Source: a virus. From it: 64,000 nucleotides of DNA. A program made the position numbers and the translations under genes. Positions 1-64,000 of this stretch are shown here, in pieces. The notes under the pieces are model-generated. The model saw nothing but the letters and a program-made list of their open reading frames with translations. It had not been told where the DNA came from and ran no database searches. The DNA lies in IMG/VR virus record IMGVR_UViG_3300042402_002641, positions 124,001 to 188,000 of that record. One strand, 5' to 3'. The number at the start of each line of letters is the position of its first letter. Positions within the stretch are counted from its first letter, which is position 1.

Positions 1-1282
1 TTCGGAACTTGCGTATGTGTCCTTTGCGTATAGGTTCGCTGAGAAACAGACCGTAGAAGTTTTCTTCGCCTATGTCGTTGATCACTATCAACGCAGCTTC
101 ACCGAGGCTGTTGTTTTCCACTGAATAATAGATCTGCGGTACACCGCCCTGTTCTTCTCCACGGTCGTGTATGTATCTCAGTATTTCCCGCATGTGTTTG
201 ACCTGCTGCTGCACTGGAGTCTGGTTATGATGCCATTCTGCTACCTGAGTCATCGTAGGCATTTCATAGACCTGTATAGCACCATAATCTCCACCAGTGC
301 CTAGGCTGGGATCTAGAGCCACTAGATAAGTGGCCTTGTAGTCTACGTCCTTGTACCAGCGTGTCTGTCCCATGGTCATCACAGGATCTGAGCCGGCGAG
401 CTCAACCAGTTTCACAGAGTTGATTAGGGTTTCATCAAAAATCAAGAATTCGCATTCAAACTCACGGCGGAAACGTTCTTCACCAATTTTAGATCTTTCT
501 TGGTTGGCCCAGGCATCATCTCGATCTGGATGCTCCGACCAATGAGCTGTATATGAAGCAAATCCGTTTTGTCCTACATCAGCTTCGTTACCAAACTCAT
601 CAAATTTTTTGTTAGCCTCGGCCCATATCAACGCAAACTGATCTTCGTCTGAGTTTGGGGTTGATGTGATTATACACTTACCGCCAGTGGCTAGTGTAGG
701 GCTTAATGCAGTCCAGAATTCTTTGGCCTTTTCGGGAGGTTGCACGAACGCAAACTCATCGCAGTAGATCAATGAAAGAGATTTACCACGACCAGTGTTT
801 TCTGTTGTAGTTGTGGCCTGTATCCTAGCACCGTTGTCATATTCAATGGTGTTTCTATTATATGAATACACACCTGCACGTATGAAGTCTGGTAGATTTT
901 CGTAGCCAAATCGATATCTATCCATGATGTCTTTGGCACCTTCATATTTGTGGGCAGCTATCAATACCTGACAGTCTGGTATGAACATGGTGTACCAAAG
1001 CAGATAGCCAGTAGCACAGGTGGTCTTGCCCATCTGGCGAGGCAGCATGGCTATACACTGTCTATTGGTGTGTATGCTTTTTATCAATCTTTCTTGATAT
1101 TCGTAGGGTTCGAAATTAATAGCGCCACGAGTTGGATGCTGTATCTTTAAAAAATTGGTGCAGAAATACAAAGGTCCTGTAACAGGATCCAAGCAGGCTT
1201 CAAGATGCTTGACCTCATCCATTGTGTATTTGGTCTGAGCGTGAGCCTTTTTAATCAGTACGCCGTCGAGTGATTTTCCCAT
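1..1282 (-). CDS. gp17: Terminase large subunit TerL (gp17), 3' end cut by window
   Basis: This is the packaging motor ATPase/nuclease that pumps DNA into the prohead. The frame runs from an ATG at 1282 to the window edge, about 427 codons. Visible motifs are a Walker A (LPRQMGKTT, about residues 80-88), a Walker B with catalytic Glu (LIYCDEFAF, D175/E176), the coupling motif ITSTPN (205-210), and the start of the RNase H-like nuclease domain with its first metal-binding Asp (LVALDPSLG, D324, and D332 nearby). This order is that of T4 gp17. The start has no Shine-Dalgarno sequence but has a late promoter box 5 nt upstream. A terminator for the preceding gene lies just before that box. The missing part would be the C-terminal rest of the nuclease domain. 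Confidence 0.97.
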   Translation of the reverse strand, partial: MGKSLDGVLIKKAHAQTKYTMDEVKHLEACLDPVTGPLYFCTNFLKIQHPTRGAINFEPYEYQERLIKSIHTNRQCIAMLPRQMGKTTCATGYLLWYTMFIPDCQVLIAAHKYEGAKDIMDRYRFGYENLPDFIRAGVYSYNRNTIEYDNGARIQATTTTENTGRGKSLSLIYCDEFAFVQPPEKAKEFWTALSPTLATGGKCIITSTPNSDEDQFALIWAEANKKFDEFGNEADVGQNGFASYTAHWSEHPDRDDAWANQERSKIGEERFRREFECEFLIFDETLINSVKLVELAGSDPVMTMGQTRWYKDVDYKATYLVALDPSLGTGGDYGAIQVYEMPTMTQVAEWHHNQTPVQQQVKHMREILRYIHDRGEEQGGVPQIYYSVENNSLGEAALIVINDIGEENFYGLFLSEPIRKGHIRKFR

Positions 1283-1287
1283 ATGTT

Positions 1288-1295
1288 TATTTAAT
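1288..1295 (-). promoter_or_regulatory. T4-type late promoter box for terL
   Basis: On the minus strand the sequence reads ATTAAATA, then 5 nt, then the terL ATG. It fits the cyanophage late consensus NATAAATA with one mismatch. The very short spacer implies a leaderless or near-leaderless transcript. Confidence 0.6.
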
Positions 1296-1325
1296 GAAAA
1301 AAATAGGCTCCGGAGAGCCTATTTG
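1296..1325 (-). terminator. Rho-independent terminator
   Basis: A minus-strand hairpin has a 9-bp stem (AATAGGCTC / GAGCCTATT) and a TCCG loop, followed by a run of T. It sits just downstream of the 1341-2042 gene and just upstream of the terL promoter box, so it separates the two transcription units. Confidence 0.85.
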
Positions 1326-1340
1326 GATATGTAGATATAA

Positions 1341-2042
1341 TTAAGTTGTTGGCAGAGTGGTACCGTCTATAGCAGTCACTGTGACATCTGTGTGAGCTGC
1401 TTTTGGAGTAATGGGTGCTTTCACTGTCAATACTGCTTGTGTTTCAGCGCCTTGTGTTCCGTCATAGACTCTGTAACTCCTAGTGAATATGTCGCCTGCC
1501 CCAACTGCTGTACTAACATCGGTCACATAATCTTGATAGCCTTTGGTGATACCACGAACCACTAATTCTTCAATAGCCAACGCAGTTGTGCTGGTAGTAG
1601 TAGCTGAGCCTAATGTTTCGTGATCTGAATTTTTAGCAACACCACCTGTGGTTCTGCCTTCTGCGATCAAGAAATTTTGTACGTTGCCCAACACAAAGGC
1701 ATCTCTGTCATACTGCACGGTAAATGTTAGAGTAACTGTGACATCGTCTGCATTATCTAATGCGCTTGGGCCTGTAGATTCTAATTCTTCTATGTCTAAG
1801 ATTCTAAAATCACCACCACGACCTAGATTTTCTAAAATTCCTTGCCAGCGTAGATTGCCTCGCGCTCTGCGTTGACCGTTAGCTAATGTAGTGTTTTGTG
1901 TTGCAAATGCACTGCTGTCTCTGGTTTCTACACCGCCTGCATCTGTGTCAGCTGCTGTGCTGGAATATCCTGAGAGATCGATCACAACACGGTATAGGCC
2001 TGGTGTAAGTTGATTTTCGTTTTGTTGAAATCCTGATGCCAT
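1341..2042 (-). CDS. Putative virion structural protein
   Basis: This 233-residue protein is rich in Thr, Ala, Val and Asp, with alternating beta-strand-like stretches. It has no catalytic motif, signal peptide or membrane segment that I can see. Its ATG shares one base with the TAA of the upstream gene (TAATG), so translation is probably coupled. It is the last gene of the gp16-side late operon and is followed by a strong terminator before terL. I do not recognise a named T4 homologue. The position among head-completion and terminase genes and the beta-rich composition suggest a head or tail structural component, which is an inference. Confidence 0.75.
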   Translation of the reverse strand: MASGFQQNENQLTPGLYRVVIDLSGYSSTAADTDAGGVETRDSSAFATQNTTLANGQRRARGNLRWQGILENLGRGGDFRILDIEELESTGPSALDNADDVTVTLTFTVQYDRDAFVLGNVQNFLIAEGRTTGGVAKNSDHETLGSATTTSTTALAIEELVVRGITKGYQDYVTDVSTAVGAGDIFTRSYRVYDGTQGAETQAVLTVKAPITPKAAHTDVTVTAIDGTTLPTT

Positions 2043-2797
2043 TATTTCGCTCCTTTAGCTTCTGCCAACCGTTGCATGAGTTCTGCACGTATGCCGGCAC
2101 GTAGTTGTTCTTTGCTTTCATAAGCGCCAGCTGCCATAGGGTTGTCACCACGATATGGTTTGCCACTGAAACTTTTCTTTGGTCTGTTTAGATCATCACC
2201 TTTGTTCATCACATCGGCAACGGTCTTGTAGCCTGGCTCACTATCATCCACACTGTTGCCGAACGCTTCGTCTTTTTCTTTTTTCTCTGCGTCATGGTCA
2301 TCCATGTCGTGATCGCCGTCGTCATCTCGATCTAGAGTTTTGATCAAAGGCTTTTCGTCTGCATGATCTTTTTCATGTGCATCTAGATCTCCGCTGTCGT
2401 CATAGTCGCTGTCCATTTCTCCGCCTGGCATGTCATCATTGTCCGAGTCTAGATCAGGCAACATCTTTAACGGACCTTTGTCTAGATCTCCAAGACCACC
2501 TAGTGGAGGCATTCCCATAGGTTTGTCCATAGGCTCAATACTAATGCTTGGTGGCATCGTCGGTTTATCCATGCTGGGATTCACCTTGGTGACCAGTTTC
2601 ATCAATGACTCGATGTTGTCCATGCCTTGAGCATTTAGATTGATGCTCATTGTAGGTGGCGGTGTGTCTGGCTTTGGCGAAGTCATGCTCATTGGCGAAG
2701 ACATAGGCGGTGCCATTGGCGCATCCATGCCGCAACCTCCTTCATTGGTAGGTTGATCTAATTCACGCATGCGTGCCATTAATTGATTGAAATCCAT
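2042..2797 (-). CDS. Acidic, Met/Pro-rich hypothetical phage protein
   Basis: This 251-residue protein has three visible parts. The N-terminus is short and helical (MDFNQLMARMRELDQ). The middle is low-complexity: first Met/Pro-rich, then strongly acidic (about residues 115-175, dense Asp/Glu runs). The C-terminus is more conserved-looking and contains SGKPYRGDNPMAAGA, then a helix ending in basic residues. A Shine-Dalgarno AGGGAG lies 7 nt before the ATG. It overlaps the next gene by one base. Proteins of this style sit beside terminase and head genes in marine T4-like phages, and an acidic core or scaffold-associated role is possible, but nothing in the sequence proves a function. Confidence 0.75.
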   Translation of the reverse strand: MDFNQLMARMRELDQPTNEGGCGMDAPMAPPMSSPMSMTSPKPDTPPPTMSINLNAQGMDNIESLMKLVTKVNPSMDKPTMPPSISIEPMDKPMGMPPLGGLGDLDKGPLKMLPDLDSDNDDMPGGEMDSDYDDSGDLDAHEKDHADEKPLIKTLDRDDDGDHDMDDHDAEKKEKDEAFGNSVDDSEPGYKTVADVMNKGDDLNRPKKSFSGKPYRGDNPMAAGAYESKEQLRAGIRAELMQRLAEAKGAK

Positions 2798-2800
2798 GTA

Positions 2801-3367
2801 TTAACTCCCTAAGGCGCTTCGAGCACCTGCTTTGTCTTGTTTGCCCTTGGGCAGTTTGTATTCTACGTTGATGCCATCCTTCTTGCGATCTTTGGCAGCT
2901 TTGTTCAAATCTTTTAAGAAACTCTTGTTGAAATCATCACCAAAATAGTCTTTGTGTTTGATTTTTCCTGTGCCTTTTTCCATGTCCTGTTCATCTAACA
3001 GTGCATCTCCTGTAGGCTCATTGTCCATAAACAGCTGATCTATTTCTGTAGGTTCATTGCTACCACGCACACGGAAACAGTCTTCGGTGATGCCAGATCC
3101 TTTGATCATGTCAGTGATTTCCGGAGGAGTTACTGGGTATTCTGTAACCACTTCGAATACAGTGACTTCCATGTTGGACTTGCCAGGAAAATCTAACGGA
3201 AACTTTTGTATAGGTGTTGTGCTCATCTTTTCAAAGGTTACCACCTTGCAGCGTTCTAGCTTGGTCTTGAGACTTTCCTGAAAATTCTCAGGAATTTCGC
3301 CAGCAACCTTAACCTTGAAGCTGTAGATTTTTTTGTTTTCAGTGAGATATTCTTTAAAAGTTTTCAT
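2801..3367 (-). CDS. Hypothetical protein with capsid-targeting-like N-terminus
   Basis: This 188-residue protein begins MKTFKEYLTENKK. That closely resembles the capsid targeting sequence of T4 internal head proteins (MKTYQEFI-E type), with an L-T-E tripeptide that fits the gp21 protease cleavage rule (L/I-x-E). The body (about residues 15-100) is a mixed alpha/beta domain with TPIQKFPLDFPGKSNMEVTVFE. The C-terminal third is Lys/Asp-rich. I infer that it is carried into the prohead and trimmed there, but its mature role is unknown. No Shine-Dalgarno sequence is visible; a CATAAATA late box lies 5 nt before the ATG and overlaps the end of gp16. Confidence 0.78.
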   Translation of the reverse strand: MKTFKEYLTENKKIYSFKVKVAGEIPENFQESLKTKLERCKVVTFEKMSTTPIQKFPLDFPGKSNMEVTVFEVVTEYPVTPPEITDMIKGSGITEDCFRVRGSNEPTEIDQLFMDNEPTGDALLDEQDMEKGTGKIKHKDYFGDDFNKSFLKDLNKAAKDRKKDGINVEYKLPKGKQDKAGARSALGS

Positions 3368-3372
3368 ACTTG

Positions 3373-3380
3373 TATTTATG
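3373..3380 (-). promoter_or_regulatory. Late promoter box overlapping gp16 stop codon
   Basis: The minus strand reads CATAAATA, an exact NATAAATA match, then 5 nt, then the ATG at 3367. The TAA inside the box (3378-3376) is the stop codon of gp16. Confidence 0.75.
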
Positions 3381-3852
3381 CTTTTCCGCTTAATTTTTTC
3401 AGTAGCTCATTGCGGTCTGTGATCACATATGCTGCACCGTTGATCACTCCGTCCTGTTCATTGCCTGCGTCATTGTCTATTTTCAGCTTCTTCAGTTGTA
3501 GATCTACGCTTTTGAGTTTTTTATCTATTTTGTTGGTTTTAGCAGTAATAGCATTGCCCATCATGCTGGCAGCTACTTCGAATATACGACCAGCATAACG
3601 AACTTCTACGTTCATGCCTAGGTCCATGAGATCATCATAGGCAGCTTCTGCTTTTTTTGCCAGTTCATCCAGTTCTCGATCATCCAGCTCATCTAATTCT
3701 TTGATCTGCGGCAGGCCTCTGGTGATTTCTGCTACTCTACGATAGCTGTCATCTAGACTCTGCACCTGTTCATGCGTAGGTGCTTCGACTGGCGCTTCCG
3801 CTAGAGATTCGGTGGTTTCGAGATTCAACAATTCTTCAAGTCTTTTGGTCAT
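3376..3852 (-). CDS. gp16: Terminase small subunit (gp16)
   Basis: This 158-residue protein recognises or regulates DNA for packaging by TerL. Its length matches T4 gp16 (about 164). The layout also matches: a variable acidic N-terminus, a central helical coiled-coil (FEVAASMMGNAITAKTNKID followed by a KKLKS.DLQLKKLK stretch, about residues 88-125), and a C-terminal motif with AAYVITDRNELLKKL that corresponds to the FVGS/T-ELxxxL tail of phage gp16 proteins. It lies two genes from gp4 and is separated from terL by three genes, unlike T4 where 16 and 17 are adjacent. The identification rests on pattern and context rather than a catalytic motif. Confidence 0.82.
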   Translation of the reverse strand: MTKRLEELLNLETTESLAEAPVEAPTHEQVQSLDDSYRRVAEITRGLPQIKELDELDDRELDELAKKAEAAYDDLMDLGMNVEVRYAGRIFEVAASMMGNAITAKTNKIDKKLKSVDLQLKKLKIDNDAGNEQDGVINGAAYVITDRNELLKKLSGKA

Positions 3853-3859
3853 ATCGTAC

Positions 3860-4300
3860 TTATCTTCGTTTTGTGCCCTGATGGAAAATGTCTGTTTCGT
3901 TAATCACACGAAACTTGATGTTCTGTTGTTTGCACCAAGCATTAGCAGCTTCCCATTTGGCCATATTTTTTACATACTGCTGTTGATTGTATTGACTCTT
4001 ACCCACAGCTTCTCTGAAGGTGTGATTAGAAGGTTTTACCTCCACAACTTCTGCGTGTTTAGTACCGTTCTTATCTTGATATACAATAAAGAAATCTGGC
4101 ACATATATGGTACTGCGACCAGTTAATGGATCTCTATAAGGTATCTTGATGCTTTCGCTAGCCCAATTCTGTACGCCTGGATGTTCATCTAGCATTCTCA
4201 TGAACACAAACTCCCACGAGCTACGAGCCAATGGAGTTTTTAATCCCACATATTTGGCAGGATTTTTCATTTCAAATCGACCTTGTGCGAATTTGCCCAT
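3860..4300 (-). CDS. gp4: Head completion protein, nuclease-like (gp4/gp50)
   Basis: This 146-residue protein matches T4 gp4 in length and layout (FEMKNPAKYVG, then SSWEFVFMRMLDEHP). A PD-(D/E)xK nuclease-like core is visible: E29 in the helix, then YVPDFF, then the AEVVEVKP strand with Glu and Lys. T4 gp4 acts after DNA packaging to complete heads before tail joining. The ATG overlaps the TAA of the upstream 4300-4665 gene by one base, so translation is likely coupled. Confidence 0.93.
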   Translation of the reverse strand: MGKFAQGRFEMKNPAKYVGLKTPLARSSWEFVFMRMLDEHPGVQNWASESIKIPYRDPLTGRSTIYVPDFFIVYQDKNGTKHAEVVEVKPSNHTFREAVGKSQYNQQQYVKNMAKWEAANAWCKQQNIKFRVINETDIFHQGTKRR

Positions 4301-4665
4301 TATGCAGCTATGTTTCTAGTCTGATTAGGTTTAATATCTGCAGTTCTGAAACCTAAAAGGCTGGTAGGTACTCGATTGTTGTTTAGTATCTCACCCACTA
4401 ATTGGCTTAGGGTGTTTTTGTTCAATCCTGTAAGTGTGTCTAAGATCTGTGAAATGGGTGTAGAATCAATTTTTGCCTGTCGTAACAGAGTCATAGCCAC
4501 GGTAGCTGCTGCATCCGAATCAAAGCCTGCACCGGTAAAAAAACTCACAGCGGCCGTGACGTCGTTGGCTGCGAACTCTAGTGCAGCTTCGCCGTAGGTA
4601 TCAAAATACAGCTTGGTGCCTGCAGCACTATCTTGGATTTCAAATGAGGGTAGATTAGTTGCCAT
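4300..4665 (-). CDS. Small conserved virion-associated hypothetical protein
   Basis: This 121-residue protein is mostly helical and Ala/Asn/Thr-rich. Residues 25-65 resemble a compact helical repeat (AALEFAANDVTAAVSFFTGA). The C-terminus has RTADIKPNQT. No signal peptide or catalytic residues are visible. It sits directly after the gp48/54-like gene with almost no gap and one base overlap to gp4, so it belongs to the tail/head-completion operon. I do not recognise a T4 counterpart; a structural or assembly role is an inference from position. Confidence 0.72.
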   Translation of the reverse strand: MATNLPSFEIQDSAAGTKLYFDTYGEAALEFAANDVTAAVSFFTGAGFDSDAAATVAMTLLRQAKIDSTPISQILDTLTGLNKNTLSQLVGEILNNNRVPTSLLGFRTADIKPNQTRNIAA

Positions 4666-4666
4666 A

Positions 4667-5770
4667 TTACGCTACGTTTCCTGGATCAGAAGGAAAATCT
4701 CCTACTAATGGTCTTTGGGTCGCTGAGGTAGAAGGTGAACGATTAGCACTTTTAGGAAACACAGCTCCTACTACTCCACCTACGGTGCTGATAGCTGAGG
4801 AAATATTACCCGGATTGCTGAGTATATTAATAGCTTCAGATTTTAATTGGGCCGATGATAATGACTTGATATTTTTATAAGTGTTGATTGACGCTATCGC
4901 TGTGCTGAGAAATCCACCCGGACTGTCGAAGGCTGCGCCTGATCCTAGATTACCAAATATCTGTTCAAGGCCATCTAATACCCCACCTTCTCCGGTAAGT
5001 GTAGCAACACCACCGCCTGCTACTGATATAGGACTTGGTACTGAATCATAGTGCAGTGTTGCAAATCCTTTGGGACTATTATAGGCTACCTGACCTGCTG
5101 AATATTTCACTGATTCATACTCTAAAGTCATTGTGCTTTCTGCGAATTCGCTAGCAGAGTAATCCATGTTGCCATGGCTCCAAGTTTTAATTTTCGGATT
5201 AATCAATGTATAGCCCAGAAATCTTCTACGAGCCATGGTATAGATACTAACTGATTTGAAAAATCCAGCGGTAACGTCGTTGTCCATACCATATCGAAAA
5301 TTATCTTTTGGTGTATCAGCTGCACGATATTTGGTTTCAGAGTAAGCTGATTCTGGAAGTTGTCTATCGGCAATATAATATCCATAGTACACAGCCCACA
5401 TGGCACTGATAACTCCGGTAGCATCGTCATGCATGGTGATGTTTACTGGTTCGTAATTGAAATTTTTATAGATTATTTTTTTTCTATTGTACTGGTTTTT
5501 TACCACACTATCAAAATTATATTTGGGCAGTTCTGCAGTTTTTACAAGTAACCCAACTTCATCGTGATGTTTATTAGAAAATGCTGGAACTCGCATCACA
5601 TTTTTGTCTATCTCAAATCTTACATAGTAGTTGAACTTGGTGCGAGGAGCCAGCCGCATGTTGCCATCTATGAACAGCTTAGTGGCGTGACGCCAGTTTG
5701 CGCTCTGTCCTTTGGGAGTCAATAAGCCTTCGCCGACACCAGTGAGAAATCGTGTGAAATAGTTTGCCAT
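4667..5770 (-). CDS. Tail-tube-like baseplate protein (gp48/gp54 type)
   Basis: This 367-residue protein starts MANYFTRFLTGVGEGLLTPKG and carries a tail-tube-like domain at about residues 45-210. Landmarks are the strand pair VGLLVKTAELPKYNFDSVVK, then YNRKKIIYKNFNYEPVNITM, the same LP-[strand]-[strand] topology seen in gp19. T4 has two such proteins at the tube base: gp54 (320 aa, initiator) and gp48 (364 aa, cap). Length and gene position beside gp19 fit either; I cannot separate them by eye. The C-terminal third is Gly/Ser/Ala-rich and low in complexity. It has no Shine-Dalgarno sequence, and a CATAAATA box lies 5 nt before the ATG, preceded by the gp19 terminator. Confidence 0.82.
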   Translation of the reverse strand: MANYFTRFLTGVGEGLLTPKGQSANWRHATKLFIDGNMRLAPRTKFNYYVRFEIDKNVMRVPAFSNKHHDEVGLLVKTAELPKYNFDSVVKNQYNRKKIIYKNFNYEPVNITMHDDATGVISAMWAVYYGYYIADRQLPESAYSETKYRAADTPKDNFRYGMDNDVTAGFFKSVSIYTMARRRFLGYTLINPKIKTWSHGNMDYSASEFAESTMTLEYESVKYSAGQVAYNSPKGFATLHYDSVPSPISVAGGGVATLTGEGGVLDGLEQIFGNLGSGAAFDSPGGFLSTAIASINTYKNIKSLSSAQLKSEAINILSNPGNISSAISTVGGVVGAVFPKSANRSPSTSATQRPLVGDFPSDPGNVA

Positions 5771-5775
5771 ACAAA

Positions 5776-5783
5776 TATTTATG
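5776..5783 (-). promoter_or_regulatory. Late promoter box
   Basis: The minus strand reads CATAAATA, then TTTGT, then the ATG at 5770. It is an exact late-consensus match directly after the gp19 terminator. Confidence 0.75.
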
Positions 5784-5786
5784 TCA

Positions 5787-5815
5787 CAAAAAAAGCTCGA
5801 AATAATCGAGCTTTT
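5787..5815 (-). terminator. Rho-independent terminator after gp19
   Basis: On the minus strand a stem of AAAGCTCGA / TCGAGCTTT closes a loop of about 5 nt and is followed by a T run. It lies 17 nt downstream of the gp19 stop codon. Confidence 0.88.
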
Positions 5816-5831
5816 CTTGATACAGGGTTAA

Positions 5832-6482
5832 TTATCCCTGTGCTGTTGAAGCGCCTGTTACGGCTGCACCTAAAGTACGTCCTACTGCTGCACCAATACC
5901 ACCAATTGGGCTGGTAGCTGCTGCACCTGCTGCAAACTGTGATAGATTGTCGTAGGCGATAGTCAGTGCCACTGTCATGTGTTCATTGGTTGAATAGTTG
6001 GCATCGCCGTAGTCTGCGTTCTGCACGAAACATCCATAGAGTTCAAATGTTTCTAGAGTTTCTGGAACTAGTGTACCGTTACCACCGTCTAGGACTTCTA
6101 TGCGTGTGGTAAACTTGTAGTCAATACCTGAACGAGCGGATGCCTGTTCCATGAAATCATATTGTTTCTGGATCTGTTGTCCCACAAGTTTTTGTACTTG
6201 ACCGCTGGCATCATCACGTAAGGTCAATGTAATATTTTCCAGGGTGTATCTGCCAGCCAGTTTGACTTTGGAGTTATAGACATCTAGTGTCATTTCTTCA
6301 AATGACACTTTGGGTCTGGTCACGTCCTGTACCTGCTTGGTAAGTTCTGTGGCAGCGGCAACTCCAAAACCTAATAGTGTTACTCTAAAGCGATATTTTA
6401 ATTTAGGCATCAACAACACCTGGGTGCTGCCAGCTGCATTGGTTGTTGGGATACCTAAATTATTCAGTGATGTAATTGCCAT
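5832..6482 (-). CDS. gp19: Tail tube protein (gp19)
   Basis: This is the subunit that stacks as rings to form the inner tail tube. At 216 residues it is longer than T4 gp19 (163). The fold signature is visible: KYRFRVTLLGFG near residue 28, then VQDVTRPKVSFEEMTLDVYNSKVKLAG near 45-75 (the LP/RP-strand-strand arrangement), and ENITLTLRDD around 80. An Ala/Gly-rich C-terminal tail of about 30 residues is extra. A strong Shine-Dalgarno (AGGAGA) precedes the ATG. It directly follows gp18 and ends at a terminator, as in T4. Confidence 0.93.
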   Translation of the reverse strand: MAITSLNNLGIPTTNAAGSTQVLLMPKLKYRFRVTLLGFGVAAATELTKQVQDVTRPKVSFEEMTLDVYNSKVKLAGRYTLENITLTLRDDASGQVQKLVGQQIQKQYDFMEQASARSGIDYKFTTRIEVLDGGNGTLVPETLETFELYGCFVQNADYGDANYSTNEHMTVALTIAYDNLSQFAAGAAATSPIGGIGAAVGRTLGAAVTGASTAQG

Positions 6483-6484
6483 TT

Positions 6485-9400
6485 TTAAATTTCTCCTGTG
6501 TTCTTGACACGTAACGGAATGTAAATGAACTCAATAGCCTTCACAGGTTCAATTGCAATATCAACATACAATTCGTTGCGATCTATCCTTGACGGTGTGT
6601 TGTTACTTTCGTCACAGACAACCGCAAAGTCGTAGAGTGCTCTTAGTCCTACTAGTTCTAACAACAGACTTTCTACAGCTTGTTTGATTTCATCACGTGT
6701 GATTTTGTCATTAGGTTCAAAGATATACGGACGAGCCAACTTGTTCAATTGACTACGTAGATATACCACTAAACGTGCTACGTTGATACGATCTAGTGCC
6801 GACGCATTTCTTGCACGAGTCTTTTGACCATGTGCCACTAATCCTATTCCGTTGAAGAATGGAATTGGATTAACTTTTAGATCATACAAAGTATCCCGCT
6901 GTCCTTCATTTAGCGCAACTGTTTGGAACTCGCCTGTGGCAGCATCAATATAACCCACTGCTGTGGCATTAGTGATTCCACCTCGACGTGTTCCTGCCGG
7001 AGCAAACCATGGGAAGCTGACATTGTCACTGAGTGTGATAGTCTTCAACATCATATGGCTGGCTGGAACTACTGCAGGTGACCCAGCGAGGTCAGTGGTA
7101 AATCCGTTTGGATAGTAAACTGCACAGTACTCATCATAAGTTACGATACCATCATCACCGTTGTCAGTGACTAGATTAGCATTGGTACCCCATGTGGTCA
7201 ATGATGTAGCATCTGAAGCCAAACGCAACGGAGTGTCGCCTACCACAAACGCAGTAACACCGCGATCTATATTTAGGTTCACTAGATTGCTTAACAGTTC
7301 TGGATAACCAGGAGCAGCTATAATATTGAAGTTACGACGTTCTTCGTCACGTATCTCTTGGCTAGTGTCAACCACACTCTTCAAGGCCTGTGTTACAACC
7401 TTGCGCTGTGCTTTGCGACCAAATGATCCCGAACCATCTTCATTGTTACCTGACGCTGTGGTCCAACGATCGGTCCAATATGTTTCCATGCTTTCACCGC
7501 TTTGGAATGCTGAACCTGCGAGAGTCGCTGTGCCAGTTCTTGGATTGTCAGCAGTGGTATCAATGTAACTGTTTTGATACTGTTTGACGTTGCCACCACT
7601 TCTGCGTAGGTTCCATAGCAACATACCTTTGGGATATAATGCAGGATCCGGAGCATCTGGATCTAAGAAGTTGTTGGTAATTAGATCTTCTATGGTGCTG
7701 GCCACTGTTGAAGTACCTGCGGTATTCCAACGTGCATCTGCAAACAACACACCTTCTTCTGTGGTTTGATCTGCTTTGTCTACCAATTCCCAACGCTGTG
7801 CAAGATCAGCTATGTCACTTAGATTAGTGTTGTATCTGTAAATGGTTGGATAATTTTCAAGGTCTGCTGTGCTGATCCAAATATCGCCGTTGGCTGTGAT
7901 GCCGCTCTTGTACGGATTTGAAGCTGCAACTATAGGCAGATAGCCATTTCTTAATGTTGCTGTAGCTGCCTCATAGTAAGGTGCTGTGGAATGACGATAT
8001 CCTACCCAGGTGTTGCCGTTGTGTACCATTAGATCTACTTCTGAAAAATTAGGATTGTACCATAACTGTCCGTCTTGTGGTTCGTTTAATGGTGCATCAC
8101 CAGAAGCAGCAAATCTCGGATCTGTGGCTGCTAGAGGCTTCCAACCAGATGCTAAGTATCCGCCTACTGCAGATTGTGCTGCGTAGAAGTTTTCTGTACC
8201 TGCCAAGGTATCTATGTTGTAGGCAGTGAACATATTAGCAACTGCAGTGCCAGAACTATCTGCTAGCCTAAAATCACCACCTAGTGTATGACTGATAACA
8301 ACTCTATTCGACGTGGCACTGACTTCTGTCACTGAAGCCACAATGTTTGTGAATCCTGCTGCGTTGATAGCTGCTGCTATAAGATCTGCATCTGCACTGG
8401 TACCTACAGCGGTAAATGAAATGTTTTTAGCTGTGTCTAGTGCCAGCGTGGTCTTTAATGATTCGCTGATAGTAAATGTTTTAGCACCTGCTGAAATCGT
8501 ACCGGCTTTGATAATGTTACTAGTAATGCTGGTAGCTGCGCCAACACCAATGTTTCTACGCCACAGTCTAAATGTCGCTGTGGTAGGAGTCGTATCAAAT
8601 CCTGATGTTTCCTTGGCATTAGCCTGTGTGAACAACGCATCTTCTGCAATGCCTGCGCCGCCGCCGCTGCGATCTAGATAATATAGAGCTGCTGCAGTGT
8701 CGTCATATATTGGTGCTTCGTAGCTGACCCACGATAGTGTAGCTGAACTCCAACGCTTGGCTCTCCAACGAGCACCATTGTTAGGTTCTGTGGTTTTGAT
8801 CCATACGCTGCCTGAGGCTGCGCCGCCAACAGTATCTGTGTTTTCACTACGTTTGTAGCTAGGTATAGATGTATGAGGCTGCTGTGCTAGACGTGGGCTT
8901 AGATATACGCCTGCTGTGATACCTAGTGCGCTGAGAGCCGTGGTTCCGTCCTCAAGTAAAACACGACCGTCTGGGCCTGATGAATCACTAGGAGTGCCAT
9001 CAGCTGCTGAACGACCATCGGAATAGATATACAATCTGCCACTAATAGCCTGTGCGGTAACGCCTTGAATATTTGCAGCATTGATAGCTGTAGCTATTGC
9101 ACCAGTTGTTCCTGAACCACTGATTAGACTATTGTTGACATAAAAATTGTAGCTGACTGAACCACTTACTGCTGTACCGCTAACCACTGGCCAGCTAGCC
9201 GACCATTCGTTAGAACCTACTAGTACCCATTCGCCTGCATCGACAGCAGTTCCACCACCGCCAATACCGCCGTTACCTGCTGATTTGTAATAGATCCTTG
9301 CATATTCTTCTTCTGCACCAAATGAAGTGTCACCTTCTACTGTGCGGAAAACCACAGCATAGTCGCCGATCTGACCTACCGCTGCTTTAGGCGCATTGCC

Positions 9401-9940
9401 ATCGATCTTCGATGGAAAGTCTGCGTCTGTTAATACTAGTGGAACTTTGTATGTGAATTTTTGTCCGCCTGCTACTGTGGCAGCAGCACCGTTCCATTCT
9501 TGAATACCCCAGGTTGTGGCCTGTGTATCAATCCACCACTGGCCGTTCGTGGGATTCGCTCCCGGGGCGTCAGTCTGTGCTTCTAGTTCATCTAGATCAA
9601 TATCTGCTCTTACAATAAAAGCAGCGTTGCTTACACCTAATAAACTGTAGGCTGTAAGCAGTCCGTATTCGTTGCGCTCTGAACCATGTACAGGAGTAGC
9701 ACTGGCTGTTTTCTCAAAGAATGGAACACCAAATGTTTCTGTTAGTTCTCGCTGGCTGGTTATCTTAAAGGCCTTGCCAGCATTGGCCGCTGTGGTACCT
9801 AATGCAGTGCCTGTGCCTGCACCATTGGTTTTATCTTGCGCTGTTGCTACTACGATAAGAGGTGTAGTACCAGGTTCTGCTGGTGTATAAAAACTCTCGT
9901 CGATTACCGTAACTTGTACGCCTGGTGATTGTAGTGCCAT
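6485..9940 (-). CDS. gp18: Giant contractile tail sheath protein (gp18)
   Basis: The sheath subunit surrounds the tube and contracts at infection. The start at 9940 (MALQSPGVQVTVID) is chosen because it has an AGGAGA Shine-Dalgarno and matches sheath N-termini; an in-frame ATG at 9985 would add 15 residues and lies next to a promoter box. At 1151 residues it is far longer than T4 gp18 (659). The C-terminal 300 residues look like canonical sheath (RRNFNIIAAPGYPELLSNLV, then GIGLVAHGQKTR and the ending IEPVKAIEFIYIPLRVK). The extra mass is a central insertion (about residues 110-740) made of several G-x-x-W-type modules (GQWWIDT, GSVWIKT, GQLWYNP, GDIWIST) and Thr/Ala-rich beta stretches, presumably exposed on the sheath surface. 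Confidence 0.95.
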   Translation of the reverse strand: MALQSPGVQVTVIDESFYTPAEPGTTPLIVVATAQDKTNGAGTGTALGTTAANAGKAFKITSQRELTETFGVPFFEKTASATPVHGSERNEYGLLTAYSLLGVSNAAFIVRADIDLDELEAQTDAPGANPTNGQWWIDTQATTWGIQEWNGAAATVAGGQKFTYKVPLVLTDADFPSKIDGNAPKAAVGQIGDYAVVFRTVEGDTSFGAEEEYARIYYKSAGNGGIGGGGTAVDAGEWVLVGSNEWSASWPVVSGTAVSGSVSYNFYVNNSLISGSGTTGAIATAINAANIQGVTAQAISGRLYIYSDGRSAADGTPSDSSGPDGRVLLEDGTTALSALGITAGVYLSPRLAQQPHTSIPSYKRSENTDTVGGAASGSVWIKTTEPNNGARWRAKRWSSATLSWVSYEAPIYDDTAAALYYLDRSGGGAGIAEDALFTQANAKETSGFDTTPTTATFRLWRRNIGVGAATSITSNIIKAGTISAGAKTFTISESLKTTLALDTAKNISFTAVGTSADADLIAAAINAAGFTNIVASVTEVSATSNRVVISHTLGGDFRLADSSGTAVANMFTAYNIDTLAGTENFYAAQSAVGGYLASGWKPLAATDPRFAASGDAPLNEPQDGQLWYNPNFSEVDLMVHNGNTWVGYRHSTAPYYEAATATLRNGYLPIVAASNPYKSGITANGDIWISTADLENYPTIYRYNTNLSDIADLAQRWELVDKADQTTEEGVLFADARWNTAGTSTVASTIEDLITNNFLDPDAPDPALYPKGMLLWNLRRSGGNVKQYQNSYIDTTADNPRTGTATLAGSAFQSGESMETYWTDRWTTASGNNEDGSGSFGRKAQRKVVTQALKSVVDTSQEIRDEERRNFNIIAAPGYPELLSNLVNLNIDRGVTAFVVGDTPLRLASDATSLTTWGTNANLVTDNGDDGIVTYDEYCAVYYPNGFTTDLAGSPAVVPASHMMLKTITLSDNVSFPWFAPAGTRRGGITNATAVGYIDAATGEFQTVALNEGQRDTLYDLKVNPIPFFNGIGLVAHGQKTRARNASALDRINVARLVVYLRSQLNKLARPYIFEPNDKITRDEIKQAVESLLLELVGLRALYDFAVVCDESNNTPSRIDRNELYVDIAIEPVKAIEFIYIPLRVKNTGEI

Positions 9941-9971
9941 CCCATTTTCTCCTGGTAATAGTTGCTCATAA

Positions 9972-9979
9972 TATTTAGC
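9972..9979 (-). promoter_or_regulatory. Probable late promoter box for gp18
   Basis: The minus strand reads GCTAAATA about 31 nt upstream of the gp18 ATG, leaving a leader that carries the AGGAGA ribosome site. One mismatch to the NATAAATA consensus. Confidence 0.5.
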
Positions 9980-10040
9980 CGCCAAGTGTAAAAATGGATG
10001 GTTAATATCAGGATAAAAGGGGTGGAAAAGGTATAGATAC

Positions 10041-10048
10041 GTTAAATA
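10041..10048 (+). promoter_or_regulatory. Late-type promoter box for the HNH-like gene
   Basis: The plus strand reads GTTAAATA, then TCTTT, then the ATG at 10054. It has the same 5-nt spacer as other boxes in this window, and no Shine-Dalgarno sequence is present. Confidence 0.5.
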
Positions 10049-10053
10049 TCTTT

Positions 10054-10389
10054 ATGAGACCAATGTGTAAGTGTGGTGTAAGGCCATGTGCTGTGAACTA
10101 CAAGAAAAATTCCAAGACCTACTACAGAAGTCTTTGTGAAATATGCATGTCACACGGTGTATACACAGGAGTACCTCGATGGTTACGTAGCGGCTACAAG
10201 ATGAAATCGCAGTGTGAGAAATGCGGCTTTAGGTCACCGCACGTAGAAGTATTCAGGGTATTTCACATAGACAGCAATCTAGACAACTGCCGTCCTGCGA
10301 ATCTCAAAACCATATGTCTAAACTGTGCTGGCGTTCTGAGCAAAGAGGGAATTGCTTGGAGACAGGGAGATCTCGTTGCTGATTATTGA
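10054..10389 (+). CDS. Small zinc-finger / HNH-like protein
   Basis: This 111-residue protein has paired cysteines throughout: CKCG (residues 5-8), CEICMSHG (31-38), CEKCGF (near 54-59) and a C-terminal TICLNC. Between the last two is FHIDSNLDNCRPANLKTIC, which has the H-x-D...N...NL spacing of an HNH-type nuclease core stabilised by zinc. It could be an HNH endonuclease (homing or nicking) or a DNA-binding zinc protein. It is the only plus-strand gene between gp18 and gp13, stands opposite its neighbours, and its last 72 nt overlap the 3' end of the dNMP kinase gene. Proteins of this type occur at conserved places in marine T4-like phages; I judge the fold likely and the activity unproven. 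Confidence 0.75.
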   Translation: MRPMCKCGVRPCAVNYKKNSKTYYRSLCEICMSHGVYTGVPRWLRSGYKMKSQCEKCGFRSPHVEVFRVFHIDSNLDNCRPANLKTICLNCAGVLSKEGIAWRQGDLVADY

Positions 10390-10989
10390 TCTCACTGTGT
10401 CGTAGAGCTCGTCTATGCTGTGATCGTTAATCAAAACATGATCAAATTCTGTGCCTACCCAAGCAGTTTCCGAAGCATGTATCTTACGCATTTTGAGATC
10501 CTGATGTGCCCAATTGTAGCCTTGATTAGCTGCCACAGCGGTATCATACCACTCAGGTAACTCACCACGTTGTACCCAGATAATTCTGCCACCTGCATTG
10601 CGTATGCTGGCAATTTCATTAGGAAAACGGCAGTCTGAAATCACCACATGATCCTGTGAATTGCGCAGTTTGTTTTCCAAGCTGGCAATCCATATGTCGT
10701 CATGAAATGCTTTGCGGCAAACCTCTGTGCCCCAGTATTGCAGCACCCACCGCGGAGTCAGCGTAGGCATATCCAAGCGTTTGGCCCACCATGGATCTAC
10801 CTGCTCTCGCCATTCACGAGCTGCTTTGGTACGACCTTCCAACATGGTCCGGTCCCAACCGAATACTGCTGCCACCGCATCTTTTAGTGTGCTGGCAAAT
10901 GATTCTCGTCTAAATTCGTGGAAATTAACCAGATAGTCTGCGACTGTGTCCTTGCCGCTGCCAATAAAACCACATACCCCTATAATCAT
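10318..10989 (-). CDS. gp1: Deoxynucleoside monophosphate kinase (gp1)
   Basis: This 223-residue P-loop kinase would phosphorylate dNMPs to feed phage DNA synthesis. The Walker A is GFIGSGKDT at residues 7-15. Further landmarks are FASTLKDAVAAVFGW, the REWREQVDPWW stretch, a QYWGTEVCR segment and VVISDCRFPNEIASIRNAGG with ISD/RFPNE, all typical of T4-type dNMP kinases. Length is close to T4 gp1 (241). The start has a clear Shine-Dalgarno (AAGGAGA). It is an early-function gene lying inside a late cluster and has its own sigma70-like promoter just upstream. Confidence 0.94.
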   Translation of the reverse strand: MIIGVCGFIGSGKDTVADYLVNFHEFRRESFASTLKDAVAAVFGWDRTMLEGRTKAAREWREQVDPWWAKRLDMPTLTPRWVLQYWGTEVCRKAFHDDIWIASLENKLRNSQDHVVISDCRFPNEIASIRNAGGRIIWVQRGELPEWYDTAVAANQGYNWAHQDLKMRKIHASETAWVGTEFDHVLINDHSIDELYDTVRSIISNEISLSPSNSLFAQNASTV

Positions 10990-11009
10990 AAATGTCTCCT
11001 TACAAAGAC

Positions 11010-11038
11010 AGTATACTATAGATCGATCACAAGGTCAA
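11010..11038 (-). promoter_or_regulatory. Sigma70-type (early) promoter for gp1
   Basis: On the minus strand a -35 TTGACC (11038-11033) and a -10 TATACT (11015-11010) are separated by exactly 17 nt. The transcript would begin just before the AAGGAGA ribosome site of the dNMP kinase. The -35 lies a few bases after the gp13 stop codon. Confidence 0.78.
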
Positions 11039-11044
11039 GAGTTT

Positions 11045-11803
11045 TTAACCAATTATCCAAGAATAACCACTGCCGCCGGGCACTAGTTTCATTAGATCAT
11101 CCACTAGTTTTTCCATTTCTGCAGTAGCTTCAGTTTTCATAGCAGCACCGTTAAGGCCTGATCCGCCCTGTGGTCCTGCTATCTGTGCGAATTTTTCGCG
11201 AGCCTGTCCCAGCATCATCTTGCAGTTGGCCAAGGTATAGTCCTTGATCCACTGTCCGGAATATATGTCATCTATGATGGCAAAGTCAGGTTTGGTGTTA
11301 TATACCTGTATCATCACTGACTCTTCACCTCTGGGACGCTGATGTATGATTAATTTGTGGCTCTGCGGATGCCATGTGAAGTTTATAAAAGACCCAAACA
11401 TTTTACCTATCAATTCTTGATACTGTGAGAATAATTCATATGTGGCTAATCCGCCCATGTTTGTGGAACTCAAAAGATAGGTATTAGAGTAGGCCAAGTT
11501 AAAGGGTTCAAACACAGTACCGCCCGTGCCATTACCTGTTCTAGATCCTACTGAACGACGAAATATCTGTCGAACCTGTTGTATTTCTTTAGGTAGGATA
11601 TATTCGTTAACACTTTCAGTTAGTGTTAGAAAACAATAACTTTCCTCTACGGCGTTGTCGCTGCGCTGCCGAAATACCGCTAGGCTGCGGTTTAGGGCAG
11701 TTTCGTAGTGTATGGGGTCTAGTTCTATGTCGATCATGCCGTCGCCCAGCATAGCCTTACAGTAGTCGAAAACCTGTTGTTTTGCTTGATCAGTTGTGCT
11801 CAT
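11045..11803 (-). CDS. gp13: Neck protein (gp13)
   Basis: This neck/collar protein joins the portal vertex to the tail. The start at 11803 (MSTTDQAKQQVFDYCKAMLG) is chosen over an in-frame ATG 141 nt upstream because it is preceded by an AATAAATA late box with a 5-nt spacer and because the upstream part would overlap gp14. At 252 residues it compares with 309 in T4. Visible gp13 traits are the N-terminal helix pair with MIDIELDPIHYETALNRSLAVF, then FLTLTESVNEYILP, the aromatic strand FGSFINFTWHPQSHKLIIH, and a C-terminal helical segment. It lies head-to-head with gp14, only 33 nt between start codons. Confidence 0.85.
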   Translation of the reverse strand: MSTTDQAKQQVFDYCKAMLGDGMIDIELDPIHYETALNRSLAVFRQRSDNAVEESYCFLTLTESVNEYILPKEIQQVRQIFRRSVGSRTGNGTGGTVFEPFNLAYSNTYLLSSTNMGGLATYELFSQYQELIGKMFGSFINFTWHPQSHKLIIHQRPRGEESVMIQVYNTKPDFAIIDDIYSGQWIKDYTLANCKMMLGQAREKFAQIAGPQGGSGLNGAAMKTEATAEMEKLVDDLMKLVPGGSGYSWIIG

Positions 11804-11808
11804 ACTCT

Positions 11809-11829
11809 TATTTATTGCAGCGGTAAATA
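11809..11829. promoter_or_regulatory. Divergent late promoter boxes between gp13 and gp14
   Basis: The minus strand carries AATAAATA (11816-11809), 5 nt before the gp13 ATG. The plus strand carries GGTAAATA (11822-11829), 7 nt before the gp14 ATG at 11837. Two units of opposite direction thus share about 20 nt of control region. The minus box is an exact consensus match; the plus box is weaker. Confidence 0.6.
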
Positions 11830-11836
11830 TATGACT

Positions 11837-13228
11837 ATGCCAAGACTCAGTCTCTACCGGCCTCAAAAAGGCAATGATTACCGTTTTATAGATAACACCA
11901 TCTGGGAAATGTTCCAGGTTGGTGGCACGGATGTGCTGGTGCACAAATATCTTGGACCCGCTGCCGCTGTGCAGGGCAACACACCCTCAACACCTACATA
12001 TGCTGCCGACGATCCTTTTAACATACAAGATCTCTTGTTCTTAGAAAATCGTGATCGTAAATATGATCCAGACATTTATCTGCTTAGAGGTGTATATAGT
12101 CTTTCAGACATAGATTTCAATCTCAGCCAATTTGGACTGTTTCTACAGAATGACACTATTTTTATCACCTTCCACATCACAGACACTGTGGAAAAAATTG
12201 GTAGAAAAATCATGGCAGGTGATGTGATAGAACTGCCGCACCTCACTGACGAATATGCTCTAAACGATCTACAGTATGCGCTGAAAAGATTCTATGTCAT
12301 TGAAGAAGTTAGCAGAGCTGCCGAAGGATTTTCTGTCACCTGGTATCCACATCTGTATCGAGCCAAATGCAAACCATTGGTAGACAGCCAAGAATACAAA
12401 CAGATCTTAGATGGTATCGCCAACACAGATGCAGACAAGGGAACCTATAATGCAAATATCACATACTACTCCGGTGACATTGTTACTGGTGCTGATGGTA
12501 AGAAGTATGAAGTCGTTCAAGAAGTTACTGGAATAGCACCGCCTAATGTAACCTACTATGCAATAGCAGACACGCTGAAAGATATCATCTCAACCTACAA
12601 CAAAGAAATGCAGATCACTTCGGCTGTGTTAAATCAAGCAGAAGCAGACGCTCCTAAGAGTGGTTATGACACTAGCAAGTTCTATACCTTACAGAGAACA
12701 GACGACGGTACTGCTGAAATTGCATCAACAGATGCCACTGATGTTACTGTAGATGCTGCTACGCAGGCTACTGATGAGAATGGAAATCTTCTTTACGATA
12801 CGAACGGTGAGCCTGTTTACGTAGGACAGACTGCTAGTTCTGTATTGATGCCCGCAGACGGCGACGGATATAATGGATACCTCACTCGTGATGGTGTTCC
12901 TCCCAACGGTGCTCCGTTTACCGCAGGCATTGCATTTCCTATTAACCCCACTGTGGGACAGTTTGCACTCAGAACAGATTACTTGCCTAATAGACTATTC
13001 AGATTCGACGGATCTAGATGGCGCAAATTTGAGGACAATGTACGTATGACTATGAACAATCTCGGTGCTAGTGATGTGGGTGCAGGTGACACTTATGCTG
13101 GCAAAGATATTCGCCAGACACAAAAGGCCACATTCGTAAACAACACCACAGTAACTACTATAGATGGTCATGTGACTGAAGAAAAACAAAGCCTTACCAA
13201 GGCACTAAGACCACAGGCGGACGAATAA
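11837..13228 (+). CDS. gp14: Neck protein (gp14) with C-terminal extension
   Basis: This 463-residue protein is the second neck component. The N-terminal 190 residues match gp14: YRPQKGNDYRFIDNTIWEMF, FLENRDRKYDPDIYLLRGVYS, and the strand LFLQNDTIFITFHITDTVEK followed by GDVIELPHL. T4 gp14 has 256 residues. The extra C-terminal half is Asp/Thr/Ala-rich, includes a G-x-F...R-x-DGSRW module (near NRLFRFDGSRWRKF) and ends in conserved NNTTVTTIDGHV. I chose the ATG at 11837 because its sequence begins like other gp14 proteins; an ATG at 11831 is the alternative. It is followed by gp15 with ATG/stop overlap. Confidence 0.88.
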   Translation: MPRLSLYRPQKGNDYRFIDNTIWEMFQVGGTDVLVHKYLGPAAAVQGNTPSTPTYAADDPFNIQDLLFLENRDRKYDPDIYLLRGVYSLSDIDFNLSQFGLFLQNDTIFITFHITDTVEKIGRKIMAGDVIELPHLTDEYALNDLQYALKRFYVIEEVSRAAEGFSVTWYPHLYRAKCKPLVDSQEYKQILDGIANTDADKGTYNANITYYSGDIVTGADGKKYEVVQEVTGIAPPNVTYYAIADTLKDIISTYNKEMQITSAVLNQAEADAPKSGYDTSKFYTLQRTDDGTAEIASTDATDVTVDAATQATDENGNLLYDTNGEPVYVGQTASSVLMPADGDGYNGYLTRDGVPPNGAPFTAGIAFPINPTVGQFALRTDYLPNRLFRFDGSRWRKFEDNVRMTMNNLGASDVGAGDTYAGKDIRQTQKATFVNNTTVTTIDGHVTEEKQSLTKALRPQADE

Positions 13229-14766
13229 TGGATTTTTTCTATGACGGACAAATAAGACGCTATGTCACACAGTTTATGCGTGTGTTCATAGGCTTCAAAT
13301 ACAAGGCAGGCGATGGTGATGAGATCAGTGTTCCTGTGAGCTACGGCGACCAGACTCGCCAAGTAGCTGCCATAATCAAAGAAAATTCAGAAAATAAAAT
13401 GAGTTCAGTTCCCAAGATCAGCTGTTACATCAGTGCTCTAGAAATGGATACGTCGCGGCTCAGTGATCCTACATTTGTTTCTAAGGTGCATGTGAGGGAA
13501 CGCAGATTCACAGATGCTGCGGGAACTAGAGATTATCAGAATGTGCAGGGCGGCAACTATACCGTAGAAAGATTAGCACCAACTCCTTTCAAGATGACTA
13601 TGAAAGCAGATATATGGACTTCAAACACAGATCAAAAACTACAATTATTAGAACAGATCTTGGTGCTGTTTAATCCCAGTTTGGAACTGCAGACCACCGA
13701 CAACTATCTAGACTGGACCAGTCTAAGCACACTGTATCTTACCAGCACTAATTTTACCTCAAGAACTATTCCTGCTGGCGCAGAAAGTGAAATCGATGTC
13801 TGCTCCTTAGACTTTGAAATTCCAATCTATATCACTGCTCCTGCAAAAGTTAAAAAATTAGGTATTGTTCAAAGTGTAATTTCGAATGTGTTTATGGAAA
13901 GCGGTGACATAGTAGATTTAGAGAGTTTGGTGTACAATCGTGCCAAAGGTTCATTTACCACAACTTCTAACAGATATCGTGTTTTGCTGTTCAAATCCAA
14001 CACAGGTAATCTCACAGATAATCAATATGACCTAACTCTAGTAAATCCTGACTCGGCGGTGCTGTCATTAGGACTTGCTCAACAGGAATATAAAAATGGT
14101 GAACCTATAGAATGGGATCGAATCCTAGAAGTGCAGGGCGGATACGTTCCGGGTAGCGATGTGTTTTTCCTCAAAGAGGATGACACTGAAATCATTGGCA
14201 CGTTTGTGATCAATCCTCTAGACAGAACCGTGTTGGCCGTGACTCTGGATCCGGATACATATCCTGCTAACACAGACATAGCAAGTGCTATAGAAACTAG
14301 AGGCACAGTAGATGCTATCATCGATCCCTACAAGTACAATCCTCTAGAAGTTTATGGTAATCATGCTGGTATTCCTGTAGGTTTGAGATTTTTGATGTTA
14401 GATGATGTCAACAACAGTGCGAATCGTGGGGGATTCATCGAATACCCAAGCAATCCTGCAGACAGCACCAATGTGCCTTATCGCGGCCCGCAGGCATGGA
14501 GAGATCCTAGCAACGACGATTCGTCATGGGACAACCAGGACGGCACAGATCCTATTATAAAAGCAAATTCGATTATTGAATGGACTGGAGCTACCTGGTC
14601 TACAATATGGGATCCCGATGACAACAGTATCGAAGATCCTGATTTTGCAGCCACATATATCCAAAACATTCGTACAGGTATCAAATACAAATGGGACGGC
14701 ACTCAATGGCTCAAGGCATTTGAAGGTGAGTATGCACCAGGACGTTGGAACTTCAGGATGGTCTGA
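13228..14766 (+). CDS. gp15: Tail completion / sheath terminator protein (gp15)
   Basis: This protein caps the tail and helps join it to the head. The N-terminus matches gp15: MDFFYDGQIRRYVTQFMRVF, then ISVPVSYGD, ISCYISALEMDTSR, APTPFKMTMKADIWTS and LLEQILVLFNPSLEL, the same order as in T4 gp15. At 512 residues it is nearly twice T4 gp15 (272). The C-terminal extension carries ligand-binding-style beta modules and a final K-x-DGTQW motif like that in gp14 and the fibres. Its ATG overlaps the gp14 stop (TAATG), so the two are coupled. This gp14-gp15 pair is inverted with respect to gp13 and gp18. Confidence 0.92.
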   Translation: MDFFYDGQIRRYVTQFMRVFIGFKYKAGDGDEISVPVSYGDQTRQVAAIIKENSENKMSSVPKISCYISALEMDTSRLSDPTFVSKVHVRERRFTDAAGTRDYQNVQGGNYTVERLAPTPFKMTMKADIWTSNTDQKLQLLEQILVLFNPSLELQTTDNYLDWTSLSTLYLTSTNFTSRTIPAGAESEIDVCSLDFEIPIYITAPAKVKKLGIVQSVISNVFMESGDIVDLESLVYNRAKGSFTTTSNRYRVLLFKSNTGNLTDNQYDLTLVNPDSAVLSLGLAQQEYKNGEPIEWDRILEVQGGYVPGSDVFFLKEDDTEIIGTFVINPLDRTVLAVTLDPDTYPANTDIASAIETRGTVDAIIDPYKYNPLEVYGNHAGIPVGLRFLMLDDVNNSANRGGFIEYPSNPADSTNVPYRGPQAWRDPSNDDSSWDNQDGTDPIIKANSIIEWTGATWSTIWDPDDNSIEDPDFAATYIQNIRTGIKYKWDGTQWLKAFEGEYAPGRWNFRMV

Positions 14767-14780
14767 CGCTAAGTACACAG

Positions 14781-15176
14781 ATGCAACAGCGTGCCGGACT
14801 GCTATTTTTAGCCAAAACCACAGGTAGAATCCTGTTGATTCTTGAGGATCAACGATGGACTGTACCCACTTTTGTGAGGTCAGGACCGTTGTTGGAAGAC
14901 AGTGCACCACTGTTCAAAAATTATGCCACGGGTAGGATACTGCCTATTGAGTTGTATCTATCAGAGGATCGAGGATTTGAATACGGTACATATGTGTGTG
15001 TGGTGGACCAAGAGTTTTTAAACTCTGCTGTTCGAACTGTGTGCTGGGCCGACCTCGATGATCTTCCTAAACAACTGCACCTGGGTTTGAAAACCACGCT
15101 GAACAATCAAGTGATTAGAATTAAAATTGAAACTATCATGGAGTTAGAAAATGTCAAGCCTACTACAGAAATCTAG
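14781..15176 (+). CDS. Conserved hypothetical protein, NUDIX-like appearance
   Basis: This protein of about 131 residues begins MQQRAGLLFLAKTTGRILLI, a strand pattern much like the N-terminal sheet of NUDIX hydrolases, followed by LEDQRWTVPTF. A full NUDIX box (G-x5-E-x7-R-E-x2-E-E) is not present, so catalysis is doubtful. Later landmarks are RILPIELYLSEDRGFEYGTYVC and WADLDDLPKQLHLGLK. I prefer the ATG at 14781 because residues before it do not look conserved and overlap gp15; the ATG at 14745 is possible. It follows gp15 in the same operon and overlaps the next small gene. Function unknown. Confidence 0.72.
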   Translation: MQQRAGLLFLAKTTGRILLILEDQRWTVPTFVRSGPLLEDSAPLFKNYATGRILPIELYLSEDRGFEYGTYVCVVDQEFLNSAVRTVCWADLDDLPKQLHLGLKTTLNNQVIRIKIETIMELENVKPTTEI

Positions 15177-15414
15177 TAGATTTCAACAAGACCACGAACG
15201 ATATCTGGCTAAGATTCAACAGATTCCGGAAGGTACATTCAAACAAGAAGTTACTGAACTACTGAACAAATTGGTCTTTGAAGTTAAAAAACTAGACAGT
15301 ATGCACATTGAAATGGTTATTACTAAACAAATGCCTTCCATTGGCTCGGACATGAGACAAAATATTTTGTCTATTAGACAAAAGTTGGACACTAAACTTA
15401 AAAATATAGGCTAG
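15151..15414 (+). CDS. Small helical hypothetical protein
   Basis: This 87-residue protein is almost entirely helical and charged. It has two likely helices (FQQDHERYLAKIQQI and VTELLNKLVFEVKKL) and a third after the MPSIGSDMRQ turn. A GGAG ribosome site lies about 7 nt before the ATG, inside the previous gene, with which it overlaps by 26 nt. It is the last gene of the gp14-gp15 plus-strand operon and abuts the convergent fibre gene at 15426. I do not recognise a family; an assembly-chaperone-like role is only a guess. Confidence 0.7.
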   Translation: MSSLLQKSSRFQQDHERYLAKIQQIPEGTFKQEVTELLNKLVFEVKKLDSMHIEMVITKQMPSIGSDMRQNILSIRQKLDTKLKNIG

Positions 15415-15425
15415 AACTATCTCAA

Positions 15426-17270
15426 TTAGAGAGCGACAAAGTTCTTGACAGTTATAGTTCCCACCATGCCTAGATGGGATTGACACTGATATCTGTAACC
15501 GCCTGATATGGAAGACGGAATTTTCCAATACAGCGTTCCGCTGGTTTTGGCCTGGGCCGCTGAACCTGTGCTAACTGCGCCAGTAGTGCTCACATGCACT
15601 AGTCCAGTATCGTAGTTTACTCCAGTGCCGTCTTGTATCAAGAATGGGTGACCGGAGGCTCCGGCTAAATTAAATGCAATAGTAGTGCCATTGATAGCGT
15701 ATATAGTAGGATCATCTGCGGTTCCATACTGATCGAATCTATAGGCCGATGTACCATTGGCAGTTACATCCAACATGGTGATGGCTGGAAGATATATTCG
15801 ATCTATGGTCAGGGATGCGGAAACTGCATCTGTAAGGTCATCAAATGCACTAGCACCTCCTGATGCTGTGCTGGTGATGGTGATAGTGTCCGTGCCTGCA
15901 ACTGTGGTTATCGATATGCCGGTGCCAGCTACTAGCGTAAGAGTGTCAGTGGCTGAATCAGCCACAACTGAAGTTTGTCCAGCCACTGCTATGGTGCTAA
16001 AACTATCAGATGAGACGCCGCCGCCAGTTGAATTGATAGTAATAGTGTCTGTACCAGCATCGGTGGTGATGGTAATATTAGTTCCTGCTACCAAGGTCAA
16101 CGTGTCTGTGGCAGAATCTGCCACAACATTCGATTGCCCCGCCACTGCGATTGTAGCAAAACTGTCTGCAGCTGGCGCAGCCCATGTGTTGTCTCCCCTC
16201 AGGAACGTGGTCACATTCCTAGTACCAGCAGTGCCTAGTCTCAGCACCGGAACAGTACCCGAATCTAAATTTGTAGCATTTAGTGCAGTAATATTGGCGC
16301 CACTGCCGCTGAACGATGTGGCAGTGAGTAATCCGACATCTGATATGGTTGCTGAACTGTTTTGTATAATAGTACCTGTAGTGCCATCATAGCGTATGAT
16401 AGCGTTGTCTACATACCCGCCGCCAGCACTAAGTACATCGCCAGTTCCTGCTCCTGATGCGCCGGCTGGTCCTGGGGGTCCTGGGGGTCCTTGTGTGCCG
16501 GTAGAAGAAGTACTTTGTCTAGAACCATCTGCAAAGACTATTTCATTTCCTACTACCACATCCGAATCAAAGGCCACCGTGGGGATGAATGTAATTGCAG
16601 AACTGTCATCGCTGTCTATGACTGTGCCTGCAAAGGTCACTGAGCCTGTGTTTGCTACCGATGAGATTGTGTAAACATCAGCAGTCGAATCATTACTTGA
16701 GATAATAGATATACCCGATCCTTCTACCAGCGTAACAGAATTAGGAACTATGGATTCACTGGCAACTGGCACCCAGGCACTTGCGTGTGCGTAATACAGT
16801 TTCCCTGTGTCATGTGCGTGAGCTATCATCCCATGATAGTCCACCGCAGATACTTCTGAAACTAAATCCGCCAATGTGTCCCAATGAAATCGTATTCGAT
16901 TTTTCTGTCCACTGACTTCAATTATTCCTGTAAGATTTAATGTACTGGTGTTAGCATCCCATGCTAAATTTGTGAGATCGTTGACCTGAGATCCTGCAGC
17001 GGGATAATAGGCTAATCTTCCAGCAACTCCTGCCTGCACTCCCCCACTGAATCCGGCTGCGTTTGCCTTGGCTAAGAAAGCTGCATTAGTAACATTTGCA
17101 AAATCGCTCCTAGCAAGAGCAACACCTCCTTTTGTGATTCCATCAAAAATTCTAAGAGTCTTGGTTTGTTTGTCATAGGCGATATCGCCATTTGACGCAG
17201 TTTGTCGATCAAGATACGCAGTTTCTTTAGGATCTACCCTGAGGGTTTTAAAAAAGTTAGAGTTTGACAT
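15426..17270 (-). CDS. Tail fibre-like protein with collagen-like repeats and C-terminal cupredoxin domain
   Basis: This 614-residue virion protein has several parts. Residues 1-60 resemble phage fibre N-termini (DRQTASNGDIAYDKQTKTLR). A beta-rich shaft follows. A short collagen-like stretch (GPPGPPGPAGASG) lies near 290. Two near-identical repeats each contain VVADSATDTLTLVAGT. The last 100 residues look like a small blue-copper (cupredoxin) domain: His541 (GHPFLI), then Cys596, His599 and Met602 in YQCQSHLGMVGTITV. That is the full set of type 1 copper ligands, with the C-x2-H-x2-M spacing of amicyanin. A CATAAATA late box lies 8 nt before the ATG. Copper binding is inferred from ligands only. 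Confidence 0.85.
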   Translation of the reverse strand: MSNSNFFKTLRVDPKETAYLDRQTASNGDIAYDKQTKTLRIFDGITKGGVALARSDFANVTNAAFLAKANAAGFSGGVQAGVAGRLAYYPAAGSQVNDLTNLAWDANTSTLNLTGIIEVSGQKNRIRFHWDTLADLVSEVSAVDYHGMIAHAHDTGKLYYAHASAWVPVASESIVPNSVTLVEGSGISIISSNDSTADVYTISSVANTGSVTFAGTVIDSDDSSAITFIPTVAFDSDVVVGNEIVFADGSRQSTSSTGTQGPPGPPGPAGASGAGTGDVLSAGGGYVDNAIIRYDGTTGTIIQNSSATISDVGLLTATSFSGSGANITALNATNLDSGTVPVLRLGTAGTRNVTTFLRGDNTWAAPAADSFATIAVAGQSNVVADSATDTLTLVAGTNITITTDAGTDTITINSTGGGVSSDSFSTIAVAGQTSVVADSATDTLTLVAGTGISITTVAGTDTITITSTASGGASAFDDLTDAVSASLTIDRIYLPAITMLDVTANGTSAYRFDQYGTADDPTIYAINGTTIAFNLAGASGHPFLIQDGTGVNYDTGLVHVSTTGAVSTGSAAQAKTSGTLYWKIPSSISGGYRYQCQSHLGMVGTITVKNFVAL

Positions 17271-17278
17271 AGGTATAG

Positions 17279-17286
17279 TATTTATG
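17279..17286 (-). promoter_or_regulatory. Late promoter box for the cupredoxin fibre
   Basis: The minus strand reads CATAAATA, then 8 nt, then the ATG at 17270. Exact consensus match. Confidence 0.72.
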
Positions 17287-17362
17287 CTCTAGTTTAAACA
17301 AGTTTCCAGAAATTTAAGTTGATTCGTTCGCTGCTGCTAAGTAGTTTAAAATAGAGGTTATT

Positions 17363-17941
17363 ATGGGTCGATACAGTGATTATATGCGTGACATTTGGGC
17401 TATTCAGGCCAACAGAAAAGTCTTAGGAATTACGTTGTTTGGAGTATTTTTTGATAATTCCAAACCGTTCACTCCTGGTGATCAGCTTCAACTAGCAGAT
17501 GGTGTAGAAACTGCTGTGCAACTATTGTCTCAAAAAGGATATGATTTATTGATTATTTCCGGACAGCCATCAAAGAAAACCAAAAATTTATCTATACAGG
17601 ATTTTGAAAACATATTGTCTGCTACCAGAGAAGGTGTAGAACGATTAGGAGGCAGAATAAAAAATGCATACTACGCACCCGGAACAGATAAAAATGATCC
17701 GTATGTTAAGCCCAATGCAGGCATGTTCGAAAAAGCACAAAATGAAGGTATGGTAGATTGGTCTAAATCTTATTACGTTGGGTTCGAAGCTAACGATATA
17801 AAGGCCGCAGTAAAAGTAAAGGCCTTACCAGTGCTTATAAAACCTGCCAACAGTGAAGTAAATGTAAAGGCCTTGGCGTTGACACATCACCTTAAAATTC
17901 AAGAATTTCCTAGCCTGTTGGAATTTGCTCAAAGCCTTTAA
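17363..17941 (+). CDS. HAD-fold protein, apparently catalytically inactive
   Basis: This 192-residue protein has the layout of small HAD phosphatases of the GmhB/HisB type: hydrophobic strand VLGITLFGVFFDN (20-32), cap-like loop with LADGVETAVQLLSQKGYDLLIISGQPS (44-70), NAYYAPGTDKNDPYVKPNAGMFEKA (101-125) and YYVGFEANDIKAA (137-149). In active enzymes the first strand ends in D-x-D-G; here it reads TLFGVF with no aspartate at the nucleophile site. Motif IV has Phe where the first Asp should be. Motif II Ser66 and motif III Lys116 remain. I infer a binding or regulatory pseudo-enzyme. An AGAGG ribosome site precedes the ATG. It stands alone on the plus strand beside the enzyme island. Confidence 0.8.
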   Translation: MGRYSDYMRDIWAIQANRKVLGITLFGVFFDNSKPFTPGDQLQLADGVETAVQLLSQKGYDLLIISGQPSKKTKNLSIQDFENILSATREGVERLGGRIKNAYYAPGTDKNDPYVKPNAGMFEKAQNEGMVDWSKSYYVGFEANDIKAAVKVKALPVLIKPANSEVNVKALALTHHLKIQEFPSLLEFAQSL

Positions 17942-17968
17942 TCATTATAATTGATTAAGAATAGTATC

Positions 17969-17985
17969 TAATACCGAAAGTATTA
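17969..17985. terminator. Possible weak bidirectional terminator
   Basis: A 6-bp stem (TAATAC / GTATTA) with a CGAAA loop lies between the convergent HAD and 2OG oxygenase genes and overlaps the latter's stop codon. There is no clear T run, so termination is uncertain. Confidence 0.3.
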
Positions 17986-18636
17986 TGGTCTATTAAGAGT
18001 CACATCTAATCCGGTACAGCTTACTTCGTCGGGGTCAAGACTCAACGGCGATGTGTAGAAAGAATTAAACGCCAAACTTTTTCTAATCTTTTCACCCTCA
18101 TTTGGAGTTACCCAATGGTGCAACCAGCTCGGAAATATAACAAGGTCGTATTGTTTAGGAGTTATAAAAATTTGAGGAGTATTGAAAAAATTAATCTCAC
18201 CTCTGTGTTGTATAGTACCCTTTTGACGATTGTCTTCAAGAACTACATCGCCAGTAACACCTTCAGGAATACTTAGATAGAAAGTTCCGCTTAATACGGT
18301 GTTGTAATGATTATGCATATGATGCCCAGTGCCAGGTGGATTAAAATTCACCCAGCTTTGAGTAATTGCTAACGTATTATCATAAACACCGAAAATATCT
18401 TTAGCATATTGATTTAAATGCTGCTCTATGACCTGTGTGAGTTTAGAATTTTTGTATTTTTTAGTCAATACAAGTTTATCCGGAGTCATCCAGTTTCCAG
18501 CTTTGTTAGCAATTAAATCTTTAGAAGAGAAATACTCTTTATTGTATTCCCCGATCATTTCCTCGATTTCGTTAACGTCAATTAACTCTTCTAAGTTTAC
18601 CTGAATGTAGGTAAGTGGAAAAATGTGATTATACAA
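17983..18636 (-). CDS. 2OG-Fe(II) oxygenase
   Basis: This 217-residue protein belongs to the phage-type 2-oxoglutarate/Fe(II) oxygenases, which hydroxylate or otherwise oxidise a substrate while splitting 2OG to succinate. Landmarks are SWVNFNPPGTGHHMHNHYNTVLSGTFYLSIPEG (about residues 115-147, carrying the first metal ligand in H-x-H), then a VIFPSWLHHWVTPNEGEKIRKSLAFN stretch near the end (second metal His and the 2OG-binding Arg). The start codon is TTG at 18636 with AAGGA 5 nt before it; no nearby ATG fits. It follows the carbamoyltransferase stop by one base and is the last gene of the minus operon. Confidence 0.88.
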   Translation of the reverse strand: MYNHIFPLTYIQVNLEELIDVNEIEEMIGEYNKEYFSSKDLIANKAGNWMTPDKLVLTKKYKNSKLTQVIEQHLNQYAKDIFGVYDNTLAITQSWVNFNPPGTGHHMHNHYNTVLSGTFYLSIPEGVTGDVVLEDNRQKGTIQHRGEINFFNTPQIFITPKQYDLVIFPSWLHHWVTPNEGEKIRKSLAFNSFYTSPLSLDPDEVSCTGLDVTLNRP

Positions 18637-18637
18637 G

Positions 18638-20332
18638 TTATTCCTTGGTTAATAGTTTACCAATTTCAGGCAACCACAAATACTTCATGTCTGATCGCTT
18701 TAAGGTATCTAGTGCTTCTACGAGTTTTTCAACTAGTGGATCCCCTGCAAGATTGAAACTGGTATTGAATAAAATTGGAACTCCTTTAATTTTATCAAAT
18801 TCTGAAATCAATTCGTAGTAGTGTTTATTTTGTTCGGCAGTTACTGTTTGAACTCTGCATGTTCCGTCAACGTGTGTAATTGCTGGAATTAAATCTCTCT
18901 TGTTTTCCAACACATCAACTGCGTACATCATAAAAGGTGTCTCGTCTTTTGTTCTTAGATCGAACCATTCGCCGGCTTTTTCTGCAAGACAGGAACCAGC
19001 AAACGGCCTAAACCATTCACGTTTTTTAATAATGTTAACAATATCTTTTCCGTCTTTGACAGTTGGGTCAAATAATATGCTTCTATTTCCCAGTGCTCTA
19101 GGACCAGCTTCACTTCGTCCTTGAAATAACGTGACTATGTTACCTTCAGCAATTAATTTTGCTACATCAGCAGCACTTGTGTCCACTACGGTAAAGCCAC
19201 TGAAATCTGCATTTTCATAATCAGCTGATCTATCGGGACCTAGATATAAACTTGTTAAAGGTGTTTTGGTTGTATTTTCTGATATCAGTCTGTAAATGTA
19301 TTGACAGGCCCCCATAACATTGCCGCCGTCGTGGCTCACTGGTTCGTGATAAAATTCAATGTTTGGAAATTCTTTTAAAAGTTCGTAATTTGCTACACAA
19401 TTAAGCCAATAGCCTCCAGCCATGACAATTTTTTTCATGCCGGTAAGTTCTATGGTTTTTCTTATTAAATCAAATACTCGTTGCTCGGAAGATTTTTGTA
19501 CAGCATAGGCAAGATCTTTTCTATAATCTCCAACTAGTTCAGGATCATCGTGCCAAGATATATTTCCATTAAGTGCTGTTAGTTCGGCATCAAGATCGCA
19601 CCTTACGTGATTTCCCGCTGGAAAATTAGGCTTGATAAAACTTCTATTATTAAATCTACCATCGTGGATTTTTATGTTTGGATTAGGCTTCCCGTAAGGA
19701 GCCAGTCCCATAGTTTTACCTGCCTCAATGGCGTGGAATCCTAAAAATTGTGTAACAGCTTCATAACTTTTTACTATACCGTGCATGTCAGAGATTTCAA
19801 TATCTATACTGTCATTTTCTTTCAATGTAAAACTATCAATTAAATTAGTGCCATAATTTTTATAGTGGCACTGGAATTCTGCAGGATAATTTAGAGTCCA
19901 AATCGACTCGACCTCCCATGTTTGGTGCATGAGTTCTTCACTTAGTCTACACCCGCTGCCTGCACCATCAATGATTAGTCCTGCTGCTTCATCAAATCCG
20001 CTGTTATAAAAAGCAGTGAAAGCATGTGTGAGATGATGATCATCACCTAATTTAATTGTTTCAACCTTTACATTGGGTTGCATTTTCCTAATAAAACAGG
20101 TGTAAGCATCCTCGCCAGTCCACGGAACTTGACCAAATGCGTTTCTTGTACCGCAGATGACAAGATAATCTATATGATCTGTATAATCGTAGGCCAGTAA
20201 CATGCCTGCAAACGGGTTGCCATCATATTTGAGTCTTGATAATCTATCTTCCTCGATATAGAAAATTAATTCGGTATCTTTATACAGAGCCGTAGCACCG
20301 TTGTGTCCAACATTTATACCCAACATCCACAT
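18638..20332 (-). CDS. Carbamoyltransferase (NodU/CmcH/TobZ family)
   Basis: This 564-residue enzyme would transfer a carbamoyl group from carbamoyl phosphate to a hydroxyl, typically on a sugar or natural product. The N-terminal Kae1-like domain shows GINVGHNGATAL and the metal-binding DDHHLTHAFTAFYNSGFDEA, then LIIDGAGSG. The C-terminal domain has the family signature QGRSEAGPRALGNRSIL, then REWFRPFAGSC and LFNTSFNLAGDPLVE. All appear intact and length is normal. It sits four bases after the GT9-like gene in the operon. Carbamoyltransferases are known from some marine T4-like phages; the phage substrate is not known. Confidence 0.95.
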   Translation of the reverse strand: MWMLGINVGHNGATALYKDTELIFYIEEDRLSRLKYDGNPFAGMLLAYDYTDHIDYLVICGTRNAFGQVPWTGEDAYTCFIRKMQPNVKVETIKLGDDHHLTHAFTAFYNSGFDEAAGLIIDGAGSGCRLSEELMHQTWEVESIWTLNYPAEFQCHYKNYGTNLIDSFTLKENDSIDIEISDMHGIVKSYEAVTQFLGFHAIEAGKTMGLAPYGKPNPNIKIHDGRFNNRSFIKPNFPAGNHVRCDLDAELTALNGNISWHDDPELVGDYRKDLAYAVQKSSEQRVFDLIRKTIELTGMKKIVMAGGYWLNCVANYELLKEFPNIEFYHEPVSHDGGNVMGACQYIYRLISENTTKTPLTSLYLGPDRSADYENADFSGFTVVDTSAADVAKLIAEGNIVTLFQGRSEAGPRALGNRSILFDPTVKDGKDIVNIIKKREWFRPFAGSCLAEKAGEWFDLRTKDETPFMMYAVDVLENKRDLIPAITHVDGTCRVQTVTAEQNKHYYELISEFDKIKGVPILFNTSFNLAGDPLVEKLVEALDTLKRSDMKYLWLPEIGKLLTKE

Positions 20333-20335
20333 AAT

Positions 20336-21265
20336 TTATCCTTTGTCTAGAGTTTTTTTCATATGTTTTTTTATTCCAGCAATTATATCTTTCAATTCGT
20401 CTTTTGAAAAATTCATCAACATATCATTTAATCTGTCAGCTTCTTCTGATCCAAAACCTGCAATTCTTATCGGACTATACACCCGTTTAGCATCTTTCTT
20501 TTCCACAATATTAAAATGTTCTGGGTACGTGGTGTTTATAGGAAAAGTGGATCCGCAGATCACAGTACCTGGTTTATTAAATGAATAAGCAATATGCTGT
20601 CCGACGCTGTCACACCCGATAAAATAATCAGCTGCTTCAATAACTGCTGCCCAAACACGCAAAGGCATCTGTTCGTTTGGTTGGAAAATAGGTAAATTTA
20701 CCACTTCCAATTTATGTTCGCCCATGTAAACAATATTGTATTCTTTGCTTAATTCAGCTATTAGATCCATGAAAGTTGTTTGTTCAATACTTCTTGAACT
20801 GCCATCATATACAATACCAGAAGACATCGAACTACTCCGTCCAAACGGTTGTATTACTATCGTTTTTTCTTTTTGATGTTGTTTTCTTACTTGAGTTAGC
20901 ACGTCTACTGCTACCATTTCCTCGTGCTTACTTAACACAATCAATGGTTTTTTGTTAATCGACGTTCTTTCGCCTAGAATTTCAAACCAAAAACTCTGTT
21001 GTAGGCTGCTTTTTTGATTGTAATATTCGTGATCTCTATATGGCTCGGTCGACATACAGATATTATCCTTGATCAAAGAATCAAATAATCCTTTGTGATT
21101 AACATCCCATGCTTTATTCTGTAGTGTAGGGTGTCCAAGATAAAACTCCATTCCGCCCTCACACACTATGCCTGCGAGCTCTCCACGCTTTTCACTTTCC
21201 TCGAGCGCAGGGATACTTGCTATCACTCTTCCTGCGCCGCCGTTTATAAAAAATATTTTTTTCAT
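20336..21265 (-). CDS. GT9-like glycosyltransferase (heptosyltransferase fold)
   Basis: This 309-residue protein shows the two-Rossmann layout of ADP-heptose-type transferases (GT9). The N-terminus FFINGGAGRVIASIPALEES corresponds to the GG.GD.l...P.l loop; the C-terminal half has IGCDSVGQHIAYSFNKPGTVICGST, like the GxDSG..H.A.a.g.P.v...G motif, and KTIVIQPFGRSS for the inter-domain strand. It could transfer a sugar onto an LPS-like or protein-linked glycan. A TATAAATA late box and an extended -10 lie upstream, so it may start a second transcript inside the operon. The ribosome site is AAGGG. Confidence 0.8.
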   Translation of the reverse strand: MKKIFFINGGAGRVIASIPALEESEKRGELAGIVCEGGMEFYLGHPTLQNKAWDVNHKGLFDSLIKDNICMSTEPYRDHEYYNQKSSLQQSFWFEILGERTSINKKPLIVLSKHEEMVAVDVLTQVRKQHQKEKTIVIQPFGRSSSMSSGIVYDGSSRSIEQTTFMDLIAELSKEYNIVYMGEHKLEVVNLPIFQPNEQMPLRVWAAVIEAADYFIGCDSVGQHIAYSFNKPGTVICGSTFPINTTYPEHFNIVEKKDAKRVYSPIRIAGFGSEEADRLNDMLMNFSKDELKDIIAGIKKHMKKTLDKG

Positions 21266-21286
21266 GTCATCCCTTATCGTGCCAAG

Positions 21287-21310
21287 TATTTATATGCTAG
21301 TATTATACCA
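21287..21310 (-). promoter_or_regulatory. Internal promoter pair: late box and extended -10
   Basis: On the minus strand a perfect TATAAATA (21294-21287) lies 21 nt before the GT9-like ATG. Just upstream is TGGTATAAT, an extended -10 (21310-21302) without a clear -35. The operon could be read both early and late from here. Confidence 0.6.
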
Positions 21311-22079
21311 TTAATTTTTTTTCATTGATATATTGTATTAAAATATCGGCATACTCTCTGTGCACCTGGTGATGAAAATGGTTTTTTTGTCGGATTAGAT
21401 GTGGATATTTTTTAGTTCCCCACGAATAGAAACTTTCTCCCCAATCAAAACATACCGTTGGATCAATACTAAAATCAATCGATTGGTTAGTTGTCAGACA
21501 GCAATTAACAAATAGATGTTTGAATCCTTTCATTTTAAGATAATTGTGAAGAGCAATTACCAAGGCTGAGAGTTGTTGTATCTGCAGTTGATCATCCCAA
21601 AAATACATAGCACAAAATTCTGTTATCTGATCAGATAGGTTAATGTGTTTAGTATAGTTATTTTTACTCACTACTATATCGTGAGATTGATTTGGATTAA
21701 TAAAGAAGGTTCCAAAATCATGATACTCCTGATCATGTTGATGTACCGAAATTGTGTTTTGCTGCTTTAATAAATGTTGAAACAGAGGTTGTGCAACTAT
21801 TTCTTTTCTGAATAATGATGTCCATCCGACTAACACAAATATGTCTTCTGCTCTAGACGTTTTTAAAAATTCTTCTAGATCAAAAATAGTCCTACGGAAA
21901 ATAAATTCATTTGTAGCTGCATTGTAAGCATTGTTGGTATAGTCAAGATCAAACGCTGTCGCGATATGATTTGCAAATGAATATTTTTTATTGTCAGGAT
22001 GCCTGCTGTCGTCTTCAATGGCTTCCATTCCAAACACAAATGAATCACCGTTGGCATACAATCTTTTTGGTTGTGTCAT
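21303..22079 (-). CDS. SGNH/GDSL-like hydrolase
   Basis: This 258-residue protein starts with a block I motif, LYANGDSFVFGME (GDS with the nucleophile Ser). A second block is near NNAYNAATNEFIFRR (Asn), followed by ILVLVGWTSLFRK-like strand (here IFVLVGWTS) and a C-terminal NHFHHQVHREYADIL that could supply the catalytic Asp/His. SGNH enzymes remove or transfer acyl groups on sugars, lipids or proteins. Its ATG overlaps the upstream oxygenase stop by ATGA, so the two are coupled. A second, unrelated-looking SGNH gene lies at 26406-27122 in the same operon. Substrate unknown. Confidence 0.8.
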   Translation of the reverse strand: MTQPKRLYANGDSFVFGMEAIEDDSRHPDNKKYSFANHIATAFDLDYTNNAYNAATNEFIFRRTIFDLEEFLKTSRAEDIFVLVGWTSLFRKEIVAQPLFQHLLKQQNTISVHQHDQEYHDFGTFFINPNQSHDIVVSKNNYTKHINLSDQITEFCAMYFWDDQLQIQQLSALVIALHNYLKMKGFKHLFVNCCLTTNQSIDFSIDPTVCFDWGESFYSWGTKKYPHLIRQKNHFHHQVHREYADILIQYINEKKLMV

Positions 22080-22654
22080 GAAAAATCTATGTTAAGAACC
22101 GCTCTCACACTTGATTTTGTAGGCGGCTGCCCTGAGTGATATTGGTCGCCTGAAAATAAAACATAGCGTCCTTGTTTTGGTTCAATAGATTGAACTATAT
22201 TCCATTTTGTAGATTGTTTTTCAAATAGAAAGGTATTACCGTCGCTGTCGAAAGGGTAATATATCAAAACATTGTGCATGATATCTAAATCCACATGCGG
22301 TGTTAAATAATTTGTCTCGGGATAACTGTCTGTTTTTTCTTGTAGATTCAATTTCATTCTATGAATATTTTTGCAGGTGAACTTTGTTATCATCAGAAAC
22401 TTTCGTAAAACATGCGATAGTTCGTAAGAAAATCGATTACAAACTTCATTGTTTTCTATTATCATGGCAGACAATTGTGGATATTCTTGACAATTTTTAT
22501 CTTGGTTGTCTTCTTGTAATTCCGGTCCTACAGAATAATCACACGACAGGTATTTTAATTTTTTTGAATTAATTATATCTTGAATCGCTATTTGTTCTTC
22601 AACAGTAAGTATGTCGTCATAAATGTTACAATAATCAGTTTTTTGTACTTTCAT
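22076..22654 (-). CDS. 2OG-Fe(II) oxygenase, prolyl-hydroxylase-like
   Basis: This 192-residue protein has the double-stranded beta-helix core with HxD...H...R. Visible residues are the H-V-D of LTPHVDLDIMHNVLIYYPF (about 118-136), a FLFEKQSTKWNIVQSIEPKQG segment, and GRYVLFSGDQYHSGQPPTKS with the distal His, followed by VRAVLNIDFS with the Arg. It belongs to a different subfamily from the 17983-18636 oxygenase, whose core reads HNHYN. It is coupled by 4-base overlaps to both neighbours (monooxygenase upstream, SGNH downstream). Confidence 0.88.
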   Translation of the reverse strand: MKVQKTDYCNIYDDILTVEEQIAIQDIINSKKLKYLSCDYSVGPELQEDNQDKNCQEYPQLSAMIIENNEVCNRFSYELSHVLRKFLMITKFTCKNIHRMKLNLQEKTDSYPETNYLTPHVDLDIMHNVLIYYPFDSDGNTFLFEKQSTKWNIVQSIEPKQGRYVLFSGDQYHSGQPPTKSSVRAVLNIDFS

Positions 22655-23652
22655 AATGGTATTTCCGATATCAACTTAAAAGATCTATATCTATCATCAA
22701 AATTGTGAGTCCATGTATTAATTACTATTTCATCAATCTCAAATTTATTAGTCAACTGCTTTATTTTATCACCTACTGTTTCTTTGGTACCTATAATTGC
22801 TTTAGATTTCCATAGATTGATTTGCTTCAATTCATCCTGTGTATAAATGTTTTCGGTCAAAATGCTAGGATCTTGTAATGGTTTTCTTTCTCCTTTTAAA
22901 AATCCTATACGCCAATGATATCGAGACCGTGCAATAAATTCTGCTCTTTCTTCAGTTTCTGCTGCCAGTGCCCATACACAAATATTTGCACATGGTTGTT
23001 GATATCTTTCGCTGGGTACAAAGTTTTCTCTATAGACATCTAGTGCTTGTGCTAGATGTTCCCCGTCATTAAAAAAGTGTGCGTATGAATATGGTAATCC
23101 GCGTTCAGCTGCAATTCTCGCACCGTCTATTCCGAACCCCATGATCCATATGTCTGGACTTGTATGCCCCATAGGATTGGCCGAAACAAGCCCATGGCCG
23201 TGAATGCTTTCTTTGGGCAAATCTCTACCTTCGGTCCAATGTAATAGTTCATCTATTTTTTCTTCATAATTTTCATTAGGCATTAAATTAGGATTCAGTG
23301 CTCTCGATGCTAATCCGTCCGCACCTAACCCTCGTCCTATTCCAAGATCAACTCTGCCCGGAGCAATAGATTCAATAACTGAAAATTGTTCGGCTACCTT
23401 ATAAGGACTATAATACTGTAATAACACAGCAGCACTGCCAACCTTGATTTTTTTTGTTACAGAAGCGATTGCAGCTACTAATATTTCAGGAGCAGTGCCT
23501 GCTACTGAATTGCTGTTATGGTGCTCTGATACCCAATATCGATGATATCCCCATTGTTCAGATTTTTGAGCGAGCTCTATTGTTTCGTTTATTGCCGCAC
23601 TCTGCGGCATAATATCGTTTACTGTAGATTGATCGAGAATAGAAATTTTCAT
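22651..23652 (-). CDS. Luciferase-like (LLM class) flavin-dependent monooxygenase
   Basis: This 333-residue protein is a bacterial-luciferase-like oxidoreductase that would use reduced flavin and O2. The family layout is intact: N-terminal strand KISILDQSTVN, WVSEHHNSNSVAGTAPEIL (40-60) with the typical EHH, IKVGSAAVLLQYYSPYKVAEQFSVIESIAPGRVDLGIGRG (70-110), and PDIWIMGFGIDGARIAAERGLPYSYAHFF near 165-195. It is closest in style to the MsnO8-type group. This type of enzyme is unusual in phages. It lies between the halogenase and a 2OG oxygenase; a shared pathway is an inference from the operon. Confidence 0.93.
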   Translation of the reverse strand: MKISILDQSTVNDIMPQSAAINETIELAQKSEQWGYHRYWVSEHHNSNSVAGTAPEILVAAIASVTKKIKVGSAAVLLQYYSPYKVAEQFSVIESIAPGRVDLGIGRGLGADGLASRALNPNLMPNENYEEKIDELLHWTEGRDLPKESIHGHGLVSANPMGHTSPDIWIMGFGIDGARIAAERGLPYSYAHFFNDGEHLAQALDVYRENFVPSERYQQPCANICVWALAAETEERAEFIARSRYHWRIGFLKGERKPLQDPSILTENIYTQDELKQINLWKSKAIIGTKETVGDKIKQLTNKFEIDEIVINTWTHNFDDRYRSFKLISEIPL

Positions 23653-23656
23653 AATA

Positions 23657-25252
23657 TCAGTTTTTTTCAGCGTAGATGTTATCTCTTAAAAATTCATAAC
23701 TGGTAGGCAATGTTTTTATAAAATTCTCTGTATACAGTTTATGCTTTTCGTAATTCATTTTTGCATCTTCTAAAATTTTTAAATTTGTTCTATGAAACTT
23801 ATAATATGCCTGCACCATTTCTGGTGTAGACATAGATTTAATACCCATGCCTGCTGTAATAAATGTAGCACCCTGCATATCACTCGGATACGTGTTGCTT
23901 AAATTTAAATTTGCCAATAAGGTTCCATACCCTCCATGCCGCAATACATATTCATCAAATAATTTAGGTTGATATTCGTTGATTTGTGTGCACCATTTCC
24001 AATAAGGTGTGTCTGTTCGTCTTGATAGGCCGTAGTGCATTGATACAAAATCTCTAAAACCTAGCAAAATTATTTCAACCGCATAATTAAATCCATTTAT
24101 CTCTGTATTTGTAACGTATCCGCATCTACGATTCAATACATCAACTAATCTAATTAAGTTTTCATGTGTAGTTAACAATCCCGTAGATTCTAACGGTTCA
24201 ATAAATCCATATGAAAGTCCGATGCCTACTACATTTTTTACCCATGCTTTTTTCTTATATCCGTGTTTAATGTCCACACTACGCATAACAGATTCGTCGA
24301 CTCGATCCTGTCCAAATTTTTTCACTAGATGATTTTTAAACTCTAATTTTGCTTCTTCTTTTGAAACAAATTTGCTAGAGTAAACATAACCGGTGCCTAT
24401 CCTAGACCATAATGGCGTATTCCAAACCCACCCATTGTTCAACGCAGTGCAATCAGTCACGTTGGTGATTTCACTGGACTTATCAGAATATTCTATCGGG
24501 CATGCCCATGCAGAATCGTTGGCCAACTGATCACTGAACGATATAAAATCTTCACCCATCCATTGCTCTAGCAACAGAGATTTAAACCCGGTGCAGTCAA
24601 TCCATAGATCTGATTTGAGAATTTGACCGTCTACACATTTAATTTGTTCAATATTTCCCTCGGCATCTTTAATACAGCTTTCTATTTCATTGTGTATCAG
24701 TTCTACTCCATGCTTGAGAGCAATATTATTTTTCAACCATTGCCCGAACGCTGTAGCGTCCATATGATAGGCAGTATCATAATTAAAATCAAAATGTCTC
24801 AGGCGTGATTGTTTATTTTTAGTTTGCCTATTGTGTTTTGCCAATAATGTGTTACTGGTATTATAAAATTCTGCGAACGAATCGGGCGGAAACGATTCAG
24901 GATATAAACATGATAATTCTGACCATGAGTTTAATCCATTGTGTTTGTCTTCAAGATCAAATCCTCCAAACGGATATTCAAAATAAGTGCCGTCGTTGTC
25001 TCTAAAATTTGTAAAGCGTATACTATTTTTATATGTAGCCTGACAGTCCTTCATCCACATTTCATCAGTTACACCTAACATGTTAAACCATCGATTAATT
25101 TGTCCAAGAGTTGATTCGCCTACTCCGATAGTTGCATAATTTTTGGATTCAACAATAGTAATTTTCAAATGTCTGCAGAGTTTGGCCAGTGTGGCTGCTG
25201 CCATCCAACCGGAGCTACCCCCGCCTACAATCGTTACATGTTTGATTTCCAT
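23657..25252 (-). CDS. FAD-dependent (tryptophan-type) halogenase
   Basis: This 531-residue flavoprotein would use FADH2, O2 and halide to halogenate an aromatic substrate. The ATG at 25252 is chosen for its AAGGA ribosome site and because the Rossmann motif VGGGSSGWMAAATLA follows at residue 9. The GVGESTLGQINRWF block (43-56) and K75 in ATYKNSIRF, at the place of the catalytic Lys of PrnA/RebH, are present. The WxWxIP motif appears as WVWNTP (275-280), with Ile replaced by Thr, followed by LWSRIGTGYVYSS. The substrate may be a peptide or another aromatic rather than free tryptophan; that cannot be judged here. FADH2 supply would need a reductase, none of which is in the window. Confidence 0.93.
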   Translation of the reverse strand: MEIKHVTIVGGGSSGWMAAATLAKLCRHLKITIVESKNYATIGVGESTLGQINRWFNMLGVTDEMWMKDCQATYKNSIRFTNFRDNDGTYFEYPFGGFDLEDKHNGLNSWSELSCLYPESFPPDSFAEFYNTSNTLLAKHNRQTKNKQSRLRHFDFNYDTAYHMDATAFGQWLKNNIALKHGVELIHNEIESCIKDAEGNIEQIKCVDGQILKSDLWIDCTGFKSLLLEQWMGEDFISFSDQLANDSAWACPIEYSDKSSEITNVTDCTALNNGWVWNTPLWSRIGTGYVYSSKFVSKEEAKLEFKNHLVKKFGQDRVDESVMRSVDIKHGYKKKAWVKNVVGIGLSYGFIEPLESTGLLTTHENLIRLVDVLNRRCGYVTNTEINGFNYAVEIILLGFRDFVSMHYGLSRRTDTPYWKWCTQINEYQPKLFDEYVLRHGGYGTLLANLNLSNTYPSDMQGATFITAGMGIKSMSTPEMVQAYYKFHRTNLKILEDAKMNYEKHKLYTENFIKTLPTSYEFLRDNIYAEKN

Positions 25253-25262
25253 TTGTGTGTCC

Positions 25263-25826
25263 TTATATATTAAACGAAAATGCCTTGCGTGGCTCATCGT
25301 TTGATTTTTGAAATACTTCGTGCTCTACCCAGTTGTCCCACATTAGCAATAACCCTGTTCTAGGAGGAATAATAACTTGGCTCTGTAATTGGTTAGTGTC
25401 AAATTTTGTGAAGGGCCTTGGATCGTGTATGACCAAAGGCGGAACGTCCTGCCCTGCATCTAAATAAAATGTTCCGCTAAACGTACATTCTTGATGTGCA
25501 TGTTTTCTTAAAAATGCATGCTTGTGCATTGAACTAAAAAATCCATAGGGTTTAAACATTGACTTTTCATACTCAACACCCTTGGTTTCTATTAGAGGCT
25601 TTGCATAATTTTCTAACAGATAGTCAAAAAACTCTAATACTTCTAATTCCGAATTCACTAATACATTAAACTTTTCGTTGGCCAAGGTCGATGGATAGTT
25701 TTCTGTACCTAGTAATCCGCTGTCTGTTAAGCTGGTATACTTGTTACAAAGAGGCAACAACTTTTCTGCAAACTCTACGTTAACATCTGATAATACTCGT
25801 GTAGGAAAAAAATTGTTTATCTTCAT
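25263..25826 (-). CDS. 2OG-Fe(II) oxygenase
   Basis: This protein of about 187 residues has the core MHKHAFLRKHAHQECTFSGTFYLDAG (around 102-127), where H-x-H leads into the SGTFYL strand, then a PPRTGLLLMWDNWVEHEVF segment with the second metal His and a C-terminal EPRKAFSFNI with the Arg. It resembles the PF13759-type phage oxygenases. The ATG at 25826 overlaps the upstream gene's stop as ATGA, which is why I prefer it to the ATG at 25844. It directly precedes the halogenase. Confidence 0.85.
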   Translation of the reverse strand: MKINNFFPTRVLSDVNVEFAEKLLPLCNKYTSLTDSGLLGTENYPSTLANEKFNVLVNSELEVLEFFDYLLENYAKPLIETKGVEYEKSMFKPYGFFSSMHKHAFLRKHAHQECTFSGTFYLDAGQDVPPLVIHDPRPFTKFDTNQLQSQVIIPPRTGLLLMWDNWVEHEVFQKSNDEPRKAFSFNI

Positions 25827-26416
25827 ACTATTACTGGCAAACATCCTATATTAACTCCTGGCGCTATATTCGTCTCTAAATCTAGTCCAAGAGTAACTCG
25901 TTTTTCAGAATAGTCTTTTAGATTTTTTACATAGTGTTTTCTTCTTCCTGGTCCTAGATAAATCTGCCCTACTTTGTTGACTATTTTGTATCTTACTATA
26001 TCGTATTCATCAACAAAAACTGTTTCGGTGAATCTGGGTTCTATAGCAACATATCCGTGTGCCATGACTTCGTGATCGTGCAATTTTAGAACTTCTGTAT
26101 GATCATGATAATTTAACCAATTTCGCATCCACAGATTAAATGTAGGGACATTATATTTTTTACAATATAACGATATACATTCATTTAGATCTTTGTAAAT
26201 TTGAAAATATGCAGGACTACCCGATGCATAAACAAATGCATTATATTTTTTGTATAGCCATGTAACATTGGGTGTCTCAGATTCTAGTCTATGTTGCAGT
26301 GTTTTTGCTATTATGTCTGTTTGATATAAAATTGAATCTATGTTATCTTCTATATACTTTGATTTAAAAAGCATATATGTAAAATCTTCATTGTTTTCCA
26401 AAAGTTCAATAGCCAT
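25823..26416 (-). CDS. Putative 2OG-Fe(II) oxygenase-like protein
   Basis: This 197-residue protein has a C-terminal half with NLWMRNWLNYHDHTEVLKLH, then HDHEVMAHGYVAIEPRF, and later RRKHYVKNLKDYSEKRVTLGLDL. The histidine pair before a strand, then a distal His-V and an Arg-x-T-L-G-L-D-L strand, fit a double-stranded beta-helix oxygenase. The spacing is less standard than in its neighbours, so it may be a cupin or an inactive relative. It overlaps the downstream oxygenase by 4 bases and the upstream SGNH gene by 11. Confidence 0.65.
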   Translation of the reverse strand: MAIELLENNEDFTYMLFKSKYIEDNIDSILYQTDIIAKTLQHRLESETPNVTWLYKKYNAFVYASGSPAYFQIYKDLNECISLYCKKYNVPTFNLWMRNWLNYHDHTEVLKLHDHEVMAHGYVAIEPRFTETVFVDEYDIVRYKIVNKVGQIYLGPGRRKHYVKNLKDYSEKRVTLGLDLETNIAPGVNIGCLPVIV

Positions 26417-27122
26417 TTTTCAATGTATTCATGTATTGTGTCGCATATACCATCGCAGTGTGTTTTCCATAATGATGCCCGTCTCTTGCTTTATCAACAA
26501 CATCTATGTTTGGAAAAAATAAAATACGATCTTCATCTAACTTATCGTATATGATATAGTTATTATCTATTTTGTTAAATTCGGGAATAAATGAATGTAC
26601 GATTCTAGTATTTGCTTTATTAGACTCAACTGCCATGATATTCTTAAAAAAATTTCCAATGTCGTCAGAATCGTGTGGATCATGATGCATTAATCTTTGT
26701 TCGTCTGACAACAGTTGGTTGTTATTTTCACGACGATGCAAATAACTCCATTGTATAAAAATAGTCTTTGGTGCTGCGTTTTTTAAAATATAGCAGACCT
26801 TTCTGGAAATCCAATCATTGCTGGCTCCGTTTAAACTAATATTAATAATATTGTCTTTGGTTAATGTTGATAATTGTTGATGCCAGGTATGTTCAAATGG
26901 TTGTCCTAGTCCTACTGTAAAACTATCACCTACACACCAAATAGCATTATTGATATCGTTGGGCCATTCATTATCTCGAAAACCTCGGCTGTTAAAAAAA
27001 TAATATATTCTGTAAGGATAATTGGCAAAATATTCTTTATCTAGACATTGTTCATAGCTGTCTATTCCTAATTCTATTAGGCATTGATTAGCTGAAGTTG
27101 TCAAGAGCAGATCATTCAACAT
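26406..27122 (-). CDS. SGNH/GDSL-like hydrolase (second)
   Basis: This 238-residue protein has a leading NSRGFRDNEWP motif (typical of phage and polysaccharide SGNH proteins), block I AIWCVGDSFTVGLGQP (about 60-75) with GDS, a NISLNGASNDWISRKV block supplying Asn, IFIQWSYLHRRE, and a C-terminal DGHHYGKHTAMVYA with Asp-x-x-His. The catalytic set looks complete. It would act as an esterase or acyltransferase on a glycan or similar. It differs clearly from the 21303-22079 protein. It starts two bases after the upstream sulfotransferase-like stop codon. Confidence 0.85.
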   Translation of the reverse strand: MLNDLLLTTSANQCLIELGIDSYEQCLDKEYFANYPYRIYYFFNSRGFRDNEWPNDINNAIWCVGDSFTVGLGQPFEHTWHQQLSTLTKDNIINISLNGASNDWISRKVCYILKNAAPKTIFIQWSYLHRRENNNQLLSDEQRLMHHDPHDSDDIGNFFKNIMAVESNKANTRIVHSFIPEFNKIDNNYIIYDKLDEDRILFFPNIDVVDKARDGHHYGKHTAMVYATQYMNTLKNGY

Positions 27123-27124
27123 TG

Positions 27125-28270
27125 CTAATTGCTCGATGTGAAGTTGCTGTACCAGTCTTTGACTTCGCTAAATGCTTCTTGTGCAAGATTCTGCATATCT
27201 ACACACTGGTCTTCTTTTTGATTTTTCTTACACCACTTGTTAAATACTTCAACACATTCCGAAAAGTTTTTAATCAACAGTGCCTTTTCTGCTAGGGTCT
27301 GTAATTTAATAGGCATCTTAGAAGTAATAATTCTATCTGTTTCTAGACTATCGATCTTATAGTAAACGTCGGAATATTTTTCAATATTATTTCTAAGAAA
27401 GTTCTGATTTTCTAAACTTAACGAACTTCTTGTTAGCAATGCCGGCAGTGGTGTGTGATTGTTCAGTAGTTCGTCTTGTGTCGGTGACGGCAATGCTGCT
27501 AATTGGTTTTCTGAGTTTGCCAACAAAGGAACTTTATTCGAAAGTCCGCTCATATCACTGATCAGATAGTGGCAACTATTCCATTCTTTCCACGAAATTC
27601 CAAATACATCTTTCCATGATTTAGCAGTTTCTCCTGGTGGAAAAATGTTTAGTCTAGAAACAAACTGATCAATGTTTGGCATGTCTTTTTCATAATTGAA
27701 ATAGCTACTAACATTAAAATGGTCTGACACCCATTTCAAGTATTCAACATATCTATCAAGATAGTTTGTCATGGCTTCGGGGTCAACATGTATTCCACGT
27801 TTATATACATCGCTGAATACGTGTATTTTTTCTTCGTGTGTAAACACATTAAGATGCTTTGATTCGTTTACAATGCACCAACTAATGCCGTGTTCAAATA
27901 AATTTTTACGTCTAGCACTTATAATATAAAAATTTTCATTTAGATATTTGTAAAAACTTAATTTGTCAGTTAAATTGTCTTCTCTGTTGTTCAAATGATA
28001 CAGAGCTAATCTACTGGTTTTATAATGATCTGCATTTTTTAGATTATCTACAATCTCTGATAACGGCTGCCAATATCCCCATTGAGATTTTTCTGGCTTT
28101 CCCAGGACCTGCATTTGCAATTTTTCATTGTAGTAACTGATTATGCCATTTGTCAGTTCATGCAGATTGATAACAGGTTTACCATAATCGTAGGCCTGCA
28201 TGATAATTGTTAAATATCTTTGAAGAAAAGTAGATCCTACTCGATCTGGTGTTAAAATAAGTATGTTCAT
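27125..28270 (-). CDS. Sulfotransferase-like P-loop protein
   Basis: This 381-residue protein opens MNILILTPDRVGSTFLQRYL, a 5'-phosphosulfate-binding-type loop (TPDRVGSTFL), and later has NFYIISARRKNLFEHGISWCI, which resembles the 3'-phosphate-binding region (Arg/Ser ahead of a helix). These fit PAPS-dependent sulfotransferases. The C-terminal 130 residues (KVPLLANSENQLAALPSPT onwards) are helical and not part of the usual core. It is coupled by ATGA overlap to the upstream gene. The acceptor is unknown. Confidence 0.72.
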   Translation of the reverse strand: MNILILTPDRVGSTFLQRYLTIIMQAYDYGKPVINLHELTNGIISYYNEKLQMQVLGKPEKSQWGYWQPLSEIVDNLKNADHYKTSRLALYHLNNREDNLTDKLSFYKYLNENFYIISARRKNLFEHGISWCIVNESKHLNVFTHEEKIHVFSDVYKRGIHVDPEAMTNYLDRYVEYLKWVSDHFNVSSYFNYEKDMPNIDQFVSRLNIFPPGETAKSWKDVFGISWKEWNSCHYLISDMSGLSNKVPLLANSENQLAALPSPTQDELLNNHTPLPALLTRSSLSLENQNFLRNNIEKYSDVYYKIDSLETDRIITSKMPIKLQTLAEKALLIKNFSECVEVFNKWCKKNQKEDQCVDMQNLAQEAFSEVKDWYSNFTSSN

Positions 28271-29046
28271 AGTTTTGGTTGCAGTGCTCTATATTGAAAA
28301 ATGTAACCTGTAAGGTCATTGCGTAAATTTTCTTCTAGTGATATTTCTAAAAACTTACATATTTCTGCTAACAAATAGTCAGCTGGATCGTTTATGTATT
28401 CATTATAAAAAATTTCTAGAATTCTTTTATCAAATTCGGGAGAGTTTTCAACAGTCTTATTCAATTTTGTAATAAATTTTGATGTCCATTCGAATTCGTC
28501 AAAATGATCTTTTAAATTTTGTATTTTAACTTTGGCGTTTTTAATTTCTGTCTCAGATAACCCGTTGTCTCTGCAAAAAGTTTCGAAATTTATTTCTGTT
28601 GTTGACAAAATTTTGAACAAGTAGTTAAATCTGCAAAGTTTTTTTTGATCGTCTGTAATATTAATTTGTACACATTTTGAATTTGGAAAAGCTTCTAAAA
28701 ATATATTAATATTTCTACAATGAATTGATATTACCTGGGGTACTGAATCTTTGGCTAACGGTGAGATCAACAAATTATCACGAAGATATGCTAAACGTTG
28801 TTGTTGAGAAAAATTTTCGTAATTGTTATCTTCAATAATGTCGGTGCCTTCCTTGCTGCCTAGAAAATCTTTATAGAAATTGTTTATGTATTGTATGGCT
28901 CTATTGCTATGTCCGGATCCCCTGTTATCAAATTCAAATGATTCACTTTGATCATAGGCAAAATATATGAGAGAAGCTAAAAACCAGCCTCCGGCTCCGA
29001 TTGGATAATGAACAAACACTATAGGAGCATCTTTTAGATATTTCAT
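28267..29046 (-). CDS. Sulfotransferase-like protein (second)
   Basis: This 259-residue protein begins MKYLKDAPIVFVHYPIGAGG, where HYPIGAGGWFLASL is a P-loop-like start similar to phage-type sulfotransferase proteins. The body is helical (RLAYLRDNLLISPL, IEFPNSKCVQI-type strand here reading FPNSKCVQINITDD). It is more divergent than its downstream neighbour, so the activity is tentative. The ATG at 29046 is chosen because an AGTAAATA box ends 5 nt upstream; an in-frame ATG lies 18 nt earlier. It is the first gene of the thirteen-gene minus operon. Confidence 0.6.
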   Translation of the reverse strand: MKYLKDAPIVFVHYPIGAGGWFLASLIYFAYDQSESFEFDNRGSGHSNRAIQYINNFYKDFLGSKEGTDIIEDNNYENFSQQQRLAYLRDNLLISPLAKDSVPQVISIHCRNINIFLEAFPNSKCVQINITDDQKKLCRFNYLFKILSTTEINFETFCRDNGLSETEIKNAKVKIQNLKDHFDEFEWTSKFITKLNKTVENSPEFDKRILEIFYNEYINDPADYLLAEICKFLEISLEENLRNDLTGYIFQYRALQPKL

Positions 29047-29051
29047 GCTTG

Positions 29052-29097
29052 TATTTACTTTCATAAATTAACCATGCAATTTTAAATTATGTAAATA
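29052..29097. promoter_or_regulatory. Divergent late-type promoter boxes of the enzyme island
   Basis: The minus strand carries AGTAAATA (29059-29052), 5 nt before the ATG at 29046. The plus strand carries TGTAAATA (29090-29097), 5 nt before the ATG at 29103. Each has one mismatch to NATAAATA, and neither gene has a Shine-Dalgarno sequence. The two operons of the island would be driven outward from this one site. Confidence 0.55.
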
Positions 29098-29102
29098 CTC
29101 GT

Positions 29103-29657
29103 ATGATCTCACACATACAGATTTATGAAAATGCAGTACCTGCAACGTTTTGTGAACATTTAATAGGTTTATTTGATAAAAATGCAAAAGACATCATACA
29201 TGCACCTGCTTGGATGGATCATATCGGTATGTATGCCACTCCAGCAAAATATCCAGGGCAGGCAATGTCGTATGATTGGAAAAATGAAGTCAAAATTTTA
29301 GATGGTATTCTAGCTCCGATTATTGAAGATTATCGGAATAGAGTAGATGTTCTAAGTATGCTTCCAAAGAAATGTGGCCAGGAAGCGTATAGAATTAAAC
29401 GTTACAGAAAAAACGAACAAGAATTCAGGCTTCACGTCGATTGTTCTACCTATACCAACAGCAGTAGATTTTTGGCTGTTTTAATTTATCTTAATGATTC
29501 GGAAGCGGGCACTGAATTTCCCTTACAGGACATATCTATAACTGCCAAGCAGGGCAGCATCGTGGTTTTTCCTCCTTGTTGGCCATGGCCGCATCGAGGA
29601 TTGCGCCCCTCAATCGCAGATAAGTTTATTGTAAGCACCTATTACACCTACATCTAA
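29103..29657 (+). CDS. 2OG-Fe(II) oxygenase, P4H-like
   Basis: This 184-residue protein matches the prolyl-4-hydroxylase-like group: AYRIKRYRKNEQEFRLHVDC carries the H-x-D (about residues 113-115), then FLAVLIYLNDSEAGTEFPL, then GSIVVFPPCWPWPHRGLRP with the distal His, and a final KFIVSTYYTYI where Lys replaces the usual Arg for 2OG binding, as in some P4H enzymes. It starts the plus-strand operon of four oxygenases. The ATG lies 5 nt after a TGTAAATA box. Confidence 0.9.
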   Translation: MISHIQIYENAVPATFCEHLIGLFDKNAKDIIHAPAWMDHIGMYATPAKYPGQAMSYDWKNEVKILDGILAPIIEDYRNRVDVLSMLPKKCGQEAYRIKRYRKNEQEFRLHVDCSTYTNSSRFLAVLIYLNDSEAGTEFPLQDISITAKQGSIVVFPPCWPWPHRGLRPSIADKFIVSTYYTYI

Positions 29658-29660
29658 TAT

Positions 29661-30284
29661 ATGAAACGAATACTTAATTTATTTTCAGTTCCGATATTAG
29701 AAACAATTATAACAGATGTTGACAATCTCAACAAGGATTTGATAAGTTCAATTGACGCACTGTTTGCGTTAGATGATTCAAAAAGAATTTTGAGTCACAT
29801 GTGGAAAAATAATTTACAAACCAATGTAAAAAGCGAACTAGGCTACAGTTCATTCAATCAACATGACATCCTACAGCGTACAGAGTTTGACAGTTTATTT
29901 AATTTACTTACTCCTACAATAAATGGTTTTTTCACACAATTAAATTTTCCTGGCACTTGGCAGTGGGAAAATGCTTGGTGCAATGTTTATCCGCTTGATG
30001 CTTACGTGCCGTTACACGATCATAGAGGTGTTCATTGGAGCGGAGTATACTACGTGCAGGCTGAAACCGCGTGTGGAGATCTTTTATTGGTAGATCCTAA
30101 AGAATATGCATTGGCGAATGAACCTGATAATACCTTATATCGTGGTAATAAGATAACCAATTTTGTTCCGCAGCCTGGAAAATTGATTATGTTTCCCGGA
30201 TATTTAAAACATGAGTCAGAACCTAATCAATCCGATAAGGATCGAATTATAATTAGTTTCAATATAAATTGCCATGCAGACTAA
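29661..30284 (+). CDS. 2OG-Fe(II) oxygenase
   Basis: This 207-residue protein is of the PF13759-like type: NLFSVPILETII at the start, WENAWCNVYPLDAYVPLHDHRGVHWSGVYYV (about 100-130) with H-x-H before the SGVYYV strand, LLLVDPKEYA, and QPGKLIMFPGYLKHESEPN with the distal His, then KDRIIISFNIN with the Arg. All key residues look present. It begins three bases after the previous stop and overlaps the next gene by 11. Confidence 0.9.
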   Translation: MKRILNLFSVPILETIITDVDNLNKDLISSIDALFALDDSKRILSHMWKNNLQTNVKSELGYSSFNQHDILQRTEFDSLFNLLTPTINGFFTQLNFPGTWQWENAWCNVYPLDAYVPLHDHRGVHWSGVYYVQAETACGDLLLVDPKEYALANEPDNTLYRGNKITNFVPQPGKLIMFPGYLKHESEPNQSDKDRIIISFNINCHAD

Positions 30285-30858
30285 CGACATACACTTCTTT
30301 ACTGACAATCCGTATCTCCTTGTCACTAAAATAAATATCGTAGAAACACAAAGAAGACGGATGATCGATTGTGTACTATCTCAAAAAGATATAGCCAAGT
30401 ATCACGGAGGTTACACTTTTGAAATTATGGATCCGTATAATGACTTTGCAGAATTGTATAATATCTTCGTAGAATTAGCAAGACAGGTCTTTGAGAATTT
30501 TAGATTTAGTGTAAAACAAAAGAATTGGTGTTGGGCAAATGTATATAACTCCAGTAACAACAAGACTAATATGCATAACCATGTCAATACTTCAACTATC
30601 AATGGTGTGTTTTATCTGCATGTTCCAACTTTACCCGACGGCGAAGGTGGTCTTCAAATTACTAACAACGGTGTTGTTGATACATTTTATCCCGAAACTG
30701 GTGACTTATTGATTATGCCGTCGTGGATGCTGCATCAACCATGTGATCATAGTTCGGAAGAATATCGTATTTCAATTAACATGGAAATTAACACAATAGA
30801 ATCTGTAGATAATTTATATCTGTTAGATAAAATTCATAAAAACTGTACTCATGCATGA
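30274..30858 (+). CDS. 2OG-Fe(II) oxygenase
   Basis: This 194-residue relative of the previous gene has NWCWANVYNSSNNKTNMHNHVNTSTINGVFYLHV (about 85-118) with an H-x-H core, TGDLLIMPSWMLHQPCDHS with the distal His, and EYRISINMEIN with the Arg. It differs clearly in sequence from the 29661-30284 protein, so the tandem genes are not recent duplicates. It overlaps the genes before and after it by 11 and 8 bases, indicating a tight operon. Confidence 0.88.
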   Translation: MQTNDIHFFTDNPYLLVTKINIVETQRRRMIDCVLSQKDIAKYHGGYTFEIMDPYNDFAELYNIFVELARQVFENFRFSVKQKNWCWANVYNSSNNKTNMHNHVNTSTINGVFYLHVPTLPDGEGGLQITNNGVVDTFYPETGDLLIMPSWMLHQPCDHSSEEYRISINMEINTIESVDNLYLLDKIHKNCTHA

Positions 30859-31342
30859 TTCCTACAGTGTAATTTCAAAATCCTTTTTGACCTCGGATCA
30901 GTGTGACGAAATTATTGCTAACCATGATTGCAATTTAGAGCATGTAGAACAATCAATAAACCGCAAAGTTAATATTAAAGAAATTGATTTGTGTAGTGTT
31001 CCCAATCTAGTTGAGTTACTCAATGATGCCAACAATAAAATATTTCGCATGGACACCAATGGAGAAACTGAATGTTATTTTGCTCGGTATGATCCTGGCA
31101 ATCACTATGATAAATTGCACATTGATAGTCTGTCTGCAGAAATTACAAGAAAAATTTCCTTTAGTATCTTTCTAAATGATGATTTTGAAGGCGGTAATTT
31201 TGAAATGCTAGGTGAAAGTCTTGATATAAGAAAAGGAAAACTTTGTGTTTTCCCTTCCTTTTTACCTCACAGGGTAACCGCAGTTACTGCCGGCACCAGG
31301 TACGTTATTTTTGGATTCTTGTTAGGCCCCAGACTGAAATAA
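30851..31342 (+). CDS. 2OG-Fe(II) oxygenase, PKHD/P4H-like
   Basis: This 163-residue protein is a short hydroxylase of the PKHD-type group: YFARYDPGNHYDKLHIDSLS (about 75-94) with the H-x-D, ISFSIFLNDDFEGGNFEML, and GKLCVFPSFLPHRVTAVTAGT with the distal His, then RYVIFGFLLGP with the Arg. It is the last gene of the plus operon; its 3' end overlaps the convergent 31322-31822 gene by 21 bases, with no terminator between. Confidence 0.9.
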   Translation: MHDSYSVISKSFLTSDQCDEIIANHDCNLEHVEQSINRKVNIKEIDLCSVPNLVELLNDANNKIFRMDTNGETECYFARYDPGNHYDKLHIDSLSAEITRKISFSIFLNDDFEGGNFEMLGESLDIRKGKLCVFPSFLPHRVTAVTAGTRYVIFGFLLGPRLK

Positions 31343-31822
31343 CGGTGTAAAGAATGCTGTTCTAACTATCGCTTCCTCTCCCTCGAGTGTTTTAGTACTA
31401 CTACCACCAGGTCCTGTTGCTTTTAGACTCACATCAAGGGCTAGATCAGTTTGCCCTTTCTCGAGATTCAACACCACTTCTTCAGTAGTGTGTTTAACAC
31501 CATCAACAGTCCATTCGACACTCGTTACTGTTCCGGATATTCTCGATGTCAAAGTAATTTGATCGTGAGTTCTTGTTTGCTTGTGATCAATGTCTATATT
31601 TACAGAAGGTGGCCCTTCTGTTGGAATTGGATTCTCAGCCGCATGCTCTGTAGCCCATTGTCCTCCAGAGATCCATGTACCGTTTTTTAGTTTCCATCCT
31701 ACATGCACTCCTTCGTTGGGAATATCCATCCATTCAGCCAAAAGATCTGGATGGAACCTAGTTGCAGGATCATCATCACATATTTCAACTATTTCATTGT
31801 TTACAACTCTTGCCCATGTCAT
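31322..31822 (-). CDS. Small tail-fibre-associated protein with Ig/PKD-like domain
   Basis: This 166-residue protein has a short N-terminal domain (TWARVVNNEIVEICDDDPAT, then WMDIPNEGVHVGWKLKNGTW) typical of phage tail fibre assembly or tip-associated proteins. A C-terminal beta-sandwich-like region follows (IDHKQTRTHDQITLTSRISG, then SVEWTVDGVKH) that resembles PKD/Ig-like repeats. An AAAGGA ribosome site lies upstream. It is directly downstream of the two cysteine-rich fibres and may be their chaperone or partner, which is an inference from position. Confidence 0.72.
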   Translation of the reverse strand: MTWARVVNNEIVEICDDDPATRFHPDLLAEWMDIPNEGVHVGWKLKNGTWISGGQWATEHAAENPIPTEGPPSVNIDIDHKQTRTHDQITLTSRISGTVTSVEWTVDGVKHTTEEVVLNLEKGQTDLALDVSLKATGPGGSSTKTLEGEEAIVRTAFFTPLFQSGA

Positions 31823-31837
31823 AATATTTTCCTTTTA

Positions 31838-33496
31838 TTAAGCGTCTTTCCAGTATAAAATTGCCATCCCAGTCCCAGCTGGACTAGCTAGATAATCCAG
31901 TATGCATGGTGGAAATGCCAGTGCTGGGTTAGCTGTTGATCCGTTACAGCAGTCAAATGCTCCGCCATAGCAGATGCACAAAATATAGCTTCTATTTATT
32001 CCCGATCCGCCACCTTTACCAGCTTTTGACGATAGATGGCAAACTCCAACACCGCCTGCACCCCCTAGTGTTCCTGCACAGCTGATAATGAATGGAAATA
32101 ATGCATCCATCATTCTTTCTGCACAACAGACTTTGTTGGTGGTTCCTAGACAGCATACCAGTTCCCAATTTATGCTACCACATGCATTTGTTGCAGAACC
32201 CGCTACGCAACACTGCATGCCATAACTGCATAAATCGCAACAGTTAAACACAACACCACCAGTGCCTGCACCTTCGCCTGCGATTCTAGATGGTTTGTGG
32301 TTGTATGGATTAGCTGTAGCCCATCCACAAGAACCCCAATCATTGTTACCTACGTTAATATTTCTTCCTGCTGATCCACTACCAGCCATGTCGTGTATGT
32401 CGTGCCATGGATAGAATTTAGGGCTTAGTCCGGGTTCAGTAATACATGATCTAGGATGAATTGTTGATCCCCAAGGACTGTGATGTTGATAACCCCATAT
32501 CCAATAATCTTCTCGTCCTTCATTGTTCATCTTGCCGCCCCATCCTCCGGGGCCAGAACGATAACGTCCTGATTCGCAGCAGCCTTCGTAGTTCTGGCAG
32601 GTGCAGTATTCAATACACTGCCATTTAGAGCCGCCGCCGCCGCCGGCGTGTGCAGGATAAGATGATCTTGGAACCACAGATCCCGCATAATTACAGTTAC
32701 CCTTTACACATATACAGGCACAGATTGGATCTCTCACAGCGCAGCGGTTTATGTATCCGATTCCGCCACCACCTCCTGCTGAAGGTCCGTATCCTTGTCC
32801 GTAATTGTCCATGTTGTTGAAAGCGCATTGGCCAGCACCTCCAGTGGACCAAATCCATGATCCTGCACTGCCGCCGCCAGCATATCTAGCAACACAACAA
32901 ACACCAGAATCGTGTGCTGGGTCAAGCTGTCTTGCGCTAATTCCGCTCCATACCACACAATATCCGCAACAATTCTGTGCATAGGTGTAGATGCAGGCTC
33001 CGCAATAATGGCTGGCTCCGCCACCACAGTAATTTCTATTGTAACCGCCAGCACCGCCAGTGCTGTTCCAATCTCCGCCACTGGCACTACCGCCTGTACA
33101 GGCCGCTGCGCCGCCTCCTGTTACTAGAATGCCGCCTGGGGTATATGTTACTGCAGTATTTCCTTCTTGTCTTCCGACTGTGATTTGAACTGAATTGCCC
33201 GGAACCACGGTAAAATATTTTTCGGCATACCCACCTCCGCCACCTGCGGTGCCGCAACATTGAGGATTACAGGGTTTTGTTTTGCCGCCACCACCGACTG
33301 CGATGGCTCTCATACAGGTAACACCAGTCGGCACTGTAAATGTGTATGAGCCAGGTGTGTCAATTACTACTTTATTCTGCCAACATTCGTTGGCATCATA
33401 ACTGTATCTGTGAGTGCTTACATTATAACAAGTAGTCGCTACATTTGCTATGCAAGTACTTGGTTGTGATGCACCGGTGCTTATATAACGTCCCAT
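31838..33496 (-). CDS. Glycine- and cysteine-rich tail fibre protein (copy A)
   Basis: This 552-residue protein begins MGRYISTG, then GSYTFTVPTGVTCMRAIAVGGGG (about 48-70), the opening of the Gly-rich domain found in phage adhesins. The rest is a glycine-rich mesh studded with about 46 cysteines (8%), often paired (CC, CxC, CxxC: DPICACICVKGNC, NCCDLCSYGMQCC). The C-terminus has AFDCCNGSTANPALAFPPCI. It is a paralogue of the next gene, with an 89-bp stretch identical in DNA. Polyglycine-type receptor-binding tips are known from other phages; the cysteine density is not typical. Disulfides, metal binding or enzymatic modification are all possible. Confidence 0.85.
   Translation of the reverse strand: MGRYISTGASQPSTCIANVATTCYNVSTHRYSYDANECWQNKVVIDTPGSYTFTVPTGVTCMRAIAVGGGGKTKPCNPQCCGTAGGGGGYAEKYFTVVPGNSVQITVGRQEGNTAVTYTPGGILVTGGGAAACTGGSASGGDWNSTGGAGGYNRNYCGGGASHYCGACIYTYAQNCCGYCVVWSGISARQLDPAHDSGVCCVARYAGGGSAGSWIWSTGGAGQCAFNNMDNYGQGYGPSAGGGGGIGYINRCAVRDPICACICVKGNCNYAGSVVPRSSYPAHAGGGGGSKWQCIEYCTCQNYEGCCESGRYRSGPGGWGGKMNNEGREDYWIWGYQHHSPWGSTIHPRSCITEPGLSPKFYPWHDIHDMAGSGSAGRNINVGNNDWGSCGWATANPYNHKPSRIAGEGAGTGGVVFNCCDLCSYGMQCCVAGSATNACGSINWELVCCLGTTNKVCCAERMMDALFPFIISCAGTLGGAGGVGVCHLSSKAGKGGGSGINRSYILCICYGGAFDCCNGSTANPALAFPPCILDYLASPAGTGMAILYWKDA
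31895..31983. repeat. 89-bp repeat shared by the two Cys-rich fibre genes (copy A)
   Basis: This stretch is identical over 89 bases to 33556-33644. It encodes the GGAFDCCNGSTANPALAFPP region near the C-termini of both fibres, whose flanks differ. Such exact identity inside otherwise diverged genes suggests recent gene conversion or strong constraint. Confidence 0.85.
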
Positions 33497-33498
33497 GC

Positions 33499-35091
33499 TT
33501 AATAGTCCCTGTAATAAATTATTGCATAGCCTGAACCAGCATTACTGACCAAATTATCCAGTATGCATGGTGGAAATGCCAGTGCTGGGTTAGCTGTTGA
33601 TCCGTTACAGCAGTCAAATGCTCCGCCATAGCAGATGCACAAAAACTGACATTTAGCTTCGCCGCCACCACCACCGTAGCCTGCTTTTGAAGTCATGGAA
33701 CAAATTCCTACTCCTCCTGATCCGCCCAGTATTCCTGCGCATGTTATAAAGTTAGGAAACAAAGAATCTACCATTTTATAGGCCTGATCGGTCTGACCGC
33801 AAAGGCCAAGTTGACATATTTTCAGCCAATTTATTAGAGGGCCACCTGAATTATTGTTGGCTCCCATGCCCCATCCTTGCTGTTGTGCATCACAACAATA
33901 GTGCATGATGCCTCCAGTGCCCGACCCTTCTCCTGCATTCGCTGGACGAATACCCCATGATGTACCCATACAACTAAAACGCTGATGCCATTCAGCCACG
34001 TGGCCGGGTGATCCAGACCCTTTGATCTCTTGTATATCCCACCATGGTTCTCTAACTGGATCGCTGTATCCGCAGCGCACCTTCCATTGTGAGCAACAAC
34101 GAACTCCAAATGGCCAAGCGCAGTAGGCGCTCCAGCCCCATTCAAAGGTCCATCCTTCACTTTCATTTTGATCTGAACCGCCTGGACCTCCTGCGCCTCC
34201 AAGCCAAATACCGTTGATACATTGTCCTTGCCATGAACGGCAGCAGGCCGAAGGATTTATCTGTGTTCCGCCGCCGCCTTGGGCAGAACCTGGATGTGGC
34301 AAGCGAGGATGATCATGATCACTGTGCCCGTTGTTGTTGAATATGCAATTGCAGGTGCAACAATTGTAATGCCAATAAGTCGGCGCTTGGCCGCCGATAC
34401 CAGCGCCACCCGCAGCCACTCCAGAATGCAGATATCCGCAGACACAGCTGGCCGAACCACCACAAATATTCACTGGGCTTCCTGCACTGCCGCCACCGTT
34501 AACTATGGTATTACAGCAATCTGTGCCACCGTTTGAACTGTTCAAACATGTATAAACAACACAATATCCGCAACAGCTGGCAAAACAAAGATACTTGCAG
34601 CTGCCACACCAGTGGCTGACTGAGCCGGCGCATTGATTACAACCCCAGCCTCCGTATCCTCCCCTACTGTTCCAATCGCCTCCACTTCCGACTCCAGGAA
34701 TACACCCACTTGCTCCAGTAGCCGAATGAACTGCAACTGCGTTACAGGTTATGCTAGATGTTCCTTCTTGTCTACCAACGGTTATACCTATTGTAGCGCC
34801 AGGTGTCACGGTGAAGTATTTTTCACTTAGACCTCCGCCTGATCCTGCTGCAGAACAACAGGCGCCTATTGATATACATTTAGGTTTTCCGCCGCCGCCG
34901 ATCACTATTGTTCGAGCACAAACTATGCCTGAAGGAACGGTAAAGGTATATGTTCCTGGACGATCGTAGACCACCTTGTATGGCCAACACTGTTTTCCGT
35001 CATAGTATCCTTTTCCCCCTGTGACCTTAAAGGCAGAGGTTTTTTCTAAAACAGGATTTTCTGTTACTACTATTGGTACAAAACGTCCCAT
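33499..35091 (-). CDS. Glycine- and cysteine-rich tail fibre protein (copy B)
   Basis: This 530-residue paralogue of the 31838-33496 protein has the same layout: GTYTFTVPSGIVCARTIVIGGGG near residue 47, a long Gly/Cys-rich body (about 45 cysteines, for example HWCGSCKYLCFASCCGYC), WWDIQEIKGSGSPG where copy A has PWHDIHDMAGSGSAG, and the shared C-terminal CCNGSTANPALAFPP. The two are clearly homologous but much diverged outside the identical repeat. The ATG has an AGGA ribosome site. Both lie between the enzyme island and the giant fibres. Confidence 0.85.
   Translation of the reverse strand: MGRFVPIVVTENPVLEKTSAFKVTGGKGYYDGKQCWPYKVVYDRPGTYTFTVPSGIVCARTIVIGGGGKPKCISIGACCSAAGSGGGLSEKYFTVTPGATIGITVGRQEGTSSITCNAVAVHSATGASGCIPGVGSGGDWNSRGGYGGWGCNQCAGSVSHWCGSCKYLCFASCCGYCVVYTCLNSSNGGTDCCNTIVNGGGSAGSPVNICGGSASCVCGYLHSGVAAGGAGIGGQAPTYWHYNCCTCNCIFNNNGHSDHDHPRLPHPGSAQGGGGTQINPSACCRSWQGQCINGIWLGGAGGPGGSDQNESEGWTFEWGWSAYCAWPFGVRCCSQWKVRCGYSDPVREPWWDIQEIKGSGSPGHVAEWHQRFSCMGTSWGIRPANAGEGSGTGGIMHYCCDAQQQGWGMGANNNSGGPLINWLKICQLGLCGQTDQAYKMVDSLFPNFITCAGILGGSGGVGICSMTSKAGYGGGGGEAKCQFLCICYGGAFDCCNGSTANPALAFPPCILDNLVSNAGSGYAIIYYRDY
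33556..33644. repeat. 89-bp repeat shared by the two Cys-rich fibre genes (copy B)
   Basis: Second copy of the direct repeat at 31895-31983, identical base for base over 89 positions as read by eye. Confidence 0.85.
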
Positions 35092-35103
35092 ATTATTATC
35101 CTA

Positions 35104-35427
35104 TCATGCTGTAGATGTTTCAATGCCATATGCTATGGCATTAACTGATGTTGCGCTGGAATAAACTACTAACAATTTGCCCGCTTGCATCACTATTCCT
35201 GTTCTTTCAAGCACAGAATTTGCTCCTAAAGAAACTCCGTATTCTAAATATTCTGCGTTTGTAGGCGTCGAAGCAGACGCCACTGCAAGTCTCACTGTTA
35301 CTGCCGTTGCACCTCGATTTACAATAGAGACTGTGACTACTGCGAATGTTGTTGCAGGAACAGTATAGATTGTAGTATTAGTAGTTGCGGCTAAGTCCGA
35401 GGGTGTTCCTAAGATACCTGTTGCCAT
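35104..35427 (-). CDS. Small beta-rich virion protein
   Basis: This 107-residue protein (ATGILGTPSDLAATTNTTIY, then VVTVSIVNRGATAVTVRLAV and a SVLERTGIVMQAGKLLVVYS strand) looks like a compact beta-sandwich seen in small marine phage structural proteins. It has the same style as the 48878-49210 protein, which also carries an R-x-x-V strand pattern and a LxxGEKL/LxxGKLL ending. A GGAGA ribosome site precedes the ATG, and a late box overlaps the upstream giant-fibre stop. It is likely a fibre-associated or capsid decoration protein; no direct evidence. Confidence 0.72.
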   Translation of the reverse strand: MATGILGTPSDLAATTNTTIYTVPATTFAVVTVSIVNRGATAVTVRLAVASASTPTNAEYLEYGVSLGANSVLERTGIVMQAGKLLVVYSSATSVNAIAYGIETSTA

Positions 35428-35445
35428 AATTTATTCTCCATGATA

Positions 35446-35453
35446 TATTTAGT
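35446..35453 (-). promoter_or_regulatory. Late promoter box overlapping the giant fibre stop codon
   Basis: The minus strand reads ACTAAATA. Its TAA (35451-35449) is the stop codon of the 35449-42984 gene. The next ATG is at 35427 with a GGAGA ribosome site in the leader. Confidence 0.5.
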
Positions 35454-38400
35454 TCAAAAAGTAATTGAATGCCAAAGGAAGGCCAGTTACGCCGCCTCTA
35501 AACTCAAAAGTCGCTAACATTTGGATAGCAGCACCTGTAGTCGTTGTAATCTGATTGCTATTAATTACAATAGAACCAGCAGTTACTTGGTTTACGTTTA
35601 GACTTGCGCCTCCGCCACCAATTTGACTGGCAATAAATGCTTTTATCGCTTTCTGTGTGGGCACTACATTGTCTGAATCAGCAGTAAAAAACGGATCGGT
35701 AGAGAATTCGTTAATTGTAGCTGAAGATCCGCCTAATGTAACATTTCCTAGATTAAGTTCCTGAAGTCCGGAAATATTAAATGCATCTGCATTCAATGTT
35801 GCAATACCTGTGCTCTGCTCAATGTTGAACAGGTCTCCTACTCGGAAATTGCCGTCTTGGTCAGTTGATGTAAAGAATACTCGTCCTCCATTACCGTCTA
35901 CAGTTTCGTTAGCGGGTATTGCTTCCTGTAATGGCGTGCCAGGATAGTTTGTTTCTACAAAATTTCCTGTGCCTATACTTAAAAAATCGTGTCCTGTAAG
36001 TCTGACCTGACTATAACGTAGTCTAGTGGACACTGTTACTGCATCTTGCGGTGCCTCTGATATTGTCAACACTGGGCTAATTTGCAGAAATGCTGTATGA
36101 GATCCTGGGTTTTGTCCTAAAAATGTGATCACATTTACCAATTTGAATGTTCTGTCTGGCAGATGCCCAAACACAACATTGGCGCCTGGAGTGGGTCTTG
36201 CTGTAAGCTGTCTTACTGCTACAAAACCGCCAGATTGAAATAAATTTGAATATCCATCTCCTGCAGTGACTTCTGCACCGCTGGTGACATATGTAGCACC
36301 TCTATCTACAAAACTTGGATTTGCTAGCACTCCTGATCCTAGTCTTACAGATACTGGTGCTTCAAAGGTGTTGTTAGGATCAGTAAATGTTATAGACGGT
36401 TCGGTGGTATAACCAGATCCAGGCTCTGTGATATTGATCTGGAATATCTTGTTTGATGCTACCAACGCACGAGCTCTAGCAGTGGCTCCGGTTCTAATGT
36501 ATGTGGCCACTTGACCTGTGCTAGCGCCAACACCTACAAATTGACCATAACGATCTCTGTTACCAAAAGTGATAGCTGAGAATCCGCTGGCCGCTGCACT
36601 GGTCGTTCTTGTGGTCCATGTTACGCCGTCTGGAGAAGTTGCTGCTGCTGTGGTTGTACTTACAGCAAGGAATACTCCTTGACCGTATGTGACCTTGGTC
36701 CATTGTGCTGTTGCTGGCAGTGTGCTGGCAGTCCAAGTAATACCATCTAGACTGTAAGCAGCTATAGTGCCGCTGGTGTTGGAAACAGCAACAAACCTAT
36801 TATTACCGTAGGCTATGCTGTTCCAGTTTGAGCTAGAAGGCAATGTGCTTGCAGTCCAGGTTCCTGTAACACCTGTTGTGGTCGCATAGTTTGTGACATT
36901 GGTTCCGCTTTTAATGGCTACAAATCTGTTTTTACCGTATGCAATAGCTGTGAAACCAGTGGTGGTCAGTGTACCTGTTTGATCCCAATTTTCGCCATCG
37001 TTGCTGATTCTCACTGTAGTGACATCGCTGCTGATTGCTACAAATTTCTGTGAGTTAAACCCTCCAAATACCACATCGACCCATGTAGCAGAAGTTCCCA
37101 TATTAGCTGCTGTCCATGTGATACCATCTTCGCTGTATGCGGCTGTGGTGTTAGCGGCAACACCAGCTACTGCTACAAATTTGCTGACTTTGCCTACTGT
37201 GGACCCATCGTCGAATAGGCCAGCGGTCATCGCTGACCAGTCAGCAGCACTAGGCATCAGACTAGGTCTTGTAGTCCAGCTAACTCCATCTTCGGAGGTC
37301 GCGCCCACTGTAGATCCTTGACGCAGAGCCACATATCTGCCGCCGATACCGTAACCGCTGTGATCAAAATCTATAATAGCACCAGTCGCAGCATTGACCG
37401 CTGTGATGGTTATCACTAGGTCGTTGGCTGTGCTTAATCCGCCTAAACTAGTACCTAGTATGGTTATGGTCTGTAATCTCACATAACCTGTGCCAGCTGT
37501 CTGTAAAGAAGGTGTGTATTTCCATCCGTTGCGTATCACGGTAAAGTTTGCCCCAACACCGGCACCGCTGTAGGTGCCTGTTAATGATGTGTATACCGCA
37601 GCAGTTTCACCGTATTTCACTGCACTCCAGGTGCCTGAAGTTGGTAGTGTAGCTGCTGTGGATGTATAACCAGGTGCTGAGAATGTTACTCTAGGTTCAA
37701 TGATATAGGTGGTCGAAGCATCTGGAGCTACAATGGCTGTGCCTGCAACAAGATGATCAAAACCTGTTGTACCATCAGATTCTTTTATTAATCCTGCTAT
37801 CTTGGTACCTGAATTGTATGTGTTGATGATACCAAACTGTCCAACACCTGCACCACCGGTTAACACTAGTTTCATGCCTATATAAGCAGTGCTAGATTCC
37901 CCGTCTGTGGCAGCAATAGTCACTGAATTTGATGTTCCGCCCTGCGCAGTATTGGAATTAGTAATATATCCGAATCCGCCAAAATTGCCCACAGATTCTG
38001 GAGCATTCGTGCTATCGTCAACAAGATCTAACAAACGAGCTTCAAACACAGCATCATCACGGAATTCATCTGCTTGTACAGAACCTCCTGTACCGCCACC
38101 TGTTATCACATAAGATACTTCGGTGTAGTCAATACCAGCATTTAGAAATTCAAACTGAGTCAATGCAGATCCGTCAGTAACAATGTTATCGATCACAGCC
38201 TTAAATTTAAGACGATTATCAACTACTCCGGTATCTGGAGTTTCTGTAGGGTCAACTCCTTCTGCTACAGCCCCAAAATCTCCGTATGAGCAGTTGCCGT
38301 TGGTTCCACGAATTCTACCACCGTTTTCCGCTAGGTAGCCCACGTGAGCATAATATGTAAACACAGAAACTAGCTCAGCACGGCCGTTGTTAGTGATCCA

Positions 38401-41400
38401 AGCACCGATACCGTCGCTTAGAACCTGCGTAAAGTCGTTGGAAACTATAGAATCGTTGCCTCCGTTATGCAATGCGCCGTCGATCTTTTGGCCAACGCAA
38501 GCTGTACCTAATGTGGTTACGCCTTGTACGTATGGTGAACGGGTGTTAATCCAGGTGCGATAATCCTCTGGACCCCAACCTGGATCCAGTGATGCATACG
38601 CACCTGCAGAAACTCTTGAAGTTCCGAATTCATTAGGTGCAAGTAGATCACCTGTGAGTCCTTGCAGAGTTTGATCTCTTAGACCTGTGCCGTCTCTGAG
38701 ATAATACATGTCTTCTTCTAGACTTCCTGTTACACTGTTAGCATAGTACCTAGCAGCGTATCTTGATTTGTAATTGCCTGGATATTTCAAATCATACTTT
38801 AGTGCATCAATATAGGTGCCAACATCTCGTAGGCACGATGCACTATTGTAATACAATGCTACTGTCATAGATCCTGAGGCATCGGATGCGATGTCTAGTG
38901 CTGTGTTTGAATCTCTTGTTGTAGCGATTTTAAAGGTTGTTGAGCTTACAACGTTCTGTATGTAATATGTTGTACCTGCACTAATACCGCCAAACGTTGT
39001 TCCTGTAAATCTCACTGCTGCATTACGCTGCATCCAAGCAGTGCTGGTGCAGGTAAACACGTCTGTGGCCGCGGTGGCATTTGTTACTGTAGTTGTATAC
39101 GTTGAGTCTATGTAGGCATCGATCTCTGCAACTATGTAGTCTCTGTTTCTTTCTAATTGCAGAACTGCGTAATCGACCATCCTGTTGCCAGAGGCACAAC
39201 GACTACCTTCATTAGTAGCGCCATAAATGATATCATCTAACAGAGTCATTAGGGTTTCAATGCGAGCCTGTGCAGTGGTATCTCCGCCTACATTGGCCTT
39301 GGCTAGACCTTTGACGTAAGTGAATGCTGCTCTAGTGGCTGCTTTCTGTCCTAGACTATACACGTCTGATGAGCTGGCTCTTAGATAGGCCAATGCAGCG
39401 TTTCTAGTTTGTCCGTTGGCGTTAAACATAAAATCGTAGCCCACTGCATCTAATATGATCTTAGCATCGCGTTCACATTTTGCAGAATTGTAGACTAATG
39501 TGGGGAAGTTAGCAGCAATATACGCAGTCATCGCTGATACAATAGTACTGACCTGTGCATTTAATGTGGTAAACGCAGTGATCAATGCGGTGGTAGAACT
39601 TACACCGTTGGTGGCAATCGGACGATCCTCATAGGTCATTACCAAGGTTAAACCGGAACCGTTAGTAAATCCTGTTGCCGCTGAACCTGCATATGATGTT
39701 GACACTTTGAAATCTGTACCAGTTAACCCTGAAGCGATCACATAATAGCGTGTGCCTGCAGTTAGACCATTCTGTGTTTCAATAGGAACCACTAGATCTC
39801 CTGCTTGTAGGCTGTGACCAGCGGTGACAAAAGTATCTGTACCAGTGATTGAAGTCACTGTGACTATAGGAGGAGTAGCTGCTGTAGAGTCACCTGCCAA
39901 CAGATTAGTGATATTGTCAATGTTAGCGCCGATGAATGAGCTGGCTGCGGAACCTCCTGTGAGATTAGTTGCGTCAGTGAATTGTGTAGCAGCATTACCT
40001 GCGGATTTGGTCACTGTGGTGTTGGCAGCGATCTGCTGCATCACAGTTTTTAATCTGCCATAAGATGCCACAGTAGCGGCAACTTCTGATGCATCTATTT
40101 CTAATCCTGTAGTGCCATCAAAATAGGCTAATCCTGCATTGAGGGTCTGTGTAAAACCACCATAGGTCAAGTCATAGATCATTGCATCAACTATAAAGCC
40201 TGTGTCTCGTTTGCATATGGTTCTAGAATATTGCACTGAAGGATAGTTTGCCGTGATATAAGCAATAATTTCAGCCTTGATAAATTCTTTGTTTTCTTTT
40301 ATTAGTGTTCTAGCGGCACCGTAGCCTGTGAGATAAGCACCGTTGTATCCTGTAGGGTCTGTATTTGATACCATGTGTGTGGTACTGATACGATAATCGA
40401 TCTGATGCTGTATTACTCTTACCAGTTGTGTAATATCTGCCTGTTCATCTGCGCTGGCATACGGAAATGCTACACTCTGTGTAGCGGTGTTTCCTGAACT
40501 TTCCGTCACGTTCTGGCCAAAAATAATTTGGCTGACCACTGTTTCCATTCTTGACAGCGCACCAACAGAATAGTATGAATCTGCCAGATTGGTCAAGCTG
40601 CCTGCAGGACCAGCATTTGTTGATCGAAGTTCAGCTCCTATAACACAGGTCTGCTCCGGAACAATGATCGGCAGTGTTTCTCTATACTGGCCAGTAGCTA
40701 TGCGGATAAGATTGTTAGGGCTTACGCGAGCTGGAACACTGGCTAATGCTGCTGCAATCTGTGGGGCAGTAACCGCTGCTGCGCGAGCAGTGATAGCATT
40801 AGTTATCACTTCAACTAATTCAGCCGCTGTGGTGTAAGATCCTGATTCAGCATGGAGGTCGGCATTGAAATACTGCGCTACGGTAGCTGTTGAATTGTCA
40901 CCGTTTAGAGTTTGATAGTTTACTGCTGGTGCTGACTGTGCCAGAACATTCTCAACTAAAGTGACCATATAGTTATAGGCAGCTATAGATTCGTCTGATT
41001 CTGCAGCAAGTCCTGGATAAGCTTCGGTTTCTTCTGCGCTGAGTCCGCCTATGAGAGCATTGGCTGCACCTCTAGTTTTAACGTTACCACCATGTCTCAA
41101 ATCATAGATCAGTGCATCAACAACAAATCCTACATCTCTTTCACATTTGAAATCATCGTAGACGAACGCTGATGTAAACGGTGCGATGTTGTTGGTGATT
41201 TGATTTTGTATGAACTCAGTGGTTTCACGCTGTATAAACACGCGATTTAGTTCTAGTAGATATGTGGCATCGGGATTTCTTGGACCTCGTTCTACCTGTT
41301 CGCAGGCATATCGAATAGTCTTCCAAGGCTTGTCCCATGTTTTTCCGTATGTTGGTCCAGGAAGGTCGGTTCCGTCTGTACTAACAAAATATTCATGATC

Positions 41401-42984
41401 GATTTGATTAAGAGAAGCCCACTCGGGTATCGTCCCAGTAGATCTTAATATTTGTCCTTCATAGCCGATAGGCAGTCTTGTAGGACCACTAGGACTGTAG
41501 TATACTAAATCACCTACTGTGGTTAAAACAGAAACTTCCGATCCAACACTTAATAAACTCCAATAGATTCCTGTAGTATCTTGGTCAGGTCTAGAATTTG
41601 GCTGACCGCCGCCGGCTGATCCTACTGTAGATCCGTCATCACCTTCTGACCTATGTGCCAGCAAACAGATATATGTGTTAGATTCAAATCTAACAGCATC
41701 ACCTTGTAGATAATCTACATCATCAGTCCAGGTGCCTTGCCAGCTAATACCAGAATTCAATCTAGTCCAGTATGAGGCATTTGGTGGTTCTGCTGAAACT
41801 GTAGCGGTCATTGAACCAGTAGCATCGCCTGTGATATCAAATGTTGAGCCACCAGATGTAGTTGAAATTGTTATGTTACCTGCGGCCACAGTCTTAACAA
41901 AATATCTAGCAGTGGTAAACACGTTGCCAAATGTTGTGCCGGTGAATCTCACTGTCATACCTACTGCGATACCTGTTGTAGAAGCTATAGTGAAGGTGTC
42001 TGTGCTAGCGGTGACTGCTGTAACTGTGACTACTGTAGATGGTGAGTTAGCTGTGGCAAGATAGGTATATCCTCCTAGTCTGACCACTTCACCGATCTTG
42101 TATGATGTTGCGTTCGTCCAGTCTGATTGAAATTTCAGTCCTTCAGTGAACAGATCCCAATTAGAAGCGGTAATTGCAGGGTTAGCCGCGGCAGATGCGG
42201 CAGTGTGTACAGTTTTAGCTATGTATTGATTACCACCGTAGCCAACTATATCTCCTGGTTGATACAGTGTAGCTGAACTCCATGTGCTTTCATATGCTAC
42301 ACCTTCGACAAATTGTGCCCAGCGACCTGCAGTACTGTCTGTTAAGAATGCACCGGCCGCGGTATGTTGTATGATACAGATCCAAAGTCCTGCACCTTCT
42401 TTTACGACGTCATTGATTTTGTATCTGGTTCCAGCAACCCAAGTAGTTTTGTATTCTACTCCTTGGTTAAAACTATCCCATTTAGCTTGATCTGCCTCCA
42501 GTCCCGATGCAGTTGTGGATGCAGATGTATGATGAGTATTACACACATAGGTGTAGCCACCATATCTAACTAGATCATTTACCTTGTAACGAGTAGATAC
42601 GTTCCAGTCGGTTTTCCAATCAAATCCTTCTGCATACACAGTCCATTTAGCTTGATCAGCTTCAAGGCCCGATGCAGTAGTAGCAGCGGATGTGTGACTG
42701 TCGTTACAGATATATAACAATCCGCCATATTTGACCACATCGTTGAGTTTGTAGAATGTACCAACAGTCCAATCTCCGGTCCATGCCTGACCGTCGCTCA
42801 TTTGGTTCCATTTGGTAGGACTATATTCAAGGTCTGTGTTGAAATCTGCAGCAGAGGTATGTCCTACCGCGCAGATATAGGTGCGCCCACCATATCTTAT
42901 TACATCATCTATGTAATAAACTGTGGCGGCACTCCAGTTGCCTTTCCATACAAATCTAATTCTACCTAGTTTAAATTCTGCCAT
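35449..42984 (-). CDS. Giant multi-domain tail fibre (2511 aa), carbohydrate-binding repeats
   Basis: The N-terminal 300 residues hold about six repeats of roughly 50 residues, each of the form W...t.Y..gDvV.ygG..Y.c...Ht....W, like CBM5/12 chitin-binding modules. A long middle part has helix-rich repeats (FQTNARKCERDVGFIVDALIYDL-type, here KCERDVGFVVDALIYDLRHG, KRDTGFIVDAMIYDL) and a beta-helix-like core (GRAELVSVFTYYAHVGYLAENG). Next come about six propeller-like repeats (VAVSNTSGTIAAYSLDGITW). The C-terminus has NGGRVFFTSTDQDGNFRVGD and STDPFFTADSDNVVPTQKAI. It is a paralogue of the 43003-48489 gene. A GATAAATA late box precedes it. Confidence 0.9.
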   Translation of the reverse strand: MAEFKLGRIRFVWKGNWSAATVYYIDDVIRYGGRTYICAVGHTSAADFNTDLEYSPTKWNQMSDGQAWTGDWTVGTFYKLNDVVKYGGLLYICNDSHTSAATTASGLEADQAKWTVYAEGFDWKTDWNVSTRYKVNDLVRYGGYTYVCNTHHTSASTTASGLEADQAKWDSFNQGVEYKTTWVAGTRYKINDVVKEGAGLWICIIQHTAAGAFLTDSTAGRWAQFVEGVAYESTWSSATLYQPGDIVGYGGNQYIAKTVHTAASAAANPAITASNWDLFTEGLKFQSDWTNATSYKIGEVVRLGGYTYLATANSPSTVVTVTAVTASTDTFTIASTTGIAVGMTVRFTGTTFGNVFTTARYFVKTVAAGNITISTTSGGSTFDITGDATGSMTATVSAEPPNASYWTRLNSGISWQGTWTDDVDYLQGDAVRFESNTYICLLAHRSEGDDGSTVGSAGGGQPNSRPDQDTTGIYWSLLSVGSEVSVLTTVGDLVYYSPSGPTRLPIGYEGQILRSTGTIPEWASLNQIDHEYFVSTDGTDLPGPTYGKTWDKPWKTIRYACEQVERGPRNPDATYLLELNRVFIQRETTEFIQNQITNNIAPFTSAFVYDDFKCERDVGFVVDALIYDLRHGGNVKTRGAANALIGGLSAEETEAYPGLAAESDESIAAYNYMVTLVENVLAQSAPAVNYQTLNGDNSTATVAQYFNADLHAESGSYTTAAELVEVITNAITARAAAVTAPQIAAALASVPARVSPNNLIRIATGQYRETLPIIVPEQTCVIGAELRSTNAGPAGSLTNLADSYYSVGALSRMETVVSQIIFGQNVTESSGNTATQSVAFPYASADEQADITQLVRVIQHQIDYRISTTHMVSNTDPTGYNGAYLTGYGAARTLIKENKEFIKAEIIAYITANYPSVQYSRTICKRDTGFIVDAMIYDLTYGGFTQTLNAGLAYFDGTTGLEIDASEVAATVASYGRLKTVMQQIAANTTVTKSAGNAATQFTDATNLTGGSAASSFIGANIDNITNLLAGDSTAATPPIVTVTSITGTDTFVTAGHSLQAGDLVVPIETQNGLTAGTRYYVIASGLTGTDFKVSTSYAGSAATGFTNGSGLTLVMTYEDRPIATNGVSSTTALITAFTTLNAQVSTIVSAMTAYIAANFPTLVYNSAKCERDAKIILDAVGYDFMFNANGQTRNAALAYLRASSSDVYSLGQKAATRAAFTYVKGLAKANVGGDTTAQARIETLMTLLDDIIYGATNEGSRCASGNRMVDYAVLQLERNRDYIVAEIDAYIDSTYTTTVTNATAATDVFTCTSTAWMQRNAAVRFTGTTFGGISAGTTYYIQNVVSSTTFKIATTRDSNTALDIASDASGSMTVALYYNSASCLRDVGTYIDALKYDLKYPGNYKSRYAARYYANSVTGSLEEDMYYLRDGTGLRDQTLQGLTGDLLAPNEFGTSRVSAGAYASLDPGWGPEDYRTWINTRSPYVQGVTTLGTACVGQKIDGALHNGGNDSIVSNDFTQVLSDGIGAWITNNGRAELVSVFTYYAHVGYLAENGGRIRGTNGNCSYGDFGAVAEGVDPTETPDTGVVDNRLKFKAVIDNIVTDGSALTQFEFLNAGIDYTEVSYVITGGGTGGSVQADEFRDDAVFEARLLDLVDDSTNAPESVGNFGGFGYITNSNTAQGGTSNSVTIAATDGESSTAYIGMKLVLTGGAGVGQFGIINTYNSGTKIAGLIKESDGTTGFDHLVAGTAIVAPDASTTYIIEPRVTFSAPGYTSTAATLPTSGTWSAVKYGETAAVYTSLTGTYSGAGVGANFTVIRNGWKYTPSLQTAGTGYVRLQTITILGTSLGGLSTANDLVITITAVNAATGAIIDFDHSGYGIGGRYVALRQGSTVGATSEDGVSWTTRPSLMPSAADWSAMTAGLFDDGSTVGKVSKFVAVAGVAANTTAAYSEDGITWTAANMGTSATWVDVVFGGFNSQKFVAISSDVTTVRISNDGENWDQTGTLTTTGFTAIAYGKNRFVAIKSGTNVTNYATTTGVTGTWTASTLPSSSNWNSIAYGNNRFVAVSNTSGTIAAYSLDGITWTASTLPATAQWTKVTYGQGVFLAVSTTTAAATSPDGVTWTTRTTSAAASGFSAITFGNRDRYGQFVGVGASTGQVATYIRTGATARARALVASNKIFQINITEPGSGYTTEPSITFTDPNNTFEAPVSVRLGSGVLANPSFVDRGATYVTSGAEVTAGDGYSNLFQSGGFVAVRQLTARPTPGANVVFGHLPDRTFKLVNVITFLGQNPGSHTAFLQISPVLTISEAPQDAVTVSTRLRYSQVRLTGHDFLSIGTGNFVETNYPGTPLQEAIPANETVDGNGGRVFFTSTDQDGNFRVGDLFNIEQSTGIATLNADAFNISGLQELNLGNVTLGGSSATINEFSTDPFFTADSDNVVPTQKAIKAFIASQIGGGGASLNVNQVTAGSIVINSNQITTTTGAAIQMLATFEFRGGVTGLPLAFNYFLN

Positions 42985-42999
42985 TTTCTACTCCGTTAT

Positions 43000-43007
43000 T
43001 ATTTATC
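43000..43007 (-). promoter_or_regulatory. Late promoter box overlapping the 43003 gene stop codon
   Basis: The minus strand reads GATAAATA, an exact match. Its TAA (43005-43003) ends the upstream giant fibre gene. A GGAG ribosome site and the ATG at 42984 follow. Confidence 0.75.
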
Positions 43008-46000
43008 TGAATGATCTATGAAACATCGATTGTGCTAACATTGTTCCTCTAATTCCTACTGTGGGTCCAACAAAGTCTGTACGTACTGGGAATATATTGC
43101 TTTGATTCGCAGTGGTGTCGATAAGATTTGGACCTACTAGTATAGTTCCTGCTATAAAACTTGTAACAGCTATTTCGCTACCGCCAACAGATAGTCTATA
43201 GGCCAGATAGGATTTGATTGCTTTCTGGGTCGGTACTACGTTATTTGAATCTTCTGTAAACAATGGATCAGTAGAAAATTCACGTACGACTGCTCCAGAT
43301 CCGCCTACACGTATTCCCCCAAGACGTAATTCACTTAATCCATTTAGATCAAAAAAGTCCGCAGAAATAGTAACAACACCTGTGGCCTGTTCTACAGCGA
43401 ATAATTCGCCTGCACGGAAGTTACCGCTTTGATCGGTAGATGTATAAAATACTCTACCACGATTTGCTTCCACTACTTCGTTTTCTGGTGCAGGAGTATA
43501 GAATCCACTGTATAATTCTGGGTAATTGGTTTCTTCGAAATTTCCTGTACCTATGTCTAAGAAATCGTGTCCAGTAACACGACACTGACTTATGTCTGTT
43601 CTAATAACTATTGATGTGTCGTGTTGTACAAAATCACGTGATTTAAATTCTGGACTGATTCTAATTTGTGCAGACAATCCTAAAGGTGTATCGTCAAGAG
43701 GTGTAATAGCAACCAACGTGTAAAAATCTGGAAGATTACCTATTGTTAGACTAGATCCAGGGCCCGGATACTGTGTTAGGCCGTTCAAAACACAGAATTT
43801 TCCTACCGGTATTACATCGGCATAGCCGTCTCCGGTGATTGTCACAGTTGTGCTGGTAGTTCTATATCCCAGTCCTCTGTTAATCCAACTTGGTTGTGCT
43901 AGAACTCCGTCGCCGGTTCTACATTCTACAGCAGGATCAGAAGAATTATTGGGATCTATGATTGTTAGAGTTGGTGATTCAATATATCCAGAACCAGGAT
44001 CCCATATTTTTACAGTACGGATTATGCCGCTACTCAGTGTCAGACGCCCTAATGCTGTGGCACCGGTTTGTATTTTATTGATATAATTAGAGTTATCAAC
44101 AGTGATCCACATTGGTGTTTTCTTGCCTACCGTTGAATCTCGCGAATCAATGTACGGATTACCAAATGCCAAGTTCTGCCATAGTTTACTGTTGGCCAAT
44201 TGCCTTGAAGTCCAAACTACTCCGTCATAACTGGTAGCGGCAAAATTAGTCTCAAAGGCACTGGCATCGTTTCCTATGTTTCGGCCACCGGTGTCACCTA
44301 TGGCAAAAAATACTCCTTGTCCATATTTGATTTTTTTCCAATAGTGTGCGGTTGATCCATCTTGTGTGGGCATCGTAGCAGGTAACCAATCAACGCCATC
44401 AAAGCTGTATGCAACTTCGCCTGTACTTGATAATGCCACAAATCTATTATTACCGTAACTGATACTGGTCCAATCTTTAGCAGACGAATCACCAATCACA
44501 TCCATGATATGTCCAGCCCACGACCATGTATTTGCTATAGAATTATAGGTTCCTACTGCAACAGTATTGCCGCTGTTTGCTAATACAACAAACGTGTTTT
44601 TACCATACGCAATATCGATCCATTCGTTGAGGGTGGAGTCGCCAAATGTAGGCAGTGCCACTGTGGTCCAACTTGTGCCGTTCAAACTATAAGCGGCAGA
44701 GTTAGAATTTGTGGCTATAGCAAGAAATACACCGCCACCGTAGATGGCACTATTCCAAGATCTAGATGCCGGCATGGATCTAGTGGTCCATGTAAATCCA
44801 TCCGGGGAGCTGGCTGCCACCGCACTGCCTGTGCGTATGGCCACAAATATATGATTACCCAATGCGGGATATGTAACTCTGCCTGCTGCAAGACATTGCC
44901 AATTTCCCGAGCTCGGCATGTTAAACCCAACCCAAGTTGTTCCGTCGTCACTATACATAGCGACATTGGTGCCGGAAGCCACAGCTATGAATTTGCCGCC
45001 TGCTCCAAAACTTTCATTTCCTGTATTTACAATCTGTTCTGCTACTGATAACACAGAGTTTGTGCTGTCATCGCTTACGTCAAGTACTTTCATTACTATG
45101 TCGTTGCCTGGAGTATCGCCACCGAGTAAATTTCCAGGAATAGTTAATAGTTGATTAACAGCATATCCTGCTCCTCCGTCATTCAGCGTGATGGTGTAGG
45201 TTCTACCATTTTTCACCACATTGAATGAGGCGTAGGCCGGAGTAACTTCAATCACAGTACCAGTTCCTGCTGTGGTGGTAGCTATATCTGTAAACGATTC
45301 AGTTGTTTCACCATAAATTATGTTGGTCCAAGATGCACTCTCTGGGCCAATAATCTGCGTGGCCGAATAAGGCGGTGCTGAAAACACCGGTCTTGGTTCT
45401 ATTCTATATACCGTATTAGTTAATAAGGGTACTGTTGCCGGTTTTCCTGATACCACATGATCCCAACCGATTGTGCCATCTGATTCTTTATAAATCGTAG
45501 CGATCTTAGTAATATTATCGTAGGCTCCTATATATCCGTATTGACCCGTTCCAGCACCGCTGGTTATGATAATTCTCATACCATTATACTGTGTAAATGT
45601 GTTTTGATCGTTTGAAGCCAATGTGATAGTGGTGGCATCTCCTCCTTGCGCATTGTTTCCTGTGGTAACAAAACCTCCCCCGCCTATTGATTGCGGTCCA
45701 GTGGTATTTTTATCTATAATTCTAGCTTCAAAAACAGCATCGTCTCTGAAATCTTCAAATATCACACTTGCATTAACACCGGCACCCTGAACACTGCCTT
45801 GTGCAGTGGTATAGTTTTCACCACAGTGAGAAAATTCAATATTCTGTATTTCGTCTACGAAATCTCCGGCAAATGCTGCAGCGACCGTTGCTTGTCCGCT
45901 GCGATTATCTATCACAGCAGTTCGCGGTATTTCGTCGACATTAACACCATCTGAAATCACGCCATACGATCCGTATGAACTGTTTCCGTTAGTGGCACGT

Positions 46001-48489
46001 ATTTTTCCGCCAGATTTTGCTAGATATCCTATGTGGCAATAGTATGAGAACACCGACACCAGTTCTGCTCGGCCGTTATTTTGAACCCAAGCACCGATTC
46101 CGTCACTTAGCACCTGAGTGAAATCGTTACTTACCATTGAACGATTTCCTCCGTTATGCAATGCGCCATCTATTTTTTGTCCGACACATCCAGTACCAAT
46201 AGTGGTAACACCCTGTATGTAGGGAGATCTAGTAGAAATCCAAGTTGTTGTGTCGTTTGGTCCCCAGCCCGGATCTAAACTTACATAAGTGCCACCCAAG
46301 GGCAATTGATACAGATCAAAAGCAAGGGGAGGACTTAATTCTGCCTCTATTCCAGTCAATGTACAGTTTCTTAACCCTGTGGCATTTCGCATGTAAAACA
46401 TGTTTACATTCGTGGTACAACCAAGCACACTGTTTACATAGTATTCAGCAGCTCTCAGTGTTTTGTAATTTCCTGTATATCTTAGATCATATTTTATCGA
46501 ATTCAAATATTCTTTTAAAAATACATCGAGTAATGTAAAATTGAAATTATATGAAGGATAAGAAAGTGCTAGATATGAACGAGCTTCTGCAAGTATAAAA
46601 TTGGTATTAGCTGTAAGAATTGTGCGAAGGTTTTCGATTTCTGCTGATAGGTTTGCGGTGTTTGTACCAACAAGGATTGGCGGAGTACCAGAAGAATTAA
46701 CATTGAAATTTATTGTAGATATAATATTTGTGAATAAATTTTCAACCACACTTGTAGCATTCACTGGTACAGCTAGAGTGAGCACCACGGGATTTTCTGT
46801 ATTATTACCGCTCTTTGAAGGAGTCACGGCATTTCCAGATATTAGATCATCTATCATGCTGCGTATTCTAGCTAATATTTCAATATGATAGACCGCATCT
46901 TGAGTTGGTAATACCGATGGTGATGCATTAATTCTGGTGGTGCGTAATTCTGCACCTAACACAACTGTGTTTGCTGGCACAATAATAGGACCAATTTCAT
47001 CGAACTGACCTGCTGTGACTTCAACTGTGGTGGTTCCGGAATATCCGTCGTTTACCTGTTCGCAGGCATACCTGATTGTGCGCCACGGTGTATCTATACT
47101 GTATCCTTGAAGCGGATTTTCTATTGTATCTATGCCATGTACCGAAACAAAAACAGTTCTGTTGAGGCTGCCCGAAGTTTCATAAGACAAAGATCCAGTT
47201 GAGCTTGCTGTTAATAACTTATTAGCATCACCGATACTCCTTGCTGTAACTCCAAATGTACTGTTATCACCTTTATTGCTGTTAACTAGATCAAATGTGA
47301 GCAAATCTCCGACACTGCTTAATCCTACTTCTGATCCTGCCTGTAACAACAAATCCCAATAATTAAATCCGCTACCGTTATCTCCTGGAAAATTTTCTCC
47401 AGAAGCAATATGTTCAACAGTACATTTATAAGCACTACCTAGATATACAATGACATCATTTATGCTATAAGAAGTTGTCTGCGTCCATGGTCCTCTAACA
47501 TTCTGTGCTGAAGTTAATAGTTCCCAATTGCTCGAATCTAAATAATCTAGGCTGCTTCCGTCGTTGACCGTGTCAGCTATAGCGATATATGTATTGCCTC
47601 CGCGACGTACTACATCCCCAGTTTTATAATCTTGGTCAGCACTCCATGTGCCTTGAAATCTAATTCCTTTACTAATTACAGCCCACTGAGTGCTGCCATC
47701 TGGATTCTCATTGTAGTTGTTGACCGTTGCATAGTAAAGATAGCCGCCATGCCGTACAATGTCGCCGATGGCAAAATAATCATTACTTGACCAACTGCTG
47801 GCGTAGTTGAATCCTGGAAATTCAGTTATAAAATTTGAATTCGTGATGACACTTTGAGCTTCGTGTCCCACGATACAGCGTAAAACGCTGCCGCCATATT
47901 TGACAAGATCATTTTCTCTATATCTGGTTCCGTTTACCCAGGTTCCGACATATTCTATACCTTCATGAACTATTTGCCAATTACCTGTCGAACTGTCGTC
48001 TGCTTCTAATCCGATTAGGACGCTTTCGCTGACGTGTTCATACCTACAACGATACACTCTACCATTGTACTTGACTACATCGCCTGGACCATAAAGAGTA
48101 TCAGGTTGCCAAGCAGTTCTCCAATTATCTGCAGATAGATAAACAGCCCAATTTGCTGCATTATCATCGAATATTCCTACAGATGTATGACTAGTCACAC
48201 ACAGATAGATAATTCCGCCGTATAGTGAAAGGTCTCCAGGATTATATAGTGTAGACGCTGTCCAGATGCCTCTCCAGGCATAACCGTCTGTCATCTTGAG
48301 CCAAGCTGGTCTTGGATCTACTCCTACTAGGAACGCCTGATCAGCAGCAAATGTTGAAGCGGTGTGTTGTCTTTGGCAAATCCATGTGCTGCCGCCATAT
48401 CTAATTACATCATCGCGATTGTATGCCGTACCGTTGCCCCACGTATTACGCCATGTGTATCTAATTCTACTGATCTTAAATTCTGCCAT
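43003..48489 (-). CDS. Giant multi-domain tail fibre (1828 aa), paralogue
   Basis: This 1828-residue protein repeats the plan of the downstream 2511-residue fibre: N-terminal W/Y/G repeats (RYTWRNTWGNGTAYNRDDVIRYGG-type, seven or so copies), a beta-helix region (NGRAELVSVFSYYCHIGYLAKSG), a set of propeller-like SPDGxTWT repeats, and the C-terminal NRGRVFYTSTDQSGNFRAGE and PLFTEDSNNVVPTQKAIKSY. The 700-residue difference is mainly in the helical repeats of the middle. Two such giant paralogues in tandem suggest a branched or two-part fibre, or alternative receptor specificity; that is inferred. Confidence 0.9.
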   Translation of the reverse strand: MAEFKISRIRYTWRNTWGNGTAYNRDDVIRYGGSTWICQRQHTASTFAADQAFLVGVDPRPAWLKMTDGYAWRGIWTASTLYNPGDLSLYGGIIYLCVTSHTSVGIFDDNAANWAVYLSADNWRTAWQPDTLYGPGDVVKYNGRVYRCRYEHVSESVLIGLEADDSSTGNWQIVHEGIEYVGTWVNGTRYRENDLVKYGGSVLRCIVGHEAQSVITNSNFITEFPGFNYASSWSSNDYFAIGDIVRHGGYLYYATVNNYNENPDGSTQWAVISKGIRFQGTWSADQDYKTGDVVRRGGNTYIAIADTVNDGSSLDYLDSSNWELLTSAQNVRGPWTQTTSYSINDVIVYLGSAYKCTVEHIASGENFPGDNGSGFNYWDLLLQAGSEVGLSSVGDLLTFDLVNSNKGDNSTFGVTARSIGDANKLLTASSTGSLSYETSGSLNRTVFVSVHGIDTIENPLQGYSIDTPWRTIRYACEQVNDGYSGTTTVEVTAGQFDEIGPIIVPANTVVLGAELRTTRINASPSVLPTQDAVYHIEILARIRSMIDDLISGNAVTPSKSGNNTENPVVLTLAVPVNATSVVENLFTNIISTINFNVNSSGTPPILVGTNTANLSAEIENLRTILTANTNFILAEARSYLALSYPSYNFNFTLLDVFLKEYLNSIKYDLRYTGNYKTLRAAEYYVNSVLGCTTNVNMFYMRNATGLRNCTLTGIEAELSPPLAFDLYQLPLGGTYVSLDPGWGPNDTTTWISTRSPYIQGVTTIGTGCVGQKIDGALHNGGNRSMVSNDFTQVLSDGIGAWVQNNGRAELVSVFSYYCHIGYLAKSGGKIRATNGNSSYGSYGVISDGVNVDEIPRTAVIDNRSGQATVAAAFAGDFVDEIQNIEFSHCGENYTTAQGSVQGAGVNASVIFEDFRDDAVFEARIIDKNTTGPQSIGGGGFVTTGNNAQGGDATTITLASNDQNTFTQYNGMRIIITSGAGTGQYGYIGAYDNITKIATIYKESDGTIGWDHVVSGKPATVPLLTNTVYRIEPRPVFSAPPYSATQIIGPESASWTNIIYGETTESFTDIATTTAGTGTVIEVTPAYASFNVVKNGRTYTITLNDGGAGYAVNQLLTIPGNLLGGDTPGNDIVMKVLDVSDDSTNSVLSVAEQIVNTGNESFGAGGKFIAVASGTNVAMYSDDGTTWVGFNMPSSGNWQCLAAGRVTYPALGNHIFVAIRTGSAVAASSPDGFTWTTRSMPASRSWNSAIYGGGVFLAIATNSNSAAYSLNGTSWTTVALPTFGDSTLNEWIDIAYGKNTFVVLANSGNTVAVGTYNSIANTWSWAGHIMDVIGDSSAKDWTSISYGNNRFVALSSTGEVAYSFDGVDWLPATMPTQDGSTAHYWKKIKYGQGVFFAIGDTGGRNIGNDASAFETNFAATSYDGVVWTSRQLANSKLWQNLAFGNPYIDSRDSTVGKKTPMWITVDNSNYINKIQTGATALGRLTLSSGIIRTVKIWDPGSGYIESPTLTIIDPNNSSDPAVECRTGDGVLAQPSWINRGLGYRTTSTTVTITGDGYADVIPVGKFCVLNGLTQYPGPGSSLTIGNLPDFYTLVAITPLDDTPLGLSAQIRISPEFKSRDFVQHDTSIVIRTDISQCRVTGHDFLDIGTGNFEETNYPELYSGFYTPAPENEVVEANRGRVFYTSTDQSGNFRAGELFAVEQATGVVTISADFFDLNGLSELRLGGIRVGGSGAVVREFSTDPLFTEDSNNVVPTQKAIKSYLAYRLSVGGSEIAVTSFIAGTILVGPNLIDTTANQSNIFPVRTDFVGPTVGIRGTMLAQSMFHRSFR

Positions 48490-48502
48490 AATTTATTCCG
48501 TT

Positions 48503-48868
48503 TTAACTTGAATGTCCAGTGGGATAGATATAACCTTGATTGATACGTTGGGTTAGTCTACCTTCATTATCGATGTAGTAAAGCATGTTTCTATTGTCCC
48601 ATCTTTGCTGAACCCATACAAGGTTCTCAAATGCTAATTCATGATCTGCTTCAATTCCATCAAGAAAATCTACACCTGGTTCGAAGTCCTCGAAATTTTC
48701 TTCGGGCGCTCCTGGCAGATTTAATTCGATGGAATCTTTGTCTTTGAGTTGGTCGCTGCGTAGCAGAAATAATTCCCCGTCGGAATTTCTGCGCAGAGCA
48801 TACCAGTATCGAGGTGAATCTCCTAGTGCTTCGTCTGGACTTGTTCCTAGATAATATGTGCTTGGCAT
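48503..48868 (-). CDS. Small conserved virion protein
   Basis: This 121-residue protein has TYYLGTSPDEALGDSPRYWY, then ALRRNSDGELFLLRSDQLKD, an acidic loop (GAPEENFEDFEPGVDFLDG), and LVWVQQRWDNRNMLYYIDNEG near the end. The compact, aromatic-rich strands look structural. It has an AAGGA ribosome site and lies between two small fibre genes in the appendage operon. Proteins of this pattern recur in marine T4-like phages; no function is known to me. Confidence 0.75.
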   Translation of the reverse strand: MPSTYYLGTSPDEALGDSPRYWYALRRNSDGELFLLRSDQLKDKDSIELNLPGAPEENFEDFEPGVDFLDGIEADHELAFENLVWVQQRWDNRNMLYYIDNEGRLTQRINQGYIYPTGHSS

Positions 48869-48877
48869 AATTATTCC

Positions 48878-49210
48878 TTATGATATCTCAACGTAACTTA
48901 CGGTAGCGTCAACACTGTCTGCTGTATCACTGACCATCCGCAGTTCTGTTTCTGCGGGGAGAATTAATTTTTCACCTTGTGTGATCACTTTCACAGATGT
49001 ATTTGGTGGAATTGTAAGACCTTTTATATAGTATACCACAGTGGTATCTACACCTACTATCTGAACGTCTACTACTACAGTGTCGTACTCCGTAACATTA
49101 GCTAGGTTACAGCCTATAACTGTGGCTCGGACTCCTGCACCAATCTCTACCACATCTGTGGGACTAGTGCCTATTTGTGTTACCAGAGCGTGTTTGAATA
49201 CTGTTGGCAT
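48878..49210 (-). CDS. Small beta-rich virion protein
   Basis: This 110-residue protein resembles the 35104-35427 protein: an N-terminal strand (VFKHALVTQIGTSPTDVVEI), VRATVIGCNLANVTEYDTVV, and a final IPPNTSVKVITQGEKLILPAETEL segment. It is predicted to be a small beta-sandwich and a probable structural subunit. An AGGA ribosome site lies upstream, next to the previous stop codon. Confidence 0.72.
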   Translation of the reverse strand: MPTVFKHALVTQIGTSPTDVVEIGAGVRATVIGCNLANVTEYDTVVVDVQIVGVDTTVVYYIKGLTIPPNTSVKVITQGEKLILPAETELRMVSDTADSVDATVSYVEIS

Positions 49211-49214
49211 ATGT

Positions 49215-50267
49215 TTATCCTAGTGTCAATGCTAATTGTGCTGCAATGTCGTTGGCTTCTGCGACAGAAACGGCTCCTGATGAACCTGCGGGACTTGCCC
49301 AGTCTGTGCCATCCCATATTTCTAAAGCCAGCGAATCTGAATTAAATCTTGTCATACCTAGTACAGCATAAGCAGTTGGTCTATTAGCATCTACACCTAC
49401 CGGAGGCACAAATCCGTTAGTGCCCTGTATCTTAAAATAACCAATGCCTGTCTGAACAATCTGCGACACAGCATCGGAGACCACATTAGTGATCACATTG
49501 TCTACTATGCGAAAATTTCCAAGCCTTACGCCGCCAACACCGTTGCCATCAATATAAAGATCTTGTCCTGTAGTAGTGGTAATTTCGTTATCGCGGAACA
49601 TCAAATTGCCCACATCTAATGCAGGCACAGAAATAGTATCTGTGAACAGATTTACAGAGTAAATGGCTCTCCAACGATAAGTGGCAGAACCTAGATCATA
49701 GGTATTGTCTGTTTCTGGAACGAGGTCGCTGCGGATGCTGGCATTGATAATGATATTATCTGTGAGCGCATCACCAATCTGTATGTTGCCGCCTATGACC
49801 ACGTTGCCTGTAGCGGAAATGTTGCCGGTGACTCCTAGATTACCGGTGATGTTAGTATTAGCAATTATATTAACTGTGCCCGACCCGTTAGGATCTAGTT
49901 CTATACTACTGTTGCTCACAGTGGTAGATATTGTATTGCCTTGTAACTGCAGATCATCTATCTGCAGTCTTGAATGATATACCGTGGCTTCACCTGCGGC
50001 AGCTGCAAAATTAATAGTATTTGAATCACTGGTGATAGTATTACCAGTGAAGTGTAGATCGCCTACATTTAGTTGTGTGTCTACAGTGAGATTGGTTGAT
50101 CGAGTATGACCGTTGACATCAAGGTCTGTGCTAGGGGCTGCTGTTTTTATCCCGATTCGAGAGTTAACAACATCCAAATAGAGTAAGTCTGTCTCGAAAG
50201 CTAAATTCTCGCCCGCACGGAGCAAGTTAGATTTCAAGAGCTGACCGGAAATACGACCAATAGCCAT
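49215..50267 (-). CDS. Fibre-type virion protein
   Basis: This 350-residue protein starts RISGQLLKSNLLRAGENLAF, then ETDLLYLDVVNSRIGIKTAAPSTDLDVNG, followed by a beta-helical shaft with GNLGVTGNISATGNVVIGGNI repeats, and ends in an EIWDGTDW-type tip (LALEIWDGTDWASP). It is a paralogue of the 50405-51499 protein, which shares the whole N-terminal block. Its 5' leader is long and folded, unlike most genes here (see the leader feature at 50268-50393). Confidence 0.85.
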   Translation of the reverse strand: MAIGRISGQLLKSNLLRAGENLAFETDLLYLDVVNSRIGIKTAAPSTDLDVNGHTRSTNLTVDTQLNVGDLHFTGNTITSDSNTINFAAAAGEATVYHSRLQIDDLQLQGNTISTTVSNSSIELDPNGSGTVNIIANTNITGNLGVTGNISATGNVVIGGNIQIGDALTDNIIINASIRSDLVPETDNTYDLGSATYRWRAIYSVNLFTDTISVPALDVGNLMFRDNEITTTTGQDLYIDGNGVGGVRLGNFRIVDNVITNVVSDAVSQIVQTGIGYFKIQGTNGFVPPVGVDANRPTAYAVLGMTRFNSDSLALEIWDGTDWASPAGSSGAVSVAEANDIAAQLALTLG

Positions 50268-50393
50268 TAGCTCTCCAAAATAACCCGGTGTTTCACCGTT
50301 AACCTCATTTGCAGCCTATTCGGCTCTTTGCGGGTTTACCACAGTCGGATCCTGCAGTAATTTGGTCAACTACTGCAATTAAAAGTATTTATC
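50268..50393 (-). ncRNA. Structured leader with late promoter box
   Basis: A GATAAATA late box lies at 50393-50386. About 115 nt of leader follow before the 49215-50267 ATG. It can fold into an AATTGCAGTA / TACTGCA hairpin (7 bp), then AACCCG pairing with CGGGTT as an outer stem that encloses an AGCC / GGCT hairpin, and an alternative CGGTG-AAA-CACCG hairpin that competes with the outer stem. A GGAGAG ribosome site follows. It may be a regulatory leader; there is no coding frame in it. No other stretch of the window lacks a gene for as long. Confidence 0.45.
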
Positions 50394-50404
50394 CATTTTG
50401 GAAA

Positions 50405-51499
50405 TTACCCCAGCATTAGGGTATAGGCGTGACCGAGATCTTCCATGATTTCTACCGTAACCTCGATACCACCACCTGTGCTTACAGCCCATACTGTGCC
50501 GTCATAGCATTCGAGATATCCCTCATCTGTGTTCCAGCGAGTTTCACCTACTTCGGGGCTTGCTCGACGTTGAGAGCTGTCTCCAGCCGGTATTACCATA
50601 CCGTTAGTACCTGCAAACTGATAGTAACCTATGCCTGTGCCTACTATAGTGAGTGCAGTGTTGCTGAGGTTAGTGATGTTATTGATCTGCCACTGAATAT
50701 TTTCGATATCTGTGATACCGGTGTTGGGATTTAGAAACACATCTTCATTTGATTGTATGGCAGATATCTTGTTTATGTTTCCGTTTAAGGTCAGTTGACT
50801 GCTAACTGTGACGAAGGGAGACACCAGGCCACTTCCAGGCCACGCTCCTGTAGAAATTCCTTGCCATTGGGGAGCATGTAGTTCTGTCCAACGGCGAGGA
50901 CTAGAATCACCAGCATCTGCACCCAAGGCATAGGTAGCATCATCTCCCGGAATAATACTCTGTGTAAAATCTGGGGATATTGTTACTGTATCTATAGGAC
51001 TATCGCCAACTATTACTGTGCCTAGACTGGTCAGATTACCTGGCAAAGTGATATTGCCTGTGACGGCTAGATCACCAACGATATCTGTGTTGGCTCGAAG
51101 TTCTACTGTGCCTGAACCGTTGGGGTCTAGAACTATGTTTGAGTTTGATATGCTAGATATCTGATTACCATCAACGACCAAATTATTTGTGATAACTCTG
51201 TCATGAAAGATTTCCCCACCGCCGTTGATAAAAACGTCTATGCCGCCTACACTGGTGGAAAAAGTGTTAGGAGCATTAATACGCAGATTACCCAGCGCAG
51301 CCTGTGTAGTTACCGTGAGTTCGTTGGTGAATATGTTGCCATTTACATCTAGATCATAGATAGGAGTAGAATCTTTAATACCGATTCTATTGTTGGTAAC
51401 GTCTAGATAAAGTAGATCAGTTTCAAACGCAAGATCAACTCCTGCACGTAGTAGGTTGTCTGTGAGTACCGGTCCACTTATGCGTCCTAGTTGACTCAT
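50405..51499 (-). CDS. Fibre-type virion protein, paralogue
   Basis: This 364-residue protein shares its N-terminal block with the downstream gene (QLGRISGPVLTDNLLRAGVD, then ETDLLYLDVTNNRIGIKDST), a beta-helix shaft (VELRANTDIVGDLAVTGNIT) and an ECYDGTVW tip motif near the C-terminus. The pair suggests a duplicated fibre subunit. Upstream the stop of the preceding gene and this ATG are only two bases apart. Confidence 0.85.
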   Translation of the reverse strand: MSQLGRISGPVLTDNLLRAGVDLAFETDLLYLDVTNNRIGIKDSTPIYDLDVNGNIFTNELTVTTQAALGNLRINAPNTFSTSVGGIDVFINGGGEIFHDRVITNNLVVDGNQISSISNSNIVLDPNGSGTVELRANTDIVGDLAVTGNITLPGNLTSLGTVIVGDSPIDTVTISPDFTQSIIPGDDATYALGADAGDSSPRRWTELHAPQWQGISTGAWPGSGLVSPFVTVSSQLTLNGNINKISAIQSNEDVFLNPNTGITDIENIQWQINNITNLSNTALTIVGTGIGYYQFAGTNGMVIPAGDSSQRRASPEVGETRWNTDEGYLECYDGTVWAVSTGGGIEVTVEIMEDLGHAYTLMLG

Positions 51500-51501
51500 G
51501 A

Positions 51502-52101
51502 TTAATTGGCGTATCCGTAGTATACAGTTACGTAAACTGGATTACCACCTCCTCCTGATGCTGGCACTGCTGATGCGAATTTGATATACCAGCCGTCTGC
51601 ATATGGTGCATTTGGTCCTGCCAAACTTCCACCAACACTTTGTAACACATTAAAATTTCCGCCAGTGTGTGTTGGCCCGCCACCTATTTGAAATACGTTT
51701 TCAATTAATACGATAATATTATCATCGCTGGCTGAATATGCTGTTACATATGCTGCTGTAGAATTCAACGGTCCAAACACTGTTTCTGTTCCATCACCTG
51801 GTCCTAGAGTTTGTTTAACAATTGCTGAAGCCACAGGACTAGCTACTATTACCCAATTGCCTCCTACATATGCTTCAATAGATGATAATGATGTGTTATA
51901 ACGAATAGTTCCGTTGGCATCTGTTGGTTGGCGAACACTGCTTAATTGTGGGCGTTGTGCTGTAGTTCCTTTAGGCAGCATCATTCCGCCTTTGGCATTT
52001 ACTACTACTCGATTGCCTGGACCTACTCCGTCAGGATAGGCAATCAATGTGCGATCATTGATACTGAATTTTGAAATACCTTTGGTCTTTAAGAACTTCA
52101 T
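51502..52101 (-). CDS. Small virion protein
   Basis: This 199-residue protein starts MKFLKTKGISKFSINDRTLI. The ATG at 52101 overlaps the preceding stop as ATGA, which makes it more likely than the ATG at 52158. It has VVNAKGGMMLPKGTTAQRPQ, AYVGGNWVIV (the W-motif shared with fibre tips), and a Gly-rich end PASGGGGNPVYVTVYYGYAN. Beta-rich, probably a fibre or baseplate-associated structural protein. No T4 homologue recognised. Confidence 0.75.
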   Translation of the reverse strand: MKFLKTKGISKFSINDRTLIAYPDGVGPGNRVVVNAKGGMMLPKGTTAQRPQLSSVRQPTDANGTIRYNTSLSSIEAYVGGNWVIVASPVASAIVKQTLGPGDGTETVFGPLNSTAAYVTAYSASDDNIIVLIENVFQIGGGPTHTGGNFNVLQSVGGSLAGPNAPYADGWYIKFASAVPASGGGGNPVYVTVYYGYAN

Positions 52102-52499
52102 ACTGCTAGTGCGCTCACTGTTACACTCAGTCTTGCTGCGGCAGATGTGCCAACCCACAGTTCATCACCGTTGTCAAACACCAATCTTTCTTCCGAGAAA
52201 AACACAGTTTCTCCTGCCGGTACTGTAAGATTGCTTACAATTAAATTACCACTGCCTGCGGTCTTGCCGCTGCGCACCACATAGATGTTCACAGTGACTG
52301 CGTTGGTTGTTTCATCAGCAGCACTAGGTGCAGCAGTATTACATAGTGCTATTGTTGTAATTGCATTTTGTCTACCTGTGACAGCGCCTCCGATAGGACC
52401 ACCTGTGGTTGAACTGGTAAACACCTTAACCGGCACGGTAACACTGGTTGAATCTATTAATAAAATTGTGTTTTCCGGATTTTCATAATTTCGTATCAT
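52098..52499 (-). CDS. Small beta-rich virion protein
   Basis: This 133-residue protein has ILLIDSTSVTVPVKVFTSST, then a Gly/Thr/Ala-rich loop, IYVVRSGKTAGSGNLIVSNL, and a LWVGTSAAARLSVTVSALAV end. It looks like a single beta-sandwich of the same general type as the 48878 and 35104 proteins. Coupled to the next gene by a 4-base overlap. Confidence 0.75.
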   Translation of the reverse strand: MIRNYENPENTILLIDSTSVTVPVKVFTSSTTGGPIGGAVTGRQNAITTIALCNTAAPSAADETTNAVTVNIYVVRSGKTAGSGNLIVSNLTVPAGETVFFSEERLVFDNGDELWVGTSAAARLSVTVSALAV

Positions 52500-52508
52500 A
52501 TTTGTCTC

Positions 52509-53570
52509 TTAAAATAACATGCTGAATACCAGGGCACGGTTTTTGCTAATTAACTCTCCATTCTGCTTTGCTGCTTCAGCTGAATCATTGACAAACCATA
52601 CACCTGATGTACCTGTACCGGGAGTATCACCGTAGAGCAGTATGTTGTCTGAGACATAGGTAGGTACCACACCTGTCTTCTCTAGCTGTATGGCATAGTT
52701 AGTCTGTAATTTACCTGTGCCCTGTGTTCTCACATAGACGTTGAGGTTAGTAATACCGTTCTTGGTGGTAATTTCATTGCTGTCTATGCCACCGCCAATT
52801 TCAAGATCTGAAATTTCTAAACGATTGTTATAGAACTGACCCACTAGTGTGTTGTCGACAATCACAGAAACAGCGCTTTCTCCGCTGGTCGAATAACCTG
52901 TTACTGTGTTGAAATATTGTAAAGATCCCGCAGTTGCGGCTAGATTGGGAGTTATTTCTTTGTCTGTGATTATGACTCTAGTGTCTTGGCTCTGCGGCGC
53001 TACGATCTGGAATGTGGGATTGTTTAGAATCGCGTCATCTACGTATTTTTTGTTTGGCAACACATCGTCGACACTGCCTGGGACCGCAGCTTCTCTGGCA
53101 AGTATCTGTGCTTCGTAGGTTGTTGTGCCAAAAACTTTGACTAAACCTGTACCTGTGCCTATCAATGTAAGATCACCATCGTCTGTGGTCGGATTAGTAT
53201 AGATCCTACGCAATCGCAGATTGCTTTCATCGTAGTTAAATGGACCTGGAGCGGAATTGTTTGCTATTAACCAGGTATCGGCTGTTTCGTCATACAATAG
53301 ACTGGCATTTGATAACGATCCTCTCTCAACCTCCAGACCAGAATAAACTAGTGTGATTCCAGCTCCAGTTTCACCATCATTGATTCTTATAATATTGTCT
53401 GTAATATTGAGATTGGCAGCAGCCACATTTAAGGTTTGTCCCTCAACAACAAGATCTCCAGTGATTCTTACTGACCCGCCGGAAGCAGCAGGACCAGTGT
53501 CAAGTGTTATCTTGGCACCTTCTGCTGTTTTTATATTATAGTCACCGTTGACTTTGAAAAACTGTCCCAT
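52509..53570 (-). CDS. Fibre-type virion protein
   Basis: This 353-residue protein starts GQFFKVNGDYNIKTAEGAKI, then VRITGDLVVEGQTLNVAAAN and LRLRRIYTNPTTDDGDLTLI, a beta-helix pattern common in phage fibres and capsid-associated spikes. The C-terminal part has LEISDLEIGGGIDSNEITTK and VPTYVSDNILLYGDTPGTG. Its ribosome site is AGGA. It lies between the small virion proteins and the gp23 side of the head cassette. Function is inferred only as structural. Confidence 0.8.
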   Translation of the reverse strand: MGQFFKVNGDYNIKTAEGAKITLDTGPAASGGSVRITGDLVVEGQTLNVAAANLNITDNIIRINDGETGAGITLVYSGLEVERGSLSNASLLYDETADTWLIANNSAPGPFNYDESNLRLRRIYTNPTTDDGDLTLIGTGTGLVKVFGTTTYEAQILAREAAVPGSVDDVLPNKKYVDDAILNNPTFQIVAPQSQDTRVIITDKEITPNLAATAGSLQYFNTVTGYSTSGESAVSVIVDNTLVGQFYNNRLEISDLEIGGGIDSNEITTKNGITNLNVYVRTQGTGKLQTNYAIQLEKTGVVPTYVSDNILLYGDTPGTGTSGVWFVNDSAEAAKQNGELISKNRALVFSMLF

Positions 53571-53583
53571 TTACGATCCTATA

Positions 53584-53985
53584 TTAGGGAGTTGTTAATG
53601 AAATTACACTGGTAGACGAGTCGTTGACAACTGACCACTTGTATCTGTTACCGTTAAAATCTACTACGATTTTATTGAATAATTTAGCTAGTCTAATACC
53701 GGTACCGTTAGCAGTATAGCCCATGATGCTCATTTCATTAGCATCGAGTGAACCGTCGGCTTTGTCTACCAGTTGACAGACTCCTACATTACCTTCTGCT
53801 CCAGTATCACCAGCTAATTTATTTGTTCCGTCTTTAGTATCGTTAACTAAAAACCTCTTTGGTGATCGTTGACGCAGTATTTGTCCTTGTACAGATTCTG
53901 CATTTGATCCTACTTGGCAGTTTACTGTGATGTTAGTACCATCATCTAATAAACCAAAAAATCTCTTGTTTAGTGGACGTCCCAT
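53584..53985 (-). CDS. Small conserved virion protein
   Basis: This 133-residue protein starts GRPLNKRFFGLLDDGTNITV and has GQILRQRSPKRFLVNDTKDG and AKLFNKIVVDFNGNRYKWSV. It looks like a small beta-barrel. An AAGGAGA ribosome site lies 6 nt before the ATG, and a late promoter with a hairpin leader precedes it. Position just outside gp23 would fit a capsid-associated or decoration protein; this is inference. Confidence 0.75.
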   Translation of the reverse strand: MGRPLNKRFFGLLDDGTNITVNCQVGSNAESVQGQILRQRSPKRFLVNDTKDGTNKLAGDTGAEGNVGVCQLVDKADGSLDANEMSIMGYTANGTGIRLAKLFNKIVVDFNGNRYKWSVVNDSSTSVISLTTP

Positions 53986-54028
53986 TTGTTTCTCCTTGTG
54001 TTTGACGTTCTAGGTCTACGCGGTGGGT

Positions 54029-54059
54029 ACCGCATAATTACTTAGATACTTTATTTATC
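54029..54059 (-). promoter_or_regulatory. Late promoter box and leader hairpin before the 53584 gene
   Basis: The minus strand reads GATAAATA (54059-54052); its TAA is the stop codon of the preceding gene. A 5-bp hairpin (GCGGT / ACCGC, loop ACCC) follows at 54043-54030 in the leader, without a T run. Confidence 0.7.
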
Positions 54060-54324
54060 CGCGGCTCAGCAGACTCATCAGTTCCATTTTTTCCACTGTG
54101 GCAACGATTCGGTTGATTTCATCTAGTTCTCGCTGTGCCTTTTCTAAATGGCTGCGACTATGTGTTTGTCTATAGCGTATGCCAGCGTTGCTGAACTCTA
54201 CGATGTGCTGTTCTACCATACGTTCAATTTGTTGAACATCGTGAGCAAACATAGGAAATCGCATGCGCCATTGATTGATGTGTCTGCGCAGTTGGGGGAA
54301 ATCTTGGTCACTGGTTACCTGCAT
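54055..54324 (-). CDS. Small helical hypothetical protein downstream of gp23
   Basis: This 89-residue protein starts MQVTSDQDFPQLRRHINQWR and is helical throughout (FAHDVQQIERMVEQHIVEFS, then SHLEKAQRELDEINRIVATV). The ATG at 54324 is chosen over one at 54378 because the gp23 terminator lies between them and would be inside the gene otherwise, and because a CGTAAATA box stands 5 nt before it. No catalytic motif. The place after gp23 suggests an assembly or decoration role, unproven. Confidence 0.75.
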   Translation of the reverse strand: MQVTSDQDFPQLRRHINQWRMRFPMFAHDVQQIERMVEQHIVEFSNAGIRYRQTHSRSHLEKAQRELDEINRIVATVEKMELMSLLSRG

Positions 54325-54329
54325 CAAGG

Positions 54330-54337
54330 TATTTACG
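54330..54337 (-). promoter_or_regulatory. Late promoter box after the gp23 terminator
   Basis: The minus strand reads CGTAAATA, then CCTTG, then the ATG at 54324. One mismatch to consensus. It starts 6 nt after the terminator T run. Confidence 0.5.
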
Positions 54338-54343
54338 CCAAAC

Positions 54344-54367
54344 AAAAAGGCTCCGAAGAGCCTTTTT
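54344..54367 (-). terminator. Rho-independent terminator after gp23, UUCG loop
   Basis: On the minus strand AAAAAGGCTC-TTCG-GAGCCTTTTT forms a perfect stem closed by the stable UUCG tetraloop and ending in a T run. This is the classic T4 terminator form, 25 nt past the gp23 stop. Confidence 0.93.
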
Positions 54368-54391
54368 GAAGTTTGCAAAACGTTCGGCGTA

Positions 54392-55561
54392 TTAAGCGAA
54401 ACGTAGATTTGCGCTTGTTACAGCAACAGTTGCCAAGTAGTCCGCAGCATTACCAAGAGATGATGCTGTGTTTGTTAGCTCAACATAACCATAACGTGTC
54501 ATGAATGATACGACTGGTTCGAAAGTTGCTGGATCAAGAACAACACCGCTGCTCATCAATGGAATGTATGGGCAATAGAATGCTGCTGCGTCTGACTCAG
54601 AACCGCCTTTGTAACCAACAAGAACGTTGTCGTTCTCAGCGTATGTGTTAACATACACTTTCATTGCACTGTTCAATGTACCAACAAACTTGGTGTTTGT
54701 AGGTGCTTCGAATGTACCTTCTGTTGTACGAGCAAATGCGCTGGTAGTAGCAGATTGTAGTAGTGTCAATGTAGTTGGGGAAACAACAGCCCAGTTACCT
54801 GCACCACGACGTGTACGCTGAGCGATCAAGTTAGCAGCACGGTTGATTTGAACAGCTAGAGCAGCGTGTTCGTCACCAACGAATGTTGCTGTACCAGATA
54901 CAGCAGCTTGGTCATAGGTCAATACAGTAGAGCTCAATGAAGCAAGGCTACGTAGAACTTCTTGATCGATCTCAGCTGTGATCTCTTGTGCAAGAGCAGC
55001 CATGATTTCTGCTTCGATGTCAATGCCTTGTTGAGCTTGTGCATCTTGAGCAGCTTCAAATGTCCAACGAGCTGATAGCTTACGTGTTTTAGCTTCAACT
55101 GTTTGTTTCAAGATTTGAATGCTTAGTTTGTTACCAGCAACACCTTCTAGTGCAGCGGTACTAGCTGGCTTACCTGGAGATGCTCCAGAATAGCCTTCAG
55201 CAATCTTGAATGGGCTTAGTGCCTCTTCACCGGCTGTAGTAGATCCGCCTGCGCCGCCGCTGAATGTATCAGAGTAGCGAACACGTAGAGTGTGGATCTG
55301 TCCAACTGGGCCAGTTAGTGGCTGTACGCCAACTAGTTCATTAGCGATGACCGTAGGCATCACACGTCTGATCACTGGAAGGATCACACGATTTAGGGTT
55401 GCAACGTTACCGGCGGATGTAGCTCCAGCAGTAGCACTCTCTGACAAATACTTGCGGGTATTTTCTAGAGTAGTTGCCATTACTGAACGCTTGTTACCTT
55501 GAAGACCTTCTAACAGTGCCTCTTTGGTTTCCGACCAGCGTGACTCGAGTAATTGTGACAT
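54392..55561 (-). CDS. gp23: Major capsid protein (gp23)
   Basis: This is the main shell subunit. At 389 residues it is shorter than T4 gp23 (521) and many cyanophage gp23. Landmarks: NVATLNRVILPVIRRVMPTV (52-71), NELVGVQPLTGPVGQIHTLR (74-93), LSARWTFEAAQDAQAQQGID, AEIMAALAQEITAEIDQEVL, and VLVGYKGGSESDAAAFYCPY near 320. A gp21-type cleavage site, L-S-E (39-41), would remove the first 41 residues, giving a mature start near SATAGATSAG. An AAGGAG ribosome site is present. It ends at a strong terminator, as expected for the most abundant late transcript. Confidence 0.97.
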   Translation of the reverse strand: MSQLLESRWSETKEALLEGLQGNKRSVMATTLENTRKYLSESATAGATSAGNVATLNRVILPVIRRVMPTVIANELVGVQPLTGPVGQIHTLRVRYSDTFSGGAGGSTTAGEEALSPFKIAEGYSGASPGKPASTAALEGVAGNKLSIQILKQTVEAKTRKLSARWTFEAAQDAQAQQGIDIEAEIMAALAQEITAEIDQEVLRSLASLSSTVLTYDQAAVSGTATFVGDEHAALAVQINRAANLIAQRTRRGAGNWAVVSPTTLTLLQSATTSAFARTTEGTFEAPTNTKFVGTLNSAMKVYVNTYAENDNVLVGYKGGSESDAAAFYCPYIPLMSSGVVLDPATFEPVVSFMTRYGYVELTNTASSLGNAADYLATVAVTSANLRFA

Positions 55562-55572
55562 TATAGTTCTCC

Positions 55573-56667
55573 TTAAACTTTTAGTCCCGCAAGCCTGCGG
55601 ATGTCAAATATTTCAGCGGTTTTTTCTTCACTGCTGAATTGTTGTGCCTGTGCTTTGTCGCCTGTGATTTCTTTGCCTTCAGATAGTACTTTCTTCGCCG
55701 GGGTAGCACCGTTCATCACTGAACTGATATACTTGTCGAAAGCTGTACGTAGCTTTTCTGTCTGTACTGATTCTAGTAGACTGCTCATTACTTCACGCTT
55801 GTCACCGGTCAATGGGCCTAGCAATTCGCTCATAACTTCTTTGCGTTGGCTGCTTTCTTTGATGATGCGTAGTTCACGATTTCTATTTTCTACTAGTGAT
55901 TGTGTATCTGCAACAACTCGTGCTGCTTCTTCTAATTCTGCTTCTTTGACTGCAACTACTTTGAGAAGTTTTGCGGTTTCAGATTTTTCATTTAGATGAC
56001 TTGCAGCATATTCGCTGGCAAAGCTTTCAAAAATTCTGCGACCAAAGTCATTTCTACGAGCAGCTTCGATGTCTTCACGTAGCTGAGTCATTTCAGAACG
56101 CAGTCCTTTTGCGACTGTTTCTTCAATGATTTTAGCGGAACGTGCTACAAAATCTTTCTTGATCTGTTCAAATTTAGCCTTGCTTTCGCGAACCAATTTT
56201 ACTTTGGTTTCGGCCAAATCTTTCTTATCAGTGTGGAATTCTGCGATTTCTTTCGCTAGTGCATCCACGATAAAAGATTCTAATTTTTCAACATTACCAG
56301 CTACTGCTTTGCGATCTTCGTGTAGTTCTGCAAGTTCTTTCTTGAGATTCTGAAGCACAAATGATTCCATTGCTTTGGCATCGTCCTTCATTTTCTTTGC
56401 GTACTTGGCACGAGCTTCAATTAGTCCTTGGCGGTCTTCTGCAAGCTCGCCTAGTTCTGATTGCAGGCGATCTGTTAGCATAGCTTCAACAGCTTCTACC
56501 ATAGCGCCTTTGTCGTGTTCATATTTCTGTGCAAATTCTTCACGTAGTGTAGCAGTGACTTCATCACGGTTTTCTTGAATTCTGCTATTCCAAGCGGATT
56601 CAATTTCCGATTTGATTTCCTCGGAAATCACATTGTTTTCGAACAACTGTTTTACGATATCTAACAT
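55573..56667 (-). CDS. gp22: Prohead scaffold protein (gp22)
   Basis: This 364-residue protein is almost wholly charged coiled-coil (Lys/Glu/Ala-rich, residues 30-280), the hallmark of the T4 scaffold core that shapes the prohead and is later degraded by gp21. T4 gp22 is 269 residues, so this is longer. The C-terminus, with a KTAEIFDIRRLAGLKV end, resembles the conserved tail of gp22 proteins that contacts the shell. An AAGGAGA ribosome site precedes the ATG. Position directly before gp23 agrees. Confidence 0.93.
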   Translation of the reverse strand: MLDIVKQLFENNVISEEIKSEIESAWNSRIQENRDEVTATLREEFAQKYEHDKGAMVEAVEAMLTDRLQSELGELAEDRQGLIEARAKYAKKMKDDAKAMESFVLQNLKKELAELHEDRKAVAGNVEKLESFIVDALAKEIAEFHTDKKDLAETKVKLVRESKAKFEQIKKDFVARSAKIIEETVAKGLRSEMTQLREDIEAARRNDFGRRIFESFASEYAASHLNEKSETAKLLKVVAVKEAELEEAARVVADTQSLVENRNRELRIIKESSQRKEVMSELLGPLTGDKREVMSSLLESVQTEKLRTAFDKYISSVMNGATPAKKVLSEGKEITGDKAQAQQFSSEEKTAEIFDIRRLAGLKV

Positions 56668-56680
56668 GTGATTCTCCTTG

Positions 56681-57313
56681 TTATTTGAGATTTGAAATTA
56701 TTCGTTTCAAACTCTCTGCTAGGTATTTTTGTGCCTTAGGGTCGCCTTGAACTTGCTGTGCTATTTGATAGGCCTGATAACCGCCTGTGTTATTCATTAG
56801 GTGTTCATATACTGGTGTAGGATAAGCGCCGGGTGCGCTGGGCTGTGCTACAACATCTACAGTAATAATTTCAAATCCTTGTACTTTACCTTCGCCGTCA
56901 ACTTCTCCACTACCTCTGGAACTGACGCCTAGTTTAACTCCCGACTCCAACATGGTCTGAATCAACTGACCCATGGGAGTTGGAAGTATTTTAAGTTTTC
57001 CGTAGCCGTTAGGACCATCCATCCACATCTTGGTAATCATATGACTAACACGATCTAGATTGATTTTCAAATCCTGTGGGTGATCAACTTCCCCCAGCAC
57101 AGAGTAGCCACCAGCGATCTGCTCGTTGAGCGTTTTGACAGCCTTGCCAATTTCTTGAGAAGAATAAACACGTTGGTTTGCATTGCGGATGTCTCCCTGA
57201 ATGCAAATACCGTTTAAATGCAGCGACTTTTTACCGTCGCTGCCTTCTTCGCTCTCCAAGACAATCTTAGCCTGATCGTAACTCAAATGTTCTGCTAGCG
57301 TAAGTTTCTTCAC
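56681..57313 (-). CDS. gp21: Prohead protease (gp21)
   Basis: This serine protease processes the prohead and its core after assembly. At 210 residues it is the usual length (T4 gp21, 212). Catalytic residues are visible: His78 in GEVDHPQ and a Ser in GVSSRGSG (131-132), in the herpes-assemblin-like order. The start is a GTG at 57313 (VKKLTLAEHL read as Met), with GGA upstream. Probable substrates in this window, by the L/I-x-E rule, are gp22, gp23 (LSE), and the 2801-3367 protein (LTE). Confidence 0.95.
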   Translation of the reverse strand: MKKLTLAEHLSYDQAKIVLESEEGSDGKKSLHLNGICIQGDIRNANQRVYSSQEIGKAVKTLNEQIAGGYSVLGEVDHPQDLKINLDRVSHMITKMWMDGPNGYGKLKILPTPMGQLIQTMLESGVKLGVSSRGSGEVDGEGKVQGFEIITVDVVAQPSAPGAYPTPVYEHLMNNTGGYQAYQIAQQVQGDPKAQKYLAESLKRIISNLK

Positions 57314-57325
57314 CGTCCGATCCTA

Positions 57326-58171
57326 TTATCTACGACCACGGAAAAGGCTTTGCTTGTTGTCAGCTGATTCTTTCGCACCAGCTTTCTCAGCACCATGTCC
57401 GGGTTCTTTCTTAGAGAAAGCACCGCCTGCTTTGCCGCCTGGGACATTGATGTTACCAGCATTATCTTCAGTTGGCTTACCTTTTAACAGTCCGGAACCT
57501 TTGAGTTCGCCTGTTTCTGAACCAGGTGCGCCATTTTTGCCGCTGAGAATGTTAGCAGTTGTCCCGCCCATGTCATTCTTGCCAGCTACGATTGATTTAG
57601 TGTTGACACCGTTGTCGCCCATTTTTGCAGGAGCAACTTTCTCAACATACTCACGCACGGTTTCAAGATCGAAATCATCTTTCATTTTGTCGCCCATGCC
57701 GCCCATGTCGTCACCGCCCATGTCGTCACCGCCCATGTCGCCCATGTCACCACCACCTTTGAGTTCATCAAATTTGGCCTGTAGTTCATCAACAATGCTG
57801 TCTAGGTCTTGGAATAGTTCTTCTTCGGACTTTTCTTCCATGTCGTCGTCACCCATTTCTAGATCACCTTCTAGGTCATCTGTGGGGTCACCACCCATCA
57901 TATCTGGATCTTCGTCATCAGCTTCGATAGCGATGTCTTCAAATTCTTCGTCTACTTTTTCGTCTTCTGCATCATCATCTTTTGCAGCTTCTTCTACATC
58001 CTCGTCATCTTCATCTTTTTCTTCTTCTTCAGCGATTTCGCTGTCGATCAAAGATTCGTAGATTTCACGGGATTGTTGTACCACATACTCGTGGAATAAT
58101 TCTTCAGCTTTCGCTTGATCGTCGTTTACGAGATGCTCAAGCATCTGTTGCAACAATTTTTTGTCTGCCAT
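57326..58171 (-). CDS. Acidic prohead core protein (gp67-like)
   Basis: This 281-residue protein has a helical N-terminus (LLQQMLEHLVNDDQAKAEEL, then YESLIDSEIAEEEEKDEDDE), a very acidic middle with Asp-Met-Gly repeats (DMGDMGGDDMGGDDMGGMGD), and a Gly/Lys-rich C-terminus. T4 gp67 has the same plan on a smaller scale (80 residues, helix then Asp/Glu run) and the same place between gp20 and gp21. The extra length and Gly/Met repeats are different. A core/internal protein role is likely by context. Confidence 0.78.
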   Translation of the reverse strand: MADKKLLQQMLEHLVNDDQAKAEELFHEYVVQQSREIYESLIDSEIAEEEEKDEDDEDVEEAAKDDDAEDEKVDEEFEDIAIEADDEDPDMMGGDPTDDLEGDLEMGDDDMEEKSEEELFQDLDSIVDELQAKFDELKGGGDMGDMGGDDMGGDDMGGMGDKMKDDFDLETVREYVEKVAPAKMGDNGVNTKSIVAGKNDMGGTTANILSGKNGAPGSETGELKGSGLLKGKPTEDNAGNINVPGGKAGGAFSKKEPGHGAEKAGAKESADNKQSLFRGRR

Positions 58172-58206
58172 GTTATGTTCTCCTTTATATAGTCAAGGCT
58201 GTAAGT

Positions 58207-58214
58207 TATTTAAC
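58207..58214 (-). promoter_or_regulatory. Possible late promoter box before the gp67-like gene
   Basis: The minus strand reads GTTAAATA about 36 nt before the ATG at 58171, with an AAGGAG ribosome site in between. One mismatch to consensus. Confidence 0.45.
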
Positions 58215-58234
58215 ACTAAGATTATAAACCAGGG

Positions 58235-58882
58235 TTAAATGGTAGTTTTTTGATTGATTTGATCGGAATATATAGTGCCCGGAAACGTTCTATCAAAATC
58301 CTCAAATGTGATGTGACTGAGGTTTGACAGGGTTGGGCCTAGTTTGTCTGGTATAAATGCGCCGGGATCTGCCACTCTGAAGAATTTCACGTGTCTAAAT
58401 TCTTTGATGGTTTTTTCAGTTTGGCTCAGCCAATTGCCAAAATAAGTGGCGCTGTCTGAGCTTTTTTTATAGTTGTGAGTGTCGGCATACACATTGTTGA
58501 ATTTGCCATTGTCGCCTTGATAGTCAAATCCAAATATGTAGATATCTTTGTGACCCTGCGTGGCTGCGAACCATAAAGCTGTGGGTCCTGAACTCCAGCC
58601 TTTGTGAGGTGAAAAGAAATTGATATTATGTTTGGTGCTGATACCTTTGTTGGGATTAGTCCAGACCTGATGCTTTTTGTGATAGCCTGCACCTATGATT
58701 TCATTGACCATTTTTACATCTACAGCTATCAAATAGTGCGGAGAATATTCTCTGTACTGTGCGTTACAGCCATAGACTATGCCGCGGTCCATTGCACTGA
58801 GATGATTTAATTTCAGTCTACTGGTGCCGTTGCCTATAACGAATGCAGGATTATTCTGCAGGTGCTTCTGCTGGGGTTGCAT
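58235..58882 (-). CDS. Rossmann-like protein (DUF115/MptE-like appearance) within the head cassette
   Basis: This 215-residue protein begins FVIGNGTSRLKLNHLSAMDRG, then VYGCNAQYREYSPHYLIAVD, where GNGTSR near a strand and the YLIAVD strand look like the nucleotide-binding start of DUF115/MptE-like or sialyltransferase-fold proteins. Further strands are GPTALWFAATQGHKDIYIFG and EKTIKEFRHVKFFRVADPGA. It overlaps the gp68-like gene by 32 nt and lies between it and gp67, where T4 has no such gene. It could be a sugar or nucleotide transferase acting on head proteins; the activity is not shown. Confidence 0.65.
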   Translation of the reverse strand: MQPQQKHLQNNPAFVIGNGTSRLKLNHLSAMDRGIVYGCNAQYREYSPHYLIAVDVKMVNEIIGAGYHKKHQVWTNPNKGISTKHNINFFSPHKGWSSGPTALWFAATQGHKDIYIFGFDYQGDNGKFNNVYADTHNYKKSSDSATYFGNWLSQTEKTIKEFRHVKFFRVADPGAFIPDKLGPTLSNLSHITFEDFDRTFPGTIYSDQINQKTTI

Positions 58883-59093
58883 ACATTTGTCTAATAAATC
58901 CCAGTTCTGACTCTGATTCTACTTGATGTGCTTCCGCCTGCAGTCTCAGTTGATTGATCTGCCGTAGGGTCAAACGTATTTTTCTAGTATCACTTTTCTT
59001 CACAACTGATGAATCTCTGCCAGCATCGTATCTACGATCATTGGCAAAGTCGTTGTTTTTTTCGTTAAAATAAAAAAATTCGTTTAGAAGCAT
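58851..59093 (-). CDS. Prohead core protein (gp68-like)
   Basis: This 80-residue protein starts MLLNEFFYFNEKNNDFANDR and has VVKKSDTRKIRLTLRQINQLRLQAEAHQVE in the middle, which resembles the basic helix of T4 gp68 (RRINDLRLRMA.E). The ATG at 59093 is chosen because an AATAAATA late box lies 4 nt before it and because upstream residues overlap gp20 in another frame. The place between gp20 and gp67 matches T4. Confidence 0.75.
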   Translation of the reverse strand: MLLNEFFYFNEKNNDFANDRRYDAGRDSSVVKKSDTRKIRLTLRQINQLRLQAEAHQVESESELGFIRQMYATPAEAPAE

Positions 59094-59097
59094 AATG

Positions 59098-59105
59098 TAT
59101 TTATT
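59098..59105 (-). promoter_or_regulatory. Late promoter box at the end of gp20
   Basis: The minus strand reads AATAAATA, then CATT, then the ATG at 59093. It overlaps the gp20 stop codon by two bases. Exact match to consensus. Confidence 0.72.
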
Positions 59106-60810
59106 ATTGAACTGGAGCTTCTGCAGGTGCTGCTTCTGCACCTTCTGCACCTGCTTCTGCGGCAGCTGCCATATCTGCAGGTGCTTCTGCGGTCTGTGCT
59201 GCCGCGTCTGCGGCCATTCCGCCAGCTGAGACACCTACATTTCTCAACTGACTCTGTGCATCAAGATCTGGTTTTAATGTCGTTCCGTTTTCTTCTCTCC
59301 ATAGCTTTTCGTTTTCTTTGATTTCTTCTTCTGATAAACCTAGGAACCGTTTCATTGCAAATCTTTTGCTGAGATGTGGAATAGCTATGACCTGGCTGAA
59401 TGTTGCGGCTCTAGCTGTGTCAAGTTCTGATTGACGATAAGCAGCGAAGTTCTGTGGTGAGTTGAATTTCAATTCAAACAAACCGTTGTCTATGTTGATG
59501 CCCTGTGCGTTTAGCCACAGTTTGAATTCTAGATCAAAAGTTTCTACGATCATTGACTGTAGGCGTTTACAGTATTCGTTGAATCTCAGTTCTTGAATAT
59601 AGGCCGTACCAACCTTGCCATCTGCCATGGTGTTGGGCTGTTCATCTATGGCCGTAGGAAGATATGAACTAGGTATGCGTAAAGCCCTAAACAATTTGTT
59701 AGTAAAATAACGTAGATCGGTTATCTCACCTAGATTAGTACCGCCGGGCAGTGTTTCGACTTTAGATCCTCGACCTTCTGCGGTCTGTGGGAAGAAGTAG
59801 TCTTCGTTGACGCTTAATGGATTGTATGAAGCGTCTATGACATTAGCGCCACCTCCTGTGGATGAAGGAATACGGCGCTGTTGGATTTCGTTTTTCACAC
59901 GCTCAACAAAGCTCATGGCCATGTGTGCTGGCATGTTGCCTACGTCTACATAAAAAATTCTGCGTTCAGGCGCACGTTGGATGCGATAGATGATGATAGC
60001 GTCTTCAAGCAGTTCTTTCTGCTTGTAGACTTTGAACACTGATTCTAGTATTGAATTGCCAAAAGGATAGTTGTTGTCTAGTCCTTCGCTCATACTGATA
60101 TGCACCACATGCTTGGCATCTATGGTAACTTCATTGGTCTGGTTGCTGAATCTAGTGCCAGGAGGTTGTGCTGCTGCGCCAACCATACCGCGGCCAAAGC
60201 CACCACCTGTGGTATATGAACTAGTGCCGCTGGGTGCTGTGTTTGTGGTACCATGCGGAGTCACAGCCACCATGTCTTTGAAGTTGAAGTTGATATCACG
60301 GATCACGTACTGTTCAGGTATCTTGCCTTCGGATTCGTTGACTATGATCTTAGTAACCTTGGCAGCATCTACAAACAACCATTTTTTAGTTTCGGGGTCT
60401 CTCACAAAGAAACAGTCGCCATACTTGAGTGCGTTGCGGAAAATACGGAATATACGAGTTTCAAACTGCTGCTGTTTGCTCCATTTCTGCAGACTATCTT
60501 TCAACAGTTTTACTTCAGTGGCAGTAGGGTTACCTTTGAAAAATGTATTAAACGGTGTGCGATTTTCTTTTTCTTTTTGTGTGCAGAACTCTGTGAGGAT
60601 ATCTAGAGCAGCATTAACTTCTGAATCCATGTCCATGGTATCATACTGCATGTAGCGTTCCACACGATTGGGCGCACCTGCGTAGACATCTGGCAGGAAA
60701 CTAGAGTAATTGGCACGAGCCGGACCAGGGCGGCCGCGGCCACTGATTGGACTCATAGAGCCACCTGAGTTGTCAATTTTTACAGGGGTAAAGTGTCTTT
60801 TCCAGCTCAT
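59104..60810 (-). CDS. gp20: Portal vertex protein (gp20)
   Basis: This ring protein is the channel through which DNA enters the head. At 568 residues it is of T4-like length (524) with an Ala/Glu-rich tail. Landmarks: MSWKRHFTPVKI, NRVERYMQYDTMDMDSEVNA, ALDILTEFCTQKEKENRTPF, FRNALKYGDCFFVRDPETK, KHVVHISMSEGLDNNYPFGN, RIQRAPERRIFYVDVGNMPA and TLPGGTNLGEITDLRYFTNK. This order is that of gp20 across T4-like phages. Its ATG overlaps the upstream gene's stop (ATGA). Confidence 0.97.
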   Translation of the reverse strand: MSWKRHFTPVKIDNSGGSMSPISGRGRPGPARANYSSFLPDVYAGAPNRVERYMQYDTMDMDSEVNAALDILTEFCTQKEKENRTPFNTFFKGNPTATEVKLLKDSLQKWSKQQQFETRIFRIFRNALKYGDCFFVRDPETKKWLFVDAAKVTKIIVNESEGKIPEQYVIRDINFNFKDMVAVTPHGTTNTAPSGTSSYTTGGGFGRGMVGAAAQPPGTRFSNQTNEVTIDAKHVVHISMSEGLDNNYPFGNSILESVFKVYKQKELLEDAIIIYRIQRAPERRIFYVDVGNMPAHMAMSFVERVKNEIQQRRIPSSTGGGANVIDASYNPLSVNEDYFFPQTAEGRGSKVETLPGGTNLGEITDLRYFTNKLFRALRIPSSYLPTAIDEQPNTMADGKVGTAYIQELRFNEYCKRLQSMIVETFDLEFKLWLNAQGINIDNGLFELKFNSPQNFAAYRQSELDTARAATFSQVIAIPHLSKRFAMKRFLGLSEEEIKENEKLWREENGTTLKPDLDAQSQLRNVGVSAGGMAADAAAQTAEAPADMAAAAEAGAEGAEAAPAEAPVQ

Positions 60811-63803
60811 GCTTTATATAAATTTCCGTTTAGGTTCTTGGCAGCTTCGTAGGTAGCATAGGTGTTAGTTGTAGTTTTGGCTGTTAAATCTAATAATTTT
60901 ACCATATGTGTATTTAACTGCGCCATTAGGGATTCTAAAGATTCTGGTTTTTTCGCAGCATCTTCTTTCTTTTTGGCTTCATCTTCTTCGGCTTTTTTCT
61001 TGGCTGCTGCATCATCTTCCGCTTTCTTTTTGGCCGCTGCATCATCAGCTGTTTTCTTTGCTGCATCAGCTTCAATTGTTTTTCTTGTAGCATCTGCACT
61101 ACTAGATGCAGCAGGTGGAGCAGTGCCGCTGCGTTGTTTAGCTAACGCTAATGCTTCTTCTAGAGCTTTTAATTTAGCTTCAGCAGCTTCAATTTTTTCA
61201 GCAGCAGCTTTCTTTTCTGCACCGGTTTTGGCTGCTGCTAGTTCTGCGTCTGCTAGTTCTTTGTCTTTGGTAATTTCGCCTTTCTTGACACCTATCTCAA
61301 CTGCTCCACCTTCCTTGGCGCTGAATTGTTTTAATAATGCTTCTGGACCAGAGGCATAGTCTATAGACATTTCAGCTGCTTTGGCTGCGGCTTCTCGTCC
61401 AGCTAATTCTTTTTGTGCGATTTTTTTATTAGCTTCTGCAAACAAACTTCTTTCTTTGATTGTTTTTTGATTTTGATTTACTTCAGCAAGTTTTGCAGCT
61501 ACTTTTGCATCTTTTTCTGCTTTCGCTGTTGTAAGCGCCGCGTCTACTACCGTGTCACGTTGTTCTTTTCTAGCAGCTCTTTCTTTTTCTCGTTCTTCAT
61601 AAACGTCTTTGCTAATACCACCCAAAGCATTAGGCAGTTTCACACGTATGCTGTCTACTAATCCAACAAATCCATCTACAACTCCTTCCATTAGTGATTT
61701 AATACCTGCTACACTGAAATACTTTCTAAAGGTCTGCCATGCTTCTGATACCACAGTGCCTAGAGTCTTAAACATATCTACCACAAACTGTGACTTCAGT
61801 ACAGTTTCATTGAACCATTTGTACATGTCAGTAACTACACCTACCACTGCGCCTATGATGGCTCCAAGTATCTTAAATGCTTCTCCTATTACAGACCCCA
61901 CTTCAATGATAGTCTGTTTGAGCCAATCAAAACCGCCCCCCAGTTCATTCGTGGTACCCCAAATATCAGTTAGTGCTGTCCAAAGTTCACTGAATGGCTG
62001 CATGAGATCCTGTACAGCTTCAAATAATCCACCGAATGCTATTTCTAATCCTGCTACCACACTGTTCACAATACCGAATAAGAAATTAAATGCTTCATCA
62101 ACAACGTCAATTACACCTTTGAAATCTTCAAATTTCATGCTGACGCCTTCTAGGGCCTTGCCAATTCTTTCTACCACAGGCCCAAAAATCAGTTGCAGTC
62201 CTAGACTGATCTTTTCAAACAGAGCAGATACCACTGCCAGCACTGGTGGAAATACTTTCTGGAAAATATCTACGATAGGACGTATGCCTGCATCTAGAGC
62301 TTTTAATGCTGGTACAAGCACTGCATTAGCAATATCTGCTACCAGGCCAACAGCACTGATTAATAGATCTAAAAACCCGCTGTTGGCCAATATGCCTGTA
62401 AAAGTATTACTAAGACCAGATAACACTTCTTTCATTTTGTTCATTTTTTCATTGAACTTGTCTGTATTGGCCGCGGCTTTTTTTTGTTCTTCTGTGCCTT
62501 CTTTGAGTGCGTTGGCATTTATCTGTTGAGTAGCCGAAAGTTTGTTTACGGTTCCAGCAAGGTCTGCACTAGCAGCGCCTGCGCTCTTTATGCTCTGTAA
62601 TTGTTTTCCGCCTTCTGACTTCATGAGATTGTTTAATGCGTTACGTTCTTCTAAGGTCACTGCCTCACCACGCTGCATTTTTTGATTCATTCTCTGTAGC
62701 ATGGCCGCACTCTGAGGCATCATGGCCATGAGCTTTTGATTTTCTTCTGTGGTTGCTGTACCAGTGGCCATGATGTCTTTGGCAAAATCTTGTAGACCAT
62801 CCGGAAGTCCGGTTGTGACTGCAAGAAAACTTTTTCTCACGCCATCACCTAACCCAGACATTGACGCTTGGAACTGCGCATCTTTGGCCATCGCAGCCAT
62901 TTGATTTTCTACTTCTTGGCGACTTTTACCTGTGGCTTTGGCCAGCAGATCTAATTCTTTCATATAGCTTCTAGCACCTTGTGCTAGTTCTGCATTAGAT
63001 TTTTTGCCCTGCAGTCCCTGCAGTTTCATTAGATTACCATAACTGGCCAATCCTTGATTTATTTCTGCTGTGCTAAATCCCAATGCGTATAAGTCGCTGC
63101 TAGTAGATCTCAACTGTTTAGAAACCTTGGCAAAGTTAGCAGCACCGCCTTCTGTGGTAGTTCCAAACGCTCCCATAGCTTGACCATTTTTTGCAATCAA
63201 CGAACCAAATTCTTGTAGATTCATTCCGGCAGTAGTAGCTGCTGCTGAAAACTGACTGATACTACCCCCAAAACTAGATCCAGCGGCTGTAGCAGCACCA
63301 TAGGCAGCTAACATTCTGTCAGCGGCTCCTGCTACCATGGTGAATATTTTTCCTATCACAGGAAGACCGCTGAATATACTAGCAGCGTCTGAAGCATCGT
63401 CTCCCATGCGAGCTAGTGCGTCAGCAGCAGATAATCCTTTTTCAGCAAGGTCTATACCTTGTTTTACAACACCAAATAATGCGCCTGTGGCTAATCCAGC
63501 TCCGCTGGCTATTTTTCCAAGACCTCCGGCTACTACACCTGCAGCTTTACCGACTCCAAATAGTGCTGATCCTGCTGCAGAACCAGCTTTTCCGAATATG
63601 CCACCACCTCCTGCACCACCACCTCCTGCACCACCACCTCCTGCACCACCACCTCCTGCGCCACCACCACCTCCTGCGCCACCACCACCTCCACCGCGGC
63701 CACCTTTCATTACGGCCAGCAGTTCTCGAAGCGTGGATTCAGAAGCGGCATTTTTGGCTTCTACTTGTCCAATTCCTGGAATGTCGATCATTACTGCGGC
63801 CAT
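60807..63803 (-). CDS. Large tape-measure-like virion protein
   Basis: This 998-residue protein starts AAVMIDIPGIGQVEAKNAAS, has a glycine run (GGGGGAGGGG-type, residues 35-70), hydrophobic helical segments (LPVIGKIFTMVAGAADRMLA, VPALKALDAGIRPIVDIFQK, FKILGAIIGAVVGVVTDMYK), and a long Ala/Lys/Glu coiled-coil to the end (KKAEEDEAKKKEDAAKK). The mix of coiled coil and amphipathic hydrophobic helices resembles tail tape-measure or internal virion proteins. It lies directly before gp20, with ATGA coupling. Whether it is a second tape measure or a head-internal protein is open. Confidence 0.8.
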   Translation of the reverse strand: MAAVMIDIPGIGQVEAKNAASESTLRELLAVMKGGRGGGGGGAGGGGGAGGGGAGGGGAGGGGAGGGGIFGKAGSAAGSALFGVGKAAGVVAGGLGKIASGAGLATGALFGVVKQGIDLAEKGLSAADALARMGDDASDAASIFSGLPVIGKIFTMVAGAADRMLAAYGAATAAGSSFGGSISQFSAAATTAGMNLQEFGSLIAKNGQAMGAFGTTTEGGAANFAKVSKQLRSTSSDLYALGFSTAEINQGLASYGNLMKLQGLQGKKSNAELAQGARSYMKELDLLAKATGKSRQEVENQMAAMAKDAQFQASMSGLGDGVRKSFLAVTTGLPDGLQDFAKDIMATGTATTEENQKLMAMMPQSAAMLQRMNQKMQRGEAVTLEERNALNNLMKSEGGKQLQSIKSAGAASADLAGTVNKLSATQQINANALKEGTEEQKKAAANTDKFNEKMNKMKEVLSGLSNTFTGILANSGFLDLLISAVGLVADIANAVLVPALKALDAGIRPIVDIFQKVFPPVLAVVSALFEKISLGLQLIFGPVVERIGKALEGVSMKFEDFKGVIDVVDEAFNFLFGIVNSVVAGLEIAFGGLFEAVQDLMQPFSELWTALTDIWGTTNELGGGFDWLKQTIIEVGSVIGEAFKILGAIIGAVVGVVTDMYKWFNETVLKSQFVVDMFKTLGTVVSEAWQTFRKYFSVAGIKSLMEGVVDGFVGLVDSIRVKLPNALGGISKDVYEEREKERAARKEQRDTVVDAALTTAKAEKDAKVAAKLAEVNQNQKTIKERSLFAEANKKIAQKELAGREAAAKAAEMSIDYASGPEALLKQFSAKEGGAVEIGVKKGEITKDKELADAELAAAKTGAEKKAAAEKIEAAEAKLKALEEALALAKQRSGTAPPAASSSADATRKTIEADAAKKTADDAAAKKKAEDDAAAKKKAEEDEAKKKEDAAKKPESLESLMAQLNTHMVKLLDLTAKTTTNTYATYEAAKNLNGNLYKA
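63601..63692. repeat. 15- and 18-bp tandem repeat encoding the glycine run
   Basis: Four tandem copies of a 15-bp unit and two of an 18-bp variant (CCACCACCTCCTGCA, CCACCACCACCTCCTGCG) encode repeated A-G-G-G-G. Slippage here would change length in frame by multiples of 5 or 6 residues. Confidence 0.9.
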
Positions 63804-63832
63804 GGCTTATTTTTTTCCTGGTAAAATACGCA

Positions 63833-63840
63833 TATAAATA
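63833..63840 (+). promoter_or_regulatory. Late promoter box before gp26-like gene
   Basis: The plus strand reads TATAAATA, the exact T4 late consensus, 32 nt before the ATG at 63873. The leader contains a CGGAGAT ribosome site 5-6 nt before the ATG. Confidence 0.85.
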
Positions 63841-63872
63841 CTTGTGAGCATTATATATTTACCGGAGATAAA

Positions 63873-64000
63873 ATGAACGAAATTCCTAACACGATGCAGC
63901 AAAAAAAGAATCCCCTGGCTGGGTTTTTTAGACAGCCTAAGATCTATGTGTCTTTGCCATCAAAAGGTAAATTCTATTCCCAAGGCGCACTAGATCGCAG
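63873..64000 (+). CDS. Baseplate protein gp26-like, 5' end only
   Basis: Only 42 codons are in the window: MNEIPNTMQQKKNPLAGFFR, then QPKIYVSLPSKGKFYSQGAL. The pattern NPL-G-F-RQPKIY-LPS-G-YxxG is the opening of the T4 baseplate family (gp26-like) in marine T4-like phages. A clear late promoter and a GGAG ribosome site precede it. The gene continues beyond the window, so length and domains cannot be judged. Confidence 0.75.
   Translation, partial: MNEIPNTMQQKKNPLAGFFRQPKIYVSLPSKGKFYSQGALDR

Follow-up and report, generated by a model that had tools for sequence, protein, structure and literature searches.

The C-terminal domain of a 614-residue phage tail protein is best explained as a genuine type 1 copper cupredoxin, a mobile and mostly C-terminal module found on the tail proteins of aquatic phages, where it may act as an outward contact module. 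We give this reading as a whole, role included, a probability of about 0.42. From the fold, the four-ligand set, its conservation and its spread, all of which were computed, we infer copper binding and the role of the domain. The confidence given to each of the explanations weighed below divides on the role and not on the fold. The gene lies in a 64,000-nucleotide stretch of DNA, hereafter the window, which spans positions 124001-188000 of a virus record 280,019 bases long. The following features are all on the minus strand of the window:

15426..17270, minus strand: tail protein gene, 614 aa (open reading frame and translation); its C-terminus carries the predicted cupredoxin domain
16722..17270, minus strand: N-terminal region, residues 1-183, kept in relatives (16-row alignment, 61-66% identity to this protein)
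16461..16490, minus strand: collagen-like GPPGPPGPAG, residues 261-270 (from sequence positions)
15876..16163, minus strand: two similar 43-residue repeats, residues 370-412 and 423-465, leading into the cupredoxin domain
15426..15791, minus strand: predicted cupredoxin domain, residues 494-614 and stop codon (AlphaFold2, Foldseek and profile matches)
15648..15650, minus strand: His541, first putative ligand (GHPF), aligned with the His of amicyanin and plastocyanin; 94% conserved (112 copies)
15483..15485, minus strand: Cys596, putative ligand and sole Cys of the whole protein, aligned; 95% conserved (112 copies)
15474..15476, minus strand: His599, putative ligand, aligned; 95% conserved (112 copies)
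15465..15467, minus strand: Met602, putative axial ligand, aligned; 99% conserved (112 copies)

A first-pass annotation of the window had proposed that His541, Cys596, His599 and Met602, with a C-x2-H-x2-M spacing, form a type 1 copper site in a protein that also has a collagen-like segment. All four residues are found at these positions in the translation, the spacing is present as YQCQSHLGMVG, and the collagen-like segment is in the same chain. Structure prediction, suggested there as a check, returned a cupredoxin fold, and in profile alignments the four residues coincide with the type 1 copper ligands of amicyanin, plastocyanin and the PetE of cyanophages. The AlphaFold2 model of the domain, built with 42 aligned relatives, has a mean pLDDT of 95.5 and a pTM of 0.88. 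The model and its PDB fold matches agree on the Greek-key beta-sandwich of cupredoxins. In a Foldseek comparison with the PDB, the best 50 matches listed were all cupredoxins or cupredoxin-fold copper nitrite reductases, and the cupredoxins included AcoP, rusticyanin, amicyanin, plastocyanin and pseudoazurin, with moderate TM-scores (0.43-0.56 by query length). We regard the cupredoxin fold as nearly certain. His541 is located just ahead of a strand at 543-547, Cys596 closes the penultimate strand, and His599 and Met602 are in the loop preceding the final strand. This ligand order along the model is the one expected of a cupredoxin, and from topology and alignment we infer that the four ligands would meet in a copper geometry. 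As far as the modelled topology shows, the fold does not place the four residues apart. The domain had been assigned to the last 100 residues (15426-15720); its C-terminal position holds, but its extent had to be revised to a start some 20 residues earlier, near residue 494-497 (about 15791), since the model already has its first strand at residues 4-12 of the domain.

As a single sequence, the domain scores 17.3 bits against Pfam PF00127 (Copper-bind), below the gathering threshold of 21.2. A match below the threshold would suit a chance C-x2-H-x2-M string and a fortuitous His in a beta domain of another kind. Of 35 relatives, 13 match PF00127 at E up to 0.01 (best 3.4e-5), and a profile of 35 diverse phage copies reaches copper nitrite reductase (4.8e-6), amicyanin (1.5e-5) and plastocyanin (1.6e-5); in the amicyanin and plastocyanin alignments the four ligands all coincide. 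Run on whole cyanophage records, this profile also recovers the PetE plastocyanin that they encode, though weakly (E 0.0024-0.006), and there too the ligands align. A chance motif was discarded as scarcely credible, since the fold search, the profile search and the conservation all point the same way. We also rejected a phage-borne electron-transfer gene such as petE, as the domain belongs to a tail protein and scores 15 bits against the curated cut-off of 87.85 for TIGR02656 (PetE plastocyanin).

Exactly four columns are invariant in an alignment of 35 copies (25-78% identity to this domain), and these are the four ligands; ligand-less copies had been excluded from that alignment, and a fairer figure comes from 112 copies retained by an 80% identity filter, none of which was dropped for lost ligands. 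Among the 112 copies, the ligand columns rank 1, 3, 4 and 6 in conservation, and for four columns drawn at random from about 100, the probability that every one ranks among the first six is about 4e-6. With a 90% filter, 140 of 149 copies read as intact. The others are three copies that have lost all four ligands, the first half of a split copy, and five that score as lacking His541 alone, of which those inspected contain HPLNFSS out of register. Outside the 149-copy set, partial ligand losses were found in L075 (Cys to Ser, His to Asp), L193 (His to Asn) and L235, and the idea of a strict all-or-none loss was dropped because of them. The tree of the copies is poorly resolved. Seven rows were tagged as ligand-dead, two of which are not dead, as L247 reads C-x2-H-x3-M and L196 is a split copy.

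A ligand-less copy is also present in the genome of this virus, beyond the 64-kb window (L255, G000:C1:206602-207024). It belongs to a giant structural protein, the frame of which is reported as 4601 aa, and reads GFSIRT ... YYQGLINPDAFG, with an insertion in addition. Elsewhere, one protein (L246, frame from 5311) carries tandem copies, the first ligand-less and the second intact. A copy in a 2539-aa frame of the P-RSM6 record (L264, bases 87730-88026) reads C-x2-H-x2-Q; from its sequence, the axial Met appears to be replaced by Gln, as in stellacyanin-type sites.

The existence of ligand-less copies, one of them in a giant protein of the same genome, would be consistent with a binding or spacer module of cupredoxin fold in which the ligands are a metal-free inherited relic, and the first-pass annotation had offered a structural relic as one option. 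If they were relics, the ligands should be lost at least as fast as other positions are, yet in this case they are the sole invariant columns of the 35 diverse intact copies and stand near the top of the 112-copy set; ligand-less copies occur elsewhere, and for the present domain we hold a relic to be very unlikely. Since some copies retain the fold without the ligands, metal is unnecessary for the fold, and the copies that do have the ligands probably retain them for a reason other than folding. The persistence of ligand-less copies likewise makes a purely structural need for metal doubtful.

The metal held by the site has to be considered as well. Free copper is scarce in the cytoplasm, the compartment in which phage fibres are assembled, and cupredoxins produced there can take up zinc. 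The site could then hold mainly zinc or another ion in the virion, merely stiffening the domain, and the case for copper is so far one of sequence and fold. Against this, a His-Cys-His-Met set spaced as C-x2-H-x2-M within a cupredoxin fold is canonical for type 1 copper, profile alignment and conservation put these residues at the aligned type 1 positions, and among the four ligands the soft axial Met shows the highest conservation (99%). We therefore regard zinc or another ion as unlikely to be the main occupant, and copper binding by the domain, as a prediction, as probable.

The distribution of the domain was then determined in phages and bacteria. Copper-binding domains on phage fibres had been thought unusual in the first-pass annotation, but this domain turned out to be common in aquatic phages. 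At least 323 isolate phage records carry it (208 with one query, 323 with another), nearly all of them Synechococcus and Prochlorococcus phages, together with one Pelagibacter phage. With this domain as the lone query, 314 viral-contig stretches were matched, and more were obtained from cyanophage copies. The 35-copy profile finds the domain in five of five cyanophages examined; it finds none in T4 or in the four jumbo phages nearest by capsid. The carriers are tail-fibre connectors, fibres and a subtilisin-like protease, and the domain is C-terminal in 167 of 241 placed copies. Such a position, and the recurrence on different tail proteins, are as expected of a displayed module. Two adjoining domain-bearing genes (482-aa and 494-aa frames) are present in the relatives L002-L006 at the place where the window has one. 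The bacterial genomes yielded a single probable cellular lipoprotein copy, as well as two contigs of viral appearance.

Among the neighbours of the gene are those for tail sheath, head-tail adaptor, tail sheath stabiliser, fibres, major head protein and portal. The last 190 residues of the tail protein match phrog_677, annotated in PHROGs as baseplate wedge tail fibre connector (E 1.1e-37), and the second 43-residue repeat falls within this match (residues 421-611). The placement of the domain at the end of a phage fibre, as first described, is correct for the C-terminus of the chain and uncertain for the virion, the nearest family being named as a connector of the baseplate wedge. Residues 1-183 are possibly the attachment part of the protein. 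A Pfam search with this region gave no match, and its AlphaFold2 model is unreliable (pLDDT 45). Five histidines of the region (His129, 146, 151, 153 and 162; 16785-16886), two of them in the HAH of residues 151-153, show no variation across the 16 rows of the alignment with relatives and could possibly form a second metal site. Genes for a 2OG-Fe(II) oxygenase and a Nol-like carbamoyltransferase adjoin the tail gene (17983-20332), and a 2OG-Fe(II) oxygenase gene is likewise near the gp9 gene of S-SSM7. At the tail gene, no T4-type late promoter (TATAAATA) was found, other promoter-like matches were at chance level, and a search for a terminator returned none.

The nearest relatives of the major head protein (66-71%) come from jumbo phages that infect Sinorhizobium, Vibrio, Pseudomonas and Pectobacterium, and psbA was sought in the virus without a match. 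A proteobacterial host is therefore likely. An account restricted to cyanobacteria was disfavoured, given the capsid nearest to jumbo phages, the search for psbA without a match and the pelagiphage copy.

Copper could itself be active, the tail site exchanging electrons with the host surface or being recognised by the host, and so aiding attachment. That the full type 1 site has been retained, when the fold can do without its ligands, argues that the metal is useful beyond folding. The adsorption of some cyanophages is reportedly light-dependent (Jia et al. 2010, cited in PMC9229316); this would fit a redox step, as it would many other explanations. The two residues separating His599 from Met602 differ among close relatives, so that there is no sign of a conserved docking patch. 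Moreover, the hosts range from cyanobacteria to SAR11 and probably proteobacteria, and this breadth makes a single partner unlikely. Iron sites on phage tail fibres have already been proposed as attachment aids (PMC11705849), and an active copper site would be the copper counterpart of that iron Trojan horse idea. On balance, an active role of copper in host contact is possible, and we rank it second. The order of roles, from most to least probable, is a metal-stabilised contact face, redox- or copper-guided host contact, another metal, a relic, and chance.

According to the preferred reading, that of a metal-stabilised contact module, copper would be bound in the virion, having been acquired during assembly or after lysis. 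At one end of the domain, the metal would tie the Cys-His-Met loop to the GHPF loop. The domain would face outward as a contact module, and copper would set the shape and stability of the contact face.

Public annotation gives no metal for the domain. In the literature searched for cupredoxin, copper or plastocyanin together with phage tails, subscription journals lying outside the search, we found the cupredoxin family as such to be known but came upon no account of a phage tail cupredoxin with a full copper site. If copper does occupy the site, phage tails would have a second metal beside iron, adsorption could vary with copper or redox state, and aquatic systems would contain virion-borne copper. 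Tail proteins with the domain are encoded in several hundred sequenced cyanophage records and by many uncultured viruses, and its presence in cultured cyanophages makes the copper question open to direct testing. A broader proposal, which we put forward tentatively and consider rather doubtful in its full extent, is that blue-copper sites are present on the tails of unrelated aquatic phage lineages and that these phages exploit copper or its redox state on meeting the host, virions being an unrecognised pool of bound copper in water.

HxH iron-binding sites have been proposed on the tail fibres of T4 (gp37) and Alteromonas phage R22Y, in connection with an iron Trojan horse idea for phage tails (PMC11705849). 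A proposed metal site on a phage tail is what these fibres share with the present protein. They differ in the site itself, which is octahedral iron with HxH motifs in gp37 and R22Y and a predicted cupredoxin copper site in the phage domain. Residues 494-614 contain no HxH motif; the one HAH (151-153) belongs to the N-terminal region.

Among cyanophages, the gp9/gp10-like proteins of phrog_677 share a C-terminal domain with the same four ligands, but the match covers profile positions 221-411 of 412 only, which is less than the whole profile, and these cyanophages differ from this virus in host group and N-terminal region; PHROGs gives no metal for the family. The PetE of cyanophages is encoded by a separate small photosynthesis gene and has a signal-like N-terminus, whereas the phage domain is fused to a tail protein. 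On the cellular side, a related single-domain protein of a Labilibaculum MAG (L269) shares HPF and C-x2-H-x2-M; it has a lipoprotein-like start and lies on a cellular contig, in contrast to the phage tail protein, and judging from its sequence it is possibly the cellular counterpart of the phage module.

Amicyanin and plastocyanin (PF00127), the latter being the blue copper carrier of photosynthesis, share with the phage domain the predicted fold and the four ligands, and the C-x2-H-x2-M spacing is that of amicyanin, so the amicyanin-like label was apt for the loop. It does not extend to the first ligand, where amicyanin has His-Asn and this domain and nearly all copies have His-Pro. The loops read YHCTFHPFM in amicyanin and YQCQSHLGMVG in the phage domain. 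The partner of amicyanin is methylamine dehydrogenase, whose mau genes one would not expect a phage to have. Because the His-Asn feature is absent from its sequence, the domain is not classed as an amicyanin despite its amicyanin-like loop spacing. Amicyanin and plastocyanin are small free electron carriers, whereas the phage domain is part of a tail protein.
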